Shown here one piece after another: positions 1-64,000 of a stretch of 64,000 nucleotides of DNA. The notes below the pieces were generated by a model that worked only from the letters and a program-made list of their open reading frames with translations, did no database searches and was not told the origin of the DNA. A program made the translations under genes and the position numbers. The number at the start of each line of letters is the position of its first letter. The first letter of the stretch is position 1. The stretch is from Acidobacteriota bacterium. Lineage in GTDB: Bacteria > Acidobacteriota > Vicinamibacteria > Vicinamibacterales > 2-12-FULL-66-21. The DNA lies in assembly GCA_003222675.1 (NCBI GenBank), contig QHWT01000040.1:241485-305484 (forward strand), written 5' to 3'.

Positions 1-157
1 CGTCGATTGTTTCTCGCACCGTGGCCCTCGTGGTGTTCGCGACGAGGACGTGGTTCTCGACGAGGCCATGGCTGGAGCGGCAGAGCGTCTCGAGCACGCG
101 CTCCATGCCTCCCGCGCTTGGCGGATAAAACTTGCCGACGTGCAGCACGCGTCTCAT
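1..157 (-). CDS. Glycosyltransferase family 4, N-terminal fragment (cut by window edge)
   Basis: Only the first 52 codons lie in the window, read from ATG at 157 towards position 1. The start MRRVLHVGKFYPPSAGGMER is the classic GT4/GT-B donor-independent N-terminus: a beta strand, then a G-K-[FY]-[YF]-P-P-x-x-G-G-[MI]-E loop that sits at the acceptor site. The ATG overlaps the TGA of the next gene upstream (ATGA, 154-157), so it belongs to the same transcript and the exopolysaccharide operon continues beyond the left edge. Linkage and sugar cannot be told from this fragment. Confidence 0.85.
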   Translation of the reverse strand, partial: MRRVLHVGKFYPPSAGGMERVLETLCRSSHGLVENHVLVANTTRATVRETID

Positions 158-1356
158 AACGTCACGGTTTCGCGGCTCGACTGTCCGGCGGGACGTCCTG
201 CGACCGCGCGATACAGCTCGTACACGCTCGAGGTGTATCGTGACCAGCTGAAGGCCTCGGCGCGAACGATACCCGCCTCTCGTCGTTGGCGCCAGGCGAC
301 CGGGTCGCTTTCGCGCTCGATCAGCAGCCGAACGATCGTCTGGGCCCATGTCTCCCGATCGCCGACCGCGCAGTACGTCACCGCCGGGCCGCCCACCTCT
401 TTCAGCACGGGAATGTCGCTGGCGACCACGGGCGTGCCGCACGCGAGCGCTTCGATGATCGGCAGCCCGAACCCCTCTCGCTCCGACGGCAATAAGGCCA
501 GGGCGCTTCGCCGGTAGACGGCGGCGAGCGTTGCGCGATCCACGAATGGCAGGACGACGACCGCGTCGAGTACGCCGAGCTCGCGTGCGCGCACGCGCTG
601 CTCCGCGGTGAAGGGACCGCCCACGCGAATCAGCCGCGCATCCGGACGCGCGCGCCGTACGGCGGCAAATACGTCGAGCAGCAGGTCGATGCGCTTCCGT
701 TCGATCGTGCTGCCCACGTGCAGCAGCTCCGGCACGCGCCGCGGCCCGAGCAGACGCGCCGCCTCGAAGTCCGCTGCCGCGTCGGCGTCCGGCTGCCCAC
801 CGGTATCCGTGCCGTTGGGAATGACCGCCAGTCGATCCTCGGGAAGATGTGCGAGAGTAATGAGCGCCCGTCGCGTCGCATCGCTGTCGCACGCCACACG
901 GGCCGCACGTCCGAGCCCCGTGAGAATCCTCCGCGTCATCCAGCGATACGCGGCCGAGCGCCGCTCGTCGCGCGGCTGCAGCACGGATCTGAATGTATCC
1001 ACGTCGTGGCAGGTGACGATCGTGCGCGCGTGCGGCAGCGCGTGGACCAGGTGTGCGTAGCTGTGATCGACGATGTGGTAGACGTCGAAGCGGCTTGCGA
1101 GCCGCGCGAGCGCGCGAGGATAGTCCCAGAGCCGCGCGGCCACCCGGTCGAGCCCCTTGATGCGGCGTCTGCCGGCGAGCGCGCGAACGCGCGTGAGCCG
1201 GCGCCGCATGGGCGGACGCACGAGGTGCGCGTCGATCGTCTCCGCGTGCTCGCGCGCGAGGTGCGTCATGAGCATCTCGGCCACGAGATCCATGCTCGGC
1301 CAGCCTTCCTCGGCGTAGTCCGCGATGACAGCGACGCGTAACCGTTGCATGCTCAT
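154..1356 (-). CDS. Glycosyltransferase family 4 (GT-B fold)
   Basis: A 400-aa protein with two Rossmann-like halves. The N-terminal half contains DVYHIVDHSYAHLV (about 91-104) and TCHDVD (115-120). The C-terminal Glycos_transf_1 half begins near LLHVGSTIERKR (211-221) and holds the E-x7-E donor motif in EREGFGLPIIE (292-302), followed by ALACGTPVVASDIP. These features mark a retaining, nucleotide-sugar-dependent cytoplasmic glycosyltransferase. It would add one sugar to a lipid-linked glycan, but donor and acceptor are unknown. The ATG at 1356 is chosen; a second ATG lies two codons in. A 148-bp spacer with no recognisable gene separates it from the next upstream gene, and it overlaps the downstream GT by 4 bp. 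Confidence 0.9.
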   Translation of the reverse strand: MSMQRLRVAVIADYAEEGWPSMDLVAEMLMTHLAREHAETIDAHLVRPPMRRRLTRVRALAGRRRIKGLDRVAARLWDYPRALARLASRFDVYHIVDHSYAHLVHALPHARTIVTCHDVDTFRSVLQPRDERRSAAYRWMTRRILTGLGRAARVACDSDATRRALITLAHLPEDRLAVIPNGTDTGGQPDADAAADFEAARLLGPRRVPELLHVGSTIERKRIDLLLDVFAAVRRARPDARLIRVGGPFTAEQRVRARELGVLDAVVVLPFVDRATLAAVYRRSALALLPSEREGFGLPIIEALACGTPVVASDIPVLKEVGGPAVTYCAVGDRETWAQTIVRLLIERESDPVAWRQRREAGIVRAEAFSWSRYTSSVYELYRAVAGRPAGQSSRETVTL

Positions 1357-1504
1357 GCTGAACCGTTAGCCCGCCGTCGCGCCTGGCACATCGGACCGCA
1401 GCGCGCGGTCGAGTTGAAGTCTGCGCCGAACGCGCCGGCGGCATCACCTGGTTGATCCGGGCTTTCACATCCGGTACCAACCATTCGAGAGGAGAGCGGC
1501 ACCA

Positions 1505-2647
1505 TCACGTCGCGTCTCCTGCGGCAATCGCTTCGAAGAAGGCGAGATGCTCGCGCGCGACGACGGGCCACGCAAATCGTGACCGTGCCCGCTCGAGCCC
1601 TCGCTCCGAGAGATCTCGCCGCAACGCGTCATCGGAGAGCAAACGGTCGATCTCCGCGGTCCATCGCTGAACGTCCCGCTCGGGTACAACCACTCCCGCA
1701 TCGCCGATGACGTGTGGAATCTCCCCCGTGTCGCTCGCAAGGATCGGCACGCCACAGGCCATCGCCTCGATCAACATGCGGCCGAACTGCTCGCGCCATC
1801 GTGGGCTGGCCTGGCTCGGCGCGCAGAGAATGGTCATCGCATTCAGCCAGCCGGGCACCTCGTCATGACGCGCCGTCGTTTCGATGTGAACGCGGCCCCG
1901 ATGCTTCTCGGCAAATGCCCTGAGCTCGCCTTCCATCGGACCACCGCCAACGAAGGCCGCGCGCCATGGCGTGTTCGTCGAACCAAGCGCGGAGAGCAGC
2001 AGCGCGATGCCTTTTTGTGGCACGAACCGTCCGAGAAACCCCACCACGCGGTCGGACGCGGACCATCCGAGTCGATCGAGCATCGCGCGGCGCGCCGCCG
2101 CGTCAGGATGAAATCGTTCGACATCGACGCCGGGTGACAGCACACGCGAAGGTTTCCCCGCATAAGGCTCGCGGCACGACAGCGTGTCGTGCACGGTCCG
2201 GCCGAAAGCAATCCAGCCGTCGGCGCGCTTCATCGTCTGGCGCTCGAATGCGCTGAGCGGCCATGGATACCGCTTGTCGATGTTCTGAAAGGTGGCGACG
2301 ACCAGACGCGCGCCGCGCGGCGTCGCGCGCGCAATTTGCGCGCCGGCGACGACGTACGGCTCTTCCCAGCAGTGCACGACATCCCACTGACGATCGAGCA
2401 CGGTCTTGAGCTGGCCGTACCACATCAGATGCGGCACGCGATCCAGTCGAACGGGCGCGGTGCGCAGATCATCGGCTTCTCCTGCAATCGGTTCCACCGT
2501 GATCCGGCGCAGGTCGCCGCGATACTGCCTCGGTGCGACGGCCGTCACGTGCCACGTATCCGATCCTGCGAGCGCCATCTCGTGCGCCAGGCGGCGGTTG
2601 GCCGCGACGACGTACGAGTGCCCGATCGTCAGCAGCCGCTTCGTCAC
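1505..2647 (-). CDS. Glycosyltransferase family 4
   Basis: A 380-aa GT-B glycosyltransferase. The frame is open far upstream, but the GTG at 2647 is chosen because it overlaps the stop of the preceding GT2 gene (GTGA, 2644-2647) and gives the expected first strand, VTKRLLTIGHSYVV. The donor-binding half starts at VVGFLGRFVPQKG (201-213). It carries REQFGRMLIEAMACGVPILAS, with the E-x7-E pair at about 286 and 294, and ends in a helix typical of Glycos_transf_1 domains. The MWYGQLKTVLDRQWDVVHCWEE-type region (75-96) forms the acceptor side. A role in cytoplasmic assembly of the exopolysaccharide repeat unit is inferred from context; sugar specificity is unknown. Confidence 0.88.
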   Translation of the reverse strand: MTKRLLTIGHSYVVAANRRLAHEMALAGSDTWHVTAVAPRQYRGDLRRITVEPIAGEADDLRTAPVRLDRVPHLMWYGQLKTVLDRQWDVVHCWEEPYVVAGAQIARATPRGARLVVATFQNIDKRYPWPLSAFERQTMKRADGWIAFGRTVHDTLSCREPYAGKPSRVLSPGVDVERFHPDAAARRAMLDRLGWSASDRVVGFLGRFVPQKGIALLLSALGSTNTPWRAAFVGGGPMEGELRAFAEKHRGRVHIETTARHDEVPGWLNAMTILCAPSQASPRWREQFGRMLIEAMACGVPILASDTGEIPHVIGDAGVVVPERDVQRWTAEIDRLLSDDALRRDLSERGLERARSRFAWPVVAREHLAFFEAIAAGDAT

Positions 2648-3570
2648 GCCGCGTCGTCTCCAACAGTGGAAATGAGGGGCAGCGGGTATGGAATTGGCGA
2701 GGCTCTGAGCTTGCGCCACGTCTCGAGTGTTGCGCGGGACACCGGGCGTCGCCTGGATGCGATCGCCTTTGAGGATCGCAGCAACTCGCGTCCGATCCAG
2801 ACCCATCCCCAGGGATCGCCGATCGCCCAGGCGCGCCGCATTCGGAAGTAGAGCGCGTAGCGCGCCGGCACTGTCCACATGACACGCGGAAACGGATCGT
2901 TGTAGAGCGCGTTCAGGCAATCGTTGCGGGCGGTGAAGCGCAGGTATCGCGTCCGGTTCCGGCTCGCCGCATCCGGCACGTGAGCAACGGCCGCATCCGG
3001 AAGGTAGACCGTCACGTACCCCGCGTCGAGAAGCCGCACACAGAAGTCTTTCTCCTCGCCGAAATACACAAAGTCCTCGCGATAGCCGCCAAGCGCAAGG
3101 AACACGTCGCGCCGCAGGAGATGCGCGAACCCGATGAAGCTCGCGACGATCGACGGCCTCGTCACCGGCGATGGCTGCATTCGCACCGGCCACGGCCGGC
3201 CGTCCGCTTCAGCCTGCGAGAAGGCGACCGCCGCGACCCGGCCGTCGCCGTTCAGCACGGCGAGCGCCTGCTCGATGCTTTCACGCGAAACGATCCGTGT
3301 GTCATCGTCGAGCAGCAGGACCGCCGGTGCGGCAGCTTCCCGCACCAGTCGATTGCGGCCGACGATGTAGCCCGGGCTGCGGTGGTCTCGCAATAGTCGC
3401 GGCGCGACGATGCCTTGCGAGATCCCGCCGATTGCCGGCGGATGGGATCCGTCGTCGAAGACGAGGATCTCCGGACACAGGCTCCGAATCGCGTCGAGCG
3501 AGCGCAGGCACGTGTCGAGCGACGCGGGTCGATCCCGTGTCGTGATGCCGACGGTCAACCTGGGCGTCAT
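2644..3570 (-). CDS. Glycosyltransferase family 2 (rhamnosyltransferase-like)
   Basis: A 308-aa GT-A enzyme. It opens with LTVGITTRDRPASLDTCLRS, has the nucleotide-binding VFDDGS (37-42) and the metal-binding DDD at 88-90 (LLLDDDTR). A catalytic-base region follows in GGYREDFVYFGEEKDFCVRL. This arrangement matches inverting GT2 enzymes such as rhamnosyltransferases and the WcaA family. A C-terminal amphipathic region (YALYFRMRRAWAIG) may sit on the membrane. It overlaps its upstream neighbour (ATGA, 3567-3570) and the downstream GT4 (GTGA), which places it inside the EPS operon. The sugar transferred cannot be read from sequence. Confidence 0.9.
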   Translation of the reverse strand: MTPRLTVGITTRDRPASLDTCLRSLDAIRSLCPEILVFDDGSHPPAIGGISQGIVAPRLLRDHRSPGYIVGRNRLVREAAAPAVLLLDDDTRIVSRESIEQALAVLNGDGRVAAVAFSQAEADGRPWPVRMQPSPVTRPSIVASFIGFAHLLRRDVFLALGGYREDFVYFGEEKDFCVRLLDAGYVTVYLPDAAVAHVPDAASRNRTRYLRFTARNDCLNALYNDPFPRVMWTVPARYALYFRMRRAWAIGDPWGWVWIGRELLRSSKAIASRRRPVSRATLETWRKLRASPIPYPLPLISTVGDDAA

Positions 3571-4727
3571 CGTCTCGCGCGATCCGCGCGTGCGGTTTCG
3601 TACTCGTCGAGCGTCCGCGTCGCCGTGGCTCGCCAGCTCATGCCCCTGACCGCGTCGTGTCCCGCATTGCCAAGCCGCTGGCGTCGAGCAGGGTTCGACC
3701 AGAGTTCGCTGACCGCGGCGACGACGGCACTGGCGTCGCGAAACGGCACCAGCATCCCGGTCTCATCGTGCTGGATGATCGTGCCGGCGAATCCGGAAGG
3801 CGTTGCGATCACGGGCAGGCGTTGACTCATGGCTTCAATCACCACGAGACCGAAGCCCTCGTAGCTCGAAGTCCACAACAACATGTCGTGGCGTCTGTAC
3901 TCGGCCATGACCCGCTCTTCGGGCGCGCGATCGATCACGCTGACGAACGGCCGCGTGTCCACATCGAAGCTGGCGAGGACAACGTCTGCCGGCACCCCCG
4001 GTCCGAGCACGGTGAGTGGCACGCGATGTCCCGCGGCGTGCAGTTGGTTGATGGCCGCTGTCAGGTACGCAATGCCTTTGACGTGGTCCCACGTCCCGCA
4101 GAACAGGAGGCCGGCGCCGCGCGGCGCGTCCGGCGCTGGCGCGTCCGCCAGGAAAGTATCGGAGATGCCATGCGGGACCAGCGCGACACGGTCCGGCGGC
4201 TGCCACCCGCGATCGAGCGCGAACGTCCGATCGGCATCGTTCGTCACGATCAGTCGATCGGCGAGTCGCGCCGCGGCCGCCACCTGCGACAGGCGTGTTG
4301 CCGGATACCACAGACGCCGCGTCCACGGCTTGTGCATCAGGCCGTGCACGTGATCATCGATCATGCGCGCGTAGTTGCGGTGTTCGATCCCGTTCGAGCG
4401 ACAGATGAACACGCAGCCGTCAGGTCCCCCGATCATGTTCGAAAGACCCAGGAACAATCCTTCCGCGCTGGCGGCATCCACGACGTCGTACTTCTTGCGG
4501 TCCATCCGGGCAGAGAGGGCTCTCGCGGCCATCCACGGCGATGCGAGCTGACGAAGGTGACGAATGGCAGGCCAGCGGCCGATTTCGTGCGACCAGATTA
4601 CGTCGCAGTCGTGGCCGAGCGCGGTGAACTCATCGCGCAGCTTGTGAAGGACCTTCGAGGAACCGAGTCTCGGATCGTCCGGATAGTCTCCGGCGAGCAG
4701 GATCGAGAGGCGGTGCGCAGACCTCAC
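3567..4727 (-). CDS. Glycosyltransferase family 4
   Basis: A 386-aa GT-B protein. The N-terminus LSILLAGDYPDDPRLGSSKV matches the first strand and glycine loop of GT4 enzymes. The C-terminal half begins at GLLFCGTWDHVKG (206-218) and carries the E-x7-E motif SSYEGFGLVVIEAM (E290 and E298), then LPVIATPSGFAG. The ATG at 4727 overlaps the preceding TGA (4724-4727), as does its own stop with the next gene. It is a cytoplasmic retaining glycosyltransferase of the same glycan assembly line. Substrate is unknown. Confidence 0.9.
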   Translation of the reverse strand: MRSAHRLSILLAGDYPDDPRLGSSKVLHKLRDEFTALGHDCDVIWSHEIGRWPAIRHLRQLASPWMAARALSARMDRKKYDVVDAASAEGLFLGLSNMIGGPDGCVFICRSNGIEHRNYARMIDDHVHGLMHKPWTRRLWYPATRLSQVAAAARLADRLIVTNDADRTFALDRGWQPPDRVALVPHGISDTFLADAPAPDAPRGAGLLFCGTWDHVKGIAYLTAAINQLHAAGHRVPLTVLGPGVPADVVLASFDVDTRPFVSVIDRAPEERVMAEYRRHDMLLWTSSYEGFGLVVIEAMSQRLPVIATPSGFAGTIIQHDETGMLVPFRDASAVVAAVSELWSNPARRQRLGNAGHDAVRGMSWRATATRTLDEYETARADRARR

Positions 4728-5878
4728 TGGACCGGCACCGCGACGCCGGCATGACGCAGCGCGCTGACGGTGTGCGCGAGATCGAATCGCTCGTCGTAGA
4801 CGCGACGACCGCGCGCGCCAAGCGCCGCTCGCAGCGCCGGCGCGTCGGCCAGGCGCTTCACTTCACGTGCGAACGAGGCGGCGTCGCCAACTGGCACGAG
4901 CGCGACGGCGTCCGTTTCTCGCCACACGCGCTCGGTCAACGGGCCGTCGGTCGTGACGACGGCGCGACCGCTCGTCAGCGCCGCCATCAGCGAGGTCCGC
5001 CTCGTCGTCACCCCGTCGGGAAACGGCGCGATCAGCACGTCGCACGCGCGCAGGGCGGCGGCTGCGTCGACGGCAGACAGGCGTCCCGTTGCGGCAAGGC
5101 TCGCGTCGCACGGTGCGGACGGGCTCAGGCGATCCGCGAATGCGCGGCTGCCGTCACCGATCAGCAGCACACGCGCATCAGGGAGGGTGCGCCAGATCGC
5201 CGGCAGCACCTGCCGCAACTCTGCGCCGACTTGATCGCCGTAGGTGCCGAAATGTCCCACGACCACCTGCCCGTTTCCTCGGACGCGGTCGCGCCAGCTC
5301 GCAACGATGAGCGCCGGAGGATCGATCGTGAGCGTCGCCGGAATCGGGAGCACCGACGCACCGGCTACAGGGCCGAATGGCGCGAGATACTGGAACCACG
5401 TTTCCGTCGACAAGTACACCGTGCTGCTCGCGCGGATCAGCAGCGTGGCCATGAGCCGCTGTGTCACCGCAAGCGCGTTCCTCCACGGCCGCTCGAGACC
5501 GAAGTAGAAGAACGGCTCGTGAAACATCACCCGCACGTCTCCACCGGCTCGGCGCGTTCGGAACAGCCAGCGGCAGAACGGCACGTTGCCGCCGCGCAGG
5601 CCATACGCATTCGGCACGTACTGAACGAGGATCGTGCCTGGCGTCTCGCTCAACGCGCGAGCGAGCACGCTGCGCGAGCGACGTCCGAACCGATCAGGAA
5701 GTTCATGACGGGTCACGCCGGCCGATGCCGGCGCGGTCGACTCAGCGCCAGACGCGCATGGATGCCACACGTGCACCACGTCACCCGCTCCGGCGACCGC
5801 CGCTGCGAGAATCGCCGTGTAGTCTCCGACGCCACCGCAATCGGGCGGATACTCCGGCGTAAGGAGGTGCCAGACCAT
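4724..5878 (-). CDS. Glycosyltransferase family 4
   Basis: A 384-aa protein from ATG 5878. A GTG six codons earlier (5896) is also possible, but it lies inside a GGCTCA word repeat. The start MVWHLLTPEYPPDCGGVGDY is a textbook GT4 N-terminus, with PPxxGGVGDY forming the acceptor loop. The domain-two start VVVGHFGTYGDQVG and the region around IAPFPDGVTTRRTSLMAALT occupy the place of the donor motif. The usual E-x7-E is replaced by TTRRTSLMAAL, so donor binding may differ from its neighbours. It overlaps the next gene by 4 bp. A 65-bp spacer rich in repeats separates it from the upstream GT. Confidence 0.85.
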   Translation of the reverse strand: MVWHLLTPEYPPDCGGVGDYTAILAAAVAGAGDVVHVWHPCASGAESTAPASAGVTRHELPDRFGRRSRSVLARALSETPGTILVQYVPNAYGLRGGNVPFCRWLFRTRRAGGDVRVMFHEPFFYFGLERPWRNALAVTQRLMATLLIRASSTVYLSTETWFQYLAPFGPVAGASVLPIPATLTIDPPALIVASWRDRVRGNGQVVVGHFGTYGDQVGAELRQVLPAIWRTLPDARVLLIGDGSRAFADRLSPSAPCDASLAATGRLSAVDAAAALRACDVLIAPFPDGVTTRRTSLMAALTSGRAVVTTDGPLTERVWRETDAVALVPVGDAASFAREVKRLADAPALRAALGARGRRVYDERFDLAHTVSALRHAGVAVPVQ

Positions 5879-5885
5879 AATTGGT

Positions 5886-6006
5886 GCAGGGCTCACGGTT
5901 CAGGGCTCATGTCGGCTCATCATGCCCGGTCTAAGGACCCCGCCTACAGGTGCACTGTGTTGGTAGGGCGGACCTTCAGGTCCGCCGTTCCTGAGCCTTG
6001 AGCCGC
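5886..6006 (+). repeat. Fold-back repeat: GGCTCA words around a CTGTAGG-type hairpin
   Basis: Three copies of GGCTCA (about 5890, 5904, 5914) on the left face TGAGCC and TTGAGCC (5992-6004) on the right. Between them is a perfect 8-bp hairpin, GGCGGACC-TTCA-GGTCCGCC (5967-5986), preceded by an inverted CCTAC...GTAGG pair. The right part is translated as the last residues of the GT4 gene ending at 5944, so the element has shaped that protein's C-terminus. Confidence 0.7.
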
Positions 6007-7167
6007 CCCCGCGAGCACGCCTTCCAGCGCGCACACGTGCGCGGCGATCGAGAAGCGCTCCGCGACGTCTCCAGCCCCCGCAGAAAGCTGACGCCAGCTG
6101 TCGACGTCCTTCAGCAGCGCGGCGAGGGCTTCTCCCAGGCCGCCGGCTCCGAGAGCCGGTGCGACGAGCCGGCCGTTGATGCCGTCGGTCAGCCAGTCTG
6201 AGATGCCGCCGGTATCGAAGGCGACCGCAGGCGTCCCGAATGTCGCTGCTTCGAGACCCACGAGGCCGAACGGTTCGGGCCACACGCTCGGCACCGCGAG
6301 GACTGCCGCGTCGCCGAGGAGCGCCTCGCGATTCGCGCCGGACACCCATCCCGGGAAGCGGGCGCGAATGCCGAGCGATGCCGCGAGCTGCTGAAGGCGC
6401 GGACGCTCGGGGCCATCGCCCGCAAAGGTCGCGCACGCGTCCGGTGCGTACGTGGTGATGGCCCGCAACAGGACCTCAGGGCCTTTCAGCCGCGTCATGC
6501 GACCCAGAAACAGCACGTCGATCGCACGCGCGCTTCGCTGCACAATCGAGCGCGGGGCCATCAGGCTTGTAAACAACGGAATGGCTGCGACGCGATCCGC
6601 GCTGACACCTGCGCGCATGTACTCATCGCGCATGAACCTGCTCGCGACGACGACCGCTGAATAGCGTCCGAGCAGCGCACGCTGACGTCTCGACCAGTCG
6701 AACTGCTTCAACATCGCGAGCGGGCTCGCCTGTCCACAACGCCGCGGCAGGTAATACGCGAGGCAGCCGGGACCCAAGTCGCGCGGGCACGCACACGCCT
6801 GAGGAAATGCGAACGCCTTGTGACCGCTGATGCACGTACCGAAGTGGCCGTGCATCATCTTGACGACCGGCCACTCGCGGAGCAGGCCCTCGTCCACATC
6901 GAGCGCGCGCATGTTGTGCGAGAAACAGACGTCAGGCTCGAATCGACCAACCCGTGCGAGCGCCGCGCCCAGGCCTTCGTCGCGAACCCCCACGCGCCAG
7001 AGATCGGCGGCAGGCATGAACGCGGAATCCGTCGAGGTCACGGCGCTTTCATACAACAGACCGACGTCGTGGCCCCGGGCCTGCAGTTCGGGGACGAGGG
7101 CCGCAAGGTAGCTCTCGACTCCCCCGGCGCCGCCGATCTCGTCGTTTACCAGCAGAATACGCATCAA
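5944..7167 (-). CDS. Glycosyltransferase family 4
   Basis: A 407-aa GT-B enzyme. The N-terminus MRILLVNDEIGGAGGVESYL has the GGxGGVE acceptor loop. The donor domain begins at DVLFLGRMTRLKGPEVLL and contains PSVWPEPFGLVGLEAATFG, with the E-x7-E pair. The middle region has a run of cysteines (GTCISGHKAF, ACPRDLGPGC, RRCGQ) seen in a subgroup of GT4 enzymes that carry a cysteine-rich insert; this may bind metal. The last 15 residues are encoded by a REP-like hairpin and are probably not part of the fold. ATG 7167 overlaps the preceding TGA. Confidence 0.9.
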   Translation of the reverse strand: MMRILLVNDEIGGAGGVESYLAALVPELQARGHDVGLLYESAVTSTDSAFMPAADLWRVGVRDEGLGAALARVGRFEPDVCFSHNMRALDVDEGLLREWPVVKMMHGHFGTCISGHKAFAFPQACACPRDLGPGCLAYYLPRRCGQASPLAMLKQFDWSRRQRALLGRYSAVVVASRFMRDEYMRAGVSADRVAAIPLFTSLMAPRSIVQRSARAIDVLFLGRMTRLKGPEVLLRAITTYAPDACATFAGDGPERPRLQQLAASLGIRARFPGWVSGANREALLGDAAVLAVPSVWPEPFGLVGLEAATFGTPAVAFDTGGISDWLTDGINGRLVAPALGAGGLGEALAALLKDVDSWRQLSAGAGDVAERFSIAAHVCALEGVLAGAAQGSGTADLKVRPTNTVHL

Positions 7168-8009
7168 CTGATGTTCCGAACCCGCACCGAGATACCTTCA
7201 ATTGACCAGGGATCCCCGGCGCCGTCGAGCGGCTCGATCGCGAGCCGCTGCGCGCCGAGTTCGGCTTCGATGTCCGCGCGCGAAATACCAATCGCGGGCC
7301 AGACGGACGGGTGCAGCTCGACAAACAGCGCGAGTGACGATCCGCACAGCGCAATCGTCTGCCGCGCGCCGCGCAGCGCGTCGAGCTCCGCGCCTTCGAC
7401 ATCGATCTTGATGACATCAGGGATCACTCGAGACGCGCTGCAGAATTCATCGATGCTGACGGCAGGCACTTCGACGGTGTCGGCATCCGATGGACGCGCG
7501 ATCCTGTTGCCGCCGTCTGTCCCGAGTTCGACAAACCGGCGTGTGCCAGACGTATTCGACACGGCTTCGCGCCTGATCGTGACGCGGTCGGCAAGGCCGT
7601 TGATCGCGAGGTGACGCGCAAGTCCGGCGCGGCTTGCCGCCGCCGGTTCGAACGCGTACACGCGACCACCCGTAGCAACCCATTTCGCAAACAGCAGCGT
7701 ATAGGCGCCAACGTTGGCGCCGACATCGAGCACGGTCGCGCCGCGATGCGAACATGCTTTCAGCGCGTCGTACTCGTCGGCGTTCCATGCGAGATGCCGG
7801 TGCGCCGGATCGACGAGGAATGTTTCACCGCCGGGAAGGCGGCATGTAAGATGATCGCCGGGCAGCGCTCTCAACGCACTCTCATACGCACGCTTGAGCG
7901 GCACCCGAACCCAGCCGGGGGCGCGCGTCAGGCGCATCGAATCCGTCAGGCGTTCGAGCCAGCTCCGTTCACGGTAGTGACGGCCCACGCCGGTGTGCAT
8001 GGCCGTCAT
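7164..8009 (-). CDS. FkbM-family SAM-dependent methyltransferase
   Basis: A 281-aa protein from ATG 8009, chosen because it forms an ATGA overlap with the upstream GT2 stop. Motif I is VLDVGANVGAY (93-103) and the acidic strand-2 residue is in YAFEP (118-122). The FkbM signature KIDVEGAELD is at 201-210, followed by LFVELHP. FkbM enzymes O-methylate sugars or polyketides using S-adenosylmethionine. Between glycosyltransferases, the likely role is O-methylation of a glycan residue, which can cap or modify chains. Substrate is inferred only. Confidence 0.9.
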   Translation of the reverse strand: MTAMHTGVGRHYRERSWLERLTDSMRLTRAPGWVRVPLKRAYESALRALPGDHLTCRLPGGETFLVDPAHRHLAWNADEYDALKACSHRGATVLDVGANVGAYTLLFAKWVATGGRVYAFEPAAASRAGLARHLAINGLADRVTIRREAVSNTSGTRRFVELGTDGGNRIARPSDADTVEVPAVSIDEFCSASRVIPDVIKIDVEGAELDALRGARQTIALCGSSLALFVELHPSVWPAIGISRADIEAELGAQRLAIEPLDGAGDPWSIEGISVRVRNIS

Positions 8010-8890
8010 CCGCGCGTCGGCCACACGACACGCGCGGCCGCGTGCGTCATCCGGCGCGCGGTCGCGGCCCATCCCGACAGCGTCGGGCGCCGCCGCCAGC
8101 TACGCCTCGGACGCGGGTGCTCCTGCGCGATCACGCCGCCCCACCGCTGATGAAAGAGCCGCCCGTTGCGCAGGACTTTCTCGAGATACGACTGCGGTGG
8201 TCGCGCGCCGATGGTCGTGCTGCCAAGATGTGCGTACGCGCGGAGCCGTTCGTAGCCGCACGTCGCCACCCTCCACCCCGCCTCGCGAATCCGGCACGCG
8301 AGATCCGCTTCGTCCCACTCGGTCGGCCGGAACGCCTCGTCGAGCGGCCCCACGCGATCGAGACACGCGCGGCGGACGATCCACGGGCGGATCACAATAT
8401 CCACTTCCTGGAGTCGAAACCAGTTGCGGGGTGCCGGACCGATCGTGCTCTGGAGACGCCGCCCGTCGATCAGATCCTCCCATCGGTCGATCGGCTCGTC
8501 GAGCGGCACGCAATTCAAACCGCGGCTCAGGCTGAGCATGCCGAGGTCCGGATACGCATCGAACGTTGCACGTAACTCCGGCACGAGCCACGGCGCGCGC
8601 AGGAACATATCGTCCTGCCATGCCATCACCAGCTCACCGCCGGCAGCAGCGATCCCCGCATTCGTAGATCGCAGCTCATGCCCATCGTCCTCGTGAATCC
8701 ACCGGAGGTGCCGCTGTCCCCACGGTGTGGAGCCGATGTCGGCCAGGAGGGCCGGCGTGCCGTCCTTGCAGCCATCTTCAATCACGATGATCTCGAGCTC
8801 GTTGCCACCGAAATGCCGCCAGGCGTCCAGGCACTCGCGCAAAACCTTCTCGTTGTTGAAGGTCGGGATCACGACGCTGAGGCTCGTCAT
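8006..8890 (-). CDS. Glycosyltransferase family 2
   Basis: A 294-aa GT-A protein. LSVVIPTFNNEKVLRECLDA opens the fold, and IIVIEDGCKDGT (33-44) binds the nucleotide. WQDDMFLRAPW (about 91-101) is the DxD-like site, with QDD in place of DXD. EWDEADLACRIREAGWRV is the catalytic-base segment. The C-terminus is basic (HPRPRRSWRRRP) and may touch the membrane. It starts 12 bp after the stop of the upstream methyltransferase gene and overlaps the next gene by 4 bp. It is an inverting transferase of the EPS assembly line; the sugar is unknown. Confidence 0.88.
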   Translation of the reverse strand: MTSLSVVIPTFNNEKVLRECLDAWRHFGGNELEIIVIEDGCKDGTPALLADIGSTPWGQRHLRWIHEDDGHELRSTNAGIAAAGGELVMAWQDDMFLRAPWLVPELRATFDAYPDLGMLSLSRGLNCVPLDEPIDRWEDLIDGRRLQSTIGPAPRNWFRLQEVDIVIRPWIVRRACLDRVGPLDEAFRPTEWDEADLACRIREAGWRVATCGYERLRAYAHLGSTTIGARPPQSYLEKVLRNGRLFHQRWGGVIAQEHPRPRRSWRRRPTLSGWAATARRMTHAAARVVWPTRG

Positions 8891-8902
8891 CGCGTGATCA
8901 CG

Positions 8903-9823
8903 TCAGTTCCGTTGTCCGTATGCCTGGAGATTGAATGCCAGCGGAGACCGAGCGCCGCCCGGCAACGCGCGGGCGAGGCGAAATGCGGCGAGACGTGGCC
9001 GGCGGCTGCCGGATCCATCCGGCAGTTCAGGCGCGGCCGCCACGACCGTGACTTCCTGAAAGCCGGCGCGCTCGAGCGCGCAGGCGAGCGACGTCGCGGA
9101 AAAGTGACTCACGTGAACCAGATTGTCGGCGATGGTCGCGCGATACCCGCGGCTGAGACGCGCGCGGAGACTCTCCTTCAGGCGCTGCGCGGGCCCGTTG
9201 GGCACCTTGATCGCGAGCCAGCCGCCGCCGCACAGAAACGCGCGCACACGCGACAGCGCTTCGAGCGGACGGGGGACGTGTTCGAGCACGTCGGTCAGCG
9301 TGACCGCGTCGTAACAACGATCGGGGTTGAACGTGTGCACGTTGCCGTGGTGAACAACCGAGCCCGATGCGCGCGCGGCGAACGCGGCGGTCTTCGGATT
9401 GAGCTCGAGCCCTTCACCCTCCCATCCCGCTCGGCGCGCGAGCCGCAGGAAACGCCCGGCGTGCGCGCCGATATCGAGCAGCCTGCCACGGTGTGCCGAC
9501 CGCTGGCCGAGGCCACGGAGGATGTCGGTAAAAATCAGGTCCTTATAGCCAGCCTCGTGCTCGTGTGCGATCCAGTCGTCGGCCCAACGCTGGTCGTACA
9601 TGCGATCGAAGAAGCGCGGCAGCGCCGGCAGCGCCGCCGGCTGTGTGAAGTCGCACGCGGTGCAGCGCTGAATGATCACGCTGCTGCCGGAATACGCCGC
9701 GAGCTCGGGATCCTGACGAACGTATTCCGACAGATCGAACGTCGCCTCGTGCACACCAGAGAAGGACCGCCCGCCGCAGACCCAGCACGCATCGACAGCC
9801 ACAAACGGAGCGGTCGTCGTCAC
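8903..9823 (-). CDS. Class I SAM methyltransferase with N-terminal zinc ribbon
   Basis: A 306-aa protein from GTG 9823 (GTGA overlap with the upstream GT4). Two CxxC pairs (C13/C16 and C54/C57) form a zinc ribbon. The Methyltransf_11-like core has LLDIGAHAGRF (115-125), an acidic residue in GLELNP and the motif DAVTLTDVLEHVPRPLEAL. This domain order is found in methyltransferases acting on nucleotide-linked or lipid-linked sugars, and in sugar C-methyltransferase relatives. Here it probably methylates a glycan or sugar nucleotide in the exopolysaccharide pathway. The exact substrate cannot be determined. Confidence 0.88.
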   Translation of the reverse strand: MTTTAPFVAVDACWVCGGRSFSGVHEATFDLSEYVRQDPELAAYSGSSVIIQRCTACDFTQPAALPALPRFFDRMYDQRWADDWIAHEHEAGYKDLIFTDILRGLGQRSAHRGRLLDIGAHAGRFLRLARRAGWEGEGLELNPKTAAFAARASGSVVHHGNVHTFNPDRCYDAVTLTDVLEHVPRPLEALSRVRAFLCGGGWLAIKVPNGPAQRLKESLRARLSRGYRATIADNLVHVSHFSATSLACALERAGFQEVTVVAAAPELPDGSGSRRPRLAAFRLARALPGGARSPLAFNLQAYGQRN

Positions 9824-10953
9824 GCGCCCTCCACGATTCGGACGATCTCGCGCGCCATCTGATCCCAGGTGCGGGCCCGCAACGCCGCGCCCGCCCGCTC
9901 CGCACGCGCCTGCCAGCAGAGCGGATCGTCGTGCCACAGCCGAATCCGCGCCACGAGATCCTCGACGCAGACCGGATCAGGCAGCATCAGCGGACCGAAG
10001 TCGTCGGCAATCTTTTCCGCGACGCCCGCGCCGGCACTCACGATGACGGGGAGGGCGCGCGACAGGGCTTCGTGCACGCCGAGGCCATAGGCTTCATACC
10101 GCGCCGGGTGCACCAGCAGATCGCACGCCGCGAGCACACGCGGAATGTCGGTGCGAAAGCGCAAAAATCGGATTCGCTCCGAGAGACCCGCCTCGCGACT
10201 GCGGCGCTCCCAGATACCGGCTTCCGCTCCCGCGCCAGCGACGACGAGGTCCACGTTCCATCCGCTGATCGCGGACAACTCCCGCCAGGCGTCGAACAGC
10301 AGGTCGAAACCCTTTCGCCGATCGCTGAGCGCGCCGACGAACACCGCCGTTGATCGTGCGGGGTCGAGACCGAGCGCCCGGCGTGCCTCGGCGCGTTCGG
10401 CGCTCGCGACCGGACCGAACGTGTGCGCGTCGGTGCCGTAGTACACGACGCGCACGCGGTCCTCGGGAATGCCGTAGTGCCGCCGCACATCCGCCGCGGT
10501 GCGTTCGCTGTTGCAGATGACGGCGGGCGCGCGCATCAGCGCCTCCCGCTCGCGCGCGAGGAACAGGCGCCGGCCGGTGGCGGCGACGGCGCGCGCGCGC
10601 ACGCCCGCGGGCACGTGCGGAACGTGCGCCGCATGCAGGTAATGGATCCACGTCGGCGCCTGCCAGCGCGTGTTTCCCCCGTTCGAGAGCAGTCGCGCGT
10701 CGCGCCCGAGGCGTCCCGCAACGCTGGATGCGGCGCGTGAGAGAAGCGGCGCCCCGAGCAGATGAGATCCGAGCGGACGCGGTACCCCGTGGACGACAAC
10801 CCCCGGAGCAGCGGCAAGCGACGGCCACACGCGATGCGCGACGAGGTGCACTTCACGTCCGGCGCCGGCCAGATGCTCCGCCAGTGCATGGTTCGCGCGA
10901 TCCATGCCGCCGAGCGGCGTGAAGTCGCCGGCCGCCAGCACCCAGCGCGTCAT
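9820..10953 (-). CDS. Glycosyltransferase family 4
   Basis: A 377-aa protein. The frame is open upstream, but ATG 10953 is chosen because it overlaps the stop of the O-antigen-ligase-like gene (ATGA) and gives MTRWVLAAGDFTPLGGMDRA, a normal GT4 N-terminus. The donor half starts at TAVFVGALSDRRKGFDLL and contains PARYEAYGLGVHEALSRALP, with the E-x7-E motif. PAVICNSERTAADVRRHYGI is the usual hinge segment. It is a cytoplasmic glycosyltransferase in the same operon; linkage is unknown. Confidence 0.9.
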   Translation of the reverse strand: MTRWVLAAGDFTPLGGMDRANHALAEHLAGAGREVHLVAHRVWPSLAAAPGVVVHGVPRPLGSHLLGAPLLSRAASSVAGRLGRDARLLSNGGNTRWQAPTWIHYLHAAHVPHVPAGVRARAVAATGRRLFLAREREALMRAPAVICNSERTAADVRRHYGIPEDRVRVVYYGTDAHTFGPVASAERAEARRALGLDPARSTAVFVGALSDRRKGFDLLFDAWRELSAISGWNVDLVVAGAGAEAGIWERRSREAGLSERIRFLRFRTDIPRVLAACDLLVHPARYEAYGLGVHEALSRALPVIVSAGAGVAEKIADDFGPLMLPDPVCVEDLVARIRLWHDDPLCWQARAERAGAALRARTWDQMAREIVRIVEGA

Positions 10954-12350
10954 GCGTCCTGCACGCCGTCCCGGCACGCGACGCCGTGCAGGGCGCCCGC
11001 AAGAAACCAATACTGGATGCCGATTTGCGCGACGAACGGCGTGAAGCTGATGATCATGATGGCAGGCCCGAGCCCCGACGCGAGGACGACGGCGGCACAC
11101 GTGCCGAGCCGCGGATAGTGCGCCAGGCGTGCAAGATTGAACTGCGATCGCGCAGTCGTGATCAGCGCGCCCAGGTATAACCCGATCAGGAGGACGCCGC
11201 CGTCAATCATCCAGCCCGTGAACTGGATCTCCGCCCAGATCGGTGGAATGTTCGGATCGCTCGATCCGAAATACCCCGCGGCCATGCCCCATCGTCCGAG
11301 ACCGGCGCCGAACGGGTACTGATACAGGAGTTCCGCGAACGTGTATTTGAGCTGTGCGCCGCGCGCCTGCTGATACACCGCGAGCGGATCGTCAGCGAAG
11401 AGCGTCTTGAACCGTTCAGCGACGCTGGCGCCGCCCACGGTGAGCGCGAGTGAAAAGCTGATGATCAGCACGCCGACCGCGAGCAATCCGAACTTCGATG
11501 AGCGCGCCGACCGGCCCTGACGAAATAACACCATGCCGTACACCGCGAGCATCAGTACGGCGACGACCAGGCTGATACGCACCTGGCTCAGATAGATCGC
11601 CCCGAACCCGCAGCCCGCGAGCACGAGCGAGAGCGCGCGTTTCCAGAAAGGGATCGGGCTGACGGTGAAGATCAGCCCGAGTAACGCCGCGAACATAGCG
11701 GGCCCGGCGACCGCGCCCGGCGTATCGAACAATCCGGGCGGCCGCACGATCTGCTGTCCGTTTGCGCCGACGTAGGTGACGGCGCCGAGCCCGATCGTCG
11801 ATTGCGTGACGACGCGCGAGAACTCCTGGGGAAGCCATCGCGCAGGATCGTAGACCTGCAGCACGCCCACCACGGCGTTGGCACCGGAGCACAGCAGCAG
11901 GATCCAGAACAGCCGCGCCATCTGCTCTGGCGACTTGACGAAGTGCGGCGCCCAGAAGAGCGGCGCGATGACGGCAAGATAGACGCCGATCTGCGCCATC
12001 CCCGCCGTCAGCGTGACCGTCTGCGGATGAAGCAGCATCAGCCCGAGCAGCGACAGGACCGCGAGGACCCAGGGGTGCATCCGCGGCCGCGGCATCGATG
12101 GAGCGGCCAGTTGATACCAGGCAAACGCGATCAGGCTGATCGCGAATGCGCTGAAGCGGATCGGCAGTCGGAACGCCTGGCTGCCCGGCAGATACAACAG
12201 CGCGGGCAGCGCCGTCTGGCTGATGACAAAGATCTCGGCGAATCCCCACGGGATTCCTGCAGCGGCCACGGGCGCCGCCGTGGACACCGCGACAGGGCTA
12301 ACGCCCAGCGAGGTGGCCCAGGGCGCGGTCTCTGCAGGCCTGATAGACAT
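10950..12350 (-). CDS. O-antigen ligase / Wzy-like polysaccharide polymerase (multi-pass membrane protein)
   Basis: About 466 aa from ATG 12350; the start is uncertain. A GTG at 12287 would give a 445-aa form without the 53-bp overlap into the upstream GT gene, and neither has a good Shine-Dalgarno. At least ten hydrophobic segments are visible (for example WVLAVLSLLGLMLL, LFWILLLCSGANAVVGVL and LAVGVLIISFSLALTVGG). A long periplasmic loop holds YQYPFGAGLGRWGMAAGYFG, like the Wzy_C/WaaL family loop in which G-x-G-x-G and arginine residues matter. This is the only polymerase or ligase candidate in the locus, so it probably polymerises or ligates the lipid-linked repeat unit outside the inner membrane. 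Confidence 0.82.
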   Translation of the reverse strand: MSIRPAETAPWATSLGVSPVAVSTAAPVAAAGIPWGFAEIFVISQTALPALLYLPGSQAFRLPIRFSAFAISLIAFAWYQLAAPSMPRPRMHPWVLAVLSLLGLMLLHPQTVTLTAGMAQIGVYLAVIAPLFWAPHFVKSPEQMARLFWILLLCSGANAVVGVLQVYDPARWLPQEFSRVVTQSTIGLGAVTYVGANGQQIVRPPGLFDTPGAVAGPAMFAALLGLIFTVSPIPFWKRALSLVLAGCGFGAIYLSQVRISLVVAVLMLAVYGMVLFRQGRSARSSKFGLLAVGVLIISFSLALTVGGASVAERFKTLFADDPLAVYQQARGAQLKYTFAELLYQYPFGAGLGRWGMAAGYFGSSDPNIPPIWAEIQFTGWMIDGGVLLIGLYLGALITTARSQFNLARLAHYPRLGTCAAVVLASGLGPAIMIISFTPFVAQIGIQYWFLAGALHGVACRDGVQDA

Positions 12351-13530
12351 TGATGAAGGCACGAATAAACGCAGTTGGATCGAAACGCCGTCGTGCGGTT
12401 TCGCGCGCGGCGGCGCCAAGACGGCGACGGAGCGCGCCGTCGGTTGCGAGCGATGCGATGCAGCGGCTGAGGCCGCGCACGTCTCCAGGGCGATGCGTGA
12501 GCGCGTCGACACCGTCGGTGACGAGTTCCCCGGCGCCACCCGCGGCGCTCACGATTACGGCGCGTCCGGATGCCATCCCCTCGGCGATGACCAGTCCGAA
12601 TGGCTCCGGCTGCGTGCTCGCATGGACGATCACGTCGAGTGCGCGCATCGCGCCGGCGGCGTTATCGATGAACCCCGTCAGACCGACACGATCTGCCAGG
12701 CCGAGCGCGGCGATTCGCTCCTCGAAATCGGCGCGCGTGTGCTGACTGCCCGCGGTGTCGTACAGCGCGTCGCCGATGATGTAGGCCCGGACGGGCGCGT
12801 CATGCGGCAGCGCGCGCAGCGCCTGAAGAAACGTGTCATGCCCCTTCCAGCGCCCGAACGTCGCCACCAGGCCGACGCGAACCGTACCCGAAGGCGCGAG
12901 CGGCAGCGACGACAACCGATCGAGATCGACAGCGGGCCCGTCGGGCGTGAAGACGTTCGGATCGACGGCGTTGTGGATTGTCGTGACCGGCGCGGCGGGT
13001 TCGATCGCCGCAGTGACGTCCGCGGCGACGCTGCGCGAGTTCGCCACAATCGCGGCGCAGCGGGACACGTAACGGCGCAACAACGCACGGCTGATCGGCC
13101 GCGCGCCGACGTACTCGTGCAGGTGCCAGACGACCGGTGTTCCGCGCGGCGCCGCCCGTGCGCCCAGCACGTGGACTTTGAAGCCGTTCGTGTGGACGAC
13201 ATCGGGCCGAAGCTCCTCGAGAAGCTTTCTGAGACGGCGGGAGTAGAGTGCCACTCCGCCGGCCGCCAGCAGCATCGACGCGCCACGGTCCGCAATCGCC
13301 GCAGCGCCGGCGCCGACGTCTTCACCGAGACGGGCAAGCCGCTCGGGAAGCGGCAGCACGCGGACCGCGACACCCGCGTCCCTCGCGCGCACCGCCAATG
13401 CACCCTCACGCGGCACGATCAAATCGAGCGCCCAGCCCGGCTCGAGACGACCGAGTCCGCCGAGCAGCTCGAGAAGGCTGACTTCCGAGCCCCCCATCTC
13501 CGCAGAGACACTGAGGAAGCTGACGCGCAT
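12298..13530 (-). CDS. Glycosyltransferase family 4
   Basis: A 410-aa GT-B protein. The N-terminus MRVSFLSVSAEMGGSEVSLL carries the GGSE acceptor loop. PDVVHTNGFKVHVLG and PVVWHLHEYVG form the acceptor side. The donor half starts at VRVGLVATFGRWKGHDTFL and has STQPEPFGLVIAEGMASGRAV with the E-x7-E motif. The gene follows a 140-bp spacer that contains a paired REP-like hairpin, so it may begin a transcription subunit. Its 3' end overlaps the 5' end of the polymerase gene. Sugar specificity is unknown. Confidence 0.9.
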   Translation of the reverse strand: MRVSFLSVSAEMGGSEVSLLELLGGLGRLEPGWALDLIVPREGALAVRARDAGVAVRVLPLPERLARLGEDVGAGAAAIADRGASMLLAAGGVALYSRRLRKLLEELRPDVVHTNGFKVHVLGARAAPRGTPVVWHLHEYVGARPISRALLRRYVSRCAAIVANSRSVAADVTAAIEPAAPVTTIHNAVDPNVFTPDGPAVDLDRLSSLPLAPSGTVRVGLVATFGRWKGHDTFLQALRALPHDAPVRAYIIGDALYDTAGSQHTRADFEERIAALGLADRVGLTGFIDNAAGAMRALDVIVHASTQPEPFGLVIAEGMASGRAVIVSAAGGAGELVTDGVDALTHRPGDVRGLSRCIASLATDGALRRRLGAAARETARRRFDPTAFIRAFINVYQACRDRALGHLAGR

Positions 13531-13540
13531 TTACTCACTT

Positions 13541-13635
13541 GTGGCTTCCGGCTTCAGCCGGAAGGTGAATTTGCAGCCGTAACGATCCACTTGACCTTCC
13601 GCTGAAAAGAACTTCCGCCTGAAGGCGGAAGCCAC
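13541..13635 (+). repeat. REP-like paired hairpin, GTGGCTTCC family, copy 1
   Basis: Two perfect stems, CTTCCGGC-TTCA-GCCGGAAG (13545-13564) and CTTCCGCC-TGA-AGGCGGAAG (13612-13631), are bounded by the outer inverted pair GTGGCTTCC / GGAAGCCAC. The same bounded two-hairpin unit recurs at 52543-52617. This is the architecture of REP/BIME elements mobilised by REP-associated transposases; none is encoded here. It lies between two minus-strand genes and could also act as an mRNA-stabilising or attenuating hairpin. Confidence 0.8.
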
Positions 13636-13670
13636 CAGAGGCAATCAGAACGAGGCGGAAGGCACGAGCG

Positions 13671-14342
13671 TCAGTGAATCTCCCGGCGCGCGATCAACAC
13701 CACGTTGTCGGACAGGCGGCGCGGCGCGACGCGCGCGACGGCTGACGGGTAGTGCCACGCCGTCAAGGGCACGCGACCACGGTGTGTGTACGCGATTGTC
13801 TCGTCGCGCAGCCGGCAGTCGCGTGCGATCCGATGAAGATCGACTTCGAGGAGCGCCGTGCGATGCGCGGGATACGCGGAGTCCTGGAACGCGGAAAAGC
13901 GTCCTTTCACGACCAGCGTCAACAGGCTCAGCACGCTGAGCTGATTCGGCGTCGTGACGACAATCCATCCCCCCGGCCGGACGACCCGTACCAGCTCGCG
14001 GACGAGCGCGCGCGGATTGTCGAGATGCTCGATGACCTCAACCGCGGCGGCGACATCGATGCTGGCGTCCGCAATCGGCAGTGCCGTCGCGTCGAGATCG
14101 GCCACGCGAAGGTCGACGTCCGCCGGGAGGCCGTCGTAGCGCACCGCATCAACGCCGATGCAACGCGTGAAGGCGCGGCCGACCGCGCGCCACAGATCAC
14201 CGCTGCCGCATCCCACGTCGGCCAGCGTACCGGCAGCGCCGCGGTCGGCGAGGAGCCGTGCGACGGTCCCGTAGATCGCGTCATCGCTCCGTCCAAGGCT
14301 CTGGCGCGCACGCCGCTCGACATCGGTCGCGGCAGGTATCAT
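13671..14342 (-). CDS. Class I SAM-dependent methyltransferase
   Basis: A 223-aa protein from ATG 14342, chosen over a much longer open frame because it overlaps the TGA of the upstream GT4 (ATGA). The SAM site is TLADVGCGSGDLW (39-51), with the post-motif ASIDVAAAVEVIEHLDNP (93-110) and RVVRPGGWIVVTTPNQLS. This is the Methyltransf_11/23 pattern. The best inference is a small-molecule or glycan O- or C-methyltransferase in the exopolysaccharide cluster. The substrate is not identifiable. Confidence 0.88.
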   Translation of the reverse strand: MIPAATDVERRARQSLGRSDDAIYGTVARLLADRGAAGTLADVGCGSGDLWRAVGRAFTRCIGVDAVRYDGLPADVDLRVADLDATALPIADASIDVAAAVEVIEHLDNPRALVRELVRVVRPGGWIVVTTPNQLSVLSLLTLVVKGRFSAFQDSAYPAHRTALLEVDLHRIARDCRLRDETIAYTHRGRVPLTAWHYPSAVARVAPRRLSDNVVLIARREIH

Positions 14343-15478
14343 GCGACCGGAACGGGCGACACCTGCGCGCCGACGATCTCGCACATCTCCAGCAGCCGAA
14401 GCTCGGGGTCGGCGACGCGGCGCGCGCGTGACGGACCCGCCAATCCCAGCGTCAACCGCCCTGCCCTGTTGTCCATCAACTGCTGCAACGCCTCGGCGAG
14501 CGCAGCCTCCGACGCTTCGCGCAGCAACACGCCCGACTGCGCGTCGACAATCTCCATCGCGCCACCGGTCGCCGTGGTCACGACCGGTACTCCGGCGTAC
14601 AGCGCTTCGACAAACGCGATGCCGAACGGCTCCGGTGAGGTGTTCGGCTGGCAGTGAATGTCGGCCGCGGCGATCAGGCGGCGCACGTCCGGACGATCGC
14701 CGAGGAAGCGCACGCGCCCGCGCAACGCCGGGTCGGCGGCAAGCTGGTGCAGCTCTTCGAGGTAGTCCGCCTCGTGAGCGCGCTGAGGGGCGCCGGCAAT
14801 CCAGATCGCGAAGTCGCCGCGCAGCCTGACCGCCGCCCGCAGCAGCACGTGATGGCCCTTGTAACGTTCGAGCCGGCTCGCGAGGACGATCACCGTGGTG
14901 CGATCGCCGGCGCCGACAGCGCCGCGGACGCGGCGGCGTTCGTCGGCGTGCAGAGGTGGATTGGGCAGGACCGGGGGATAAATCACGTCGCGCGGGACCG
15001 CCGATATCCATCGCGACACGGCGTCTGCCGTGAAGCGGCTGTTACAGATGAACCGATCGGGTGGATAGCGCCGGACCTTTCGCTCCGGCCACGCGTCGGC
15101 CTGCGGGATGTCGTGCACCCACATCAGCAGCGGCCGGCGCGCGCGCCGGACGACCGGTGCGGCGAGAACGCAAGGCCAGGGCGCGTGACAGATGACGGCA
15201 CTGTAGCGCGCTGACGCGAGCATCCGCCGCAGCGCGCGTCGTGCGCGCCAGACCGTGTCGGGACGGCTGAATCGCACCGCGCCGAGCATGCCCGGATCGC
15301 CGCCCCGCTCGCGAAGCTCGCGTGCCACGCGGCCATCGAAGCACAGCGCGAAATCGTGCGCACACTCGTCGGGCCGCTGCGCCTCGGCAATGGCGAGCAG
15401 CATCCGCTCGATGCCGCCGAACAGATTGCCGGCGGCCACGTGGAGCACGCGCAGGCCGTGACGGGTGGGCTGCTTCAC
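14339..15478 (-). CDS. Glycosyltransferase family 4
   Basis: A 379-aa GT-B enzyme. RVLHVAAGNLFGGIERMLL (10-28) holds the GGIE acceptor loop, and PLLMWVHDIPQADAWP lies on the acceptor side. The donor half starts near VIVLASRLERYKGHHVLL and has NTSPEPFGIAFVEALYAGVPV with the E-x7-E motif. It overlaps the downstream methyltransferase by 4 bp. Upstream is a 133-bp spacer that contains a short fold-back repeat. Assigned to the EPS pathway by context; sugar unknown. Confidence 0.9.
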   Translation of the reverse strand: MKQPTRHGLRVLHVAAGNLFGGIERMLLAIAEAQRPDECAHDFALCFDGRVARELRERGGDPGMLGAVRFSRPDTVWRARRALRRMLASARYSAVICHAPWPCVLAAPVVRRARRPLLMWVHDIPQADAWPERKVRRYPPDRFICNSRFTADAVSRWISAVPRDVIYPPVLPNPPLHADERRRVRGAVGAGDRTTVIVLASRLERYKGHHVLLRAAVRLRGDFAIWIAGAPQRAHEADYLEELHQLAADPALRGRVRFLGDRPDVRRLIAAADIHCQPNTSPEPFGIAFVEALYAGVPVVTTATGGAMEIVDAQSGVLLREASEAALAEALQQLMDNRAGRLTLGLAGPSRARRVADPELRLLEMCEIVGAQVSPVPVA

Positions 15479-15512
15479 ACCAGGCTCACAGCACGCTGCT
15501 CAAAAACGCAGC

Positions 15513-15575
15513 CTGAATGCCGAATGCACATGCCGGGCGGCCGAACTTCAATCAGCTTTGGCATCTGGCATTCAG
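15513..15575 (+). repeat. Fold-back repeat built on the word AATGCC
   Basis: The left arm reads CTGAATGCCGAATGCACATGCC and the right arm GGCATCTGGCATTCAG, with a 9-nt perfect inverted pair (15513-15521 with 15567-15575). Each arm repeats the word (GAATGC, ATGCC; GGCAT, GGCATT). It fills part of the spacer between the polysaccharide export gene and the next GT. It has the same architecture as the larger word-repeat elements elsewhere in the window. Confidence 0.6.
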
Positions 15576-15611
15576 TACTTGTCATTGACGTCAGCTCTCT
15601 GAACAAGGCTG

Positions 15612-16424
15612 TTACAGGATCCGCTGCGGGACCTTGATGGTGTCGTTCGGCTGAACGAGATCGCTCATCTTGGCCTTGATCTTCAGGAGCTTGCCGTTCA
15701 CCGTGCGCTCGATCGTGATACGCCCCGTGGCCGCGCGTTCAGTCGCGCCACCGGCGAGCGCCAACGCGCGTTCGACTGTCAGGCGGTCTTCGTACACGAT
15801 CGGACCGGTCTGCCGCACGTACCCAAGCACGAAGATCGTTTCCGCCTTGGGCACGAAGATCGTGTCGCGATCCTGCAGCGTGATCGATTGCGCGCGGCCG
15901 GATTCGAGATCGCGTCGCGGCACGCGAATCTGCTGCGCCACCGGCTCGGCGCCGGGCGCCGCACCCGCCCGGGGGGACTCGTAGCGCGTGATCACCACGT
16001 AAGACCCGGCATCCGACGTCATGGATCCCGCCTGCGCCAGCACCGACATGATCGAGACGTTGCCCTCGAGCTTGAACTCGCCGGGCAAACGCACCATGCC
16101 CTGGACCGTCACCGTCTTACTGCGGTATTTCACGATCTCGATCGTGACGGAAGGGTTCACGAACAGTCCCTTCGAGAGACGCTGCTTGATTTCCTGTTCC
16201 AGCGCGCGGGTCGTCTGACCGGACGCCTTCACGCGGCCGATGTAAGGACAGTCGATCGTGCCGTCGTTGTCGACGGCGACGCCGGGGCGCGACGCGTCCG
16301 GTTCGCCGAACACCGTCACGTTGAGGACATCCTGGACACCGATGATGTAGTCGGCCTGAGCGGGAGCACCCGCGGCCGGCGCGCCTTGGGTCAGCAGCAA
16401 GAGAAGCGCAAACGTCGTGATCAC
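15612..16424 (-). CDS. Polysaccharide biosynthesis/export protein (Wza-like, Poly_export and SLBB domains)
   Basis: A 270-aa protein from GTG 16424, chosen for its GTGA overlap with the upstream barrel gene and because it starts a signal peptide (VITTFALLLLLTQGAPAAGA). The mature part has the Poly_export domain ADYIIGVQDVLNVTVFGEPD, with GTIDCPYIGRVKASG, then SLBB-type segments (VTVQGMVRLPGEF; IFVLGYVRQTGPIVY) and a final NDTIKVPQRIL. Wza-family proteins form the outer-membrane or periplasmic export channel for capsule or exopolysaccharide. No lipobox cysteine is visible, so it may rely on the neighbouring barrel for the outer membrane. A partner Wzc-type co-polymerase is absent from this window. 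Confidence 0.92.
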   Translation of the reverse strand: MITTFALLLLLTQGAPAAGAPAQADYIIGVQDVLNVTVFGEPDASRPGVAVDNDGTIDCPYIGRVKASGQTTRALEQEIKQRLSKGLFVNPSVTIEIVKYRSKTVTVQGMVRLPGEFKLEGNVSIMSVLAQAGSMTSDAGSYVVITRYESPRAGAAPGAEPVAQQIRVPRRDLESGRAQSITLQDRDTIFVPKAETIFVLGYVRQTGPIVYEDRLTVERALALAGGATERAATGRITIERTVNGKLLKIKAKMSDLVQPNDTIKVPQRIL

Positions 16425-17632
16425 GTGCTCCCCCACGTCAAGGACGCGAAGATCCTGCGGTTTCGATATTCGCGGTCCGGCGATCGAGCCGAGTTTCGCT
16501 CCACCCACTCCGCGTTGACGCCGAGCCGGGCGTGCTCGGAAAACCGATACCCAATCCCACCGCCGTAGGTCGTCGATGTGTCGGTGCCTGCGCCGCCGAC
16601 CTCGCCGCGATACTGCATGAGATTCCGCCCCACCGTACCGCGCACGTCGAACGGTCCGGCGACGATCGTCGTCCAGGTGACGCCGCCGCCGTTCGCCACG
16701 AAGTAGGGCGTTGACGGGTCGTAGGAGTACTGGACGTCGCGCAAGTATGTCGCCTGCACCTGGTGACGACCGTAGATCGTGGCGCCGATCGTGGCCGATG
16801 CGACAAAGCCGCTGTAGTCCGGCAGCGGATCGACGGCGTCGAAATGGCGGTATCCGAACGACGCCGTGCCCGTCAGCAAGCCGGTCGGACTGAACGTCAG
16901 CGTCGGCGACACCCGCCAGCTGTTCGAGTTGCGCGACGGCGACAGGTCGAACCGCTGCTGCTCGCGCTGAGCGACCACGCTGAACGTCGTGATCGGCGTC
17001 ACGTCGATCCCCAGCCCGCCTTCGATCCGCTCCATCCGGCCATTGAAGCTGTCCTGGAGGGAGATCCCGCGAAAGGTCGCGTCCGGCTGGTACTCAATCC
17101 TGCCGCGCCGCGCGTTCAGCAGCACATTGGTGCGCGATGCCACTCGGAGCGTCAATCCGGCGGTATAGCTCTGGTCGTGATGTCGCGCGCGCGCATCCAC
17201 TTCGGTATTGAGGCGGTTTCGCGTGTTCGCCCCTGCGAGCGACGCGTAGGGGCGCAGGCGCCCGAGATCGACGTCGACGCGAACCTCCGACGTGACGTTC
17301 GTGCCGCGTTCGCTCGCATACGTCTCGTAGTACACGTAATCGACCGCCGTGACATACGTCAGGCGGAGGCGGCGCGCACGAAATCCGACGCTCGTCCGCG
17401 GCGTCAGCGTAAGCGTGAAGTCCGATTTCGGGTCGACCGCTTCATTGAAGACGTTGTCGTCAACGCCGATGTCCTTGATGACCAGGCTGGGCGCGAGCGT
17501 CAGCGGTCCATAGACGATGGCGCCGGGCGGCAGTTGTTCCGGCTCTCCCTGCTGCGCCGAGACCACGGCGGGCGCGATCGCGAAGCTCAGAAGCACCAGC
17601 GCCATGCGCTGGCGCCAGACACGGCGCGTCAT
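16421..17632 (-). CDS. Outer-membrane beta-barrel protein of the exopolysaccharide locus
   Basis: A 403-aa protein from ATG 17632 (ATGA overlap with the regulator gene). The signal peptide MTRRVWRQRMALVLLSFAIA ends near VVSAQQ. The mature chain is a series of alternating-hydrophobicity strands with paired aromatic residues (RLRLTYVTAVDYVYYETYAS, GTASFGYRHFDAV, YGGGIGYRFSEHARLGV) and ends RIFASLTWGST, a plausible barrel end although not the canonical terminal Phe. It resembles the outer-membrane barrel proteins found beside Wza-like proteins in exosortase/EPS loci (BBP2-like). A role as the outer-membrane secretion pore or a scaffold is inferred from position. Confidence 0.82.
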   Translation of the reverse strand: MTRRVWRQRMALVLLSFAIAPAVVSAQQGEPEQLPPGAIVYGPLTLAPSLVIKDIGVDDNVFNEAVDPKSDFTLTLTPRTSVGFRARRLRLTYVTAVDYVYYETYASERGTNVTSEVRVDVDLGRLRPYASLAGANTRNRLNTEVDARARHHDQSYTAGLTLRVASRTNVLLNARRGRIEYQPDATFRGISLQDSFNGRMERIEGGLGIDVTPITTFSVVAQREQQRFDLSPSRNSNSWRVSPTLTFSPTGLLTGTASFGYRHFDAVDPLPDYSGFVASATIGATIYGRHQVQATYLRDVQYSYDPSTPYFVANGGGVTWTTIVAGPFDVRGTVGRNLMQYRGEVGGAGTDTSTTYGGGIGYRFSEHARLGVNAEWVERNSARSPDREYRNRRIFASLTWGST

Positions 17633-18651
17633 GACGCGACGGGCGCCCCGGCCCGCCGAGTGATCCCCAGTTGCCGCGTCTTGCGATAGAGATTCGCGCG
17701 CTCGATCCCCAGCGTCCGGGCCGCATCGCTCATGCGCCAGCGGTGGCGCTCGAGCACCGATGCGATGTATTCGCGCTCGAACTGGCGCCTCGCCTCGCGC
17801 AGGCTGACGTCGGGCGCGATCCGCGAGAACGCGCCGTCGATCGGCAGCTGCGCGAGCACGTCTTCCTGCCGCACGGCGCCGCTCGGGACGGCCCGCAACA
17901 CCTTGTCGAGCACGCGGCGCAGCTCGTCGAGATTGCCGGTCCACCGCGGCGCAGCCAGGACCGTCAACGCCGCCTGGGTGAACGTCGGGCCTTGACCGCC
18001 AGTCAGCTCCGAGGTGACGCGCGCGGCGAGCTCCGGAATATCCTCGGCGCGATCGCGCAGCCCTGCGATCGCAATCGAGACCTGCGACAGCCTGCGAAAA
18101 AGATCGGAGCGGAAGTGTCCTTCGCGAACCTCTGCGCTGATCGAGGCGGGCGCGTGCGCGATCACCCGGCTGCGAATCGCCACGCGTCGTCGGCCGGCAG
18201 CGACCTCACGATCGCGTACGATGCGCGCGAGCCGGCGTTGCGCGGCCGCCGGCAGTTCAACGATGTTTTTGAGGTACAGCGTGCCGCTTCGCGCGCGCAG
18301 CATCGCGGAAGAGGCCGCCACGTGATCCACGTCGACCTGCGCACCGCCGCGTGGGGCGGCGCCGAACAGGTCGAGTTCGAGTGCGGCCGCATCGGTCGCG
18401 CCGCAGTCGAGCACGACGAATGGGGTGCCCGGCCGGGTGCGTTCGTGAATCGCGCGGGCGACGGCATCGGGGTCGAGTCCGGCGTCCGCCGCAATGAGCA
18501 CGGGTGCGGCGATCTGGAGCGCCTCGGCGAACGCCGCGCGCGCGCGTTCGGCTGCCGCCGACGGACCTGCGAGGGGCAGCGGCCAGTCGGCAGCCGGACC
18601 CGTCCGCGGCGATTCCGCCGGCAGCGGGTTACGAGTGAGGGGGGGGCGCAT
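17629..18651 (-). CDS. Sigma-54-activator-like regulator with degenerate AAA+ domain and Fis-type HTH
   Basis: A 340-aa protein. It follows the bEBP fold closely: LDCGATDAAALELDLFG (81-97), FRSDLFRRLSQVSIAIAGLRDRAEDIPELA (180-209), then a FIS-type HTH (LREARRQFEREYIASVLERHRWRMSDAARTLGIERANLYRKTRQLGI, 284-330; quoted here only to locate it). Yet the Walker A position reads AADAGLDP (54-61), the GAFTGA loop is replaced by AAPRGGA (98-104), Walker B is TLYLKNI (124-130) with no Asp-Glu, and the sensor-II arginine of GNxREL is Asp (GNLDEL). It should not hydrolyse ATP or contact sigma-54. It probably regulates EPS genes as a plain DNA-binding protein. Confidence 0.85.
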   Translation of the reverse strand: MRPPLTRNPLPAESPRTGPAADWPLPLAGPSAAAERARAAFAEALQIAAPVLIAADAGLDPDAVARAIHERTRPGTPFVVLDCGATDAAALELDLFGAAPRGGAQVDVDHVAASSAMLRARSGTLYLKNIVELPAAAQRRLARIVRDREVAAGRRRVAIRSRVIAHAPASISAEVREGHFRSDLFRRLSQVSIAIAGLRDRAEDIPELAARVTSELTGGQGPTFTQAALTVLAAPRWTGNLDELRRVLDKVLRAVPSGAVRQEDVLAQLPIDGAFSRIAPDVSLREARRQFEREYIASVLERHRWRMSDAARTLGIERANLYRKTRQLGITRRAGAPVAS

Positions 18652-18664
18652 GATATTTGAGGAG

Positions 18665-18944
18665 GTTCCCCGGTTCCACGAGTTCCCAGGTTCCCGGGTT
18701 CTGGTTCCAGAGGTTCCCCGGTTCTCAGTTCTCAGTTCTCAGTTCTCGGTTCTCGGTTCTCGGTTCTTGGTTCTTGGTTCTCGGTTCGCGGTTCGCGGTT
18801 CGCAGTGCTCGGTCTCGGTGCTCAGTCGGTGCTCTTTGCTGCGCAAACCTAGAACCTAGAACCTAGATCCTCTAGAACCCAGAACCATTAGAACCAGGGA
18901 ACAAGAACTCCGGAACCCTGGAACCCTGGAACAAGGAACCCTCT
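18665..18944 (+). repeat. Heptamer fold-back repeat (GGTTCTC)n ... (GAACCTA)n
   Basis: The left part holds more than fifteen imperfect copies of a 7-mer around GGTTCTC (variants GGTTCCC, AGTTCTC, GGTTCTT, GGTTCGC). A short centre (about 18807-18842) follows. The right part then repeats the complement, GAACCTA, GAACCCA, GAACCAT, GGAACCC. The two arms can pair in many registers into a long cruciform or RNA stem. There is no spacer/repeat alternation as in CRISPR. Confidence 0.85.
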
Positions 18945-19038
18945 TAAGGTTGTCGAGCCGCAGCTTCGCCCCGTCGGTCACAGGCCCGGTACTGGCCGAG
19001 GGACTCCGTCCTGGGGTTTTACGGATGAATCAGGTCGA

Positions 19039-19067
19039 ATTGTCGCGCTAATAACTGATTGTGTCAA
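19039..19067 (-). promoter_or_regulatory. Sigma70-type promoter of the EPS regulator operon
   Basis: Read on the minus strand, TTGACA (19067-19062) is followed by a 17-nt spacer and GACAAT (19044-19039). The -35 is perfect and the -10 matches TATAAT at 4 of 6 positions. It lies 66 bp past the stop of the upstream glycosyltransferase gene and points towards the regulator gene at 18651, giving a leader of about 380 nt. Confidence 0.75.
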
Positions 19068-19132
19068 CTGCGACACGCGGAGTGCATCAAAAGAGACACA
19101 TCCGGCGGCTGCCGACTGCTGACGTTGGCGCG

Positions 19133-20086
19133 TCAGCGTCGCCGCAGGAGCGCGCGGCGAAACAGGCGGGTCGCCCAGCGTCCCGGGCGGCCTGCCTGAT
19201 GCCGCCACGTGCGCTGGTGTTTCAGAATCGCGCCGGGGAATCGAAGGTCAAACGTATCGAGATCCGCCTGGCGATCGCGCACCACCCAGTCCGGATGGCG
19301 CAGGTCCGTTTCGAGCGCATCCGCCGGTCGGTGCAGCGTGGGATGCGCGTGCGTGTGCGTCGCGTCGCCGCCCGAACCGATATTCGTGACCAGATTGATC
19401 GCCGGGTGGATCGACAAGCCCTGTGTCATGCAGGCGTATTGCCACGCGTAGTCCCACGTCGCCAGGCGATGTTCGTACATCTGTTGAAACGTGCCGAGCC
19501 AGTAGTCGCGCTCGTCCCGCGTATCGAAGAGCGCATCCGCTTCCGGCTGGCCGCGGAACGCGGGCCAGTTGCGCATGTCGAGATCGAACGATCGCCACGC
19601 CCGTCGCCACGTCGCCCATCCCCAGATCAACGCGTACTTGGAGAAGTAGTACGAGCAGGCGGAGCCGCGGCGCCGTCGATATGTTTCGCCGCTCACATGC
19701 ACGATGCGCTCGTCGTGCCGGTAGCGTTCGAGCATGGCGGCTGAGAAGCGGAAAAAATCGGGCGAGGGCAGACAATCGTCCTCGAGGATGATGCCGGCCT
19801 CGCAGGCGTCGAAGAACCAGTCGAGCGCGGAGCTCACGCGCCGGCGACATCCGAGGTTCTCCGCCGCGAAGTCGGTCGTCACCTGGCACGGCCACGTCAC
19901 GGCTGCCGCAGCCTGCCGCGCCGCCTCGCAGGATGCGACCTCGCCAGCATGTGCAGGACCGTCGGCGGCAATGAAGAGACGCGGCGGGCGTGCGGCGGCA
20001 ATCGCATCAAAGACACGAGCCGTCAGCGCAGGACGGCGATACACGATGAATAGCACGGGAACGTCGAGCACCTGCACGCCCTTCAT
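19133..20086 (-). CDS. Glycosyltransferase, GT2/HlpA-like
   Basis: A 317-aa protein from ATG 20086, which overlaps the TGA of the upstream gene. VPVLFIVYRRPALTARVFDAI opens a GT-A fold, with PRLFIAADGP as the nucleotide loop. GIILEDDCLPSPDFFRF carries the EDD metal-binding motif, and YFSKYALIWGWATWRRAWRSFD is a signature of the hemolytic-protein HlpA-like glycosyltransferase group. These proteins are usually found in polysaccharide clusters. Downstream of its stop lies the promoter region, so it closes the upstream half of the EPS locus. Sugar and linkage are unknown. Confidence 0.85.
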   Translation of the reverse strand: MKGVQVLDVPVLFIVYRRPALTARVFDAIAAARPPRLFIAADGPAHAGEVASCEAARQAAAAVTWPCQVTTDFAAENLGCRRRVSSALDWFFDACEAGIILEDDCLPSPDFFRFSAAMLERYRHDERIVHVSGETYRRRRGSACSYYFSKYALIWGWATWRRAWRSFDLDMRNWPAFRGQPEADALFDTRDERDYWLGTFQQMYEHRLATWDYAWQYACMTQGLSIHPAINLVTNIGSGGDATHTHAHPTLHRPADALETDLRHPDWVVRDRQADLDTFDLRFPGAILKHQRTWRHQAGRPGRWATRLFRRALLRRR

Positions 20087-21624
20087 TGACGCCTGTACAC
20101 CGCGATGGTCCCGCCGTCGCACGCGGTAATTTCTTCTGCTTTCACGCGCCGCCAGCCGGGCGGCACCGAAGCGGAGCGAAAGAGGTCGCGCTCGAGCAGC
20201 ACCTCCCAGTCGACGAGCCAGTCGATGCGCTGCTCATTCACGTACGCCTCGAGATCGTTTCGGCGTTCGAGGGCTGCGACGTTTACTTTGCCATCGAGGT
20301 TGACCACCTCGTCGCGAAAGAATCCCAGCGCCCCTGACTGCAAGGCGCCGATGCGCGCCTGGGGCGGCACGCGCTCGGCAGCCAGGTCGACCAGCCGGAA
20401 TTGTCTAAGCTCCAGGCAGTCCCGGCGCGGCCCATTGTGTACCGTCCAGGCCTCGGCCCACCCCCCGAGGAGCACCAGCGCCATCACGATCGCGCGGGAG
20501 CGGCGCGGCTTCGATATCACCGCGGCCGCGATCGGCAGCGTCAACACGACAAACGGTGCGCTGTAACGGAGATACATCCAGTACGCGTAGCTCGTCAGTC
20601 CGTACCAACAAGCCAGCAGCGCCGCCGTGACGACAAGTGCGAGCGCGAGACGTGGCCGTGAATCGTCGGGCGCGCGGCCGATCCGCTGAACGAGCGCCGC
20701 GCCCGCGGCGAGATCGGCGGCAACCATGAGACCTGCCGCGATCGACGTCAGCGCACCTGGCAGCCGCCAGGCAAACGGCAGCGGCAGCGCAAGCGGGATC
20801 GATTCGCGCAGGAACCTGTACACACGTCCCGGTGGAAACAGGTAATCCGCCTGCGCGGCGCCGCTCTGCGGCATCAGTTTGCCGAACGCGGTGAGATTGT
20901 ACAGCCACCACACCGACGACACGGCGAGGGCGACGCTCGCCACGGTCAACAGGATCGTCGAGAAACGAGGGAGGCTGATGTTCGGCCGTCGATAGCACGC
21001 TGCCGGCACCAGCGCCGCAACAAAGAACAGCGCGTCGACGCGCGCCAGCAGCAGAATTCCGCACGCGATCCCGGCGAGCACTGGTGTCCGGTGCGCCGTC
21101 CAGTCGACACGGAGCAGCCACAAGACGATCAGGGCGTACAGAGCAAGCAGCAGGCCGGTCTCGAGACCGTTGAAATGCAGCGCGAGCAACGTACCGTTCG
21201 ACAGATACAGGAACGCGGCGAGGACCATCGCGTCGACCGGCGGTGCTTTCAGGAACGCGGCCGCGCGCCGCGCCAGCATGGCGACGCCGAGAGCTGCTGT
21301 AGCAAAGCAGATCCAGTGCAGCGCCAGAGTGATGCGCACCAGCGCCTCGCGGCTGCCGCCGGTCAGGGCTGCGAAGGGGGCCAGCAGGGCAACCCACAGC
21401 GGCTGGAAACCGCTCGTCAGGTGCACACCATCAACCGTGGGACGGAGCGTCGTGCCCAGCCTGCGCGCAATCGTCAGCGCATAGTACCCATCGTCGCTGA
21501 TCAGCCACGTGAACACCGCGGGAGCGGGACTGACGATCTGAGCGCCGGCGATGGCCAGCAGGGCGAACGCCGAACTCGCCAGCATCCATCGGAGCAACGA
21601 GAGAGTTCGCGACCCCGAAGCCAC
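20083..21624 (-). CDS. GT-C type membrane glycosyltransferase (ArnT/PMT-like)
   Basis: A 513-aa multi-pass membrane protein. An N-terminal helix is followed by ISDDGYYALTIARRLG (42-57), where the DD pair in the first periplasmic loop is the hallmark of polyprenyl-phosphate-sugar-dependent GT-C enzymes. About ten further hydrophobic stretches follow (for example IACGILLLARVDALFFVAALV and LALVVTAALLACWYGL). A soluble C-terminal domain starts near ERVPPQARIGALQSG. It would transfer a sugar from a lipid-phosphate donor on the periplasmic face, perhaps decorating the exopolysaccharide. It overlaps the next gene by 4 bp. Confidence 0.85.
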   Translation of the reverse strand: MASGSRTLSLLRWMLASSAFALLAIAGAQIVSPAPAVFTWLISDDGYYALTIARRLGTTLRPTVDGVHLTSGFQPLWVALLAPFAALTGGSREALVRITLALHWICFATAALGVAMLARRAAAFLKAPPVDAMVLAAFLYLSNGTLLALHFNGLETGLLLALYALIVLWLLRVDWTAHRTPVLAGIACGILLLARVDALFFVAALVPAACYRRPNISLPRFSTILLTVASVALAVSSVWWLYNLTAFGKLMPQSGAAQADYLFPPGRVYRFLRESIPLALPLPFAWRLPGALTSIAAGLMVAADLAAGAALVQRIGRAPDDSRPRLALALVVTAALLACWYGLTSYAYWMYLRYSAPFVVLTLPIAAAVISKPRRSRAIVMALVLLGGWAEAWTVHNGPRRDCLELRQFRLVDLAAERVPPQARIGALQSGALGFFRDEVVNLDGKVNVAALERRNDLEAYVNEQRIDWLVDWEVLLERDLFRSASVPPGWRRVKAEEITACDGGTIAVYRRQ

Positions 21625-21626
21625 GT

Positions 21627-22682
21627 CTAATGTGTCGGTAGCCGGCGGGCGCGGTGAGCGGCATCGATCAGCTTGTCGGCGATGCGCGCCGGCGCATACT
21701 CGCCCAGCGCGCGAGCACGTCCGCGCGACGCCAGATCGCGCCAGCGGTCGTCATCGGTCAGCAGGTCGACGCAGGCCCGCACGAAGCGGCGACGGTAGAA
21801 CCAGCTGCGCGGCCGTCCCTTCACGAGCACGCCGCCGTCCGCCACCGTCGTGACGAGCGCGTACGCGCCGGTCGTGACGGGAACCGCGCCGGCGGCCATG
21901 CATTCAGCCGCGGAGAGACAGAACCCCTCTTCGAAGGTGCACGGATACGCCATCACGCGCGCGCGGCGCTGCCACTCGACGAGCTCGGGGCGCGACAGGT
22001 GCCCCGCGTACTCGACGCCAGCCTGGCCCGCGAAGTAGGTCAGGAACGCGTCCCTCGCCGGACGGGCGCCCCACAGCGTGAAGTCCGACGTGATCACCAG
22101 CTTTGCGTCCGGCACGCGTTGTCGAATCGCGGGAAACAGATCCTTCAGATAATAGAGCCCGCGATCGGGAACGGAGCAGTACAGGAGAATCTGCTCTTTT
22201 GGTGACGGCGCATCGGCGTAATCGGCGACTTCAATCGGCGCGCCGAGCGTCTCGATGCCGATCGCGCCCGTCGCGGCGGCGAGGCGATTGCGCTGGAACT
22301 CCGACAAGGTCAGCGACAGGTGCGCCCAGGCGCGGCACCGCGCGAGGTTCGCGGGATCGGGAATGTGGACGTCTGTCCAGATGAAGAGGCGCGTTGTGCC
22401 GCGATTCGCCACCGCATCCGACCAGTGCTTCCAGAGCACGATGAGATCGAATTCGTCGGCGCCAATTGCGGAGAGCGGCACGTATCGGACGCCCGCATCG
22501 ATCACCGGCGCGGCCACGCGGTTCGCGACAACGACCGTGGCGCCGCGTGCGGCAAGGGCCTCGCCGAGCAGGACCACGCATGATTCCGTGCCTCCGACGC
22601 CCGACGTGCGATAGTCGCGGCCGCTGAACGGCGGGCCGGAGTCGAGCACAAAGAGGGCGCGCGTCCCCCGGACATCGATCAC
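21627..22682 (-). CDS. Glycosyltransferase family 4
   Basis: A 351-aa protein from GTG 22682, forming a GTGA overlap with the ABC-transporter stop. The N-terminal loop SGVGGTESCVVLLGEAL matches GT4 acceptor loops (GGTE). The C-terminal half contains YPCTFEEGFCLSAAECMAAGAVPVTTG, with an E-x7-E motif in which cysteines replace the usual hydrophobics. LSEFQRNRLAAATG is the hinge. It belongs to the EPS operon; the substrate is unknown. Confidence 0.87.
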   Translation of the reverse strand: MIDVRGTRALFVLDSGPPFSGRDYRTSGVGGTESCVVLLGEALAARGATVVVANRVAAPVIDAGVRYVPLSAIGADEFDLIVLWKHWSDAVANRGTTRLFIWTDVHIPDPANLARCRAWAHLSLTLSEFQRNRLAAATGAIGIETLGAPIEVADYADAPSPKEQILLYCSVPDRGLYYLKDLFPAIRQRVPDAKLVITSDFTLWGARPARDAFLTYFAGQAGVEYAGHLSRPELVEWQRRARVMAYPCTFEEGFCLSAAECMAAGAVPVTTGAYALVTTVADGGVLVKGRPRSWFYRRRFVRACVDLLTDDDRWRDLASRGRARALGEYAPARIADKLIDAAHRARRLPTH

Positions 22683-24487
22683 GCCGTCAGTCCGCGCACG
22701 AGCCGGTCGAATGCTCCCTGCGCCGCCTGCAGCGAGTCCCACGTCCCCTGCTCGACGATCTCGCCGCGCTCGAGGACGACGATCCAGTCCGCTTCGCGAA
22801 TGGTCGACAGCCGGTGCGCGATGACGATCGTCGTGCGCCCGCGCGACGCGTTCGTCAGCGCCTGCTGCACGAGCTGCTCCGATACGGAATCGAGATGCGA
22901 CGTCGCTTCGTCCAGAATCAGGACGCTCGGATCGCGCACGATCGCGCGCGCGATGGCGATCCGCTGACGCTGGCCGCCCGACACCATCGCACCGCGCTCG
23001 CCGACGAGCGTGTCGACCCCGTCAGGGAGCGACATCACCATGTCTTCAAGATTGGCCGCCGCGATCGCCCGCTTGAGCGATTCGTCCGACGCCTGCTGCC
23101 ACCCATACACCACGTTTTCCTTGAGCGTTCCGTGAAACAGAAAGGCGTCCTGCTCGACGAGCGCGATCGCGCGGTGCCAGCTTTCGGGCGTGAAATCCCA
23201 GTAATCGATGCCGTCGACGGTGATCCGCCCGGCTGACGGCGCGCGCAATCGGAGCAACAGCGCGGCCATCGTGGACTTGCCGGAACCCGACGTGCCGACA
23301 ACGGCGACGGTCTGTCCGGCGGGGACGACAAAATCCGCATCACGCAGCGCTTCGGTCCCTGTCGAATATCGGTAGCTGACGCGCTCGAATCGAAGATCGC
23401 GCCGAAGGCCGTGGAACTCCAGCGTCCCGAACGGACGATCGGGATAGAGCGGCGTGCTGAGCCACTTATCGACTTCGCGAATGCCGCCTGCGAGATAGAA
23501 GAGGTGTCCCTGCATCGTGTAGAGCTGATTCAGCAGCGGCAGCAGCCGCAGCAGCACGAAGCCGTACCACAGCAGGTAGCTGCTCAACATGTGTCCCGGG
23601 CGGACCAGGAAAATGTACGCGCACGCGACGATGGCCATCGCGCCGATCACGGCGAGCGTCTCCGTCAACGGGAACAGCAGCGCCTGCGCGCGCGCCGTCA
23701 CCTCTTCGGCGTGCGACTGAGCGGCATTGAGCGCGGCGAACCGCTCGATCTCGCGCTGCTGCGAGTTGGTCGCGCGCACGACGCGCACGCCCGCGAACGA
23801 TTGCTCGAGCGCCGCGGAGAGCTGGTGATTGAGATCGGTGAGGCGCGTGCCGGCATGTCCGAGCCGGCGATACACGAAACCCAGCGTGCCGCCGATCGCG
23901 AGACCGAGACCCACGACGAGGGTCGTCAGCGGCCAGGAAATGTAGAACAGCGCGGCGATGTAGAAGAGCGCGATGCTGAAGCGCTGCACGAGTCCGACCG
24001 ATGCGTCGATCGCGACGGTCGTGCGATACGTCTCGACGAGGAACATGTTTGCGATCTCGCCGCCCGGCCGCTGATCGAACACGTCGAGCGCCGCGCGCTG
24101 CAGGCGATTGAAGAGCGCCTGACGCAATCCAATCGACACGCGCTGCTTCAACCTGGCGGCGAAGAGCTGCGCCACGTAACTCGCGACGTTCTTTGCGCCA
24201 ATCGCCGCGACGATCGCGACGCAGCACACGCCGACGTAGAACGCCGGCGAGTGATTGGGGATCTCCCGCTCCAGCCACTGCAGAGGACGCATCGGCACGG
24301 CATTGGAACCGCCGAGCAGCAGCGAGAGCAGCGGAACGAGAAGGCCCACGCCGACCCCTTCGAACAGCACCATGACGAGCGAGCTGGCCAGCGCCGCAAA
24401 CAGCAGGCCCCGCCCCGCACCGAGGTACGGCCGGAGCTGCGTCAGGAGACGCCAGACGTCGGCCGTCTGATTCAACCAGGATTTCAT
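22679..24487 (-). CDS. ABC transporter, fused permease-ATPase (MsbA-like exporter)
   Basis: A 602-aa protein from ATG 24487 (ATGA overlap with mutM). An ABC_membrane domain with six helices occupies about 25-330. The ATPase has Walker A GTSGSGKST (398-406), Q-loop in LVEQDAF (443-449), signature VSGGQRQR (502-509), Walker B VLILDEATS (522-530) and H-loop AHR (557-559). It should dimerise and export a lipid or lipid-linked glycan across the inner membrane. Because no Wzx flippase is seen in the window, it is the best candidate for moving the lipid-linked repeat unit. Confidence 0.93.
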   Translation of the reverse strand: MKSWLNQTADVWRLLTQLRPYLGAGRGLLFAALASSLVMVLFEGVGVGLLVPLLSLLLGGSNAVPMRPLQWLEREIPNHSPAFYVGVCCVAIVAAIGAKNVASYVAQLFAARLKQRVSIGLRQALFNRLQRAALDVFDQRPGGEIANMFLVETYRTTVAIDASVGLVQRFSIALFYIAALFYISWPLTTLVVGLGLAIGGTLGFVYRRLGHAGTRLTDLNHQLSAALEQSFAGVRVVRATNSQQREIERFAALNAAQSHAEEVTARAQALLFPLTETLAVIGAMAIVACAYIFLVRPGHMLSSYLLWYGFVLLRLLPLLNQLYTMQGHLFYLAGGIREVDKWLSTPLYPDRPFGTLEFHGLRRDLRFERVSYRYSTGTEALRDADFVVPAGQTVAVVGTSGSGKSTMAALLLRLRAPSAGRITVDGIDYWDFTPESWHRAIALVEQDAFLFHGTLKENVVYGWQQASDESLKRAIAAANLEDMVMSLPDGVDTLVGERGAMVSGGQRQRIAIARAIVRDPSVLILDEATSHLDSVSEQLVQQALTNASRGRTTIVIAHRLSTIREADWIVVLERGEIVEQGTWDSLQAAQGAFDRLVRGLTA

Positions 24488-25404
24488 CGCGATCGGCCGC
24501 CGGGATATTCGGCCTTCCGGCGCTCCAGCTCGTCGAGCGTTTTTGGCCAGTCGTTGCGCAGCAGTCGCGACAACGCGCGATCCGCCAGCAGACGGCCTCC
24601 TGTCTGGCACGGGGCGCAGTAGTTCGCCTCGTTGCTCGCGTAGACGATGCGCTGCACCGGCGCGCCGCAGCGGGGACACGGCTGACCATGACGGCCGTGG
24701 ACGGACATCCCCTTCCGGAACGCCGTCACTGTTTCGGGAAACGCATCACCTGTTTCCTCGCGCAGGCGATCGGACCATCCGCTGAGCACCGCCACACATG
24801 CGTCGTGCAGCGCGCGCAGCTGTTCGTCGGTGAGTGCGTGCGTCAGCGCCATCGGCGAGAGCCGTGCGGTGTGCAGAATCTCGTCGGAGTACGCGTTGCC
24901 AATGCCGCTCAGCAGGTGCGGATCGGTCAAGGCGCGCTTGATCGTGTGGTTCTCGCGACGGATCGCATCGACGAACGATTCGAACGGCGTGTCGAGGACT
25001 TCGAGGCCGCCGGGGTCGAGCGCCGCCAGCGCCTCTACCCCATGGACGATATGGAGCGATGCCCGTTTGCGCGATCCGGATTCGGTCACGATGAGCGAGC
25101 CGTTGGGAAAGTCGAAAGCGGCGAGACCGATGCGTCCCGGTATCGGCGCACCAGCCTTCAGCCATCGAAGACGTCCAGCGATCATCAAGTGCAGCACCGC
25201 AAACAGATCGCCCTCGAACGCAAGCACGATGCGCTTGCCCATGCGGCGCAGGCCGATGACGTGATGGCCCTCGAGCGCCGCGGGCGCAACCGCCACGCTG
25301 CGCAGGAAGAACGCGCTCGCGAGGCGCAGACGCGCGAGCGGCTGCTGCAGGACACGCGGGCGGAGCGCGCCGAGATAGAGCTCGATATCAGGCAGTTCCG
25401 GCAT
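24484..25404 (-). CDS. mutM: Formamidopyrimidine-DNA glycosylase (Fpg/Nei family)
   Basis: A 306-aa protein. The catalytic N-terminus is MPELPDIE (Pro2 nucleophile, Glu3), and Lys57 is conserved in MGKR. The helix-two-turn-helix contains LLSGIGNAYSDEILHTA (164-180), and a zinc finger uses C243, C246, C263 and C266. Fpg excises 8-oxoguanine and ring-opened purines and nicks the strand. A tail of 40 residues after the zinc finger is longer than in E. coli MutM. The gene overlaps the ABC-transporter gene by 4 bp, so a repair gene leads this half of the EPS operon. A TACGAT -10-like box lies 16 nt upstream of the start. Confidence 0.93.
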   Translation of the reverse strand: MPELPDIELYLGALRPRVLQQPLARLRLASAFFLRSVAVAPAALEGHHVIGLRRMGKRIVLAFEGDLFAVLHLMIAGRLRWLKAGAPIPGRIGLAAFDFPNGSLIVTESGSRKRASLHIVHGVEALAALDPGGLEVLDTPFESFVDAIRRENHTIKRALTDPHLLSGIGNAYSDEILHTARLSPMALTHALTDEQLRALHDACVAVLSGWSDRLREETGDAFPETVTAFRKGMSVHGRHGQPCPRCGAPVQRIVYASNEANYCAPCQTGGRLLADRALSRLLRNDWPKTLDELERRKAEYPGGRSR

Positions 25405-25435
25405 GAGCGATGAACCGCGATCGTAGCATTAGCCC

Positions 25436-26848
25436 TCACCCGCCGCCGCACGATCCGGCGATGCGCTTGTAGACGTCCATGGTGCGGCCCGGCTCGAGCG
25501 GCACGGATTCCACCAGTGCAAACGCGTGACGGAACGAGGAATCCTGCGCCAGCGCCTGCGGCAGGTAAATGTTCTGCGTGACCAGCCATTGCGCGCCTGT
25601 ATCCCGCAGGACGTCGGCGGGAGGACGTCGGACCGCTTCGGGCGTCACGAGCCCTCCGAGATCAATGATCCGTCCCGGGAAGGCCCACCCAACCGCGCCA
25701 ATCTCCGTTGCCGCGACCTTGCACGGACGATCGGATGTCGCGATCGACGAGGCGATTTCCAGGTACGGCCGCTCGCGGATCGCGTACACCTGTCTGAGCG
25801 CAGCACGATATCCAGGCCAGTGCGCGATTGTCGTGGCGAGCAGGACGATGGCTGCACCAGTGAAGACCACCGGCGAAAGACGAGGTGGAGAATATCGCGC
25901 AACGACCGTAGCCAGGCCGACGGCAACAGAAGCCCAGTACAGCGGAAGCAGTGGCACGAAATACCAGGACGCGTGCGGAAAGGCGCCGGTGATGGCGAAT
26001 GCCGCCGCATACGCGATCCACCAGATGATCATCCAGCGCCAGACGCGACCGGCGCCAGCCAGACCGAGGGCGCCGACGATCGCCAGCAGGGTCGGAATGA
26101 CATGCGATCGGCTGAAGAGGAACTGGGCGAACAGCGACACGCCCGCCCAGGAACGCTCGATGAAGCTGGCCTTCGCAACCACAGACTGCGGGACCAGGCT
26201 GCCGTAATACCAATATGCCGCCGCGAGGAGCGGAAGCGCGAACGCCAGACCGATGATCGCCACGCGAAGCGCAATGCCCGGTCGCGAGATCGCGAGGCCG
26301 ACGACGATCACTCCGACCGCCAGCACCGCCTCGGGCCGGCACATGCCGAGCATCACTGCGAGCAGTGCCGGCCTGATCGATGAACCGGTCTCCGCTGCCG
26401 CCGCGCCCGCGCCGAACGTCAGGAGCAGGAGGAGATTGTAGAGTGGTGTTTCCATCCCCGCTGACGCCGTGGCGATTCCCATCGAGACGGCGCCCGTCAT
26501 GGCCGCGCCGAGCGCAGCCGCATCGCGGAAGCCGGCGCGCGCGATCATGCGATAAAGGACCGCGATCATGAGCCCGTCGCATGCGACGCCGATCAGGTTG
26601 CTGGTCTTCTCGAGTGGCAGCCCGAGCGCCGCTGTACCTGCCAGTACAAATGCGTATAGAGGTGTCGACGTGCCGAGAACGCGTTCGCCAGGGTCGTAGA
26701 CGAACTCGTGCACGGTGGCGATGTTTCGCGCGTACCTGTAGGTGATATACGCGTCGTCGCTGGTGATCACGCCAAAGTACAGGCGCGCTGCGGTCGCGAT
26801 AAAGACGGCCGCGGCGATCAACGCGGCATCGCGGCTCACCCGTGCCAT
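25436..26848 (-). CDS. GT-C type membrane glycosyltransferase (GT39-like)
   Basis: A 470-aa multi-pass membrane protein. LIAAAVFIATAARLYFGVITSDDAYITYRYARNI places the GT-C acidic pair (TSDDAY, about 28-34) just after the first helix. HEFVYDPGERVLGTSTPLYAF follows, as in PMT/ArnT relatives. About ten more helices and a C-terminal soluble part (APAALPQALAQDSSFRHAF-like region) complete it. It likely uses a polyprenyl-phosphate sugar on the outer face of the inner membrane. The start is ATG 26848, with GATGAGGAC as Shine-Dalgarno. It is 31 bp upstream of mutM and probably co-transcribed. Confidence 0.83.
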   Translation of the reverse strand: MARVSRDAALIAAAVFIATAARLYFGVITSDDAYITYRYARNIATVHEFVYDPGERVLGTSTPLYAFVLAGTAALGLPLEKTSNLIGVACDGLMIAVLYRMIARAGFRDAAALGAAMTGAVSMGIATASAGMETPLYNLLLLLTFGAGAAAAETGSSIRPALLAVMLGMCRPEAVLAVGVIVVGLAISRPGIALRVAIIGLAFALPLLAAAYWYYGSLVPQSVVAKASFIERSWAGVSLFAQFLFSRSHVIPTLLAIVGALGLAGAGRVWRWMIIWWIAYAAAFAITGAFPHASWYFVPLLPLYWASVAVGLATVVARYSPPRLSPVVFTGAAIVLLATTIAHWPGYRAALRQVYAIRERPYLEIASSIATSDRPCKVAATEIGAVGWAFPGRIIDLGGLVTPEAVRRPPADVLRDTGAQWLVTQNIYLPQALAQDSSFRHAFALVESVPLEPGRTMDVYKRIAGSCGGG

Positions 26849-27020
26849 GTCCTCATCGGATACATGTGTACTTAGAATAAGCCGTTGCCACAGCCGCGAT
26901 CGGTTCCTGCGGCTCGCCGGGATGCTTGTCGTCGCGGCAAGCCGTTTGTTGCCGTTCGCGGTGCAGACGCCGCGCTTTCATGGCGCTCTACCCGGCGTTC
27001 GTGCGCAAAATGGGCGCACG

Positions 27021-29462
27021 TCAATAGGCGACGAGCAGTCGGGCGGCGTGCAGAATCTCTGCGTCGCCGGGCAGAAATCGCGCCTCGAGTGGCGGCGAGT
27101 ACGGCACCGGCGTGTCCAGCGCCCCGATGACGCGCACCGGCGCGTCGAGCGACTCGAATGCCTCTTCCTGAACAATCGCCGCAAGGCTCTCGCCGATGCC
27201 GCCGGTGCGCGAGTCTTCGTGAACGATGAGGACCCGGGTGCAATGACGAGCGACGGCCAGCACCGCGCCCTTGTCGAGCGGCGCAAGCGATCGCAGGTCG
27301 AGCACGCTCGCCTGCACGCCTTCGGACGCGAGCGCGTCGGCCACCGCGAGCGCGGTATGCACGTACGCGCCATACGAAATGATTGCGAGGTCATCTCCCG
27401 CGCGTCGCAACGCGGCTCTTCCGATTGGCAACGGCGATGGCACGCGCTCATCGAGCGCCTGCTTCACGCGTGGATCGCGGTACAGCGCGATGTGCTCGTA
27501 GTAGAGGACCGGATCGGGATCAGCCACCGCGCTGGCCATCAACGCGCGCGCATCCGCCGGCGTCGAGGGGACGACGATCTTCAGACCCGGCGTGCGATAG
27601 AACCACGGCTCGGTATTCTGACTGTGATAGGGACCCGCATGACGCAGACCTCCCCACGGCATGCGAAGCACCATCGGAACCGACCCGCCCCACCGGTAGC
27701 GAATCTTTGCGGCGTTGTTCACGAGCTGATTGAATCCGGTCGCGACGAAATCGTTGAACTGCATCTCGCCGATCGGCCGCTGGCCGCCGAGTGCGGCCCC
27801 GACACACACGCCGATGACGGCCCCCTCGGCCAGCGGTGAGTTGAGGATCCGATCGCCGAACTCTTTCAAGAGCGGACGCAGGAGCAGGAACGCATTGCCG
27901 TATTCGCCGCCCACGTCCTCGCCGTAGACGAACACGCGCGGATCCGCGCGCAGGGCGTCGCCGACGCCCATCATGACGCCGTCGAGGAAGGTGCCGCCCT
28001 TCGGGTCGCGTGGCGCATTTGGCTCGAGCGGCGGCAGCGGCGGATCGTAGTCCACGCCGCGACGCACGACCGGATCGAGGACCTCGATGTGCGCGCGGCG
28101 TTCGTCGCCGGCGAATACTCTCTCCCCAACGCTGTCCGCCTCGGGCCATGGCGCATCGATCACGGCGCGTGCCTGCTCCTCGACGAGGGCGTCGGCCGCG
28201 CGCTTGAACCGATCGAAATCCCCGGCAGCGATCACGCCGTCCGCTTCGAGGCGTCCCGCGTACGCGGGTAAGGGATCGCGCCGTGACCAGTACTCGTACA
28301 ACTCGCGGTTCGCGTATCCATGCTCAGTCATCGAGGGATAGTCCCAGGAAGGTTGCGGATCCTTCCCGAGATACAGCATGTCGTCGTGATGGGCATGCCC
28401 GCACATGCGCATGCAGACGAGCTCGACGAGCGTCGGGCCCTTTCCCGCTCGTGCGCGCTCGACGGCCCATGCGAACGCCGCCGCAATCACGTCGGGATCG
28501 GTGCCGTCGATCGTGATACCGGGCACGCCGTAGCCGGCCGCCTTGTCGGCGAACACCCGCACTGCCGATTGATCGCGCAGGGGTGTCGAGAGCGCGGTCT
28601 GATTGTTCTGAACGCAAAAGATCGCGGGCAGCCGTCGCGCGGCCGACAGGTTGATCGCCTCGTGCCACTCGCCCAGCGACGATCCTCCCTCGCCGATGAA
28701 CGACAGGGCGACGCGGCCGTCACCTTGCTGCGCAAACGCCATCGCGAGGCCCGCGATCGTCAACGCGCCGATCGCCAGCGGCGCGGCGGGCGGCAGGATC
28801 CCCCAGTCGAAATCGCCGAGGTGCAGATCCCTGCCGTTCATCGGCGGACCCGCCTTCCCCGTCTGCGCCGTCAGCGCGAGCCGCACGGACGCGGGATCCG
28901 GCCGCATCGCCAGCACGACGCCAAGATCGCGAATCAGCGGCGCGACGACGTCACCGCGCCAGCCCTCGGCCTCGGTCCTGTAGGTCGGGCCGCGCCGCAA
29001 TCGCACGGCCGCCGCATAAATCGCTTCCTGGCCAAGCGAGCGAAACCCTTTGCCTTGAAACGTCGCCTCGCCGTACCGCACGTCGCTGCCCGTGAACAAC
29101 ATCTTCAGGCGGTTGTCGGTGGCGCGCGTCAGCACCATGCCGCGAAGAATCTCGCGTCGTTCAGCCGCGGTCAGCGATGCCTGGAGAGCCGCGCGGCGGA
29201 GGAAGCCGTCGCACGCGTCGAGCAGTTCTTCGACGGCGGCACACCAGCGCGACGCCGCAGGGACTCTGGGGGTCGGCTCCGGCAGATCGGGCGGATGCTG
29301 GAGGCGGCTGCGCAGCGCTTTTGAAAACGGCACGCGCAGCGCGTCGATGCCGTCGGAAGACTCCGCGTCCGGCCCGTTGACAGCCTCGAACGCAGACAGC
29401 GCCGGCGCGTGCGCGAACGGGTGTCGCTCGAGCACGAAGGCGCCGAGCAGCGCCCCGTTCAT
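27021..29462 (-). CDS. Fused 2-oxoacid dehydrogenase E1 (alpha + beta) component
   Basis: An 813-aa protein. The alpha part (about 100-430) has the thiamine-diphosphate site GEGGSSLGEWHEAINLSAAR (257-276; Glu replaces the Asp of GDG) and the closing NN at 286-287 in CVQNNQTALSTP. The beta part (about 490-813) has GEDVGGEYGNAF, EGAVIGVCVGAALGG and VLIVHEDSRTGGIGESLAA. This single-chain E1 resembles the branched-chain 2-oxoacid or acetoin type and would decarboxylate a 2-oxoacid onto lipoyl-E2. No E2 or E3 gene is nearby. It overlaps trxC by 4 bp (ATGA, 29459-29462). The first 95 residues match nothing I recognise. Confidence 0.88.
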   Translation of the reverse strand: MNGALLGAFVLERHPFAHAPALSAFEAVNGPDAESSDGIDALRVPFSKALRSRLQHPPDLPEPTPRVPAASRWCAAVEELLDACDGFLRRAALQASLTAAERREILRGMVLTRATDNRLKMLFTGSDVRYGEATFQGKGFRSLGQEAIYAAAVRLRRGPTYRTEAEGWRGDVVAPLIRDLGVVLAMRPDPASVRLALTAQTGKAGPPMNGRDLHLGDFDWGILPPAAPLAIGALTIAGLAMAFAQQGDGRVALSFIGEGGSSLGEWHEAINLSAARRLPAIFCVQNNQTALSTPLRDQSAVRVFADKAAGYGVPGITIDGTDPDVIAAAFAWAVERARAGKGPTLVELVCMRMCGHAHHDDMLYLGKDPQPSWDYPSMTEHGYANRELYEYWSRRDPLPAYAGRLEADGVIAAGDFDRFKRAADALVEEQARAVIDAPWPEADSVGERVFAGDERRAHIEVLDPVVRRGVDYDPPLPPLEPNAPRDPKGGTFLDGVMMGVGDALRADPRVFVYGEDVGGEYGNAFLLLRPLLKEFGDRILNSPLAEGAVIGVCVGAALGGQRPIGEMQFNDFVATGFNQLVNNAAKIRYRWGGSVPMVLRMPWGGLRHAGPYHSQNTEPWFYRTPGLKIVVPSTPADARALMASAVADPDPVLYYEHIALYRDPRVKQALDERVPSPLPIGRAALRRAGDDLAIISYGAYVHTALAVADALASEGVQASVLDLRSLAPLDKGAVLAVARHCTRVLIVHEDSRTGGIGESLAAIVQEEAFESLDAPVRVIGALDTPVPYSPPLEARFLPGDAEILHAARLLVAY

Positions 29463-29926
29463 CGACCCTCGACGACCGATCGTACGAACGCTTCGATATC
29501 CGCCGCGGGCCGCGCGCCCGCCGTCCGCCCGCGCTCCTTGCCTCCCGCGAACACGGCCATGGTCGGAATGGTTCGAATGCCGAAGCGGTCACCGAGTTCC
29601 GATACCGCGTCGGTGTTCACCTTCACGACGAGCAATCGTCCCGCATTCGAGGCGGCGACGCGCGCGATCTCCGGCGCAACCATGCGGCAGGGTCCGCACC
29701 ACGGCGCCCAGAAATCGACGACGACGGGGATCTGGGCGCTTGCGACGAGCGCGTCGAATGTCGAAGCGTCGGGCACCTCGATCGGTTCCGCCGGAGGCCC
29801 GAGCGCGGCCTTGCACTTGCCGCAGCGCGTCTCCGCGGTCACGCGCCCGTACTGCAGCCGGTTTCGTTGGCCGCAGTCCTGACACACCACGACGACGCCG
29901 ACCGTATCAAGTGTCGCTCCACTCAT
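29459..29926 (-). CDS. trxC: Thioredoxin 2 (zinc-ribbon thioredoxin)
   Basis: A 155-aa protein from ATG 29926, preceded by a GAGGTG Shine-Dalgarno; the longer open frame upstream is rejected. An N-terminal zinc ribbon uses C15, C18, C35 and C38 (CQDCGQRNRLQYGR, RCGKCK). The thioredoxin domain has the active site WCGPC (76-80), VVKVNTDAVSELGDRFGIRTIPTMAVF with the cis-Pro, and a final helix. It is a cytoplasmic dithiol reductant; Trx2 members are typically linked to oxidative stress. Its 4-bp overlap with the fused E1 suggests translational coupling, possibly redox protection of the 2-oxoacid dehydrogenase. Confidence 0.95.
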   Translation of the reverse strand: MSGATLDTVGVVVVCQDCGQRNRLQYGRVTAETRCGKCKAALGPPAEPIEVPDASTFDALVASAQIPVVVDFWAPWCGPCRMVAPEIARVAASNAGRLLVVKVNTDAVSELGDRFGIRTIPTMAVFAGGKERGRTAGARPAADIEAFVRSVVEGR

Positions 29927-29957
29927 CGGGACACCTCGGAAGCTGATCGTTACACGA

Positions 29958-30713
29958 CTAATCCGATACCGCGAGCTCCCCCGGTACGATCGGGCGCGTG
30001 CGCGGCAGCAGTCCGAGCCGTGCACGATTGCCGACCCATGCCAGAATGCCGATGAAGACCGCGAGCTTGAAGCCGTCGGTCGATCGTGTCTCCGGCAGCA
30101 CCTTCCACAATATCCAGAGCACCGGCTGGGCGACGCTCACGGCCCAGACCGACCCATAAAAGTAGCGGCGCTCGTGTCCTTCACCCTTCGTCGATCGCTT
30201 GACGCGAGGGAGCTGGCCACTTGCGCCAAGCACCCAGATCGAGGCCGCTATCGGGAAGTACGCGGCCTCGTACATCTGCCGCAGCCGCCAGTGACCCGTC
30301 ACGATCGCGGTGGCGAGCCCGGCAATGTTCAGCAGCGCGAACGTAACCGCCTCGCTCCACGCCAGCGTGTAGCAGATGCGGCGATACAGCGGGTTCGGCC
30401 GATCTTCAGTGAACCTGATGATGTAAGGTCGCGGCTCGACGCCAGGCAGCTTCCCGCACAACCCGGCGATGCCCGTGCCGACAAGCACGACTCCGAGCCA
30501 CGCCGCCCTCTTCCATGTGAATCCGTGCGCGAAGAGGCTGAACGTCATCGGCCCCGGCGCGATGAAGAAGACAAAAATCCAGATGGGCCAGTGAGCGAGC
30601 CGATAGCGGACCTTGTTGCGCTCGCGGATCAAGCGATCCGAGGCAAGCTCGATGCGCCGGGCGTGGCCGTGAACCTGTTCGTAGGATGGAGGCAGGATCG
30701 ATCGCGGCAGCAA
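29958..30713 (-). CDS. Unrecognised polytopic membrane protein
   Basis: A 251-aa protein that I do not recognise. Hydrophobic segments are visible at WPIWIFVFFIAPGPMTFSLF, AAWLGVVLVGTGIAGLCG, LAWSEAVTFALLNIAGLATAIV, AAYFPIAASIWVLGASG and SVWAVSVAQPVLWILW, with a last one at LAVFIGILAWVGN. This gives five or six transmembrane helices. A conserved-looking polar loop reads RFTEDRPNPLYRRICY. The N-terminal 35 residues are basic and soluble. It ends 31 bp before trxC, on the same strand, so it may be co-transcribed. No function is assigned. Confidence 0.7.
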   Translation of the reverse strand: MLPRSILPPSYEQVHGHARRIELASDRLIRERNKVRYRLAHWPIWIFVFFIAPGPMTFSLFAHGFTWKRAAWLGVVLVGTGIAGLCGKLPGVEPRPYIIRFTEDRPNPLYRRICYTLAWSEAVTFALLNIAGLATAIVTGHWRLRQMYEAAYFPIAASIWVLGASGQLPRVKRSTKGEGHERRYFYGSVWAVSVAQPVLWILWKVLPETRSTDGFKLAVFIGILAWVGNRARLGLLPRTRPIVPGELAVSD

Positions 30714-30731
30714 GGGACCTCGAGGAAAGCC

Positions 30732-31652
30732 TTAGCATGACACAAGCGATTCGCCCGGTGCCAACCACAACAGGTGCGGCCAGGCCGACGCTCTCCATTC
30801 GTCGACGGGCCGGAGGAGCGCCTGGGTGGGAGTATCAGGAGCCGCCGCCGACCGATAGGCCCTCGGCGCGAGATCGATCGACCATCCGCGATAACCATGC
30901 GCCAGCAGCACCCCGATGCACGCTTCAGGATCGACACCGTGCTCTCTCAGCAACCCGGGGTGCAGCTCCAGCACGACGGCGGCATAGCGCGCCGCGGCCA
31001 GTCCGTCGCGCATGCCCGCAAGCGCGTCCATCTCGGCGCCTTCGACATCGATCTTCACCACGTCCATTCGAGCGGAGGATGCCGTCAACCGATCGATCGT
31101 CGTGCAGGGAACATCAAAACGATGCCCGACACTGCCGGTATCTGCGATTCTGGATACTCCGCGGTTCTCCGCATCATCGGCATAGCCGGCGAGCGTGACG
31201 ATGCCGTCACGCGAACCAGCGGCGATCTGCAAGGGCGTGATCTGCGCGAAGGGGTTCATCGCGATGTTGCGTGTGAGGCTCGCGAAATGGCGGGGATCCG
31301 GCTCGAGGGCGATCACGTGCCCTTGATCACCAACGGCCGAGGCTGCAAGCAGCGTGAAGTATCCCCAGTTCGCGCCGGCGTCGAGAACCGTGCCGCCGCG
31401 GGTTGCCAGGCGCTGCACAACTCGTGTGACGGGCGGCTCGTAATAGCCGGTGAGACACACTTCGCGGGCGATGACGTCCGTCAGGTCGCACTCGAACATC
31501 GCGCCGCCGAGATCGCCGGCAAGCCTCGCGACGAACTCCCCCGTCCGCGGGCGCCAATGCGACACGATCGCGTATTTGCCGCGTGGCACGCGACTGACAA
31601 TCGCGCGCACAATCGGAACCCACAATGGTTCATGGCGCACAGAGGACAACAT
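30732..31652 (-). CDS. FkbM-family SAM-dependent methyltransferase
   Basis: A 306-aa protein. The SAM motif is VLDAGANWGYF (89-99), with IALEPDP as strand 2. The FkbM signature is KIDVEGAEMDALAGM, followed by VVLELHPGLL. It differs from the EPS-cluster FkbM enzyme by an N-terminal 70-residue extension (LWVPIVRAIVSRVPRGKYAI), a feature of many FkbM proteins that act on glycans or lipids. It begins just after a REP-like element and is followed 18 bp later by the membrane protein gene. Substrate is unknown. Confidence 0.9.
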   Translation of the reverse strand: MLSSVRHEPLWVPIVRAIVSRVPRGKYAIVSHWRPRTGEFVARLAGDLGGAMFECDLTDVIAREVCLTGYYEPPVTRVVQRLATRGGTVLDAGANWGYFTLLAASAVGDQGHVIALEPDPRHFASLTRNIAMNPFAQITPLQIAAGSRDGIVTLAGYADDAENRGVSRIADTGSVGHRFDVPCTTIDRLTASSARMDVVKIDVEGAEMDALAGMRDGLAAARYAAVVLELHPGLLREHGVDPEACIGVLLAHGYRGWSIDLAPRAYRSAAAPDTPTQALLRPVDEWRASAWPHLLWLAPGESLVSC

Positions 31653-31666
31653 TCTATGCTGTCATT

Positions 31667-31755
31667 TGTAGGCCGGGTCTTCAGACCCGGCGATCAGCAG
31701 ACCCGGTGTCAGACCCGGCGATCACCTTCGGCGCCTCTGAAGAGGCGCCCTACAG
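31667..31755 (+). repeat. REP-like element, CTGTAGG family, copy 2
   Basis: TGTAGG is followed by CCGGGTC-TTCA-GACCCGG (31673-31690). A second half-unit, GACCCGGTGTCAGACCCGGCG, comes next, and then the inverted hairpin GGCGCCTC-TGAA-GAGGCGCC (31730-31749) ending in CCTACAG. The outer ends are inverted (TGTAGG ... CCTACA). It separates the FkbM gene from the VOC gene. Confidence 0.8.
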
Positions 31756-31802
31756 CTCGCGGTGCCGCATGAGGACAACGAGTGGGAGGAACGATCGATC
31801 GG

Positions 31803-32180
31803 TCAGCGATCGCGGAAGAATATCAGCCCGTTTCCGTCCGGATCGCGGAACCCGAACTCGCGGGTACCCCACTCCGTATCGCGCACCTGCACGCCCTCGT
31901 CGAAGATATGCCGGCGGCGGTACTCCTCGAAGAGCGCATCCGGGTCGTCGACCACGATGCGGAATCTCAACCGTCCTGCCGTTCCCTTCCTGAATTCGTC
32001 TTCATGCTGCCACTGCATATGCAGACAGACATCGTCGCGGCGGACACCGGCGTAGTTGCCGGGATCCTCTCCGAAGCGGAAATCGATCTGAAAGCCCAGT
32101 CGCTCGACGTAATAGCGAAGAGCCGTTTCGAGATTGCGGACGTCCAGAATCGGGATCGCATCTTTGAGTCGCGCTGGCAT
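31803..32180 (-). CDS. VOC-superfamily protein (glyoxalase/bleomycin-resistance type)
   Basis: A 125-aa single-domain protein. IPILDVRNLETALRYYVERLGFQ is the first beta-alpha-beta unit, VCLHMQW the metal-side strand, and the end EFGFRDPDGNGLIFF is the classic VOC terminus. Members are metal-dependent glyoxalases, dioxygenases or small drug-binding proteins, so the exact role is open. A minus-strand TACAAT box (32227-32222) precedes it, with GGAG as Shine-Dalgarno. Confidence 0.9.
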   Translation of the reverse strand: MPARLKDAIPILDVRNLETALRYYVERLGFQIDFRFGEDPGNYAGVRRDDVCLHMQWQHEDEFRKGTAGRLRFRIVVDDPDALFEEYRRRHIFDEGVQVRDTEWGTREFGFRDPDGNGLIFFRDR

Positions 32181-32291
32181 GACGAGAATCGCTCCTCGAG
32201 GTGTTTGAGTGCGTTGGCGGCATTGTACGTGTCTGCCCTCGGCGCGGCGCGGATTGATTCCGCGCTCGCGCTTCGCGGCGAATAGCCCCGA

Positions 32292-32297
32292 TATACT
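32292..32297 (+). promoter_or_regulatory. -10 box of a leaderless promoter
   Basis: TATACT ends 8 nt before the ATG at 32306, so transcription should start at or next to the A of the start codon. No Shine-Dalgarno precedes the gene. Confidence 0.55.
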
Positions 32298-32305
32298 TGT
32301 TCGCG

Positions 32306-33454
32306 ATGCCCCGCTACCCCGCGAGCAGCGTGCGCACGCGCCTGCTGCTCGCGGTGCTCGCCGCAGTCTCGCTGGTGGCGCTCTTCACGACGCGCGTCTC
32401 GCACAAGATGCCCGACTTCGAAGTCTACTGGACCGCCGGGTCGCGCGCGATTGCCGCCGAGCCGCTCTATCGCGCGGAAGACGGCCACTTCCAGTTCAAA
32501 TATCTGCCGGCGTTTGCCATGATCGCAGCGCCGCTCGCGCTCGTTCCAATGAGCGCGGCGAAGGCGTTCTGGTTCGCGGCGTCTGCGCTGCTGATGCTCG
32601 TGCTGCTCGGTCTGAGCGCGAGGGCGCTGCCGGAACCAAAACGGCCGATCGTGCTGCTTCTCGTGCTGACCTTTCTCGCGATGGCGAAGTTCTACGCGCA
32701 CGAGCTCGTGCTGGGGCAGGTCAATCTGCTGTTCGCGGTGCTGGTCGTCTTCGCCCTCGTCGAAATGCGGCGCGGCCGCGAGTGGACGGCCGGGCTCCTC
32801 ATCGCGGTCGCGATCGTCGTCAAGCCGTATGCGGCAGTGTTCATTCCATGGCTCGCGCTGCGTCCGAACCGCACGGCGTTTGTCGCCATGGCTGTTGGTC
32901 TTGTCGCGGCGCTGCTCTTGCCCGCTGTGATGTATGGGTGGACCGGAAACCTGCGACTGTTGAACGGCTGGTGGCATACCGTCACCTCGTCAACGGCACC
33001 CAATCTGACGAACCAGGACAACGTTTCGCTCGCGGCGATGTTCACGAAGTGGCTGGGCCCGCAGCCGGGCGCGTCGACCCTGGCCCTGGTGTTCGGATTC
33101 GCCCTGCTCGCGCTGACGGCTGTCGTCGTCGCGGGCCGGCGCGGCATCCGCGAGCCGGATGCGCTGGAGGCGTCGCTGCTCCTGATGTTGATTCCGCTGC
33201 TCTCGCCGCAGGGTTGGGATTACGTGTTCCTGATTTCAACGCCTGCCGTCATGCTGCTGATCAACGAGCTGTCATCGTTGCCGCGCGACCTTCGGATCGC
33301 GACGATCGCGTCGATTTCCATCGTCGGGCTGAGCATCTACGACCTGATGGGCCGCGAGGCCTACGGGACCTTCATGGCGATATCGGCGATCACGATTTGC
33401 TTTCTCGTCGAGGTCGCCGCGCTCATCACGTTGCGCTTCCGGCGGGTAGCGTAG
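32306..33454 (+). CDS. GT87-like (DUF2029) polyprenyl-phosphate mannosyltransferase, membrane protein
   Basis: A 382-aa protein from ATG 32306. The N-terminal helix is followed by PDFEVYWTAGSRAIAAEPLY, where the acidic residue and the YW..A.A...G.PLY pattern mark GT87 (PimE-like) enzymes. FQFKYLPAFAMIAAPLALVP is next. Around nine helices follow, with GQVNLLFAVLVVFAL and AVAIVVKPYAAVFIPWL characteristic of the family. GT87 enzymes use polyprenyl-phosphate mannose in the periplasm. It is the first plus-strand gene of the window and stands alone. Whether it serves the EPS locus is unknown. Confidence 0.87.
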   Translation: MPRYPASSVRTRLLLAVLAAVSLVALFTTRVSHKMPDFEVYWTAGSRAIAAEPLYRAEDGHFQFKYLPAFAMIAAPLALVPMSAAKAFWFAASALLMLVLLGLSARALPEPKRPIVLLLVLTFLAMAKFYAHELVLGQVNLLFAVLVVFALVEMRRGREWTAGLLIAVAIVVKPYAAVFIPWLALRPNRTAFVAMAVGLVAALLLPAVMYGWTGNLRLLNGWWHTVTSSTAPNLTNQDNVSLAAMFTKWLGPQPGASTLALVFGFALLALTAVVVAGRRGIREPDALEASLLLMLIPLLSPQGWDYVFLISTPAVMLLINELSSLPRDLRIATIASISIVGLSIYDLMGREAYGTFMAISAITICFLVEVAALITLRFRRVA

Positions 33455-33469
33455 GAGCCTTTCAATCGA

Positions 33470-33567
33470 AGGAATCGAAGCGGAGCGAAGGAGTCGAAGG
33501 ATCTTCAGACAAAATAGGGTCCTCTGCTCCTTCGAGGTTTCACCCAGATGGGCTCCTTCGATTGAAA
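33470..33567 (+). repeat. Fold-back repeat built on the word TCGAAGGA
   Basis: The left arm contains TTTCAATCGAAGGA, ATCGAAGC, GAGCGAAGGA and GTCGAAGGA. The right arm carries TGCTCCTTCGAGG and GGCTCCTTCGATTG. A 14-nt perfect inverted pair (33470-33483 with 33554-33567) bounds it. It lies between two co-oriented genes and could also act as a terminator for the GT87 gene. Confidence 0.8.
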
Positions 33568-33590
33568 AGACAGTGTGGCATCATGCGACG

Positions 33591-36158
33591 ATGCGTGTCT
33601 GCGTTCTGGCGATCGCGCTGGCACTCGTCGGCGCGTCGCAACGCGTGAAGCCGGACCCCGACTCCGGCGTCAGCGAGGCGCTTGCGCGCGAGCGGGTCCG
33701 GCGCATCTCCAATCTCCGCTACGACGTGTCGTTCATGGTCCCTGCCGCCCGTCAGCAGCCGCTGACGGGCCGAGCCGTGATCACCTTCACGCTCACCGAT
33801 GTGTCGGCGCCGCTCGTGATCGACTTCCGTCCCGATCGTGCTGGTGCGCTCCGAAGCGTCGAGGTCGACGATGCGCGAATCGAGGTGCGGCAGGTGAACG
33901 GCCACGTCATCGTGCCCGCAGCCGCGCTCCGGGCCGGCGATAATCGCGTGGCGCTCGACTTCAATGCGGGCGACGTGCCGCTCAATCGCGGGGACGATTT
34001 CCTTTACACGATCTTCGTGCCGGCGCGGGCGCACCTTGCGTTCCCGTGCTTCGATCAGCCGGATCTCAAGGCGCGATGGACGCTGGCGCTCGACGTGCCC
34101 GACGGGTGGGAGACCCTGGCCAACGGTGAAGAGCGATCGCGCGTCTCAGAACATGGACGTACGAGGCTGCAGTTTGCCGCGACGGAGCCCATCTCGACCT
34201 ACCTGTTCGCGTTCGCCGCGGGAAAGTTCAGCGTGGAGAAGGCGGAGCGCAACGGCCGGGCGTTCCGCATGCTGCACCGCGAAACCGACACCGCGAAGGT
34301 CGCGCGCAACCGTGACGCGATCTTCGACCTCCATGCGACGGCGCTTCAATGGCTCGAGCGCTACACCGGAATCCCCTATCAGTTCGGCAAGTTCGATTTC
34401 CTGCTCGTGCCCGCCTTCCAGTTCGGCGGCATGGAGCATCCGGGCGCCGTCTTCTACAACGCGAACGGCCTCATGCTCGACGAGACCGCGACGCGCGATC
34501 AGCAGCTCGGGCGCGCCAGCGTCATCGCGCACGAAACTGCGCACATGTGGTTCGGCGATCTCGTCACCATGCAGTGGTTCAGCGACGTCTGGATGAAAGA
34601 GGTGTTCGCAAATTTCATGGCCGCGAAAATCGTCAACCCGTCGTTCCCATCGATCAATCACGAGTTGCGGTTCCTGCTGGCGCACTACCCGGCTGCCTAC
34701 GACGTCGATCGCACAGCGGGCACGAACGAGATTCGCCAGCCGCTCGCGAATCTCGACGAGGCGGGCACGCTCTACGGCGCGATCATTTATCAGAAGGCGC
34801 CGATCGTCATGCGCCAGCTCGAATCGCTCGTGGGCGCCGACGCGTTCCAGGATGGCCTCCGTGAGTACTTGAAGGCGCACGCGTTCGCGAATGCCTCATG
34901 GTCCGATCTCATTGCGGTTCTCGACCGCCGGACGCCGGAGGACCTGGCCGCGTGGAGCCGGGCCTGGGTCGAGGAACGTGGACGGCCGATCATCACGACA
35001 GAGCTCAGCGTCGCGAACGGCCGCATCCGCGGGCTGGCGTTTACCGAACGCGATCCGGTTGCACGCCGCGGCCTCGCATGGAACCAGCGGATCGACGTCG
35101 TGATATCGACCGCGGAGGGAATCACGCATCTGCCGGTGCAGCTCAAGACCGCGCGCACCGAAGTGCCCGGGGCACGCGGCTTGCCGGCGCCCCAATTCGT
35201 TCTCCCCACCGGCGGCGGGATCGCCTATGGTGAATTTCACCTCGACACTGGGTCGCTTGGCTGGCTGATGGGGAACCTGCCCGCCGTTCCAGACGCGCTC
35301 ACGCGCGGCGCTGCGTGGGTCACGCTGTGGGATGCGATGCTGAACGGCGAAGCGCGCCCCGAAGGCGTGCTGGCGCTCGCGATGCGATCGCTTGCCGTGG
35401 AGCAGGACGAGTTGAACGTGCAGCGCGAGCTCGGGTATCTCTCCGAGACTTACTGGCATTACATCAGACCGGCCGCCCGATGGGCCGCGTCGCCGCAAGT
35501 GGAACGCGTGCTCGGCGACGGGCTCGCGGCAGCACAGTCACAGAGCCTCAAGTCGGCGTGGTTCTCCGCGCTGCGCGACACGGCGCAGACGCCGGCGACG
35601 CTCGCGTGGCTGGCAGACGTGTGGAAGCAGAAAACGGTGGTGCCGGGACTGACTCTCGCGGAGACCGACTACATCCGGCTCGCTGAGGAGCTCGCCGTCC
35701 GCGACGTCACGGATGCTGGCGCGATCCTGGATCAACAGTTCGACCGCACGAAGAATCCGGATCGCAAGGCGCAGTTCGCATTCGTGCGTCAGGCGCTGTC
35801 GGCCAACGCCGCCCAACGCGACGCGTGGTTCGCCTCGCTGACTGACGTGTCGAACCGCCGGCGCGAACCGTGGGTCCTCGAGGGCCTGCGCTACCTGCAC
35901 CATCCGCTGCGGACGGAGGCGTCGCAGAAGCACATTCAACCAAGCCTCGAGATGCTGCCCGAGATCCAGCGAACGGGGGACATCTTCTTCCCGAAGCGCT
36001 GGATGGACGCGACCCTCGGCGGATATCAGTCGCCCGCCGCGGCAGAAATGGTCCGCACGTTCGTTGAACGTCTGCCCCCCGGATACCCGGAGCGGCTGCG
36101 GCGCATCATCCTGTCGTCGGCGGACGACCTGTTCCGTGCGAGCCGAATCGCGCGGTAA
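33591..36158 (+). CDS. M1-family zinc aminopeptidase, exported
   Basis: An 855-aa protein from ATG 33591. A signal peptide MRVCVLAIALALVGAS precedes the mature chain. The substrate motif is GGMEHPGAVFYNA (in place of GAMEN). The zinc site is HETAH (314-318) with the third ligand E337 in WMKEVFANF, and the catalytic Tyr is in the LYGAIIYQKAP region. A C-terminal helical ERAP1-like domain follows. It should remove N-terminal residues from peptides in the periplasm or outside the cell. A GTG six codons upstream is rejected because it adds a polar stretch before the signal. Its TAA sits in a hairpin shared with the convergent small gene. Confidence 0.93.
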   Translation: MRVCVLAIALALVGASQRVKPDPDSGVSEALARERVRRISNLRYDVSFMVPAARQQPLTGRAVITFTLTDVSAPLVIDFRPDRAGALRSVEVDDARIEVRQVNGHVIVPAAALRAGDNRVALDFNAGDVPLNRGDDFLYTIFVPARAHLAFPCFDQPDLKARWTLALDVPDGWETLANGEERSRVSEHGRTRLQFAATEPISTYLFAFAAGKFSVEKAERNGRAFRMLHRETDTAKVARNRDAIFDLHATALQWLERYTGIPYQFGKFDFLLVPAFQFGGMEHPGAVFYNANGLMLDETATRDQQLGRASVIAHETAHMWFGDLVTMQWFSDVWMKEVFANFMAAKIVNPSFPSINHELRFLLAHYPAAYDVDRTAGTNEIRQPLANLDEAGTLYGAIIYQKAPIVMRQLESLVGADAFQDGLREYLKAHAFANASWSDLIAVLDRRTPEDLAAWSRAWVEERGRPIITTELSVANGRIRGLAFTERDPVARRGLAWNQRIDVVISTAEGITHLPVQLKTARTEVPGARGLPAPQFVLPTGGGIAYGEFHLDTGSLGWLMGNLPAVPDALTRGAAWVTLWDAMLNGEARPEGVLALAMRSLAVEQDELNVQRELGYLSETYWHYIRPAARWAASPQVERVLGDGLAAAQSQSLKSAWFSALRDTAQTPATLAWLADVWKQKTVVPGLTLAETDYIRLAEELAVRDVTDAGAILDQQFDRTKNPDRKAQFAFVRQALSANAAQRDAWFASLTDVSNRRREPWVLEGLRYLHHPLRTEASQKHIQPSLEMLPEIQRTGDIFFPKRWMDATLGGYQSPAAAEMVRTFVERLPPGYPERLRRIILSSADDLFRASRIAR

Positions 36159-36171
36159 CGCCGCCCGTTAC
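36155..36171. terminator. Hairpin shared by convergent stop codons
   Basis: GTAACG-CCGCC-CGTTAC forms a 6-bp stem. The TAA of the aminopeptidase (36156-36158) and the TAA of the 27-aa gene on the other strand (36170-36168) lie at symmetric positions in the two arms. There is no T-run, so it is at best a weak or stabilising terminator. Confidence 0.45.
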
Positions 36172-36251
36172 GACGATTTGCGCTGGCGGCGCTTCTTCAC
36201 GTACACGAAGCTCAGACCGCCCATGATGGCGGCGAGGGCAAACAGGAACAT
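36168..36251 (-). CDS. 27-aa single-span membrane peptide
   Basis: An ATG at 36251 with a strong Shine-Dalgarno (GGGAGG at 36262-36257, 5-nt spacer) opens 27 codons ending in TAA. The peptide is MFLFALAAIMGGLSFVYV followed by KKRRQRKSS: one hydrophobic helix of about 18 residues and a very basic tail, giving an N-out/C-in topology by the positive-inside rule. This pattern is typical of small regulatory or complex-stabilising membrane peptides such as KdpF or CydX, but it matches none that I recognise. It converges on the aminopeptidase gene with a 9-bp gap. Confidence 0.6.
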   Translation of the reverse strand: MFLFALAAIMGGLSFVYVKKRRQRKSS

Positions 36252-36448
36252 GAGTACCTCCCGGGCGCCTTCGAAGGGCAATCACAATGCCGAGGAACGC
36301 CGACTGCGGAAGAATTCGTCTAACTGCCTGCGCACCCGGGATTTAGCAGACCGGCCACGGGTCCCGCGTGAACCTACCGACAGGCCGGGGCGCGATCTGG
36401 CGCACGAAATTCGTCATCGGCTTGCAGAATGGTGAGGGCGCGACGCGC

Positions 36449-36955
36449 ATGCGTATCCGCATTCTGGTCACCGGCGGAACGTTCGACAAAGAGTACGATG
36501 AGCTCACAGGGCGGCTGTTTTTTCTCGAAACGCACGTGCCCGAGATGCTGCGCCGCGGACGCGCGCGGCTCGATCTCGAGATCGAGACGGTCATGATGAT
36601 CGACAGCCTCGAGATGACCGATGAGGGACGCGCGCGCATCGTTCAGCGCTGTCGCGATGCGGCGGAGCGCGCGCTGGTCGTGACGCACGGCACCGACACG
36701 ATGGTCGAAACAGGAGCCGCGCTCGCGCGCGCGCAGCTGACGAACAAGGCGATCGTCCTGACCGGCGCGATGGTGCCGTATGCCTTCGGCAGCTCCGACG
36801 GTCTGTTCAATCTCGGGAGCGCGCTGTCGTTCGTCCAGGTGCTGCCGCCAGGCGTCTACATCGCGATGAACGGCCACTATTTTCCGTGGGACGCGTGCCG
36901 GAAGAATCGCCAGACAGGCGTGTTTGAACGTACGATGAGTCCTGAGCAATCGTGA
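36449..36955 (+). CDS. Asparaginase N-terminal-domain protein (half-size)
   Basis: A 168-aa protein from ATG 36449, preceded by GGTGAGGG. It contains the first threonine motif TGGTFDKEYD (Thr11) and the second motif VTHGTDTMVETG (Thr82-Asp83), with KAIVLTGAMVPYAFGSSDGLFNLGSAL covering the lysine region, where Lys is not obvious. Full type I/II asparaginases are about 330 aa; here the small C-terminal domain is absent and the frame ends normally. Short forms of this kind are known as stand-alone asparaginase-domain proteins. Amidohydrolase activity is plausible but unproven. Confidence 0.82.
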   Translation: MRIRILVTGGTFDKEYDELTGRLFFLETHVPEMLRRGRARLDLEIETVMMIDSLEMTDEGRARIVQRCRDAAERALVVTHGTDTMVETGAALARAQLTNKAIVLTGAMVPYAFGSSDGLFNLGSALSFVQVLPPGVYIAMNGHYFPWDACRKNRQTGVFERTMSPEQS

Positions 36956-36962
36956 GGAAATA

Positions 36963-37092
36963 GGCTCGCGGCTCTTGACTCGAAGGCTCATGCTCAGCCC
37001 GGCCTTCGGCCGACTTTTGAGGCTTGATCCGCCTTGAGCCATGAGCCATAAGTCATAAGCCGCCCTGAGTCTCGAGCCATGAGTCATGAGCC
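36963..37092 (+). repeat. Fold-back repeat GGCTCAT ... ATGAGCC around a hairpin
   Basis: The left arm has GGCTCGC, GGCTCTT, AAGGCTCAT and GCTCAG. The centre is the hairpin CGGCC-TTC-GGCCG (37000-37012). The right arm has TTGAGCC, ATGAGCC, ATAAGTC, ATAAGCC, CTCGAGCC, ATGAGTC and ATGAGCC in steps of seven. The start codon of the next gene (37079) is part of an ATGAGTC unit. Confidence 0.8.
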
Positions 37093-38242
37093 AGTTCTGA
37101 ATCACTTCGCCTCGAAGCTGCCGAGCGTCGGCACGACCATCTTCACCGTGATGTCGAAGCTCGCCGCGGATGTCGGCGCGATCAATTTGTCGCAGGGGTT
37201 TCCGGATTTCGACTGCGATCCGGCATTGGTCGAAGCGGTCGCGCGTCACATGCGCGAGGGACGGAACCAGTACGCGCCGATGCAGGGCGTGCCTGCGTTG
37301 CGAGAGGCCATCGCCGCGGCCTACAAGGAACTGTACGGCGCGACATACGATCCGGACACCGAGGTCACCGTGACGTCCGGCGGAACCGAAGCCATCTTCA
37401 ATGCGGTCGCCATGGTGATACATCCAGGCGACGAGGCGATCGTCTTCGAGCCCTGCTACGACTCGTATGTGCCGGCGATCGAGGTCAACGGCGGCCGTGC
37501 GATCGTGATCCCGTTACGCTACCCCGAGTATCGCGTCCCCTGGGACGAGGTGCGCGCCGCGATCACCGCGCGCACGCGCATGATCCTGCTCAACTCGCCG
37601 CACAATCCGACAGCGACCGTGCTGTCCGCATCGGACCTCACCGAGCTCGCGCGCGTCGTCGCCGGCACCGACATCATCATTCTCAGCGACGAGGTTTACG
37701 AGCACATCATCTTCGACAGCGTGCGGCACGAAAGCATGGCGCGCGACGACGCGCTCCGCGCGCGGAGCGTGATCGTCGGATCCTTCGGCAAGACGTATCA
37801 CGTGACGGGATGGAAAGTGGGCTACGCCGTCGCTCCGGCGGCGCTGACGACAGAATTCCGCAAGGTGCACCAGTTCGTCACCTTTGCGACGAATACGCCG
37901 ACCCAGCACGCGCTCGCGGAATTTCTCTCGGCTCGCAAGGGCTACCCCGAGCTGTCGGCGTTCTATCAGCGCAAGCGTGATTTGTTCCTGCGCCTGATCG
38001 AGGGTTCGCGCTTCAGGCCGGTGCCCTCGCGTGGGACGTATTTCCAGCTGCTGGACTACTCAGCGATCACTGATGAGGAGGATATGGCGTTCGCGCTGCG
38101 GCTCACGAAGGAACACGGCGTCGCATCCATCCCCACTTCCGCGTTCCTGTACAAGCAGAAAGCGCCCAGCGTCCTGCGATTCTGCTTCGGGAAGAAAGAC
38201 GAAACGCTGGAGCGCGCCGCCGAGCGCTTGCGGACGCTCTAG
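37079..38242 (+). CDS. PLP-dependent aminotransferase, class I/II (methionine aminotransferase, YbdL-like)
   Basis: A 387-aa fold-type I enzyme. INLSQGFPDFDCDPALVEAV and GRNQYAPMQGVPALREAIAA (61-80) are typical of the YbdL / kynurenine aminotransferase group. TSGGTEAIFNA (99-109) holds the phosphate site. SDEVYEHI (203-210) binds the pyridine ring, and the Schiff-base lysine is K238 in GSFGKTYHVTGW. FGKKDETLERA ends the fold. The likely reaction is transamination of methionine or aromatic residues with 2-oxoacids. The ATG at 37079 is supplied by a word repeat. A later start would lose LNHFASKLPSVGTTIF, which is conserved in the family, so 37079 is kept. Confidence 0.93.
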   Translation: MSHEPVLNHFASKLPSVGTTIFTVMSKLAADVGAINLSQGFPDFDCDPALVEAVARHMREGRNQYAPMQGVPALREAIAAAYKELYGATYDPDTEVTVTSGGTEAIFNAVAMVIHPGDEAIVFEPCYDSYVPAIEVNGGRAIVIPLRYPEYRVPWDEVRAAITARTRMILLNSPHNPTATVLSASDLTELARVVAGTDIIILSDEVYEHIIFDSVRHESMARDDALRARSVIVGSFGKTYHVTGWKVGYAVAPAALTTEFRKVHQFVTFATNTPTQHALAEFLSARKGYPELSAFYQRKRDLFLRLIEGSRFRPVPSRGTYFQLLDYSAITDEEDMAFALRLTKEHGVASIPTSAFLYKQKAPSVLRFCFGKKDETLERAAERLRTL

Positions 38243-38270
38243 CCAGAGCGTTCGGCAACGTTCGGACGCG

Positions 38271-39848
38271 CTACTCCCACCCGGCGTCGTTCAGCTTCTG
38301 CACGAAGAATCCGCGACCAGCCAGCCCGGCGATGTAGACGAACTGACCGCCGACAGCGATGGCTCTCGCGTCGCGTGGCCTGGTTTCGCTGAACGGCACC
38401 AGGGTCGCCCGGCGCAGTGCCATACCGTTCGCATCCTGCTGCCACAGGAACATCACATCATTCAGCGTCGCCGGTACCCAGGACGTGGCGAACGGCAGGA
38501 CCGACGGGAAGTCCGCCGACTGCGTGTTGCCAGTGACGTAAGTCCGGCCATCCGGTCGGACCGCGATCGCGTGCGCGATATCATCGCGGCTTCCGCCGAT
38601 GAAAGACGCGTGGCGCAGTCCACCGAACCGATCCAGGCTCAGAACGAAGCCGTCACTGAGCGGGTGGTTGCACGTGCCATCTGTGCCGCAGACGGTATCG
38701 ATCGCTCCGCGAGTGGCCGGAAAGTCTCCCGAGTCCGTCCAGCCGGCTACGTAACAATTGCCGTCCGCATCAACGCTCACGGCATTGCCGATGTCGATCC
38801 CGGCCCCCTCTTTGCCTCCGATGAGCGTCGAGAACACCAGAGTCGATCCGGAGGAATCCAGCTTGGTAACAAACGCATCGACTGAACCCGCGAGCTGCTG
38901 CAGTCCGCGTACGGCTGGAAAGTCCGCTGACGCGGATGAACCGGTAACCAGGACATTTCCCTCCGGGTCCACCGTCAACTTGGTCGGCGTATCCTGGCCG
39001 CTTCCCCCGAGGTACGTCGCATAAAGGGGCGCCAGCCGCGAGTCCTCGAGCTTCAGAATGAAGACGTCGAGACTGCCGCGGAAGACCGGCTGCACGGCGT
39101 TGAGCACAGGAAAATTGCGGGAGGCCGTGTAGCCGGTCATGTAGACGTGCCCATGATTGTCGAGCGCGACGTCCCGTGCAACCTCCGCGGCCTCGCCACC
39201 GAAGCAGCGGCTTGCGCTCAGTCTCGAGCCCGATGGATTCAGCTTGATCGCGAACGCTTCAAACCCACTGCACCGTTGCGATTCGGTGGAAGCCGGGAAG
39301 TCGATCGAATGAGTCTCGCCGACGACGTAGGCATTTCCTTCGGCATCGACGGCAATGCCTCTTCCAATGTCATCGCTGCTGCCCCCAACGTAGCTCGAGT
39401 AGATGATGCGTCCGTCGGAGCCAAGCTTCATCACAAATGCGTCGGCATGCGGCGGTTCAAACTGTCCGGGGTTGCCATTGCACACTCCATCGGTGCCGCA
39501 CTGCACATCGTAGGCACCCTCCGTCACCGGAAAATCGAATGCGGTGGTCTCGCCGGTCAGGTACACACTGCCCGCGGCGTCCACGACGAGATCGTTGACC
39601 GCGGCGTTGCCGCTTGCCGCGATCGTGCGTATGTAGGTTTCGCTCCGGACAGGCGCCGGCGGCGGATTACCGCCGTCTCCGGTGTTGCCGCCCGGCGATC
39701 GCCGCGCATCGGGCGGTCCGCAGGACGAAGCGGCTGCAAGCGTCAGCGCAGAGATCGCGGCCAGGCACCAGGTCTTCGTGATGACGGCACACGCTCCGGC
39801 GATCATCCGGATGTGCGGGGATCGTGCCAGGGGATGTCGCTCGATCAT
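38271..39848 (-). CDS. SBBP-repeat beta-propeller protein, exported (possible lipoprotein)
   Basis: A 525-aa protein. A hydrophobic signal (TWCLAAISALTLAAASSCGPP) ends at a cysteine that could be lipidated, though AASSC is a poor lipobox. At least seven SBBP repeats follow, each with the pattern D..GN.Y..G.T.S.DFP and a YLGG / YVGGSSDD strand (for example IAVDAEGNAYVVGETHSIDFP and LTVDPEGNVLVTGSSASADFP). The repeats build a beta-propeller on the cell surface or in the periplasm; ligands are unknown. Two CGTDG.C inserts, repeated at about residues 117 and 380, may form disulfides. It stands alone, convergent with the aminotransferase. Confidence 0.88.
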   Translation of the reverse strand: MIERHPLARSPHIRMIAGACAVITKTWCLAAISALTLAAASSCGPPDARRSPGGNTGDGGNPPPAPVRSETYIRTIAASGNAAVNDLVVDAAGSVYLTGETTAFDFPVTEGAYDVQCGTDGVCNGNPGQFEPPHADAFVMKLGSDGRIIYSSYVGGSSDDIGRGIAVDAEGNAYVVGETHSIDFPASTESQRCSGFEAFAIKLNPSGSRLSASRCFGGEAAEVARDVALDNHGHVYMTGYTASRNFPVLNAVQPVFRGSLDVFILKLEDSRLAPLYATYLGGSGQDTPTKLTVDPEGNVLVTGSSASADFPAVRGLQQLAGSVDAFVTKLDSSGSTLVFSTLIGGKEGAGIDIGNAVSVDADGNCYVAGWTDSGDFPATRGAIDTVCGTDGTCNHPLSDGFVLSLDRFGGLRHASFIGGSRDDIAHAIAVRPDGRTYVTGNTQSADFPSVLPFATSWVPATLNDVMFLWQQDANGMALRRATLVPFSETRPRDARAIAVGGQFVYIAGLAGRGFFVQKLNDAGWE

Positions 39849-39872
39849 GTCGTCGATCCTCCGTCGACGAAG

Positions 39873-40349
39873 TCACCGGTGCGACGATTGTGACGCCATG
39901 CGGCCGCGCTGCAACCGGCTCGCCTGCCACGCGACCGTGCCGCCGAGAGCCAGCAGCACCAGCGCGCCAGCGGCCGCCAGCAGGTTGCGGATCAGACGCC
40001 GGTGCGCGTAATCGATTTCCGCATGTTCCGGCTCCTGCGGCGGATACAGCACGGCGATCTTTTCGCCGATCGCATGCTGCTGCGACTCCTTGCTCACGCG
40101 CGCGGTGAAGCTCACACGGGCGCCCGAGTCCGCCTGGAAGACGATCAGCGGCGCGAACACTGGACCATCAGCGGTCTGACGCTTGACCACCTGGACGACG
40201 GTGCCTTCGGCGCGAACCCACCCTCGCCGGAGCCGCCGCTCCTTCACGTCGATCTGGTAGACTCCGCCGGCAATCCCAAGCCCGATCACGAACAGCAGCA
40301 CGCCTGCGAACGTAGCGCCGAGCGGGTGCTCGCTCACGCCCGCCTGCAC
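39873..40349 (-). CDS. DUF3592-like membrane protein
   Basis: A 158-aa protein from GTG 40349, which overlaps the msrA stop by one base (TAGTG); GTG 40337 is an alternative. A helix (GATFAGVLLFVIGLGIAGGVY) is followed by a beta-rich domain with the DUF3592 pattern RAEGTVVQVV, FAPLIVFQADSGARVSFTARVS and IGEKIAVLYPPQEPEHAEID. A second helix (LAAAGALVLLALGGTVAW) follows. Function is unknown. The overlap implies co-expression with MsrA. Confidence 0.82.
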   Translation of the reverse strand: MQAGVSEHPLGATFAGVLLFVIGLGIAGGVYQIDVKERRLRRGWVRAEGTVVQVVKRQTADGPVFAPLIVFQADSGARVSFTARVSKESQQHAIGEKIAVLYPPQEPEHAEIDYAHRRLIRNLLAAAGALVLLALGGTVAWQASRLQRGRMASQSSHR

Positions 40350-41020
40350 TAAAACTTCGGCGGGGCCGCCGGAGCCTTGGCGAAGGCGCCCAGGCCGGTC
40401 GGGCACGACACACCGGTGCCGCCGAGACCGCAGTAGCCGTTCGGGTTCTTCGAGAGGTACTGCTGGTGATAGTCCTCGGCGTAATAGAACTCGGGCGCGC
40501 GAACAATCTCGGTCGTGATCGGGCCGAAGCGGGCCTGCGACAGCGCGCGCTGGTACTCATCGCGCGCGCGTTCAGCTGCCGCGCGCTGCTCGTCGTTGTA
40601 GTAATAGATGCCGGATCGATACTGCGTTCCGACGTCGTTCCCCTGACGCATTCCCTGGGTTGGATCGTGACTCTCCCAAAACACCTTCAACAGCTCGTCG
40701 TAGCTGACGCGCTTCGGATCGAACACGACCAGGACGACTTCCGCATGACCCGTCATGCCGCTGCAGACCTCTCGATACGTGGGGTTCGGCGTCACTCCCG
40801 CCGCATATCCCACCGCGGTCGTGTAAACGGCGGGCACCTGCCAGAACCTCTTTTCGGCGCCCCAGAAACATCCCAGCGCGAACATCGCGGTCTCGAGGCC
40901 GGCGGGGAACGGTCCGCTCAGCGGCGCATCGAGCACGTCGTGGCGCGGGGGCACCGGCATGCGATCGACGCGTCCCTCGAGCGCCTGCGGCGTCGGCAGC
41001 TTCAGCTTCTTTTCGAACAT
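40349..41020 (-). CDS. msrA: Peptide-methionine (S)-S-oxide reductase
   Basis: A 223-aa protein from ATG 41020. The catalytic site is [11 protein letters not shown] (Cys51). [35 protein letters not shown] and [20 protein letters not shown] are family signatures, with further cysteines in the tail (GYCGL, VSCPTG) as resolving residues. It reduces methionine-S-sulfoxide in proteins, using thioredoxin. The longer open frame is rejected because its first 22 residues are translated word repeats. msrB lies 3.2 kb away on the same strand. Confidence 0.95.
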
Positions 41021-41023
41021 GAT

Positions 41024-41107
41024 GATTGATCCGTGTGATCCGTGTGATCCGTGGCTGTGATCCGTGGCTGCAATCCGTGGCTGCAATCCGTGGCTGCGAT
41101 CCGTGGC
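41024..41107 (+). repeat. Tandem word repeat GATCCGTG(GCTGC)n
   Basis: Seven or eight copies of a unit around GATCCGTG fill this spacer. First come 8-9-nt steps (GATCCGTGT), then 13-nt steps (GATCCGTGGCTGC, AATCCGTGGCTGC). Unlike the other word repeats here, no inverted arm is visible. It abuts the msrA start codon. Confidence 0.75.
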
Positions 41108-41108
41108 T

Positions 41109-42197
41109 TCAGTGGTTCGACATCAGGATCAGCAACAGGAAAATGATAACGCCGATCACGACCAACGCGACCTTCCACGGGCTTTTCGGGTATTGCCCCG
41201 CCATGCGCCCCGTGTAGCCGTTGATGAGCACCTGGAACACCTTCGCACCGTACGTATACGTGAGCAGCCAGACCGGCACCAGCACGTGCTTGAAGGTGCG
41301 GTTCGAAAACGTCGGATGGATCACGAGGTTTCTGTAGGTATCGCCCGGAATCTGTGCGGCGCACAGGTCGCGCACCTTCCCGGTCATCGCCTCTTCCGAG
41401 GCCTTCGCCGCGTCGAGCAGCACCACCTGATAGTGCTCGACGACGAACCCGGCGAGGTACGAGCGATCGTAGGGCACGAGCTCGTGCGTCATGAACGGCT
41501 CGATCTGCGCGAGTAGCGCGTGGGAGATCCCATGCGTCCCCGGCACGGGCTCGTCGTCGAAGAAATGTTCGACGACCCCTGACGCAGGCTCCCATCGCAC
41601 GTGCTGCACCTGTCGCGTCTCGGATCGTCCCTGGTTGTCGCGATACGATTCGGTCGTGTAGTAGTAGTGTCCGGCGTCCGCTTCCCAGGGGCTGACGACC
41701 TGCGCGTCGAACGTCCAGTACGGAATGTAGATACCGCGAACGGTATCGACCAGCGCACGCGATCTCAGGCTGCCAGGCGCCAGCCACTTGCTCGCATACC
41801 ACCGGCGGATCTGCTCGCGGACTGCGGATTCGATGACCTTGAACGGCAGGAGGCTCTGCGGACGGATCGGCGCTTTGATCTCTTCGTAGTCCACCAGCTC
41901 CGGCGAACCGCAGAACTCGCATCGCTGCCCCACGCGCTGCGGATCGAAAACGGATACCGCCTTGCAGCTGCGGCACTGCACCGTCCGTCGCTCGGTCTGC
42001 CACCCCCGCAGTTCGTCCGGCATCTCGCGCAGGGCGCGCACGAGATCGATCTCGACGATCTCTCCGGTCGGCGTGATGTCGTACGGCGCTTCAGTCCCGC
42101 AGAACGGGCACACGAGCTTCTGCTTGCCTGGATTCCACTCCGCCTGCGCGCCGCACGCAGGACACGGATGCTTTTCGAGGGCGACGAGGCTGGGCAT
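41109..42197 (-). CDS. TFIIB-type zinc-ribbon membrane protein (YdjG-like)
   Basis: A 362-aa protein from ATG 42197; an upstream in-frame extension is only translated word repeat. Two zinc ribbons lie near the N-terminus: [22 protein letters not shown] (about 11-32) and CRSC...CEFC (about 75-100). A long middle domain ([41 protein letters not shown]) is followed by one C-terminal transmembrane helix ([20 protein letters not shown]). B. subtilis YdjG has the same zinc-ribbon and membrane layout and works with the SPFH protein YdjI to recruit PspA to stressed membranes. The SPFH gene directly upstream supports the comparison, but PspA is not seen here. Confidence 0.78.
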
Positions 42198-42202
42198 CAG
42201 TC

Positions 42203-42316
42203 GATTTGCTGATTTGGTGTTCGGTGATTGGTGATTTGGCTGCGCAGGCACCGCCTGCCATCAAGAAAAGCTCGATCACCAAATCACGACATCCGTAAAA
42301 TCACCAAATCATTTGG
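42203..42316 (+). repeat. Fold-back repeat GGTGATTT ... AAATCACC, copy 1
   Basis: The left arm repeats GCTGATTTG, GGTGATTG and GTGATTTG. The hairpin GCAGGC-ACC-GCCTGC (42244-42258) is central. The right arm has GATCACCAAATCAC and AAAATCACCAAATCA. The stop codon TGA of the SPFH gene (42311-42309) lies in the right arm. The same word is used at 44629-44756. Confidence 0.85.
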
Positions 42317-43370
42317 CAAGGTATTCGTCGAGCGCGGACCGTTTGATGCGCCACGACGTTCCAATCTTCTTGCCGGCGAGCTCGCCTGACTCGAGAATCG
42401 ACATCACGTCAGCTTCGGCGACGCCGAGCGCCTTCGCGACGTCAGCCGGCGCGAGCAGTTCTGGCAGCACCGCCGTGCCTGTGGCGCCCTTCATCGCGGT
42501 CGCCGTCGCGCCGGGCACGCCCCCCTGCTGCTGGATAATCTGCTGCGCGATCGACAGGCCAACAGCCATCTCCGTGGCCATGCCTCCCGCGCCGCCACCC
42601 TTCTCCATGCCTTGCGCCATCTGGAACTTCACGTAGTCGTTCAGATTGCCGACCGCCGCCATGCTGGATCGTTTATCGATCGCCTGCTCGACTTCCGGGG
42701 GAACCGATACGTTCTCGAGGATGAAGCTCGGCATCTCGAGTCCGTACTTCGCGGCGATCACCGGGTTGATGAGCGGCAGCAGCGCCTCCCCCAGCTCCGT
42801 GTAGCGGCTCGCCACGTCGAACACGGGAATCTTCGCGGTCGCGAGCGCATCAGCGAAGATGCTCACGATCCGCGACCGCATCGTGTCGGCGAACTCGTCG
42901 ACCCGGAAGTTCTGATCGGAGCCGGCGACTTCCTTGAGAAACAGCTTGGGGTTGACGATGTGGAAGTCGTAGGTGCCGAAGGCACGCACCCGCACGATCC
43001 CGAGGTCCTCGTCGCGCATCATGATGGGATTGGCGGTCCCCCACTTGTTCCCCGTGAACAGGCGAGTGTTGAGGTAGTAGACGTCAGCCTTGAACGGTGA
43101 GTTGAACCCGTACTTCCACGACTTCAGCTTTGTGAGGACGGGGATGTTGTCCGTCGTCAGCGTGTGCCTGCCCGGCGCGAACGTGTCACCGAACTCGCCG
43201 AGATAGACGAACTGCACCTGCTGCGACTCGCGTACGATCAGCTGCGCGCCGTTCTTAATCGCCTTGTCGTCGTCGGGAAAACGGAACGACAACGTATCGC
43301 GCGAATCATCGGTCCATTCGATGACGTCGATCAGCTCGCCCTTGATGAAATCCATCAGGCCCATGGCCAA
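42309..43370 (-). CDS. SPFH-domain protein (YdjI / virion-core-like) with C-terminal excisionase-type HTH
   Basis: A 353-aa protein. Residues about 20-240 match the SPFH-like YdjI family (IKNGAQLIVRESQQVQFVYLGEFGDTFAPG; GIVRVRAFGTYDFHIVNPKLF; YGLEMPSFILENVSVPPEVE). An Ala/Gly/Gln-rich linker (about 255-300) leads to a MerR/excisionase-type helix-turn-helix (PADVAKALGVAEADVMSILESGELAGKKIG, then SWRIKRSALDEYLAK). SPFH proteins scaffold membrane microdomains. An HTH at the C-terminus could bind DNA or serve as a protein-interaction module, as HTH_17 folds sometimes do. It is upstream of the YdjG-like gene and divergent from the zf-TFIIB gene. Confidence 0.85.
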   Translation of the reverse strand: MAMGLMDFIKGELIDVIEWTDDSRDTLSFRFPDDDKAIKNGAQLIVRESQQVQFVYLGEFGDTFAPGRHTLTTDNIPVLTKLKSWKYGFNSPFKADVYYLNTRLFTGNKWGTANPIMMRDEDLGIVRVRAFGTYDFHIVNPKLFLKEVAGSDQNFRVDEFADTMRSRIVSIFADALATAKIPVFDVASRYTELGEALLPLINPVIAAKYGLEMPSFILENVSVPPEVEQAIDKRSSMAAVGNLNDYVKFQMAQGMEKGGGAGGMATEMAVGLSIAQQIIQQQGGVPGATATAMKGATGTAVLPELLAPADVAKALGVAEADVMSILESGELAGKKIGTSWRIKRSALDEYLAK

Positions 43371-43404
43371 GCTCCAGTAAAGAAGGAAGCAGGAAGACCG
43401 GAAC

Positions 43405-43423
43405 GTCGGCTATTCTAGCCGAC
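43405..43423. promoter_or_regulatory. Palindromic candidate operator over a -10 box between divergent genes
   Basis: GTCGGCTA-TTC-TAGCCGAC is a perfect 8-bp inverted repeat in the 55-bp spacer between the SPFH gene and the zf-TFIIB gene. The plus-strand -10 candidate TATTCT (43411-43416) sits at its centre, 9 nt before the ATG at 43426. The placement suits an autoregulatory operator. Confidence 0.5.
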
Positions 43424-43425
43424 GA

Positions 43426-44136
43426 ATGACCCAGGACGCAGGCGCTCTTCACTGTCCGAACTGCGGGGGGCCGGCGGCGGCAGGCGACGCGACGTGTAAG
43501 TACTGTCACGCGCAGCTGGCGACCGTGAGCTGCCCGAAATGCTTCGCGGTGATGTTCGCCGGGTCGATTTACTGTCCTCATTGCGGCGCCAGACGCGCTC
43601 GCACGACCAAAGGGACGGCCGTCGCCAAATGTCCGGGGTGCCAGGGCGCGATGCAGGAGGTCGAGATCGGCAGCACCGCGATCCTGGAGTGCGGGAAATG
43701 CGGCGGGATGTGGATCGATGCGGACACGTTCGAACACGTCTGCGCGGATCGCGAAGCGCAGGCCGCGGTGCTGCACCAGTGGCCGGTGGCGGCGCCCGCG
43801 CGCGCGGCCGTCATCCATTACCGTCCGTGCCTGGCGTGCGGAAAGATGATGAATCGTCTGAATTTCGGCCGGCTCTCAGGCACCATCGTCGACGTGTGCA
43901 AGGGGCACGGAACGTTCCTCGACGCGGGGGAACTGCATCAGATCGTCAGCTTCATCCAGGGTGGCGGCCTCGATCGCGCGCGCCAGCGTCAGATCGAGGA
44001 GCTGAAGGACCAGGAGCAGCGCCTTCGCGCCGCGCAGCAGGGGCAGGGAATACGCGACGTCGCCCTCGGCAATGAGATGCCGCAATGGAACAGCCTCGAT
44101 CTGCTGGAATTGCTGAAGAGTCTCAGACGATCGTAG
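43426..44136 (+). CDS. Zinc-ribbon protein with zf-TFIIB domain
   Basis: A 236-aa protein. A double zinc ribbon occupies the first 60 residues (CPNCGG, CKYCHA, CPKC, CPHCGARR). It is followed by a zf-TFIIB unit (CPGCQGAMQEVEIGSTAILE, then CGKCGGMWIDADTFEHVC) and a second, similar half (CLACGKMMNRLNFG, VDVCKGHGTFLDAGEL). The C-terminus is a glutamine-rich coiled coil (RARQRQIEELKDQEQRLRAAQQ). Such proteins are thought to bind nucleic acid or other proteins through zinc knuckles; the exact role is unknown. Its divergent position next to the YdjI/YdjG-like pair suggests a shared pathway. Confidence 0.82.
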   Translation: MTQDAGALHCPNCGGPAAAGDATCKYCHAQLATVSCPKCFAVMFAGSIYCPHCGARRARTTKGTAVAKCPGCQGAMQEVEIGSTAILECGKCGGMWIDADTFEHVCADREAQAAVLHQWPVAAPARAAVIHYRPCLACGKMMNRLNFGRLSGTIVDVCKGHGTFLDAGELHQIVSFIQGGGLDRARQRQIEELKDQEQRLRAAQQGQGIRDVALGNEMPQWNSLDLLELLKSLRRS

Positions 44137-44147
44137 AGAATGGCAAC

Positions 44148-44216
44148 GCCGGGTCTGAAGACCCGGCCTACAGCGAAATGCAGCTACGTTCTGTAGGGCG
44201 GGTCTTTAGACCCGCC
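44148..44216 (+). repeat. REP-like element, CTGTAGG family, copy 3 (inverted pair)
   Basis: Hairpin 1, GCCGGGTC-TGAA-GACCCGGC (44148-44167), ends in CTACAG. Hairpin 2, GGCGGGTC-TTTA-GACCCGCC (44197-44216), is preceded by CTGTAGG. The two copies point outward from one another. It separates the convergent zf-TFIIB and msrB genes and may terminate both transcripts. Confidence 0.85.
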
Positions 44217-44223
44217 TGGAGGA

Positions 44224-44622
44224 TCACCCTTTCGGCACAAAATTCAATGCCACCCCATTGATGCAGTACCGTTGGCCCGTGGGCGGCGGACCATCCGGGA
44301 ATACGTGACCGAGATGACCGCCGCACTGCGCGCAGTGAACTTCCGTGCGCGTCATACCATGGCTGCGGTCCGTCGTGGTGCCGATGGACCCGGCTTTCGG
44401 CGCAAAGAAGCTTGGCCAGCCGGTGCCCGAATTGAACTTCGTGTCGTTGGTGAAGAGCTCCTGGCCGCAGCCGGCGCAATAGAACGTCCCGGCACGCTTC
44501 TCGGTGTTCAGCGCGCAGCTTCCGGCGCGCTCGGTCGCGTGCTGCCGCAAGACCTGGTATTGCTCCGGCGTCAGCAGCTTGCGCCACTCGTCGTCGGTTT
44601 TCTGCGCTGGGAAATCAGGCAT
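44224..44622 (-). CDS. msrB: Peptide-methionine (R)-S-oxide reductase
   Basis: A 132-aa protein. Zinc ligands C49, C52, C97 and C100 (YCAGCG; HCAQCGGHLGHVF) and the catalytic Cys120 in QRYCING identify MsrB. FNSGTGWPSFF and DRSHGMTRTEV are further signatures. It reduces methionine-R-sulfoxide in proteins using thioredoxin and complements msrA. The start ATG 44622 is followed directly by the family-typical DDEWRKLLTPEQYQVLRQHA. A word repeat precedes it. Confidence 0.96.
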   Translation of the reverse strand: MPDFPAQKTDDEWRKLLTPEQYQVLRQHATERAGSCALNTEKRAGTFYCAGCGQELFTNDTKFNSGTGWPSFFAPKAGSIGTTTDRSHGMTRTEVHCAQCGGHLGHVFPDGPPPTGQRYCINGVALNFVPKG

Positions 44623-44628
44623 GGAATC

Positions 44629-44756
44629 TGGTGATTTGGTGATTGATGATTTGGTGATTTCGCATCGAGCCGCCTACGGCCACGCTTCAAGAGCACGCGC
44701 GGCAGCGCGTGCAAAGCCAAATCACTAAATCACCAAATCACTAAATCACCAAATCC
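44629..44756 (+). repeat. Fold-back repeat GGTGATTT ... AAATCACC, copy 2
   Basis: The left arm has TGGTGATT, TGGTGATT, GATGATT and TGGTGATTT. The centre has a perfect hairpin GCACGCGC-GGCA-GCGCGTGC (44693-44712). The right arm has five copies of AAATCAC(C/T). The TGA stop of the AsmA-like gene (44748-44746) lies inside the right arm. The word is the same as at 42203-42316, although the hairpins differ. Confidence 0.88.
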
Positions 44757-46275
44757 TGCGGGCGTCCAGCCCGAACTCCGGCTTCGCGCGGGTGCCGTGG
44801 ATCTTGATCGGAACGACGGCGCCGTGACCGGGTTTCTTGAACAGCGGATCGACGGCCTTCAGCAGCACGCCTTTGACGCCGCCGCCCGCGGCCTCCGAGA
44901 TCGTCGCCTGCATCGAGAGCGTGCCGGCAAAATTGAGCTGCTCCGATCGCAGGCCGTAGTCCCCTGCCAGATCCACGTCGGCGCCTGGCACTTCGAATGT
45001 CAGCGCCTTGAACGTGACCAGCCCGTTCTCGAGCGAGAACTCGCCGCGCATGCCCGTGAGCATGCGGCCCGAGGCATCATCGGCGTCCTTGCCCTGGCTA
45101 AGGCGGCTCAGGGTGACGAGCTTCGTATGAACCGCGGGATCCGTGAACCGCCCCTCCTGGATCGCGAAACGCCCATTCAGCTGAAGACGGTCGGCGACCT
45201 TCGACGGCCCGGGTGGAATGAGCAATGACGTTTCGAGCGCGAGCGCGCCGTTCATCACAGGATTTGGTGATTTCACGGCCATGCGCAGCACATCGTCGAT
45301 CTTTCCGTTTTCCATGCGCACGTCGACCTTGATCGTGCGTCCCTTGACGCCAGGCTGACCGGTGATTGCGCCGGTTGCCGTCAGCGGGGTGTCGAGGAAC
45401 TTCGCGTCAACGCGTTTGAGATACGTATCACCGTCGGTTCCGTCGACGACGGCGTGGAATTCGGTCTGAAGCGGAACGGGACGGCCGCCGACGTCGATGC
45501 TGAAGTTGGGCGTCGAGGTCTTTCCGCGGACGTCAATTTCCGCGAGCTTCCCGGAGAACTCCCCTTCCGACGACAGCGTGCCTGCGATCCCCTTGATCGT
45601 ATTCAGATCCGCATTCTTGAACGCGTAGCGGCCCTTCAACGGCGTGTCCCCCGGCTCGGTCGCGCGCCACGGACCAAACGATCCCGAGGCGACGATTAAA
45701 CCCTTCGGCACCGGATTCGTGAGCGTCGCGTTGTACGGCATGGAGCGGTTGAAGCCGACTGATTCGAGCCGCAGATCATAGATATCGAAGCGCTTGGGCT
45801 CCTTGTCGACCCGCTTCGGTATCAGCAGCAATTCGGCGTTGTGGGCGATCACCTGATCGATGACGATGGGACCGTCGGTCGTTTCGGCGGCCGCGGCGTT
45901 TCCGGATTCGCGATCGTGTCCCGAGCGTGGAGGGATCGTGATCTTCAATCCATCGAGCGTGACGGACTTGAAGCGGCGGGGCCGTTGCAGCAGTCCCCGG
46001 ATTCCGCTCTGCACTTCGAAGTGCGCGATCTCGATCAACGGCCTCCGCTCGCGCTGGTCGCGCAAGCGGAGGCGCAGCCCGTCCCCGGTGATGCGCACTA
46101 CAGGGAAGATGTCGGCTTCGAAGCTCTGCAGCTCGACGTCGGCGTCGAGCTTGTCGCGGAGTGCCGCGAGGAGCGCCTCGCGAAGCACCGGCGTCCTGGA
46201 GCCGAACACGACAAAAAGCCACATCGCGAGCAGGACGCCGCCCGCGATCCCGATCAGCCAACGCGCGACCTTCAT
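44746..46275 (-). CDS. AsmA-family-like protein
   Basis: A 509-aa protein from ATG 46275. One N-terminal membrane anchor (WLIGIAGGVLLAMWLFVVFGS) precedes a long beta-rich periplasmic chain. ADVELQSFEADIFPVVRITGDGLRLRL, SVTLDGLKITIPP and the C-terminal block SLENGLVTFKALTFEVPGAD... LNFAGTLSMQATISEAAGGG match the AsmA / AsmA_2 repeats. AsmA-like proteins are linked to lipid transport between membranes and to outer-membrane biogenesis. The stop codon is supplied by a word repeat, so the last few residues are not ancestral. Confidence 0.85.
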   Translation of the reverse strand: MKVARWLIGIAGGVLLAMWLFVVFGSRTPVLREALLAALRDKLDADVELQSFEADIFPVVRITGDGLRLRLRDQRERRPLIEIAHFEVQSGIRGLLQRPRRFKSVTLDGLKITIPPRSGHDRESGNAAAAETTDGPIVIDQVIAHNAELLLIPKRVDKEPKRFDIYDLRLESVGFNRSMPYNATLTNPVPKGLIVASGSFGPWRATEPGDTPLKGRYAFKNADLNTIKGIAGTLSSEGEFSGKLAEIDVRGKTSTPNFSIDVGGRPVPLQTEFHAVVDGTDGDTYLKRVDAKFLDTPLTATGAITGQPGVKGRTIKVDVRMENGKIDDVLRMAVKSPNPVMNGALALETSLLIPPGPSKVADRLQLNGRFAIQEGRFTDPAVHTKLVTLSRLSQGKDADDASGRMLTGMRGEFSLENGLVTFKALTFEVPGADVDLAGDYGLRSEQLNFAGTLSMQATISEAAGGGVKGVLLKAVDPLFKKPGHGAVVPIKIHGTRAKPEFGLDARRIW

Positions 46276-46345
46276 CACTCCGTTACGCTTTTGCAACCCG
46301 CGTGCTCATACCCCCGCTGAGCCCCGCTGATCTAGGATACGCGGC

Positions 46346-47992
46346 ATGCTGAACCATTCCTGGCGCCTCCGCCTCGTCACTGGCGTCCTGGCGGGGCTCG
46401 TCACCGCGCCCGCCGCCGTCGTTCTGGGGTCAGACCCCGGACGGTCGTTTACACACAGGTCAGCGCAGGGGTCAGACCCCGGACGTTCGATTACACACCG
46501 GGCGCCGGCTGACATTGATGAGTGGATCCTCCGTGCGATGAAGACATTCGGGGTGCCGGGCCTCGCGCTGACGATCGTCGAGGACGGCCAGGTCCTCCTC
46601 GCGAAGGGCTACGGCGTCCGGAAGCTCGGCGATGGGGCGCCGGTGGACGCGCGCACGTTGTTCGGCATCGCGTCGAATACCAAAGCCTTCACAGCGACCG
46701 CGCTGGGCATGCTGGTGGAGGAAGGCAAGATTCGATGGGACGGGCGCGTGATCGATTATCTGCCGTGGTTTCAGATGTACGACCCCTACGTCACGCGCGA
46801 GATGACGGTGCGGGACCTGCTCGTGCATCGCAGCGGTCTCGGCCTGGGCGCAGGCGATCTGCTCTGGTGGCCGGCGTCGACCTACGATCGACACGAGATC
46901 GCGCGGCGGCTCCGCTACATTCCACTCGCCACCAGCTTTCGCAGCGCGTATGCCTACGACAACGTGCTGTACCTCGTGGCCGGCGAGGTCATCGAAGCCG
47001 TGAGCGGCCAATCATGGGAGGACTTCGTCTCGTCGCGCATCCTGGCAAAAGTGGGGATGCGATCGAGCAACGTTCGCCATTCAGCGGCCAGGCAGGGAGG
47101 AAATATCGCCACGCCACACGCGTCCGTCGATGGCCGACTGCGGCCGATTGCCCCCTTCGACAGCGACAACACGAACCCTGCCGGTGGAATCAACTCCTGC
47201 GCCGAGGACATGGCTCGATGGCTCATCGTCCAGCTCGCGGAAGGACAGCTGCCCGGCGGGTCACGACTGTTCTCGCCCGCCACGTCGCGACAACTCATGA
47301 CGATCGTGACGCCGATTCCTCTTGCTGAAGGTCCGGCAGAACTCAGGGACGTGCGCCCCAATTTCAATGGCTACGGCCTCGGTTTCGGTCTGCGCGACTA
47401 CCGCGGCAAGAAACTCGTGAGTCACACGGGCGGGCTGCCTGGTTACGTATCGAAGGTCGCGATGCTGCCGGAACTGAAGCTCGGGGTCTCGGTGCTGACG
47501 AACCAGGAATCGGGTGCGGTGTACGACTCGATCGTCAACCACGTATTCGATTCGTACCTGCAGGCGCCGCAGACGGATTGGATCGCGGCCTACGAGGCAA
47601 TCGCACGCCGTGCCGGACAGTCGAGCGAGAACGTCGAGAAGCAGACAGCCACCGCGCGTGACCCGGCGTCGAAGCCTTCATTGCCGCTGTCGAAGTACGC
47701 GGGGACGTATCGCGACGCATGGTATGGCGACGTGACCATTTCGTCAGCCGGCAACGGACTCGCGATCCAGTTCGAGAAGACGCCATCGCTCGGCGGCACG
47801 CTCGAGCACTGGCAGCACGACACGTTTGTCGCGCGGTGGAAAGATCGCGAGTTGCGCGCCGATGCGTTCGTCGCGTTTTCGCTGAACCCCGACGGCACGA
47901 TCGACCGTGTCCTGATGCGCGCGGTCTCGCCCGAGACCGACTTCAGCTTTGATTTCCAGGATCTGATGCTGAAGCCCCTGAAGAATCAGTAG
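46346..47992 (+). CDS. Serine hydrolase, beta-lactamase class C-like, with C-terminal DUF3471-type domain
   Basis: A 548-aa exported protein. After a signal peptide (about 1-27), residues 28-52 are two copies of GSDPGRS(F/I)THR that come from an inserted palindromic repeat. The catalytic domain has S110-x-x-K113 (IASNTKAFTATALGML), a YxN-type AYDNV and HTGGLPGY near residue 356. Family members act as peptidases, esterases or transacylases. The C-terminal 90 residues (LPLSKYAGTYRDAWYGDVTI) form the small lipocalin-like DUF3471 fold. A -10 box TAGGAT (46333-46338) lies 7 nt before the ATG. Confidence 0.9.
   Translation: MLNHSWRLRLVTGVLAGLVTAPAAVVLGSDPGRSFTHRSAQGSDPGRSITHRAPADIDEWILRAMKTFGVPGLALTIVEDGQVLLAKGYGVRKLGDGAPVDARTLFGIASNTKAFTATALGMLVEEGKIRWDGRVIDYLPWFQMYDPYVTREMTVRDLLVHRSGLGLGAGDLLWWPASTYDRHEIARRLRYIPLATSFRSAYAYDNVLYLVAGEVIEAVSGQSWEDFVSSRILAKVGMRSSNVRHSAARQGGNIATPHASVDGRLRPIAPFDSDNTNPAGGINSCAEDMARWLIVQLAEGQLPGGSRLFSPATSRQLMTIVTPIPLAEGPAELRDVRPNFNGYGLGFGLRDYRGKKLVSHTGGLPGYVSKVAMLPELKLGVSVLTNQESGAVYDSIVNHVFDSYLQAPQTDWIAAYEAIARRAGQSSENVEKQTATARDPASKPSLPLSKYAGTYRDAWYGDVTISSAGNGLAIQFEKTPSLGGTLEHWQHDTFVARWKDRELRADAFVAFSLNPDGTIDRVLMRAVSPETDFSFDFQDLMLKPLKNQ
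46426..46498 (+). repeat. Palindromic GGGGTCAGACCCC repeat, two in-frame copies inside a coding sequence
   Basis: Two units beginning GGGGTCAGACCCCGGACG are spaced exactly 42 nt apart (46426 and 46468), each followed by a T-rich TTTACACA or ATTACACA. Because 42 is divisible by three, the serine-hydrolase frame is kept. The encoded peptide lies between the signal peptide and the catalytic domain, where extra residues are tolerated. Confidence 0.85.
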
Positions 47993-47995
47993 GGT

Positions 47996-49468
47996 CTACG
48001 ACACTCTGACTTCAATGGTCCGCCAGCGTTCCTGGTGGAAGCGCGCGGCCGACAACGCGCCGCGTGTGAAATGGCCAAGCACGATCGCCAGCCAGATCCA
48101 GTGCGCCTGGAGCTGTCCCGTCGCCTGCAGATAGGTGCAGATCCCGAGCGGCACGCCGATCTGCGCCACCAGCGTGATGACGAGCGGACTGCGCGTATCT
48201 CCCGTGCCTTGCAGCCCGCCTGTGTAGGTCAGGGCAAGGGTGATGAACAGGCCCGAGACGCTCAGGTACCGCAGTAACTGACGGCCGAGCATCAGCACCG
48301 TCGCATCGTGCAGACCGAAGAACTTCAGCAACTGGTCCGATGCGACGAGAAAGATGATGCCGATGCTGCCGGCAATCATCAATCCGTACGCCGCGGCGGT
48401 CTGTACGGCCTTGACGCTGCGATCCGGACGCTGTGCGCCGAGGTTCTGTCCCGCGATGGCGGCCGCTGCGCCCATCAGCCCTACGGACGTCCACGTGATG
48501 AACGAGAACAGCTCGGTGTAGCAGACCGCATATGCAGCTTGTGCTTCGGCGCTGAATTCGAGCGACCCGATGAATCGCAGCAGCAGCACGCCGGCGACGT
48601 TCATCGCAACGCCCTGCACGCCCGCTGGCAATCCGAAGCGGAAGAGCGATCGGATGATCGCCCAGTCCGGCCTCTTCGGCATCGATCGCGAGAAATGCAC
48701 CGCGACGCGCCCGGTCATCATCATCCAGATGCCGGCCACGGACGCCAGCGTCGCGGCGATCGACGTGCCGAGCGCCGCCCCTTGCGCGCCAAACCCCGGA
48801 ATCGGCCCGGCGCCGCGGATGAGAACCATGTTCAGCGCGATGTTCAGGCCAACGATCCACAGCCCGATCCGCAGCGGCGTGCGCGAGTCGCCCGCGGATC
48901 TGAGCGCCCCGGCGAGCATGAAGTAGAGCAGCTGCCCGATGCTGCACACGAACATCGTCCGCAAGTACGGGAGCGCCGCCGCACGCACTTCCGGCGACGC
49001 GTGAACCAGCTGCAGGAGTCTGGGCGAGAGCACGTAGCCGAGTGGTGCGAGCACGAAGAGCGCGAGGACGACCGCGGTCAGAAAAGCCTGGTACACGACA
49101 CGATCCACCTTCTCGTGATCGTTTGCTCCGGCGAAGCGCGCGACGAGCACGCCCATGCCGGTGAACAGCGAGCTGATGAAGACGACCACGACGAGGAAGA
49201 TCTGCCAGCCCACGCCGATCGCGGCGTTCCCGGTGAAACCAACGTAGTGGCCGACCATCACGTGATCGACGATGCCCTGCAGCCCGCCGATCATGTTCTG
49301 CACGACGGTCGGCCACGCGAGACGCCAGACCGCGCGGGGAATCGGCCCCTCGATTATCGATCGATCGAATTTGGAGCGAACGGGTGCCGCTTCGGCGGGC
49401 GGCGCCGCGTTTGCGGGAACTTCGGCGGCCGCTGTCGCAGACGCTGAGGCAGTCGGGTTCGGCTGAAT
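47996..49468 (-). CDS. MATE-family efflux protein (start codon unclear)
   Basis: About 490 aa. Twelve hydrophobic helices are visible in two halves. VWRLAWPTVVQNMIGGLQGIVDHVMVG is the family N-terminus, and GFGAQGAALGTSIAATLASVAG and ALTYTGGLQGTGDTRSP are typical repeats. It should export cationic compounds using a Na+ or H+ gradient. Downstream of the ypfJ stop (49482) the frame contains no ATG, GTG or TTG before the first helix. The nearest canonical in-frame start, TTG 49633, lies inside ypfJ. I place the start at ATT 49468 as a rough guess. The Ala/Pro-rich leader (SATAAAEVPANAAPPAEA) looks non-structural. Confidence 0.82.
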   Translation of the reverse strand: MQPNPTASASATAAAEVPANAAPPAEAAPVRSKFDRSIIEGPIPRAVWRLAWPTVVQNMIGGLQGIVDHVMVGHYVGFTGNAAIGVGWQIFLVVVVFISSLFTGMGVLVARFAGANDHEKVDRVVYQAFLTAVVLALFVLAPLGYVLSPRLLQLVHASPEVRAAALPYLRTMFVCSIGQLLYFMLAGALRSAGDSRTPLRIGLWIVGLNIALNMVLIRGAGPIPGFGAQGAALGTSIAATLASVAGIWMMMTGRVAVHFSRSMPKRPDWAIIRSLFRFGLPAGVQGVAMNVAGVLLLRFIGSLEFSAEAQAAYAVCYTELFSFITWTSVGLMGAAAAIAGQNLGAQRPDRSVKAVQTAAAYGLMIAGSIGIIFLVASDQLLKFFGLHDATVLMLGRQLLRYLSVSGLFITLALTYTGGLQGTGDTRSPLVITLVAQIGVPLGICTYLQATGQLQAHWIWLAIVLGHFTRGALSAARFHQERWRTIEVRVS

Positions 49469-49481
49469 ACCAGCGATTCTA

Positions 49482-50348
49482 TCAGCGTGTCGTTGAGAAC
49501 GTATCGCAGGCGCGCGGGTCGCCGCGCTCGAGGCCGCGCTTGAACCACGTGACGCGCTGCTCGGAAGACCCGTGCGTGAACCGCTCGGGCATGACGCGCC
49601 CCGTCGCCATCTTCTGCAGGCGATCGTCGCCAATGGCGGCGGCCGCGCGGAGTCCTTCGTCGACGTCGCCAGGGTCGAGCTCCACTTTGCCTTGTGCCGC
49701 GCGGCCCGATTGCGAGGCGGCATGTCCCCACACGCCTGCATAACAATCCGCCTGCAGTTCGAGTCTCACCGATAGCGCATTCGTGGAGGATGGATTGTCG
49801 CGCTGGGCCTGGCGCAGCTGCGATTCGGTCCCCGTCAGCGCCTGGATGTGATGGCCGAACTCGTGCGCCAGCACGTACGCCTGCGCGAAATCTCCGGGCG
49901 CGCCAAAGCGGCGCTGCAGCTCGTCGAAGAAGCCGAGATCCAGATACACCTTGTGATCGCCGGGACAATAGAAGGGACCAGTGGCGGACTGCGCGAAGCC
50001 GCACGCCGACTGGATCTGATCGCGGAAGAGCGTCACGCGCGTGCGTTGATAACGACCGCCAAAGACGTTTTCCCACGTGCTCTGCACGTCTTCAGCGACA
50101 GCGTTGACGAAGTCGACCATCTTCTCCTCGGTCGGGGACGCCGTCACGTGACCGGACGTGCCAACGGTCGAAGACGGGGCATTCGCCTGGCCGCCGCCGA
50201 GCAGTGAAAAGAAATCGATACCGGTGTACATGCTGAGCAGCGCCACGACGATGAATCCGCCGATACCCAAAGGGACCGCGGGAAAGCCGCCGCCCGACGT
50301 CGCACGCTCGTCGTCGATGTTGCCGCGTCCGCTTGAGCTCCAGCGCAT
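49482..50348 (-). CDS. ypfJ: Neutral zinc metallopeptidase, YpfJ family
   Basis: A 288-aa protein. A short N-terminal region is followed by one transmembrane helix (LGIGGFIVVALLSMYTGIDF) and a periplasmic domain with the zinc-binding HEFGH (162-166) and a downstream Glu in RLELQADCYAGVW. FYCPGDHKVYLDLGFFDELQ and HGSSEQRVTWFKRGLERGD are YpfJ signatures. The substrate is unknown in the family. A GGAGGAAG Shine-Dalgarno lies just before ATG 50348, with a TAATCT -10 candidate about 19 nt upstream. The 3' end leads into the MATE gene on the same strand. Confidence 0.93.
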   Translation of the reverse strand: MRWSSSGRGNIDDERATSGGGFPAVPLGIGGFIVVALLSMYTGIDFFSLLGGGQANAPSSTVGTSGHVTASPTEEKMVDFVNAVAEDVQSTWENVFGGRYQRTRVTLFRDQIQSACGFAQSATGPFYCPGDHKVYLDLGFFDELQRRFGAPGDFAQAYVLAHEFGHHIQALTGTESQLRQAQRDNPSSTNALSVRLELQADCYAGVWGHAASQSGRAAQGKVELDPGDVDEGLRAAAAIGDDRLQKMATGRVMPERFTHGSSEQRVTWFKRGLERGDPRACDTFSTTR

Positions 50349-50397
50349 GTGCTTCCTCCGCGTGCAAAGATTAGCAGGGGCCGTGCCAGCGGGTTGT

Positions 50398-51336
50398 TTA
50401 CGGTTGTTTCAGCACTTTCTTGACGGCGCCGTGCGCCAGCACGACCGCCGGCTGACGCTGCAGTGCCTCGTAGTATTTCCTGGCGAACACATCGCCGTTC
50501 TCGGACGGCAGCAGCAGCCTGTCAACCTGGTCGAAGATCGCCCGGGCGTCTGTTTCGGTCGCGGCCGCCTCGGAAGCGGTCGCTTCGTCGATCCTGACGA
50601 CCATCTCTGAGATCTGATGCAGCCAGGCGAAGAATGGATCGTTGATCACGAGCTGCAGCAGGTGACTCTTGGAGCTGACGCTGCCGCGATCCATCTCGTA
50701 CGCGACGCGCGCGTCGTCGAGCAGGCTCTGGTGGAGCGCGAGCAGGCGCGTTCGCAATTGCGCGAGTCGATCGCGGGTAGCGCTCGAGAGTGCCGCGGCG
50801 CCAGGTGAGGCGGCCGGCGTTCCGCGCGGCGTGTCGGCGTGACGCGCGCCCTGTTTCGCCTCGGCGAGGAGCGCGTTGACGTCGAGGGGATCGGTCCCCA
50901 TTCGGACGGTGCCATCCGACGCACGCGGCCACTGCTCGCGGGGTCGATCGAAGTAGAGTTCGATGCCGTTGCCGTCCGGATCGCGAAGATAGATCGCTTC
51001 GCTGACGCCGTGATCCGCGGCGCCGTCCAGCGGAACGCGTGCATCGACCAGGCGTCGCAGTGCGTCGCCCAGCGTCGCGCGGTCCGGGTAACGGATCGCG
51101 ACGTGATAGAGGCCAGTCGCGTTCGGCGGCGGCGGCGGGCCGTTCCGGCTCTCCCACGTATTCAGCCCGATATGGTGGTGATAGCCGCCCGCACTGAGGA
51201 ACACGGCGGAGTCTCCCATGCGGCTGGTGACATCGAAGCCGAGCACGCCGACGTAGAACGCGAGCGCGCGATCGAGGTCCGCGACCTTGAGGTGCACGTG
51301 GCCGATAGTCACTCGGGGATCGATCGGGTCCGCCAT
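50398..51336 (-). CDS. VOC-family dioxygenase-like protein fused to a helical C-terminal domain
   Basis: A 312-aa protein. Residues 8-140 match CatE-type catechol-2,3-dioxygenase/glyoxalase modules (IGHVHLKVADLDRALAFYVG; GGYHHHIGLNTW; LYHVAIRYPDRATLGDALRR; IYLRDPDGNGIELYFD), with likely metal ligands His14, His-His-His at about 53-55 and Glu in GIELY. After an Ala/Pro linker (about 160-185), residues 186-312 form a separate all-helical domain (LRTRLLALHQSLLDDARVAYE; LLQLVINDPFFAWLHQISEM; FARKYYEALQRQPAVVLAHG) that I do not recognise. The second domain may be a once free-standing small protein. Confidence 0.85.
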   Translation of the reverse strand: MADPIDPRVTIGHVHLKVADLDRALAFYVGVLGFDVTSRMGDSAVFLSAGGYHHHIGLNTWESRNGPPPPPNATGLYHVAIRYPDRATLGDALRRLVDARVPLDGAADHGVSEAIYLRDPDGNGIELYFDRPREQWPRASDGTVRMGTDPLDVNALLAEAKQGARHADTPRGTPAASPGAAALSSATRDRLAQLRTRLLALHQSLLDDARVAYEMDRGSVSSKSHLLQLVINDPFFAWLHQISEMVVRIDEATASEAAATETDARAIFDQVDRLLLPSENGDVFARKYYEALQRQPAVVLAHGAVKKVLKQP

Positions 51337-51367
51337 GAATCCATCATAAGCGTTGTAGCATTACGCG

Positions 51368-52537
51368 ATGCGCTGGAGTTTGCCGCTCCTGGCCTGCGCG
51401 GCGATCCTGGGCCTCTCGGTCCAGGCGCCCGCCGGCTGGCCTGCCGTGGCTGACGGATATCGCCGGCTGGTGGAGCGGGCCGGCATTGCGGGCAGCAGTC
51501 TGATGCTGATGCGCGATGGGCGCATTCTCGTCCGGCAGAACGAGGGATACCAGGACCTCGATCGCAAGATTCCCGTCGACGATCACACCATTTATCACTG
51601 GGCGTCGATCACGAAGACGTTCACCGGCATCGCGATCATGCAGCTCCGCGATCGCGGATTGCTGTCGCTCGACGATCCCGTCGTCAAGTACGTGCCGGAA
51701 CTGCGCGCCGTTCATGATCCGTTCGGCGATGTGTCGGATATCGAGATCCGCCACCTCATGTCCCACAGCGCGGGGTTCCGCGCATCCACGTGGCCCTGGG
51801 GCGGCGACAAGCCGTGGCACCCGTTCGAGCCGACCAGATGGGAGCAACTGGTCGCGATGCTGCCATACACCGATGTACAGTTCGCGCCGGGAACCAGGTA
51901 CAGCTACTCGAATCCGGGCGTGATCTTTCTCGGCCGGATTGTGGAGCTGCTGTCCGGCGACGACTACGAGATGTACGTCACGAAGAATATTCTGATGCCG
52001 CTCGGCATGCACGAGACGTTCTTCGATCGCTCGCCTTACTCGCTCGTCTCACACCGGTCGCACAGCTACTTTCGGGACGACAGCGGGATCCGGGAGGGGC
52101 GGTTCGATTTCGACACCGGAATTACCGTATCGAATGGAGGCTTGAACGCGCCGTTCGGCGACATGGCGCGGTATCTGTCATTTCTGATGGGAGACGAAGA
52201 GCGCCGCGGCGAATACGATGTCGTCCTCAAGCGATCGTCGCTCGAAGACATGTGGACGCCGCAAGTGCCTGCGACGACTGGCGAGGGGACCAATGGCTCC
52301 GACTCGCACGCGGCGCTGTCGTTTTTCATCGAGCGCTACGGCGACGTCGAGCTGGTCGGTCACAGCGGGGATCAGAACGGCTTCCTCTCGCACCTCTACA
52401 TCCATCGACCCAGCCGCACGGCGTGGCTCATTGCCTTCAACACGGACGTGACGGCGTCAAAGGATCACGCGCGCCCCGGCACGCGCGAGGTCGATCTCGC
52501 GGTGCGCGATCTGATCCTGCGGAACGTGATTCATTGA
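51368..52537 (+). CDS. Serine hydrolase, beta-lactamase class C-like
   Basis: A 389-aa exported protein. A signal peptide (MRWSLPLLACAAILGLSVQA) is followed by S80-x-x-K83 (WASITKTFTGIAIMQL), Y-S-N in TRYSYSNPGVIFLG and HSGDQNGF in place of KTG. RHLMSHSAGFR is another family marker. Possible activities are peptidase, esterase or lactamase; nothing in the sequence decides. The TAGCAT box at 51356-51361 lies 6 nt before the ATG, suggesting a leaderless transcript. It diverges from the VOC-fusion gene with only 31 bp between starts. Confidence 0.9.
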   Translation: MRWSLPLLACAAILGLSVQAPAGWPAVADGYRRLVERAGIAGSSLMLMRDGRILVRQNEGYQDLDRKIPVDDHTIYHWASITKTFTGIAIMQLRDRGLLSLDDPVVKYVPELRAVHDPFGDVSDIEIRHLMSHSAGFRASTWPWGGDKPWHPFEPTRWEQLVAMLPYTDVQFAPGTRYSYSNPGVIFLGRIVELLSGDDYEMYVTKNILMPLGMHETFFDRSPYSLVSHRSHSYFRDDSGIREGRFDFDTGITVSNGGLNAPFGDMARYLSFLMGDEERRGEYDVVLKRSSLEDMWTPQVPATTGEGTNGSDSHAALSFFIERYGDVELVGHSGDQNGFLSHLYIHRPSRTAWLIAFNTDVTASKDHARPGTREVDLAVRDLILRNVIH

Positions 52538-52542
52538 TTCTT

Positions 52543-52617
52543 GTGGCTTCCACCTTCAGGTGGAAGTCACTTGCCGGTGTGCGAGTCATGAATCTTCCGG
52601 CTAAAGGCGGAAGCCAC
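52543..52617 (+). repeat. REP-like paired hairpin, GTGGCTTCC family, copy 2
   Basis: GTGGCTTCC (52543-52551) and GGAAGCCAC (52609-52617) bound two stems: CTTCCACC-TTCA-GGTGGAAG (52547-52566) and CTTCCG...CGGAAG (52594-52613). It has the same layout and outer ends as 13541-13635. It separates the convergent serine hydrolase and xdhB genes. Confidence 0.85.
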
Positions 52618-52621
52618 ACGA

Positions 52622-53476
52622 TTATTGCGAGTGGCTGAGAAACTCCCGCAACAGATTTGAAGCGACACGCAGCCGATATTCGGCCGTCGATCGCAGATCG
52701 TCGATCGGCGCGACCTCCGACCTCAGCGCGCGCTCGGCCGCGGCGATCGCCTCATCGTTGATGCTCTTTCCGCGCAGGACGCTCTCCGCCTGCACCGCGC
52801 GGACGACAAACGGGGCAACGCTGCCAAGCGCGATCCGCACGTCCGCCACGGTGTCGCCGCTCATCGCGATCGAGCCCGCGAAGCACACCTTTGAAATCGC
52901 CTGCGCGCGGCGTGGACCGACTTTGCGGTAGTAATCCAGCCATCCGGTCCGTCGCGGCAGGCGGATACGCGAAATGATTTCGCCGGGCGCGAGAATCATC
53001 TGTTTGTAGGCGGTGTGGAATGCCGTGTAGGGCACGCGGCGCGTACCAGCGGTCGAACGAAGCTCGAGCTCCGCGTCGTAGACGAGAAGCGCGGGAGGCG
53101 TGTCTGCCGCGGGGGACGCATTCGCGATATTGCCGCCGATCGTGCCCCGATTCTGCGTCGCGGTTCCGCCCGTCTCTTCCGCTGCGCGAACGAGCAACGG
53201 GTACTCCCGCGCGAGCACGTCTGCATTGCGGATGTCGGTATAGGTCGTCAACGCGCCAACCGCGACGCTCTCGGGTGATTCCGTGATGCCGCGCAGCTCG
53301 GCGAGATCCCAGAGGTTGACGTAACGGCCGGCGCGAAGGCGGCCGGCTTCGAGCTGCACCATGAGATCGGTCCCACCGGCAAATGGCCGCGCCGCAGGAT
53401 CGGACGCAAGCAGCCCGAGCGCCTCCTCCAGCGACGCTGGCGTGACGAGATCGAATCCGTCCAGCGACGTGCTCAT
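52622..53476 (-). CDS. xdhB: Xanthine dehydrogenase family FAD-binding subunit
   Basis: A 284-aa protein from ATG 53476 (ATGA overlap with xdhC). The FAD site has RPFAGGTDLMVQL (30-42) and TQNRGTIGGNIANASPAADT, and a CO-dehydrogenase flavoprotein C-terminal domain follows (YYRKVGPRRAQAISKVC; VADVRIALGSVAPFVVRA). It passes electrons from the iron-sulfur subunit to NAD+ or another acceptor. Order on the strand is xdhA-xdhC-xdhB, all overlapping, so one operon encodes the complete enzyme. Naming follows E. coli XdhABC. Confidence 0.92.
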   Translation of the reverse strand: MSTSLDGFDLVTPASLEEALGLLASDPAARPFAGGTDLMVQLEAGRLRAGRYVNLWDLAELRGITESPESVAVGALTTYTDIRNADVLAREYPLLVRAAEETGGTATQNRGTIGGNIANASPAADTPPALLVYDAELELRSTAGTRRVPYTAFHTAYKQMILAPGEIISRIRLPRRTGWLDYYRKVGPRRAQAISKVCFAGSIAMSGDTVADVRIALGSVAPFVVRAVQAESVLRGKSINDEAIAAAERALRSEVAPIDDLRSTAEYRLRVASNLLREFLSHSQ

Positions 53477-53964
53477 GCGCGCGAAGCGGAAAGCCTGCGG
53501 CACGCCTCGAGCACGGAGTCGAAGATCCGCATGTAACCCGTGCACCGGCACAGGTTACCTGCCAGCGCCGCGCGCACGTCATGTTCAGTCGGATGCGGCG
53601 TGCGCTCGAGGAGATCGACGGCCGCGAGCACGATGCCGGGCGTGCAGATGCCGCACTGCGCACCCCCGCATTCGAGAAATGCTTCCTGGACGGCGTGCAG
53701 GTCGTCGCCACTCGCGATCCCTTCAATCGTGACGATGGTCGCCCTGTCGGCGTGCGCGAAAGGCGTGAGACAGCTGTTGGCCAGTCGGCCGTTCAGCAGC
53801 ACGGAGCACGCGCCGCACTCCCCCTCTCCGCATCCCTCCTTCGTGCCGGTCAGCCCCGCCTGCTGGCGCAGCACGTCGAGCAGGCGCGCCATCGGGTGCG
53901 CGTCGAGCGAGAGCCGGCGGCCGTTCAGCGTGCAGGTCAGGCGCACGGACCGCCGGTCAGGCAC
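53473..53964 (-). CDS. xdhC: Xanthine dehydrogenase family 2Fe-2S subunit
   Basis: A 163-aa protein from GTG 53964, overlapping xdhA by 8 bp. The plant-type cluster uses C45, C50, C53 and C65 (EGCGEGECGACSVLLNGR). The second cluster, in the four-helix domain, uses C104, C107, C139 and C141 (AQCGICTPG; NLCRCTGY). It carries electrons from the molybdenum site to the FAD subunit. Confidence 0.95.
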   Translation of the reverse strand: MPDRRSVRLTCTLNGRRLSLDAHPMARLLDVLRQQAGLTGTKEGCGEGECGACSVLLNGRLANSCLTPFAHADRATIVTIEGIASGDDLHAVQEAFLECGGAQCGICTPGIVLAAVDLLERTPHPTEHDVRAALAGNLCRCTGYMRIFDSVLEACRRLSASRA

Positions 53965-56188
53965 CGATCGTCTCCATCGCCGACATCAAGCGCTCGGGCG
54001 TCAGCGGCAGGTGGGTGGGATGTGCGCCGGTTGCGTCCGCGACGGCGTTGAAGATGGCTGGCGCCGCGCCGTCCATCGGCAGTTCGCCGATGCCCTTCGC
54101 GCCCGCGGGTCCGTTCGGATACGGCACCTCCTCGAAGTAAACGCGAATCGATGGCAGGTCCATCGAGGTGGGCATGATGTAATTCGTCATCTGCGCATTC
54201 GCCATGCGCCCTTCGCGCCAGACGACATCCTCGTACAGCGCCCATCCGATCCCCTGCGCGACACCGCCCTCGATTTGCCCCGTTGCGAGCGTCGGATTGA
54301 TCACTTTGCCGACTTCCTGCACGGCAACGAAATCATCGACGCGCGTCTCCCACGTGGTGAGATCGACCGTCACTTCCGCGACGTAAACAGCCCACGCGTA
54401 CGTCCCGTACGCGTCGCCCACATACTGCTCATCGTCCCATGTGACGCCCGACGGCGGCTGATACTGGCTCGTCGCCCGCAGCGCGCCGAAGGCGTCGACA
54501 TACCGTTCGCAGGCGGCGCGAAAATGCTCGCGATCGTACAGGACGGATAAGTACCCTGAGTCGACCAGCGTGTGACGGATGCCACGTGCGGCTGTCTCGA
54601 CCAGCTTCCCGACGACCATGCAGGTGCGCGACGCGACGGTGGGCCCGCTGTTGGGCACGTCGAGTGTGTCGGGGCGCGCCACCTCGATGTCGTCGCAGTC
54701 GATACCGAGCGCGTCCGCCGCAATCTGCGAGAAGATCGTGTTCGTCCCCTGGCCGATCTCGGTGCTCGCCGCGAGCACGCGGACGGCGCCTTCGCGCGAG
54801 ACTTCGACGGTGATGAGCGATCGCAGGTGCACTTCGCCCGAGCCGGTGAAGCCTGCGCCGTGCATGAACGACGCGAGCCCTATGCCCTTCCGCGATTTGC
54901 CGCCGCGCGCGTTCTCGCGGGCGAACCGTTCCCGTTTCTCGCGATAGTGCGAGAGCGCAAGCGCGCGATCCAGCAATGCCGGCATATTGACCGGCTCGCG
55001 AATCGTTTGCCCGACGGCAAGCGTCTCGCCGGAAGAGATGAAGTTGCGCCGGCGGAACTCCTCTGGAGAAAGCCCGGCGGCCGCCGCGACGCGATCCATG
55101 TGACGCTCGAGCGCGAAGATGCTCTGCGGCGCGCCGAAGCCCCGGAAGGCGCCGTGCGGCGGGGCGCTGGTCGCGACCGCGCGTCCGGTCACGCGAACGT
55201 TGGGGCAGGAGTACGGTCCCGCAGCGTGGATCGTGCCGCGCGACAGCACCACGGGCGACAGCGTGCAGTACGCGCCACCGTCGATGATGAAGTCGATGTC
55301 CATTGCGCGCAGCCGCCCATCGCGATCCACCGCGGTGCGATGCCGCGTGCGGGACGGGTGACGCTTTGTCGTGGACGCCATGTCCTCTACACGCCCGTAG
55401 ATCATCTTCACGGGTCGGCCCGACTTCCACGCGAGAAGCGCCGTGTGCCCGGCAATGATCGACGGATACTCTTCCTTTCCCCCGAAGCCGCCGCCTGTCT
55501 CCATCTGCACGACACGAATCCGTTGCGCCGGAATGCCGAAGAGCGCAGCCAGTGCCGTGTGAATGTAGTACGGGCACTGCATCGAGCCCCAGACGGTCAC
55601 GCCGTGCGCCCGATCGGCGATGGCGAGCATGCCGTTTGGCTCGATGTACAGCTGCTCCTGCGCGCCCGTCTCGTATTCACCCTCGACGACGATCTCCGCC
55701 GCCGCGAGCGCGGCGTCGACATCTCCCTTGTTGACGCGGTACCGCTTGAACGTGTTGTCTTCGCCCCAGATGATCTCGCGCCGCGCGAGCGCGTCGTCAA
55801 TCGTGAACACGGCGGGCAGCGGCTCGATGTCAATCGTGACCCTGCGGCGCGCGTCTTCGGCGCGCGCGCGGTCCCGGTGCGCGATGAGCAGCACCGGTTC
55901 TTCCGGGTGATTGACGACGTCGGACGCGAGATACGGCTGATCGTCGAGGATCAACTTGACACGATTGACACCGGGAATGTCTGCCGCGGTGACGATCGTG
56001 AACTCGTCCCAGTCAACTGTCGGATGAAAGTGAATGCCCTTGATGATGCCGCGGGCAGTTGGACTGCGCACGGTGACGCCGTGCAGCAGGCCTGCCGGCG
56101 CAACATCGTCCACGTACAGCGCCTGCCCGGTGACCTTCGCGCGTCCCTCCTTGCGATGGACGGAACGGCCGATCTGGGGTGCCTCCAT
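53957..56188 (-). CDS. xdhA: Xanthine dehydrogenase family molybdopterin-binding subunit
   Basis: A 743-aa protein from ATG 56188; the longer open frame is rejected because MEAPQIGRSVHRKEGRAKVT is the normal family start. METGGGFGGKEEYPS and PPHGAFRGFGAPQSIFALER are molybdopterin-contact loops. STEIGQGTNTIFSQIAADAL and AKGIGELPMDGAAPAIFNAV carry the Gln and the catalytic Glu. The large chain should hydroxylate a purine such as hypoxanthine or xanthine. Neighbouring urate genes support xanthine; other substrates of the family remain possible. A TAGAAT -10 box (56204-56199) lies 10 nt before the ATG. Confidence 0.9.
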   Translation of the reverse strand: MEAPQIGRSVHRKEGRAKVTGQALYVDDVAPAGLLHGVTVRSPTARGIIKGIHFHPTVDWDEFTIVTAADIPGVNRVKLILDDQPYLASDVVNHPEEPVLLIAHRDRARAEDARRRVTIDIEPLPAVFTIDDALARREIIWGEDNTFKRYRVNKGDVDAALAAAEIVVEGEYETGAQEQLYIEPNGMLAIADRAHGVTVWGSMQCPYYIHTALAALFGIPAQRIRVVQMETGGGFGGKEEYPSIIAGHTALLAWKSGRPVKMIYGRVEDMASTTKRHPSRTRHRTAVDRDGRLRAMDIDFIIDGGAYCTLSPVVLSRGTIHAAGPYSCPNVRVTGRAVATSAPPHGAFRGFGAPQSIFALERHMDRVAAAAGLSPEEFRRRNFISSGETLAVGQTIREPVNMPALLDRALALSHYREKRERFARENARGGKSRKGIGLASFMHGAGFTGSGEVHLRSLITVEVSREGAVRVLAASTEIGQGTNTIFSQIAADALGIDCDDIEVARPDTLDVPNSGPTVASRTCMVVGKLVETAARGIRHTLVDSGYLSVLYDREHFRAACERYVDAFGALRATSQYQPPSGVTWDDEQYVGDAYGTYAWAVYVAEVTVDLTTWETRVDDFVAVQEVGKVINPTLATGQIEGGVAQGIGWALYEDVVWREGRMANAQMTNYIMPTSMDLPSIRVYFEEVPYPNGPAGAKGIGELPMDGAAPAIFNAVADATGAHPTHLPLTPERLMSAMETIGA

Positions 56189-56223
56189 TGAAAGGGTGAT
56201 TCTAGTCTTGTACGCTCCCTCGC
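56189..56223. promoter_or_regulatory. 35-bp divergent promoter between xdhA and the DUF6986 gene
   Basis: On the minus strand, TAGAAT (56204-56199) sits 10 nt before the xdhA ATG. On the plus strand, TACGCT (56211-56216) sits 7 nt before the GTG at 56224. Both fit -10 boxes with very short or absent leaders. The -35 regions would fall in each other's coding sequence. Confidence 0.45.
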
Positions 56224-57486
56224 GTGCAACCGCTGCCCCATCGTCGACAGCCCATCCACACAGTCTATGGCGGCGCGCATCTGTTCCGGGCGGACACGGC
56301 GGCGCGTCTCGGCGCGACGGCGCTTCGTGTGCTGCAGGAGTATGGCGGAGACTCGGACGCTCTCGGAGCAGCCGTGGGAATCGGGCGAGCCTCCTCTGCG
56401 ATGATCTACCCCCGCATCGTCGAGAAGCTTCAGCGCGAAGCCGTGGAAGACCTCCGACTCGATTTCGAAGATGGCTATGGCAATCGACCCGACGCTGAAG
56501 AGGACGGCCATGCGGCTTCAGCGGCGCGCGAGGTCGCTGCAGGTTTGCGTGGAAACACACTGCCGCCATTCATCGGCATCCGAATCAAGTCTCTCAGCGA
56601 GGAACTGCGCGAGCGCGCGTTGAGGACCGCGCAGCTGTTCGTCGAAACGCTGCTGGACGAGACTGGCGGAAGGCTGCCCGCCAACTTCGTCGTGACGCTC
56701 CCGAAGATCACATCGCAGGCGCAGGTCACCTCACTGGTAAGGCTGTTCGCCACGATCGAATCGGAACGCCGTCTCCAGGCGGGCTCGCTTCGCATGGAAC
56801 TGATGGTCGAGACGCCGCAGTCGATCCTCGACGAGCACGGCGCGGCGGCGCTGCCGGCCTTCGTCCGCGCCGGTGACGGCAGGATCGTAGCCGCGCACTT
56901 CGGCACGTACGATTACACTGCGGCGCTGGGCATTACCGCGGCGCACCAGCACATGCGACACCCGGTCTGCGATTTCGCGCGTCATGTGATGCAGGTTTCG
57001 TTGTCCGGCACGGGCGTGTGGCTGTCGGATGGCGCGACAAACGTTTTGCCTGTGCCGGTGCATCGTGCTGAGGCCGGCGCGACGCTCTCCTCGGCTCAGC
57101 AGGCGGAGAATCGCGCCGCCGTGCATCGCGCGTGGAAGCACCACTACGACGACATCCGTCATTCGCTGATGAACGGTTATTACCAGGGGTGGGATCTTCA
57201 TCCGGCACAACTCGTCACACGTTACGCCGCGGTCTACGGATTCTTCCTCGAGAGCCTCGAGGCGGCGTCGGAGCGGCTGCGCAACTTCATCGCGAAGGCG
57301 GCGCAGGCCACGCTGGTGGGTGAGGTGTTCGACGATGCGGCGACGGGCCAGGGACTCCTGACTTTTTTCCTGAAGGCGCTGAACTGCGGCGCCGTGCGCG
57401 AACCGGACATCGAAGCGCTCACGGGCCTCACGGTCGAAGAGCTGGGCTCCGGATCGTTCGTGACGATCCTCAAGGGCCGGACTTGA
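56224..57486 (+). CDS. DUF6986 / HpcH-HpaI aldolase-like protein
   Basis: A 420-aa protein starting at GTG 56224. LDFEDGYGNRPDAEED (about 80-95), FIGIRIKSLSEE, FVVTLPKITSQAQV, ELMVETPQSI and HFGTYDYTAALGI follow the TIM-barrel order of HpcH/citrate-lyase-beta and malate-synthase-like proteins: acidic metal ligands in DFEDGYG and E(T)PQ, and an Arg/Lys set for the 2-oxoacid. Relatives sit in purine/allantoin loci of other bacteria. A role with glyoxylate, which allantoin breakdown releases, is reasonable but unproven. It diverges from xdhA. Confidence 0.8.
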   Translation: MQPLPHRRQPIHTVYGGAHLFRADTAARLGATALRVLQEYGGDSDALGAAVGIGRASSAMIYPRIVEKLQREAVEDLRLDFEDGYGNRPDAEEDGHAASAAREVAAGLRGNTLPPFIGIRIKSLSEELRERALRTAQLFVETLLDETGGRLPANFVVTLPKITSQAQVTSLVRLFATIESERRLQAGSLRMELMVETPQSILDEHGAAALPAFVRAGDGRIVAAHFGTYDYTAALGITAAHQHMRHPVCDFARHVMQVSLSGTGVWLSDGATNVLPVPVHRAEAGATLSSAQQAENRAAVHRAWKHHYDDIRHSLMNGYYQGWDLHPAQLVTRYAAVYGFFLESLEAASERLRNFIAKAAQATLVGEVFDDAATGQGLLTFFLKALNCGAVREPDIEALTGLTVEELGSGSFVTILKGRT

Positions 57487-57668
57487 AACGGGGACACTCA
57501 CACTTCGTCCCATAGTCGGACAGCTGCGGCTCCGAAACGGTGACAGTCACAGTTCCGAGGCGCCGGAAACGGTGACAGTCACTGTTTCCGGTTTCAGGAA
57601 GTGTGACTGTCACCGTTTCTGGGTGACGAGTGGTCGGTTATGGGAAAAACTGTGAGTGTCCCCGTTCA
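57484..57668 (+). repeat. Nested inverted repeat GAAACGGTGACAGTCAC between convergent genes
   Basis: The outer ends are TGAAACGGGGACACTCACA (57484 on) and its near-complement TGTGAGTGTCCCCGTTCA (57651-57668). Inner copies GAAACGGTGACAGTCAC (57534, 57566) face GTGACTGTCACCGTTTC (57603-57619). The left end supplies the TGA stop of the DUF6986 gene and the right end the TGA stop of puuD. Such units are REP-like and may act as a two-way terminator. Confidence 0.85.
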
Positions 57669-58469
57669 GGCGCGCCGCAGAACCGCCGCCGCGGACCAGC
57701 CCGCGACGATCAGCACCGCCATCGTCGCCAGTCCATAGCGATTGCCGTACGTCGCCGTCGGGAAGTGATTGCTGATCATCAGGAACACCGTCGGCACCAC
57801 GATGAACGTGTTGTGTATCGAGCGTTCCTTCGCGCCGGCGCCGAGCGCGGGATCGATCGGCTCACCACGCGCCGCCGCGGCAATCATGCGCCGCTGCGGC
57901 GGCAAAATGCGCATCCACACGTTTGACGCCATAATCGTGCCGAACAGCGCCCCTACATGGATGTAGGCTGCGCGTGCGCTCATCACCTGTCGAAGCCCCC
58001 ACGCGAGCGCGACAATCAGCACCAGCGCGACGATGGCAAACGCCCATCCCGTCCGCACCAGCGGCGTCCGCACAAGAAGATCGTAGACGATCCATCCCAC
58101 GACGAGAGCGCTCAGGCCGATCGCCTTTGCAACGTGCTCCGAGACGGTCGGATTGCTCGCGTCAACGATCAGCCCTCCCGCATAGTAGACGACGAGCAGC
58201 AACGTGACGCCGCTGACCCACGTGACCATCGCTTCCCAGCGGAACCAGTGGACGTCGGACGGCGGCACGCCGAGCGTCTTCTGCTTCACAACTGTGTAGA
58301 AACCGCCGCTGTGAACCATCCATACATCGCCTCCGGTTCGCTGCGAGCGGCGGAGCTGCGCGTCGAGCCACGTAAAATAGTAGGTGGTCCCAACCCACAG
58401 AATCGCGGAGAAGACATGCGTCCAGCGCACGATGAGATTGATCCATTCCGAAGCGTTGAAGACCAACAT
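57666..58469 (-). CDS. puuD: Membrane-bound urate oxidase PuuD (membrane domain only)
   Basis: A 267-aa protein with about eight helices. It matches the N-terminal part of PuuD: WINLIVRWTHVFSAILWVGT, YFTWLDAQLRR, LHWFRWEAMVTW-like VHWFRWEAMVTWVSG, HVGALFGTIMASNVWMRILP and NHFPTATYG. PuuD converts urate to 5-hydroxyisourate and passes electrons to the respiratory chain, usually through a C-terminal cytochrome c domain with CxxCH. That domain is absent here and the frame closes at a repeat element. The gene lies directly after hiuH, whose product removes 5-hydroxyisourate. Confidence 0.9.
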   Translation of the reverse strand: MLVFNASEWINLIVRWTHVFSAILWVGTTYYFTWLDAQLRRSQRTGGDVWMVHSGGFYTVVKQKTLGVPPSDVHWFRWEAMVTWVSGVTLLLVVYYAGGLIVDASNPTVSEHVAKAIGLSALVVGWIVYDLLVRTPLVRTGWAFAIVALVLIVALAWGLRQVMSARAAYIHVGALFGTIMASNVWMRILPPQRRMIAAAARGEPIDPALGAGAKERSIHNTFIVVPTVFLMISNHFPTATYGNRYGLATMAVLIVAGWSAAAVLRRA

Positions 58470-58807
58470 CAGCTCCCGCGATAGGTAGAGTAGCTGTAGG
58501 GACTCACGAGCAGCGGCACGTGATGGTGCGTGTCGTCGCGGACAACGAACTCAATCGTCACGTCCGTGAAAAACGTCCCTATGCTGAGCGCGTTGAAATA
58601 GGCGTCAACGGAGAACGTGAGGCGATATGTGCCCGGTCCAGCCGCTCCGCCAGGCGCGATAAGTCCCTGAACCCGGCCATCAGCATCGGTCGTGAACGTC
58701 CCGAGCTCGGTCCAGGAATCACCCGGCTTGCGGTAACCGAGGCGCACTTTCATCCCCTTTGCCGGACGCCCGATCGACGTATCGAGTACGTGCGTGGAAA
58801 GCGTCAC
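58469..58807 (-). CDS. uraH: 5-Hydroxyisourate hydrolase (transthyretin-like)
   Basis: A 112-aa protein from GTG 58807 (GTGA overlap with the OHCU decarboxylase gene). It starts VTLSTHVLDTSIGRPAKGM, with His6 in the active site, has R-L-T-F near FSVDAYF, and ends in the diagnostic YRGS tetrapeptide (109-112). It hydrolyses 5-hydroxyisourate to OHCU. Its last base overlaps the puuD start codon. The order uraD-uraH-puuD places all three urate-to-allantoin enzymes in one operon. Confidence 0.95.
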   Translation of the reverse strand: MTLSTHVLDTSIGRPAKGMKVRLGYRKPGDSWTELGTFTTDADGRVQGLIAPGGAAGPGTYRLTFSVDAYFNALSIGTFFTDVTIEFVVRDDTHHHVPLLVSPYSYSTYRGS

Positions 58808-59304
58808 CCGAGCACCTTCTCGAAACGCAGCCGCGTGATCGTGCGTTGTTCGGCTGCTGCTGTCTTCAGTTCCATCGAGGGATGATTCCCGAGCCTGGCG
58901 CGCAAAGCGGCCAGCATATCGCGCGCGCTCCTGCCTGACGCGCAGACAATGAACACGTGTCCGAAGCGGCGCTCGTACTCGCGATTCGCTTCCGCCAGTG
59001 CCGCGACATCGGCAGCCGTGGCACCGTGAACGGCCGATTGCTCCCGCGCCGACCAACCGCTCGACACGTCTGACTGCGCGCGCTCGGCCGTCCGTTCTCC
59101 GATTCGCGGATGATGGCGGAACGCTTCGAGCCACTGTTCATCGCGCAAGGCATCCGCTGCGGCGTCGCTCGCGGCGAACAGCGCCGCTGGTGTGGCGAAC
59201 GGCCGCGATGCCATCATTCGATCGATCCATGCGGGCGCCGAGAGGTAATTCGCCAGCGCGGCGCGCAATTCCGGTTCGTCCATGACGTTGAGCAGGCCCA
59301 ACAC
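58804..59304 (-). CDS. uraD: OHCU decarboxylase
   Basis: About 166 aa from GTG 59304; ATG 59283 is an alternative. Hallmarks are RHHPRIGER (catalytic His), SGWSAREQSAV and FGHVFIVCASGRSARDMLAAL, and it ends near RLRFEKVLG. It decarboxylates 2-oxo-4-hydroxy-4-carboxy-5-ureidoimidazoline to S-allantoin. The frame stays open upstream into the C-terminal part of the allantoicase with no stop between them. A natural allantoicase-OHCU fusion is therefore possible, although the allantoicase frameshift breaks it. Confidence 0.85.
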   Translation of the reverse strand: MLGLLNVMDEPELRAALANYLSAPAWIDRMMASRPFATPAALFAASDAAADALRDEQWLEAFRHHPRIGERTAERAQSDVSSGWSAREQSAVHGATAADVAALAEANREYERRFGHVFIVCASGRSARDMLAALRARLGNHPSMELKTAAAEQRTITRLRFEKVLG

Positions 59305-59334
59305 CGCCCCCTGACGAGCCGTCGACGTCGGCAC

Positions 59335-60298
59335 ACCGCGGATGCGCATGCGGCTGATGCCGCCATCGGGAAAGATGTTCAATTTCACGTGCGTGGCCGT
59401 CACGCCAGGCGTCAGCACGGTATCGAAGGTGTGGTGAGCGTCCGGCCCGAGCTGCGTTCGCGCGAGCACCGTGTTCCAATGTGCCCTCACCGTCGTCGAG
59501 TCGGCGGACACGCCGCCGCGATCGTCCTTCATGATCGCCGCTTCGAGCGAGCAGCTCTCCGGATACGCGACGGATGGTCCCCTCGATCCCGAGGTGCACG
59601 ACGGACCAGTCGTGACCCGGACCGCGCCGGCGCTTCGTCTCCCATCCCTCGCCCATGTTCGCCGGGGGGTATGGCATCAACATATTGGCGGGCTCGCCGA
59701 AGAAACGGTCGCTCGTATCGACGAGGTGCGCGCCATTGAGGATGGCGGCGAGGTCGATCTCCGCAGCGTCCGCGAGCACGCGCGTCCAGTCGGGCATCGC
59801 CTCGCCGAGCACGCGCAGGCGCGCGACGCCGCCGTCGGGAAAGATGTTGAGGCGGACGTGCGTAAACCGTCGCGGATCACCGATGGTCAGCGGGTTTTCC
59901 GCGTCGCCGCGCAGTTCCGACTGGGGCAGGACGGAATGCCACCGGATGCTGCCGTCGGTCAGCGCCGTCAGGTCGGTCCCCTCCGGTATTCCACACGCAT
60001 CAAGGGAACAATGTGATGGATAGTTGCCGCGGAAAAAGGCGGTGTCGACGACGAGAGATCGAATGATGCCAGGCTGACCAAGCTTCAGAATGCACCAGTC
60101 GTGGCCCGGCGTGCGGCGCCGGCGCGTTTCCCAGCCGTCCATCCATTTGCCGCGATCCGTGTACTTGTCAGGGATGAAAATCGCGGGCTCCGGCTTGATC
60201 AGGTTCTCCTTCGGAGCGAAGAACTCATCGTTCGCGGCAACGACCTCCGCGCCAAGCCGTACAGATGCCAGATCGATGAGATGTGTAAAGTGCTGCAT
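59335..60298 (-). pseudogene. alc: Allantoicase, frameshifted
   Basis: Allantoicase has two similar domains. Domain 1 is intact (FFRGNYPSHCSLDA; RFTHVRLNIFPDGGVARLRV). Domain 2 starts well (MGEGWETKRRRGPGHDW; LGIEGTIRR) but then, at about 59565/59566, jumps to another frame that reads YPESCSLEAAIMKDDRGG... HVKLNIFPDGGISRMRIRG. The segment matching VVDTAFFRGN of domain 1 is missing, so roughly 32 nt seem deleted. In frame 1 the chain continues as low-complexity residues to 59138. Allantoicase splits allantoate to ureidoglycolate and urea; this copy should be inactive unless the deletion is an assembly error. Confidence 0.82.
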
Positions 60299-60301
60299 CA
60301 G

Positions 60302-61648
60302 TCAGGTTCGCGCCAACAACTCGCCGGCTGGCGGAGTCGCCGGTCCCGCGGCGCCTTCACCATACACGAGACGGCCGCGAACGTATGTTTCGTACACCGC
60401 ACCCTTCAGCAATAGACCCGCATAAGGCGTTCGCTTGTGCCGCTGCCGCAGTCGCAAGGGGTCAACGATGAATGTCGCATCCGGATTCCATACGACGAAG
60501 TCGGCATCGAATTCCTCCGCGATCGCTCCCTTCCGGTGCGCCAGACCAGCCAGCGCCGCGGGCGCGGCCGAGAGCCATCGCACGACGTCGGTGACCGCGT
60601 GTCCGTGTGCGGCAGCGCCCGTCCACACGGCGGCAAGGGAGAGCTCGAGCGACGCAATCCCTCCCCACGCCGCGAAGAAATCACCGTCCGGCTTCATCGA
60701 CGGCGGGCACGGTGAATGATCGGTCGCAATCGAATCGATCGTGCCTGCCCTCAGGGCGCGCCAGAGCGCTTCGCCGTTCGCGCGGCCGCGAATCGGCGGC
60801 GCGCACTTGAACATCGTCTGACCATCCCGGATCTCCTCGGCGGAGAACGACAGGTAATGCGGGCAGGTCTCGACGGTCAGCGGCAGTCCGCGGGCGCGCG
60901 CGGCCTCGAGCATCGGCAGTGCCTCGGCTGCCGAAAGATGCACGATGTGAACGCGCGTGCCGAATTCGAGGCAAAGGCCGATGACCATCGCGATCGCATC
61001 GACTTCGGCCGCAGGCGGTCGCGAATCGAGCCACGATCGGTATCGTTCAGGATGCGATGCACTTGTGACCCGAGCGAGCGCCGCTGGCGATTCCGCGTGC
61101 ACGAGAAGTGGAACCCCGCGCGATGCGAGGATTGCCATCGCGGCGCGCAGATCCTGTTCATCGACGGCCTGGAATTCGTCCACGCCCGAAGGCACAAGGA
61201 AACATTTGAAGCCGCAGACGCCCGCGTCGCATAACGCGTCGAGCTCACGCGTGTTGCCCGGGACTACCCCGCCCCAGAATCCCACGTCGACCCTCACACG
61301 TCCCCGCGCGGAGGCGCGCTTGATTTCCAGCGCCGCGGCGGTCGTCGTCGCGGGAATGCTGTTCAGCGGCATGTCGATGAGGGTCGTGATGCCGCCAGCG
61401 GCCGCCGCTGCCGTTGCGGTCGAGAATCCTTCCCATTCGGTTCGGCCAGGCTCGTTGACGTGCACGTGCGTGTCGACGAGCCCCGGCATCACGATGAAAT
61501 CGCCCTTGTCGCGGGTGAGCGCCGAAGCCGGCAGCGGTTCGTCATACGCGGCTACCCGTCGAATGCGTCCGCCTTCGCAATGAATGGCGGCCGGCGACAT
61601 GCCTCCGGGCAGAACCACGCGTGTCGACCGAATCACGAAATCCGGCAT
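60302..61648 (-). CDS. allB: Allantoinase
   Basis: A 448-aa amidohydrolase. MPGLVDTHVHVNEPGRTEWE has the first metal histidines (H61, H63), and GFKCFLVPS has the carboxylated Lys148. HAESP, HIVHLSAAEAL and IATDHSPCPP supply the remaining histidines and the catalytic Asp. The Cys in FKCF and the DHSPC motif distinguish allantoinase from dihydroorotase and hydantoinase. It opens allantoin to allantoate. It heads the minus-strand operon allB-alc-uraD-uraH-puuD, with 3 bp before the allantoicase start. Confidence 0.94.
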   Translation of the reverse strand: MPDFVIRSTRVVLPGGMSPAAIHCEGGRIRRVAAYDEPLPASALTRDKGDFIVMPGLVDTHVHVNEPGRTEWEGFSTATAAAAAGGITTLIDMPLNSIPATTTAAALEIKRASARGRVRVDVGFWGGVVPGNTRELDALCDAGVCGFKCFLVPSGVDEFQAVDEQDLRAAMAILASRGVPLLVHAESPAALARVTSASHPERYRSWLDSRPPAAEVDAIAMVIGLCLEFGTRVHIVHLSAAEALPMLEAARARGLPLTVETCPHYLSFSAEEIRDGQTMFKCAPPIRGRANGEALWRALRAGTIDSIATDHSPCPPSMKPDGDFFAAWGGIASLELSLAAVWTGAAAHGHAVTDVVRWLSAAPAALAGLAHRKGAIAEEFDADFVVWNPDATFIVDPLRLRQRHKRTPYAGLLLKGAVYETYVRGRLVYGEGAAGPATPPAGELLART

Positions 61649-61666
61649 ACCGCTATACTCTCGCGC
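61649..61666. promoter_or_regulatory. 18-bp divergent start region of allB and the MBL-fold gene
   Basis: Only 18 bp separate the two start codons. TATACT (61654-61659) is a good plus-strand -10 box 7 nt before ATG 61667. No separate promoter for allB fits between the starts, so it must lie inside the MBL gene. Confidence 0.5.
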
Positions 61667-62512
61667 ATGGTGCGTCTCCTGCTGTTTCTCCTGGCGGGCG
61701 CGCTCGCGGCGCGGCCAGACGTGGCTCCACAGCCGGTTCCCGTCACGTACGAGGCCTTTGCGCTGCGCTTCGGCATACTACCTGCCTTCCCGGTTTCCGG
61801 CCTTGTCGCGGGCGCCGACCAGTCGCGGACCATCGATGTGCCGGTGATGGTGTGGCTGCTGAAGGGCAGCAACGGCCGCCGCGTCCTGATCGACTCGGGA
61901 TTCTACCGGCAGAAATTCGTCGACCGGTGGAAGGTGCGCGAGTTCCGCACGCCGGCCGCCGCGTCAGAAGCCGCGGGCGTGAAGCCGGACGCCGTCACCG
62001 ACGTCATCATTTCGCACGTGCATTGGGATCACGTCGACGGCGTCGATCTTTTCCCGAACGCAACCGTCTGGATTCAGCGCGACGAGTATCGCTATTACAC
62101 CGGCGAGGCGTGGCACGCGCGCAACACGCATGGAGGCGTCGATGAAGAGGACATGCAGGCGCTGCTGAAGATCAACATGCAGGGGCGTGTGCGCTTCGTC
62201 GATGGCGACGACCAGGAGATCATTCCCGGCATCCGCTGCTATACGGGCGGCAAGCACACGTGGGCGTCGCAGTACGTCTCTGTAAAACTGACCGCGGGCA
62301 CGGCGATCTTCGCGTCCGACAACGTCTATCTGTACGAGAATCTGGAGAAGCACGTCCCGATTGCGCAGACGCTCGATGCCGAGAGCAACCTCAAGGCGCA
62401 GGATCGCATCAAGGCACTCGCGTCCGATCCGCGGTTGATCGTACCCGGGCACGATCCGGCTGTGTTCACGCGCTTTCCCTCGACCGGAGACGGTCAGGTC
62501 GCAATCCGCTGA
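61667..62512 (+). CDS. Metallo-beta-lactamase-fold hydrolase (N-acyl-homoserine-lactonase-like), exported
   Basis: A 281-aa protein from ATG 61667; the longer frame overlapping allB is rejected. A signal-like start (MVRLLLFLLAGALAARPDVA) precedes the MBL fold with HVHWDH (H117, H119, D121, H122) and a final HDPAVFTRFP metal ligand. PVMVWLLKGSNGRRVLIDSG and CYTGGKHTWASQYVSVKL resemble AHL-lactonase relatives. The substrate may be a lactone or ester. A -10 box with a 7-nt spacer implies a leaderless mRNA. Confidence 0.88.
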   Translation: MVRLLLFLLAGALAARPDVAPQPVPVTYEAFALRFGILPAFPVSGLVAGADQSRTIDVPVMVWLLKGSNGRRVLIDSGFYRQKFVDRWKVREFRTPAAASEAAGVKPDAVTDVIISHVHWDHVDGVDLFPNATVWIQRDEYRYYTGEAWHARNTHGGVDEEDMQALLKINMQGRVRFVDGDDQEIIPGIRCYTGGKHTWASQYVSVKLTAGTAIFASDNVYLYENLEKHVPIAQTLDAESNLKAQDRIKALASDPRLIVPGHDPAVFTRFPSTGDGQVAIR

Positions 62513-62513
62513 C

Positions 62514-63482
62514 ATGGCAGCCAATCACATCCTTCGCTGGGGACTGCTCGGCACTGCGCGGATCAACCGGGCGGTGATTCCCGTAATACGCGAGTCTTCG
62601 CGCAGCACGCTCGAGGCGGTTGCGAGTCGCACGATCGATCGTGCGCGCGAATATGCCTCGGAGTGGAACATTCCGAGGGCGATCGGATCCTATGAGGCGC
62701 TGCTCGACGATTCCACGATCGACGCCATCTACATCGCAATTCCGAACAGCCTGCACGCCGAATGGACGATCCGTGCGCTCGACGCGGGCAAGCACGTCCT
62801 CTGCGAGAAACCGCTCGCGCTCTCGGTCGAGCAGGTGGACGAGATCGCACGATCCGCGCGGCGTGCGGGACGTGTCGCGGCAGAGGCGTTCATGTATCGG
62901 CATCATCCGCTCACCCACGCGGTCCAGAAGATGATCCTCGATGGGACCATTGGACAGCTCCGGTTGATTCGCGGTGCATTCACGTTTCCGCTGACGCATC
63001 CGGCCGACGTCCGCTTCGATCCCGCTCTCGGCGGCGGATCGTTGTGGGATGTCGGCTGCTACCCGGTGAGCTACGCGTGTCTGCTCGCGGGCGATGGACC
63101 GTCGGACGTGTTCGGTTGGCAGGAGAAGAGCGAATCCGGCATTGATATCGCGTTCTCCGGCATGCTTCGATTTCCGGGCGGCGTCATGGCCCAGTTCGAC
63201 TGCGGTTTCCGCGCGGCGTTTCGCGCCGAGATGGAGATCGTCGGCACAACCGGCGTGCTTCGGGTGGACCGCGCCTTCAAAGCCGGTGCTGACAGTCGCC
63301 TGCTGCTCACGAACGGAGACGTCACGGAAACCCTCCGTTTCGACCATGAGGGACCCTACGTCGGCGAGATCCAGGACATGACGGCTGCGGCGCTCGATGG
63401 CCGCGCTCCACGCGTGACCCTCGCGGAATCCCGGCGGACGGTTGAGGCGCTCACGCGGCTCTATGCGTCGGCCGCCGCGTGA
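62514..63482 (+). CDS. Gfo/Idh/MocA-family oxidoreductase
   Basis: A 322-aa protein starting 1 bp after the preceding stop. The Rossmann domain has WGLLGTARINRAVIP (9-23) and HVLCEKPLALS, with the EKP catalytic lysine at 98-100. The C-terminal sheet contains GGGSLWDVGCYPVSY, where DVGCY.V is the family motif. Members oxidise or reduce sugars and related polyols with NAD(P). It is probably co-transcribed with the MBL gene and the following partial gene. Confidence 0.92.
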   Translation: MAANHILRWGLLGTARINRAVIPVIRESSRSTLEAVASRTIDRAREYASEWNIPRAIGSYEALLDDSTIDAIYIAIPNSLHAEWTIRALDAGKHVLCEKPLALSVEQVDEIARSARRAGRVAAEAFMYRHHPLTHAVQKMILDGTIGQLRLIRGAFTFPLTHPADVRFDPALGGGSLWDVGCYPVSYACLLAGDGPSDVFGWQEKSESGIDIAFSGMLRFPGGVMAQFDCGFRAAFRAEMEIVGTTGVLRVDRAFKAGADSRLLLTNGDVTETLRFDHEGPYVGEIQDMTAAALDGRAPRVTLAESRRTVEALTRLYASAAA

Positions 63483-64000
63483 ATGGAAATCTTTTTGCAC
63501 AGGGATGCTGCGGAGGTCGTCGTGGCGGAGGTTTTAATCGAATTCATGGACCCGGTGGCCTCGCCCGAGGGAAACAATTACACCGCGCGGGCGTGCGGCG
63601 CTGAGATGCCGGACAGTGGATGGCAGGGGTGGATCGAGTTCCTGCCGCTCGGCATCGGCGAACCGATCCGCTCCGGACGCGAGACGACCCAGCCGAATCG
63701 GGTCGACACTTTGTATTGGGCGACAGGCCTTACGCCCATCTACCTCGAGGGGGCGCTTCGACGCGCGTTGAAGCCGCTCGTGCGTCCAATCGCGCGCGAG
63801 ATAGGGCCGCCGCTCTTTGAGGGGCCCACACCGAACATCACCGAGGTCGATCCGAATGCGGAAAGTATCCTGAATCCCTTCGCTGTGTATCGGCGAGGTG
63901 AGGTGATGCTCCGGAAGCAGTTGTCAGCGCTTTCCGGATGGCACCTCGTCAATATCATACGCAGCCACCGCCTGAGCACCGCGGATCAGACGGTCCTCGA
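63483..64000 (+). CDS. Unrecognised protein, partial (cut by window edge)
   Basis: The frame from ATG 63483, directly after the preceding TGA, stays open to the window end (172 codons). I do not recognise it. It is soluble and has a conserved-looking block WIEFLPLGIGEPIRSGRETT, then YWATGLTPIYLEGALRRAL and AVYRRGEVMLRKQLSALSGW. GTG 63522 is an alternative start in the same frame. Gapless placement after the oxidoreductase suggests coupling. Confidence 0.65.
   Translation, partial: MEIFLHRDAAEVVVAEVLIEFMDPVASPEGNNYTARACGAEMPDSGWQGWIEFLPLGIGEPIRSGRETTQPNRVDTLYWATGLTPIYLEGALRRALKPLVRPIAREIGPPLFEGPTPNITEVDPNAESILNPFAVYRRGEVMLRKQLSALSGWHLVNIIRSHRLSTADQTVL

Follow-up and report, generated by a model that had tools for sequence, protein, structure and literature searches.

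What can a protein related to sigma-54 activators do once its ATPase motifs have been replaced? This question is raised by a 340-aa bEBP-like regulator encoded in the window, i.e., the whole stretch of 64,000 nucleotides of an Acidobacteriota genome analysed here. Its gene heads an EPS export operon, with a stop codon overlapping the next start (Table 1); methyltransferase genes are also present among the same-strand genes downstream.

Table 1. Features of the regulator locus and of HTH-only relatives (positions are those of the window unless a locus is named)
Feature	Position	Strand	Basis or remark
bEBP-like pseudo-ATPase regulator, 340 aa	17629..18651	-	ORF, Pfam, AlphaFold2 model, motif alignment
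Degenerate AAA+ core of the regulator	residues ~27-198
Lid of the regulator	residues 199-275
Fis-type HTH of the regulator	residues 283-332
Leader element B (TGTGACCGACGGGGCGAAGC), putative ops/JUMPstart-like, 5'UTR	18963..18982	-
Sigma70-type promoter, TTGACA-N17-GACAAT	19039..19067	-	10 of 12 consensus match
Predicted operator 1, inverted repeat GTGTC-N6-GACAC overlapping -35	19061..19076	-	conserved in 20/22 short-type loci
Predicted operator 2, degenerate, GTGTC half-site	19084..19099	-	23 bp upstream of operator 1 (~two helical turns)
Outer-membrane beta-barrel (PF10082), 403 aa	16421..17632	-	ATG overlaps regulator TGA (ATGA)
Polysaccharide export protein, Wza-like (PF02563 + SLBB)	15612..16508	-
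Glycosyltransferase, GT4-type	14339..15478	-
Glycosyltransferase, GT4-type	12298..13530	-
Probable Wzy/O-antigen-ligase-type protein	10950..12539	-	weak match
Glycosyltransferase	9820..11100	-
HTH-only protein, ~82 aa	L274:8090-8341	-	regulator's operon position, same operator
HTH-only protein, ~82 aa	L327:about 3080-3325	+	regulator's operon position, same operator

Motifs, fold and family of the regulator

According to the sequence-only reading of this DNA, the protein aligns along its full length with sigma-54 activators, its fold and Fis HTH are intact, and every ATPase motif is lost. The alignment and the intact HTH were both borne out, and the fold is predicted to be intact. Three Pfam domains were found above their cut-offs, namely PF00158 (Sigma54_activat, 81.6 bits), AAA_lid_14 (PF25601, 32.5 bits) and HTH_8 (PF02954, 48.2 bits); a receiver domain is absent. 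The AlphaFold2 model, computed from the family alignment, had a mean pLDDT of 88.5 and a predicted AAA+ fold. This fold is considered to be kept, because the best PDB matches of the model in Foldseek (E 2.6e-21) were NtrX, ZraR (1ojl) and FleQ, with VpsR also among the matches.

The loss of every ATPase motif was only partly upheld. The features of a canonical bEBP that are missing from the regulator are the GAFTGA loop, Walker A and B, sensors I and II and the switch Asn. Compared with a reference set of 26 canonical bEBPs, the Walker A Lys (26 out of 26) is replaced by P61, the Walker B Asp and Glu (each 26 out of 26) by K128 and N129, the Phe of GAFTGA (25 out of 26) by V, and the sensor-II Arg (26 out of 26) by D242, while D82 and A167 stand in place of the switch Asn and the sensor-I Thr. 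What the regulator retains, besides the fold and the homology to the Sigma54_activat, lid and HTH domains, is the pair of arginine fingers R181 and R187 (FRSDLFRRL), which could have a remaining role at a subunit interface or with a ligand.

When 162 genomes from the source order were searched with a profile, family members were found in about 10 families. Two forms were observed: a short form of ~340 aa, as in the window, and a long form of ~470 aa with a receiver-like domain. None of the 17 other short members and 12 long members checked had a working ATPase motif set. The GAFTGA Phe was found in none of the 18 short and 12 long members, the Walker A Lys in 0 and 1, the Walker B Asp in 3 and 0, and the Walker B Glu in 2 and 0, respectively. 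Among the arginine fingers, R187 was present in all 30 members and R181 in 27. Moreover, the degenerate family exhibited new invariant residues (R140, A142 and R146), which argues for new constraint and not for decay. Among the loci fetched from outside the order, the best matches were canonical, with GxxGxGKE, a GAFTGA-type loop and LDE. In the receiver-like domain of the long form, the acidic pair and the Lys were lost in 14 cases out of 14, and the phospho-acceptor Asp was kept in 12 out of 14. Long members with such a pseudo-receiver occur at L100, L104, L106, L107, L109-L111, L113, L116, L118 and L121-L123.

In the phylogenetic tree, the degenerate family formed one clade apart from canonical bEBPs (SH-aLRT 100, with long-branch attraction as a caveat), the nearest proteins with intact motifs belonging to a separate clade; 16 of the 18 short forms grouped in a single clade inside the degenerate family. 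The window regulator is 72% identical to its same-genus orthologue, and dN/dS between the two is 0.19 for the whole protein, falling to 0.17 for the AAA+ core and 0.065 for the HTH. The range of the neighbouring EPS genes (0.10-0.27) encloses the overall value. Another orthologue, L120 (G012:C101), is split in two frames, through either a MAG sequencing error or recent decay.

The dN/dS value, the single clade and the recurrence of the same motif losses in relatives agree with an exapted pseudo-ATPase, not a decayed gene, as the sequence-only reading had it. Its further proposal, a regulator of EPS synthesis, is made plausible by synteny, since 35 of the degenerate loci fetched extended far enough downstream and 32 of these have a Poly_export (Wza-like) gene just behind the regulator, and by a conserved predicted operator (see below). 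As judged by sequence comparison, the 340-aa regulator probably belongs to a family that descends from NtrC/NtrX-type enhancer-binding proteins and is conserved although catalytically dead.

Promoter, predicted operator and leader element

The promoter, already read from the sequence as sigma70-like and not sigma-54, lies ~390 bp before the regulator ATG, with a low-complexity insert in between. No -24/-12 sigma-54 site was found, allowing up to 2 mismatches, in 18652-19132, from the regulator to the upstream gene. The insert (18665-18941), ~280 bp long, separates the leader element from the start codon; it is made up of degenerate repeats of 7 nt and related ones, of the GGTTCT/GAACC type, and is missing from the same-genus orthologue (L084).

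The motif GTRTC-N6-GAYAC was observed upstream of the regulator in 20 out of the 22 short-type loci, versus a mean of 0.02 loci for shuffled sequences, and overlapped the TTGACA -35 hexamer in nearly all of these 20 loci. It was also present over the -35 in both HTH-only loci, and was found neither in 13 upstream regions of long-type (receiver-bearing) loci nor in the 19 element-B upstream regions of sister operons devoid of the regulator; these co-occurrence figures are raw counts that ignore shared ancestry among loci. A second GTRTC half-site, 21-23 bp upstream, was found in 19 of the 20 AAA+-bearing loci and in neither of the two HTH-only loci. The first two T of TTGACA were conserved outside the arms of the repeat. 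Overall, these sequences limit the predicted operator to the short and HTH-only forms, the upstream arrangement of the long members being different. The 7.16 Mb genome contains a single further exact copy of the operator, which sits within an ORF, and a regulon extending past the regulator's own promoter was rejected for this reason. In short-type loci of family f2 (e.g., L088, L090, L102 and L108), the -10 region is spanned by AGTC copies spaced ~11 bp apart (AGTCATATTAAGTCG), which may be further half-sites.

A 20-nt leader element, TGTRASYSASRGGGCGRAGC, precedes EPS export operons throughout the order, many of which adjoin a gene for an RfaH/UpxY-type NusG paralogue. The window copy of this element B is unique in its genome, even with 2 mismatches. 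Its consensus was found in 79 of the 162 genomes, with hits far exceeding those of the reversed control, and often ahead of a lipoprotein/barrel/Wza operon, including where the regulator is absent; sister loci are L105, L109, L111, L113, L114, L121, L122, L272, L273, L332 and L334. The NusG paralogue encoded upstream in many element-B loci shares 62-82% identity with the second NusG encoded in the window genome; its co-occurrence with element B was taken as observed, irrespective of phylogeny.

The core of element B, GGGGCGRAGC, shows a partial likeness to the ops/JUMPstart element of RfaH, for which an ops-like sequence, GGCGGTAGAG, has been quoted (PMC2871177) and the role of ops described (PMC7819879). 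Because of this likeness, element B may reasonably be read as a putative antitermination site. As in the RfaH/UpxY and ops/JUMPstart systems, a short conserved leader element precedes long polysaccharide operons and a NusG paralogue is encoded near many of them; however, element B is only partly ops-like by sequence, and its pairing with NusG is one that we infer. A leader peptide or hairpin was rejected, as no consistent frame or pairing was seen by eye, and an Rfam search with the leader element returned nothing above chance. The gene that separates element B from the barrel gene or the long-type regulator is not the NusG paralogue, which lies further upstream; it encodes a conserved lipoprotein with EF-hand-like D-x-D-G-D-G-x-x-D repeats (L113:8358-9004, + strand, and homologues).

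HTH-only relatives and a proposed mode of action

In two genomes, G106 and G075, the position usually held by the regulator, with the lipoprotein gene on one side and the beta-barrel gene on the other, is occupied by HTH-only proteins. The G106 HTH, which matched PF02954 with 45 bits, is 64% identical to the window HTH over the matched stretch. The count covers these two well-supported genomes; cases in G040 and G041, near contig ends or truncated, were left out, and an additional candidate in G020 was rejected as a fragment of a canonical bEBP. These forms have the exact operator without the upstream half-site, which is the strongest argument, drawn from two cases, that DNA binding is the conserved function. 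DNA binding, and not ATP use, thus appears to be the regulator's job, and the dead AAA+ domain, where it is kept, may help dimers to gather on tandem sites.

The computations show the loss of motifs, the conservation of the family, the purifying selection, the synteny, and the operator with its co-occurrence with the regulator's HTH; we infer binding itself, oligomerisation, the sign of regulation and the input signal. The explanation that we consider probable is that this member of a conserved dead bEBP-derived family is an ordinary DNA-binding, autogenous regulator of an EPS operon at a sigma70 promoter, and not an ATP-driven sigma-54 remodeller. Dimers of the Fis-type HTH would bind GTRTC-N6-GAYAC centred near -36.5, over the -35 hexamer, as well as a weaker copy of the operator ~22 bp upstream, ahead of the regulator's own gene. 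Since this gene comes first in the operon, the regulator would set transcription of the EPS export operon autogenously. The AAA+ fold and lid would survive, at most, as an assembly scaffold joining two dimers on the tandem sites. By covering the -35, the regulator may repress, which would result in negative autoregulation. Repression is slightly favoured over activation, because the -35 is a perfect hexamer, lies under the site and has its TT conserved beyond the arms of the repeat. A c-di-GMP-like ligand is a possible input.

Activation in the manner of VpsR, in which the same protein would bind a small ligand (e.g., c-di-GMP) or sense its own level and recruit sigma70 RNAP from tandem sites at -58.5 and -36.5, has several points in its favour: VpsR controls polysaccharide genes at sigma70 promoters without a GAFTGA motif (PMC10274813, PMC3162934, PMC12564702), it is among both the sequence and the fold matches of the window regulator, and an upstream tandem site is present. 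We nevertheless regard it as unlikely, since a perfect TTGACA with its first two T conserved outside the arms should need no activator, the predicted operator covers the -35 itself, and the HTH-only forms retain just the -35 site. The conserved R181, R187 and lid, together with RpoN and the many canonical bEBPs of the host genome, which has ~35 strong PF00158 matches elsewhere, would also suit a dominant-negative or tuning subunit that enters mixed hexamers formed with one of these canonical bEBPs, via its arginine fingers and lid. Such a role, which we hold to be improbable, leaves the sigma70 promoter and operator of the regulator's own gene and the HTH-only forms unexplained, and the intergenic region has no sigma-54 promoter.

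A decaying pseudogene, its frame open by chance, is scarcely credible. Many catalytic residues are indeed lost and one orthologue (that of G012) is broken, but the dN/dS values, overall and in the HTH, the invariant derived residues, and the conservation of the protein over about 10 families and of its operator all stand against it, and it was rejected on dN/dS and conservation.

This order-wide family may record how an ATP-driven sigma-54 activator was turned, step by step, into a protein that binds DNA passively at sigma70 promoters, from pseudo-receiver plus pseudo-AAA+, through AAA+ without a receiver, to the HTH only. Operators would have changed in step, with tandem sites accompanying the dead AAA+ and a single site in its absence, and the dead motor would have been kept purely as a DNA-assembly scaffold. 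We advance this scenario tentatively, as falling a little short of probable.

Comparison with known regulators

GAFTGA-less bEBPs acting with sigma70 have been documented, namely VpsR, TyrR, DhaR, HupR and the NtrC proteins of Rhodobacter capsulatus and Caulobacter (PMC10274813, PMC3162934). The window regulator combines the absence of GAFTGA with a sigma70-type target promoter, the latter predicted from its sequence. With sigma-54 contact lost and a switch to sigma70, its family appears to work like these regulators but to go further: R. capsulatus NtrC remains dependent on ATP binding (PMC10274813), whereas the nucleotide-binding motifs of the window family are gone too, and this family appears to have shed domains step by step.

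VpsR, a biofilm regulator of Vibrio cholerae, is an activator that shares with the window protein a bEBP fold without GAFTGA, sigma70 promoters and polysaccharide genes (PMC10274813, PMC3162934). It differs by an N-terminal receiver-like domain with a phosphorylation-site Asp (PMC10274813) and by its binding of c-di-GMP (PMC12564702). In the window protein, in contrast, an N-terminal domain is missing, as are Walker A/B and the sensors, and its gene is the first of the operon that it apparently controls.

NtrX (Brucella, 5m7n) was the best match of the window protein in NCBIfam, PDB and Foldseek, and both have the 'LREAR..FEREYI' linker to the HTH. However, the NtrX equivalog model (NF051870) gave 155 bits, far under its cut-off of 600, with a match starting past the receiver, which the window protein lacks; moreover, there are NtrX structures with ATP and with ADP, whereas the window protein has no Walker A left. 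The HTH-only relatives resemble Fis-type small DNA-binders in size and HTH, but sit in an EPS operon behind the family's own operator. Fis itself may descend from an NtrC-type HTH. No description of the dead-ATPase family was found in our literature search of open-licence papers.

Overall, bEBPs without sigma-54 contact were previously known singly; here, a whole lineage has had its nucleotide machinery erased as well, with the scaffold conserved. The HTH-alone end point is still visible on the same operator, which would make it possible to ask directly which role, other than ATP hydrolysis, the AAA+ domain plays. At dozens of acidobacterial EPS loci, labelling the regulator a 'sigma-54-dependent activator' would be a misannotation. 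The locus also offers a ready operator and promoter with which to test how EPS is controlled in a soil phylum that has received little study.
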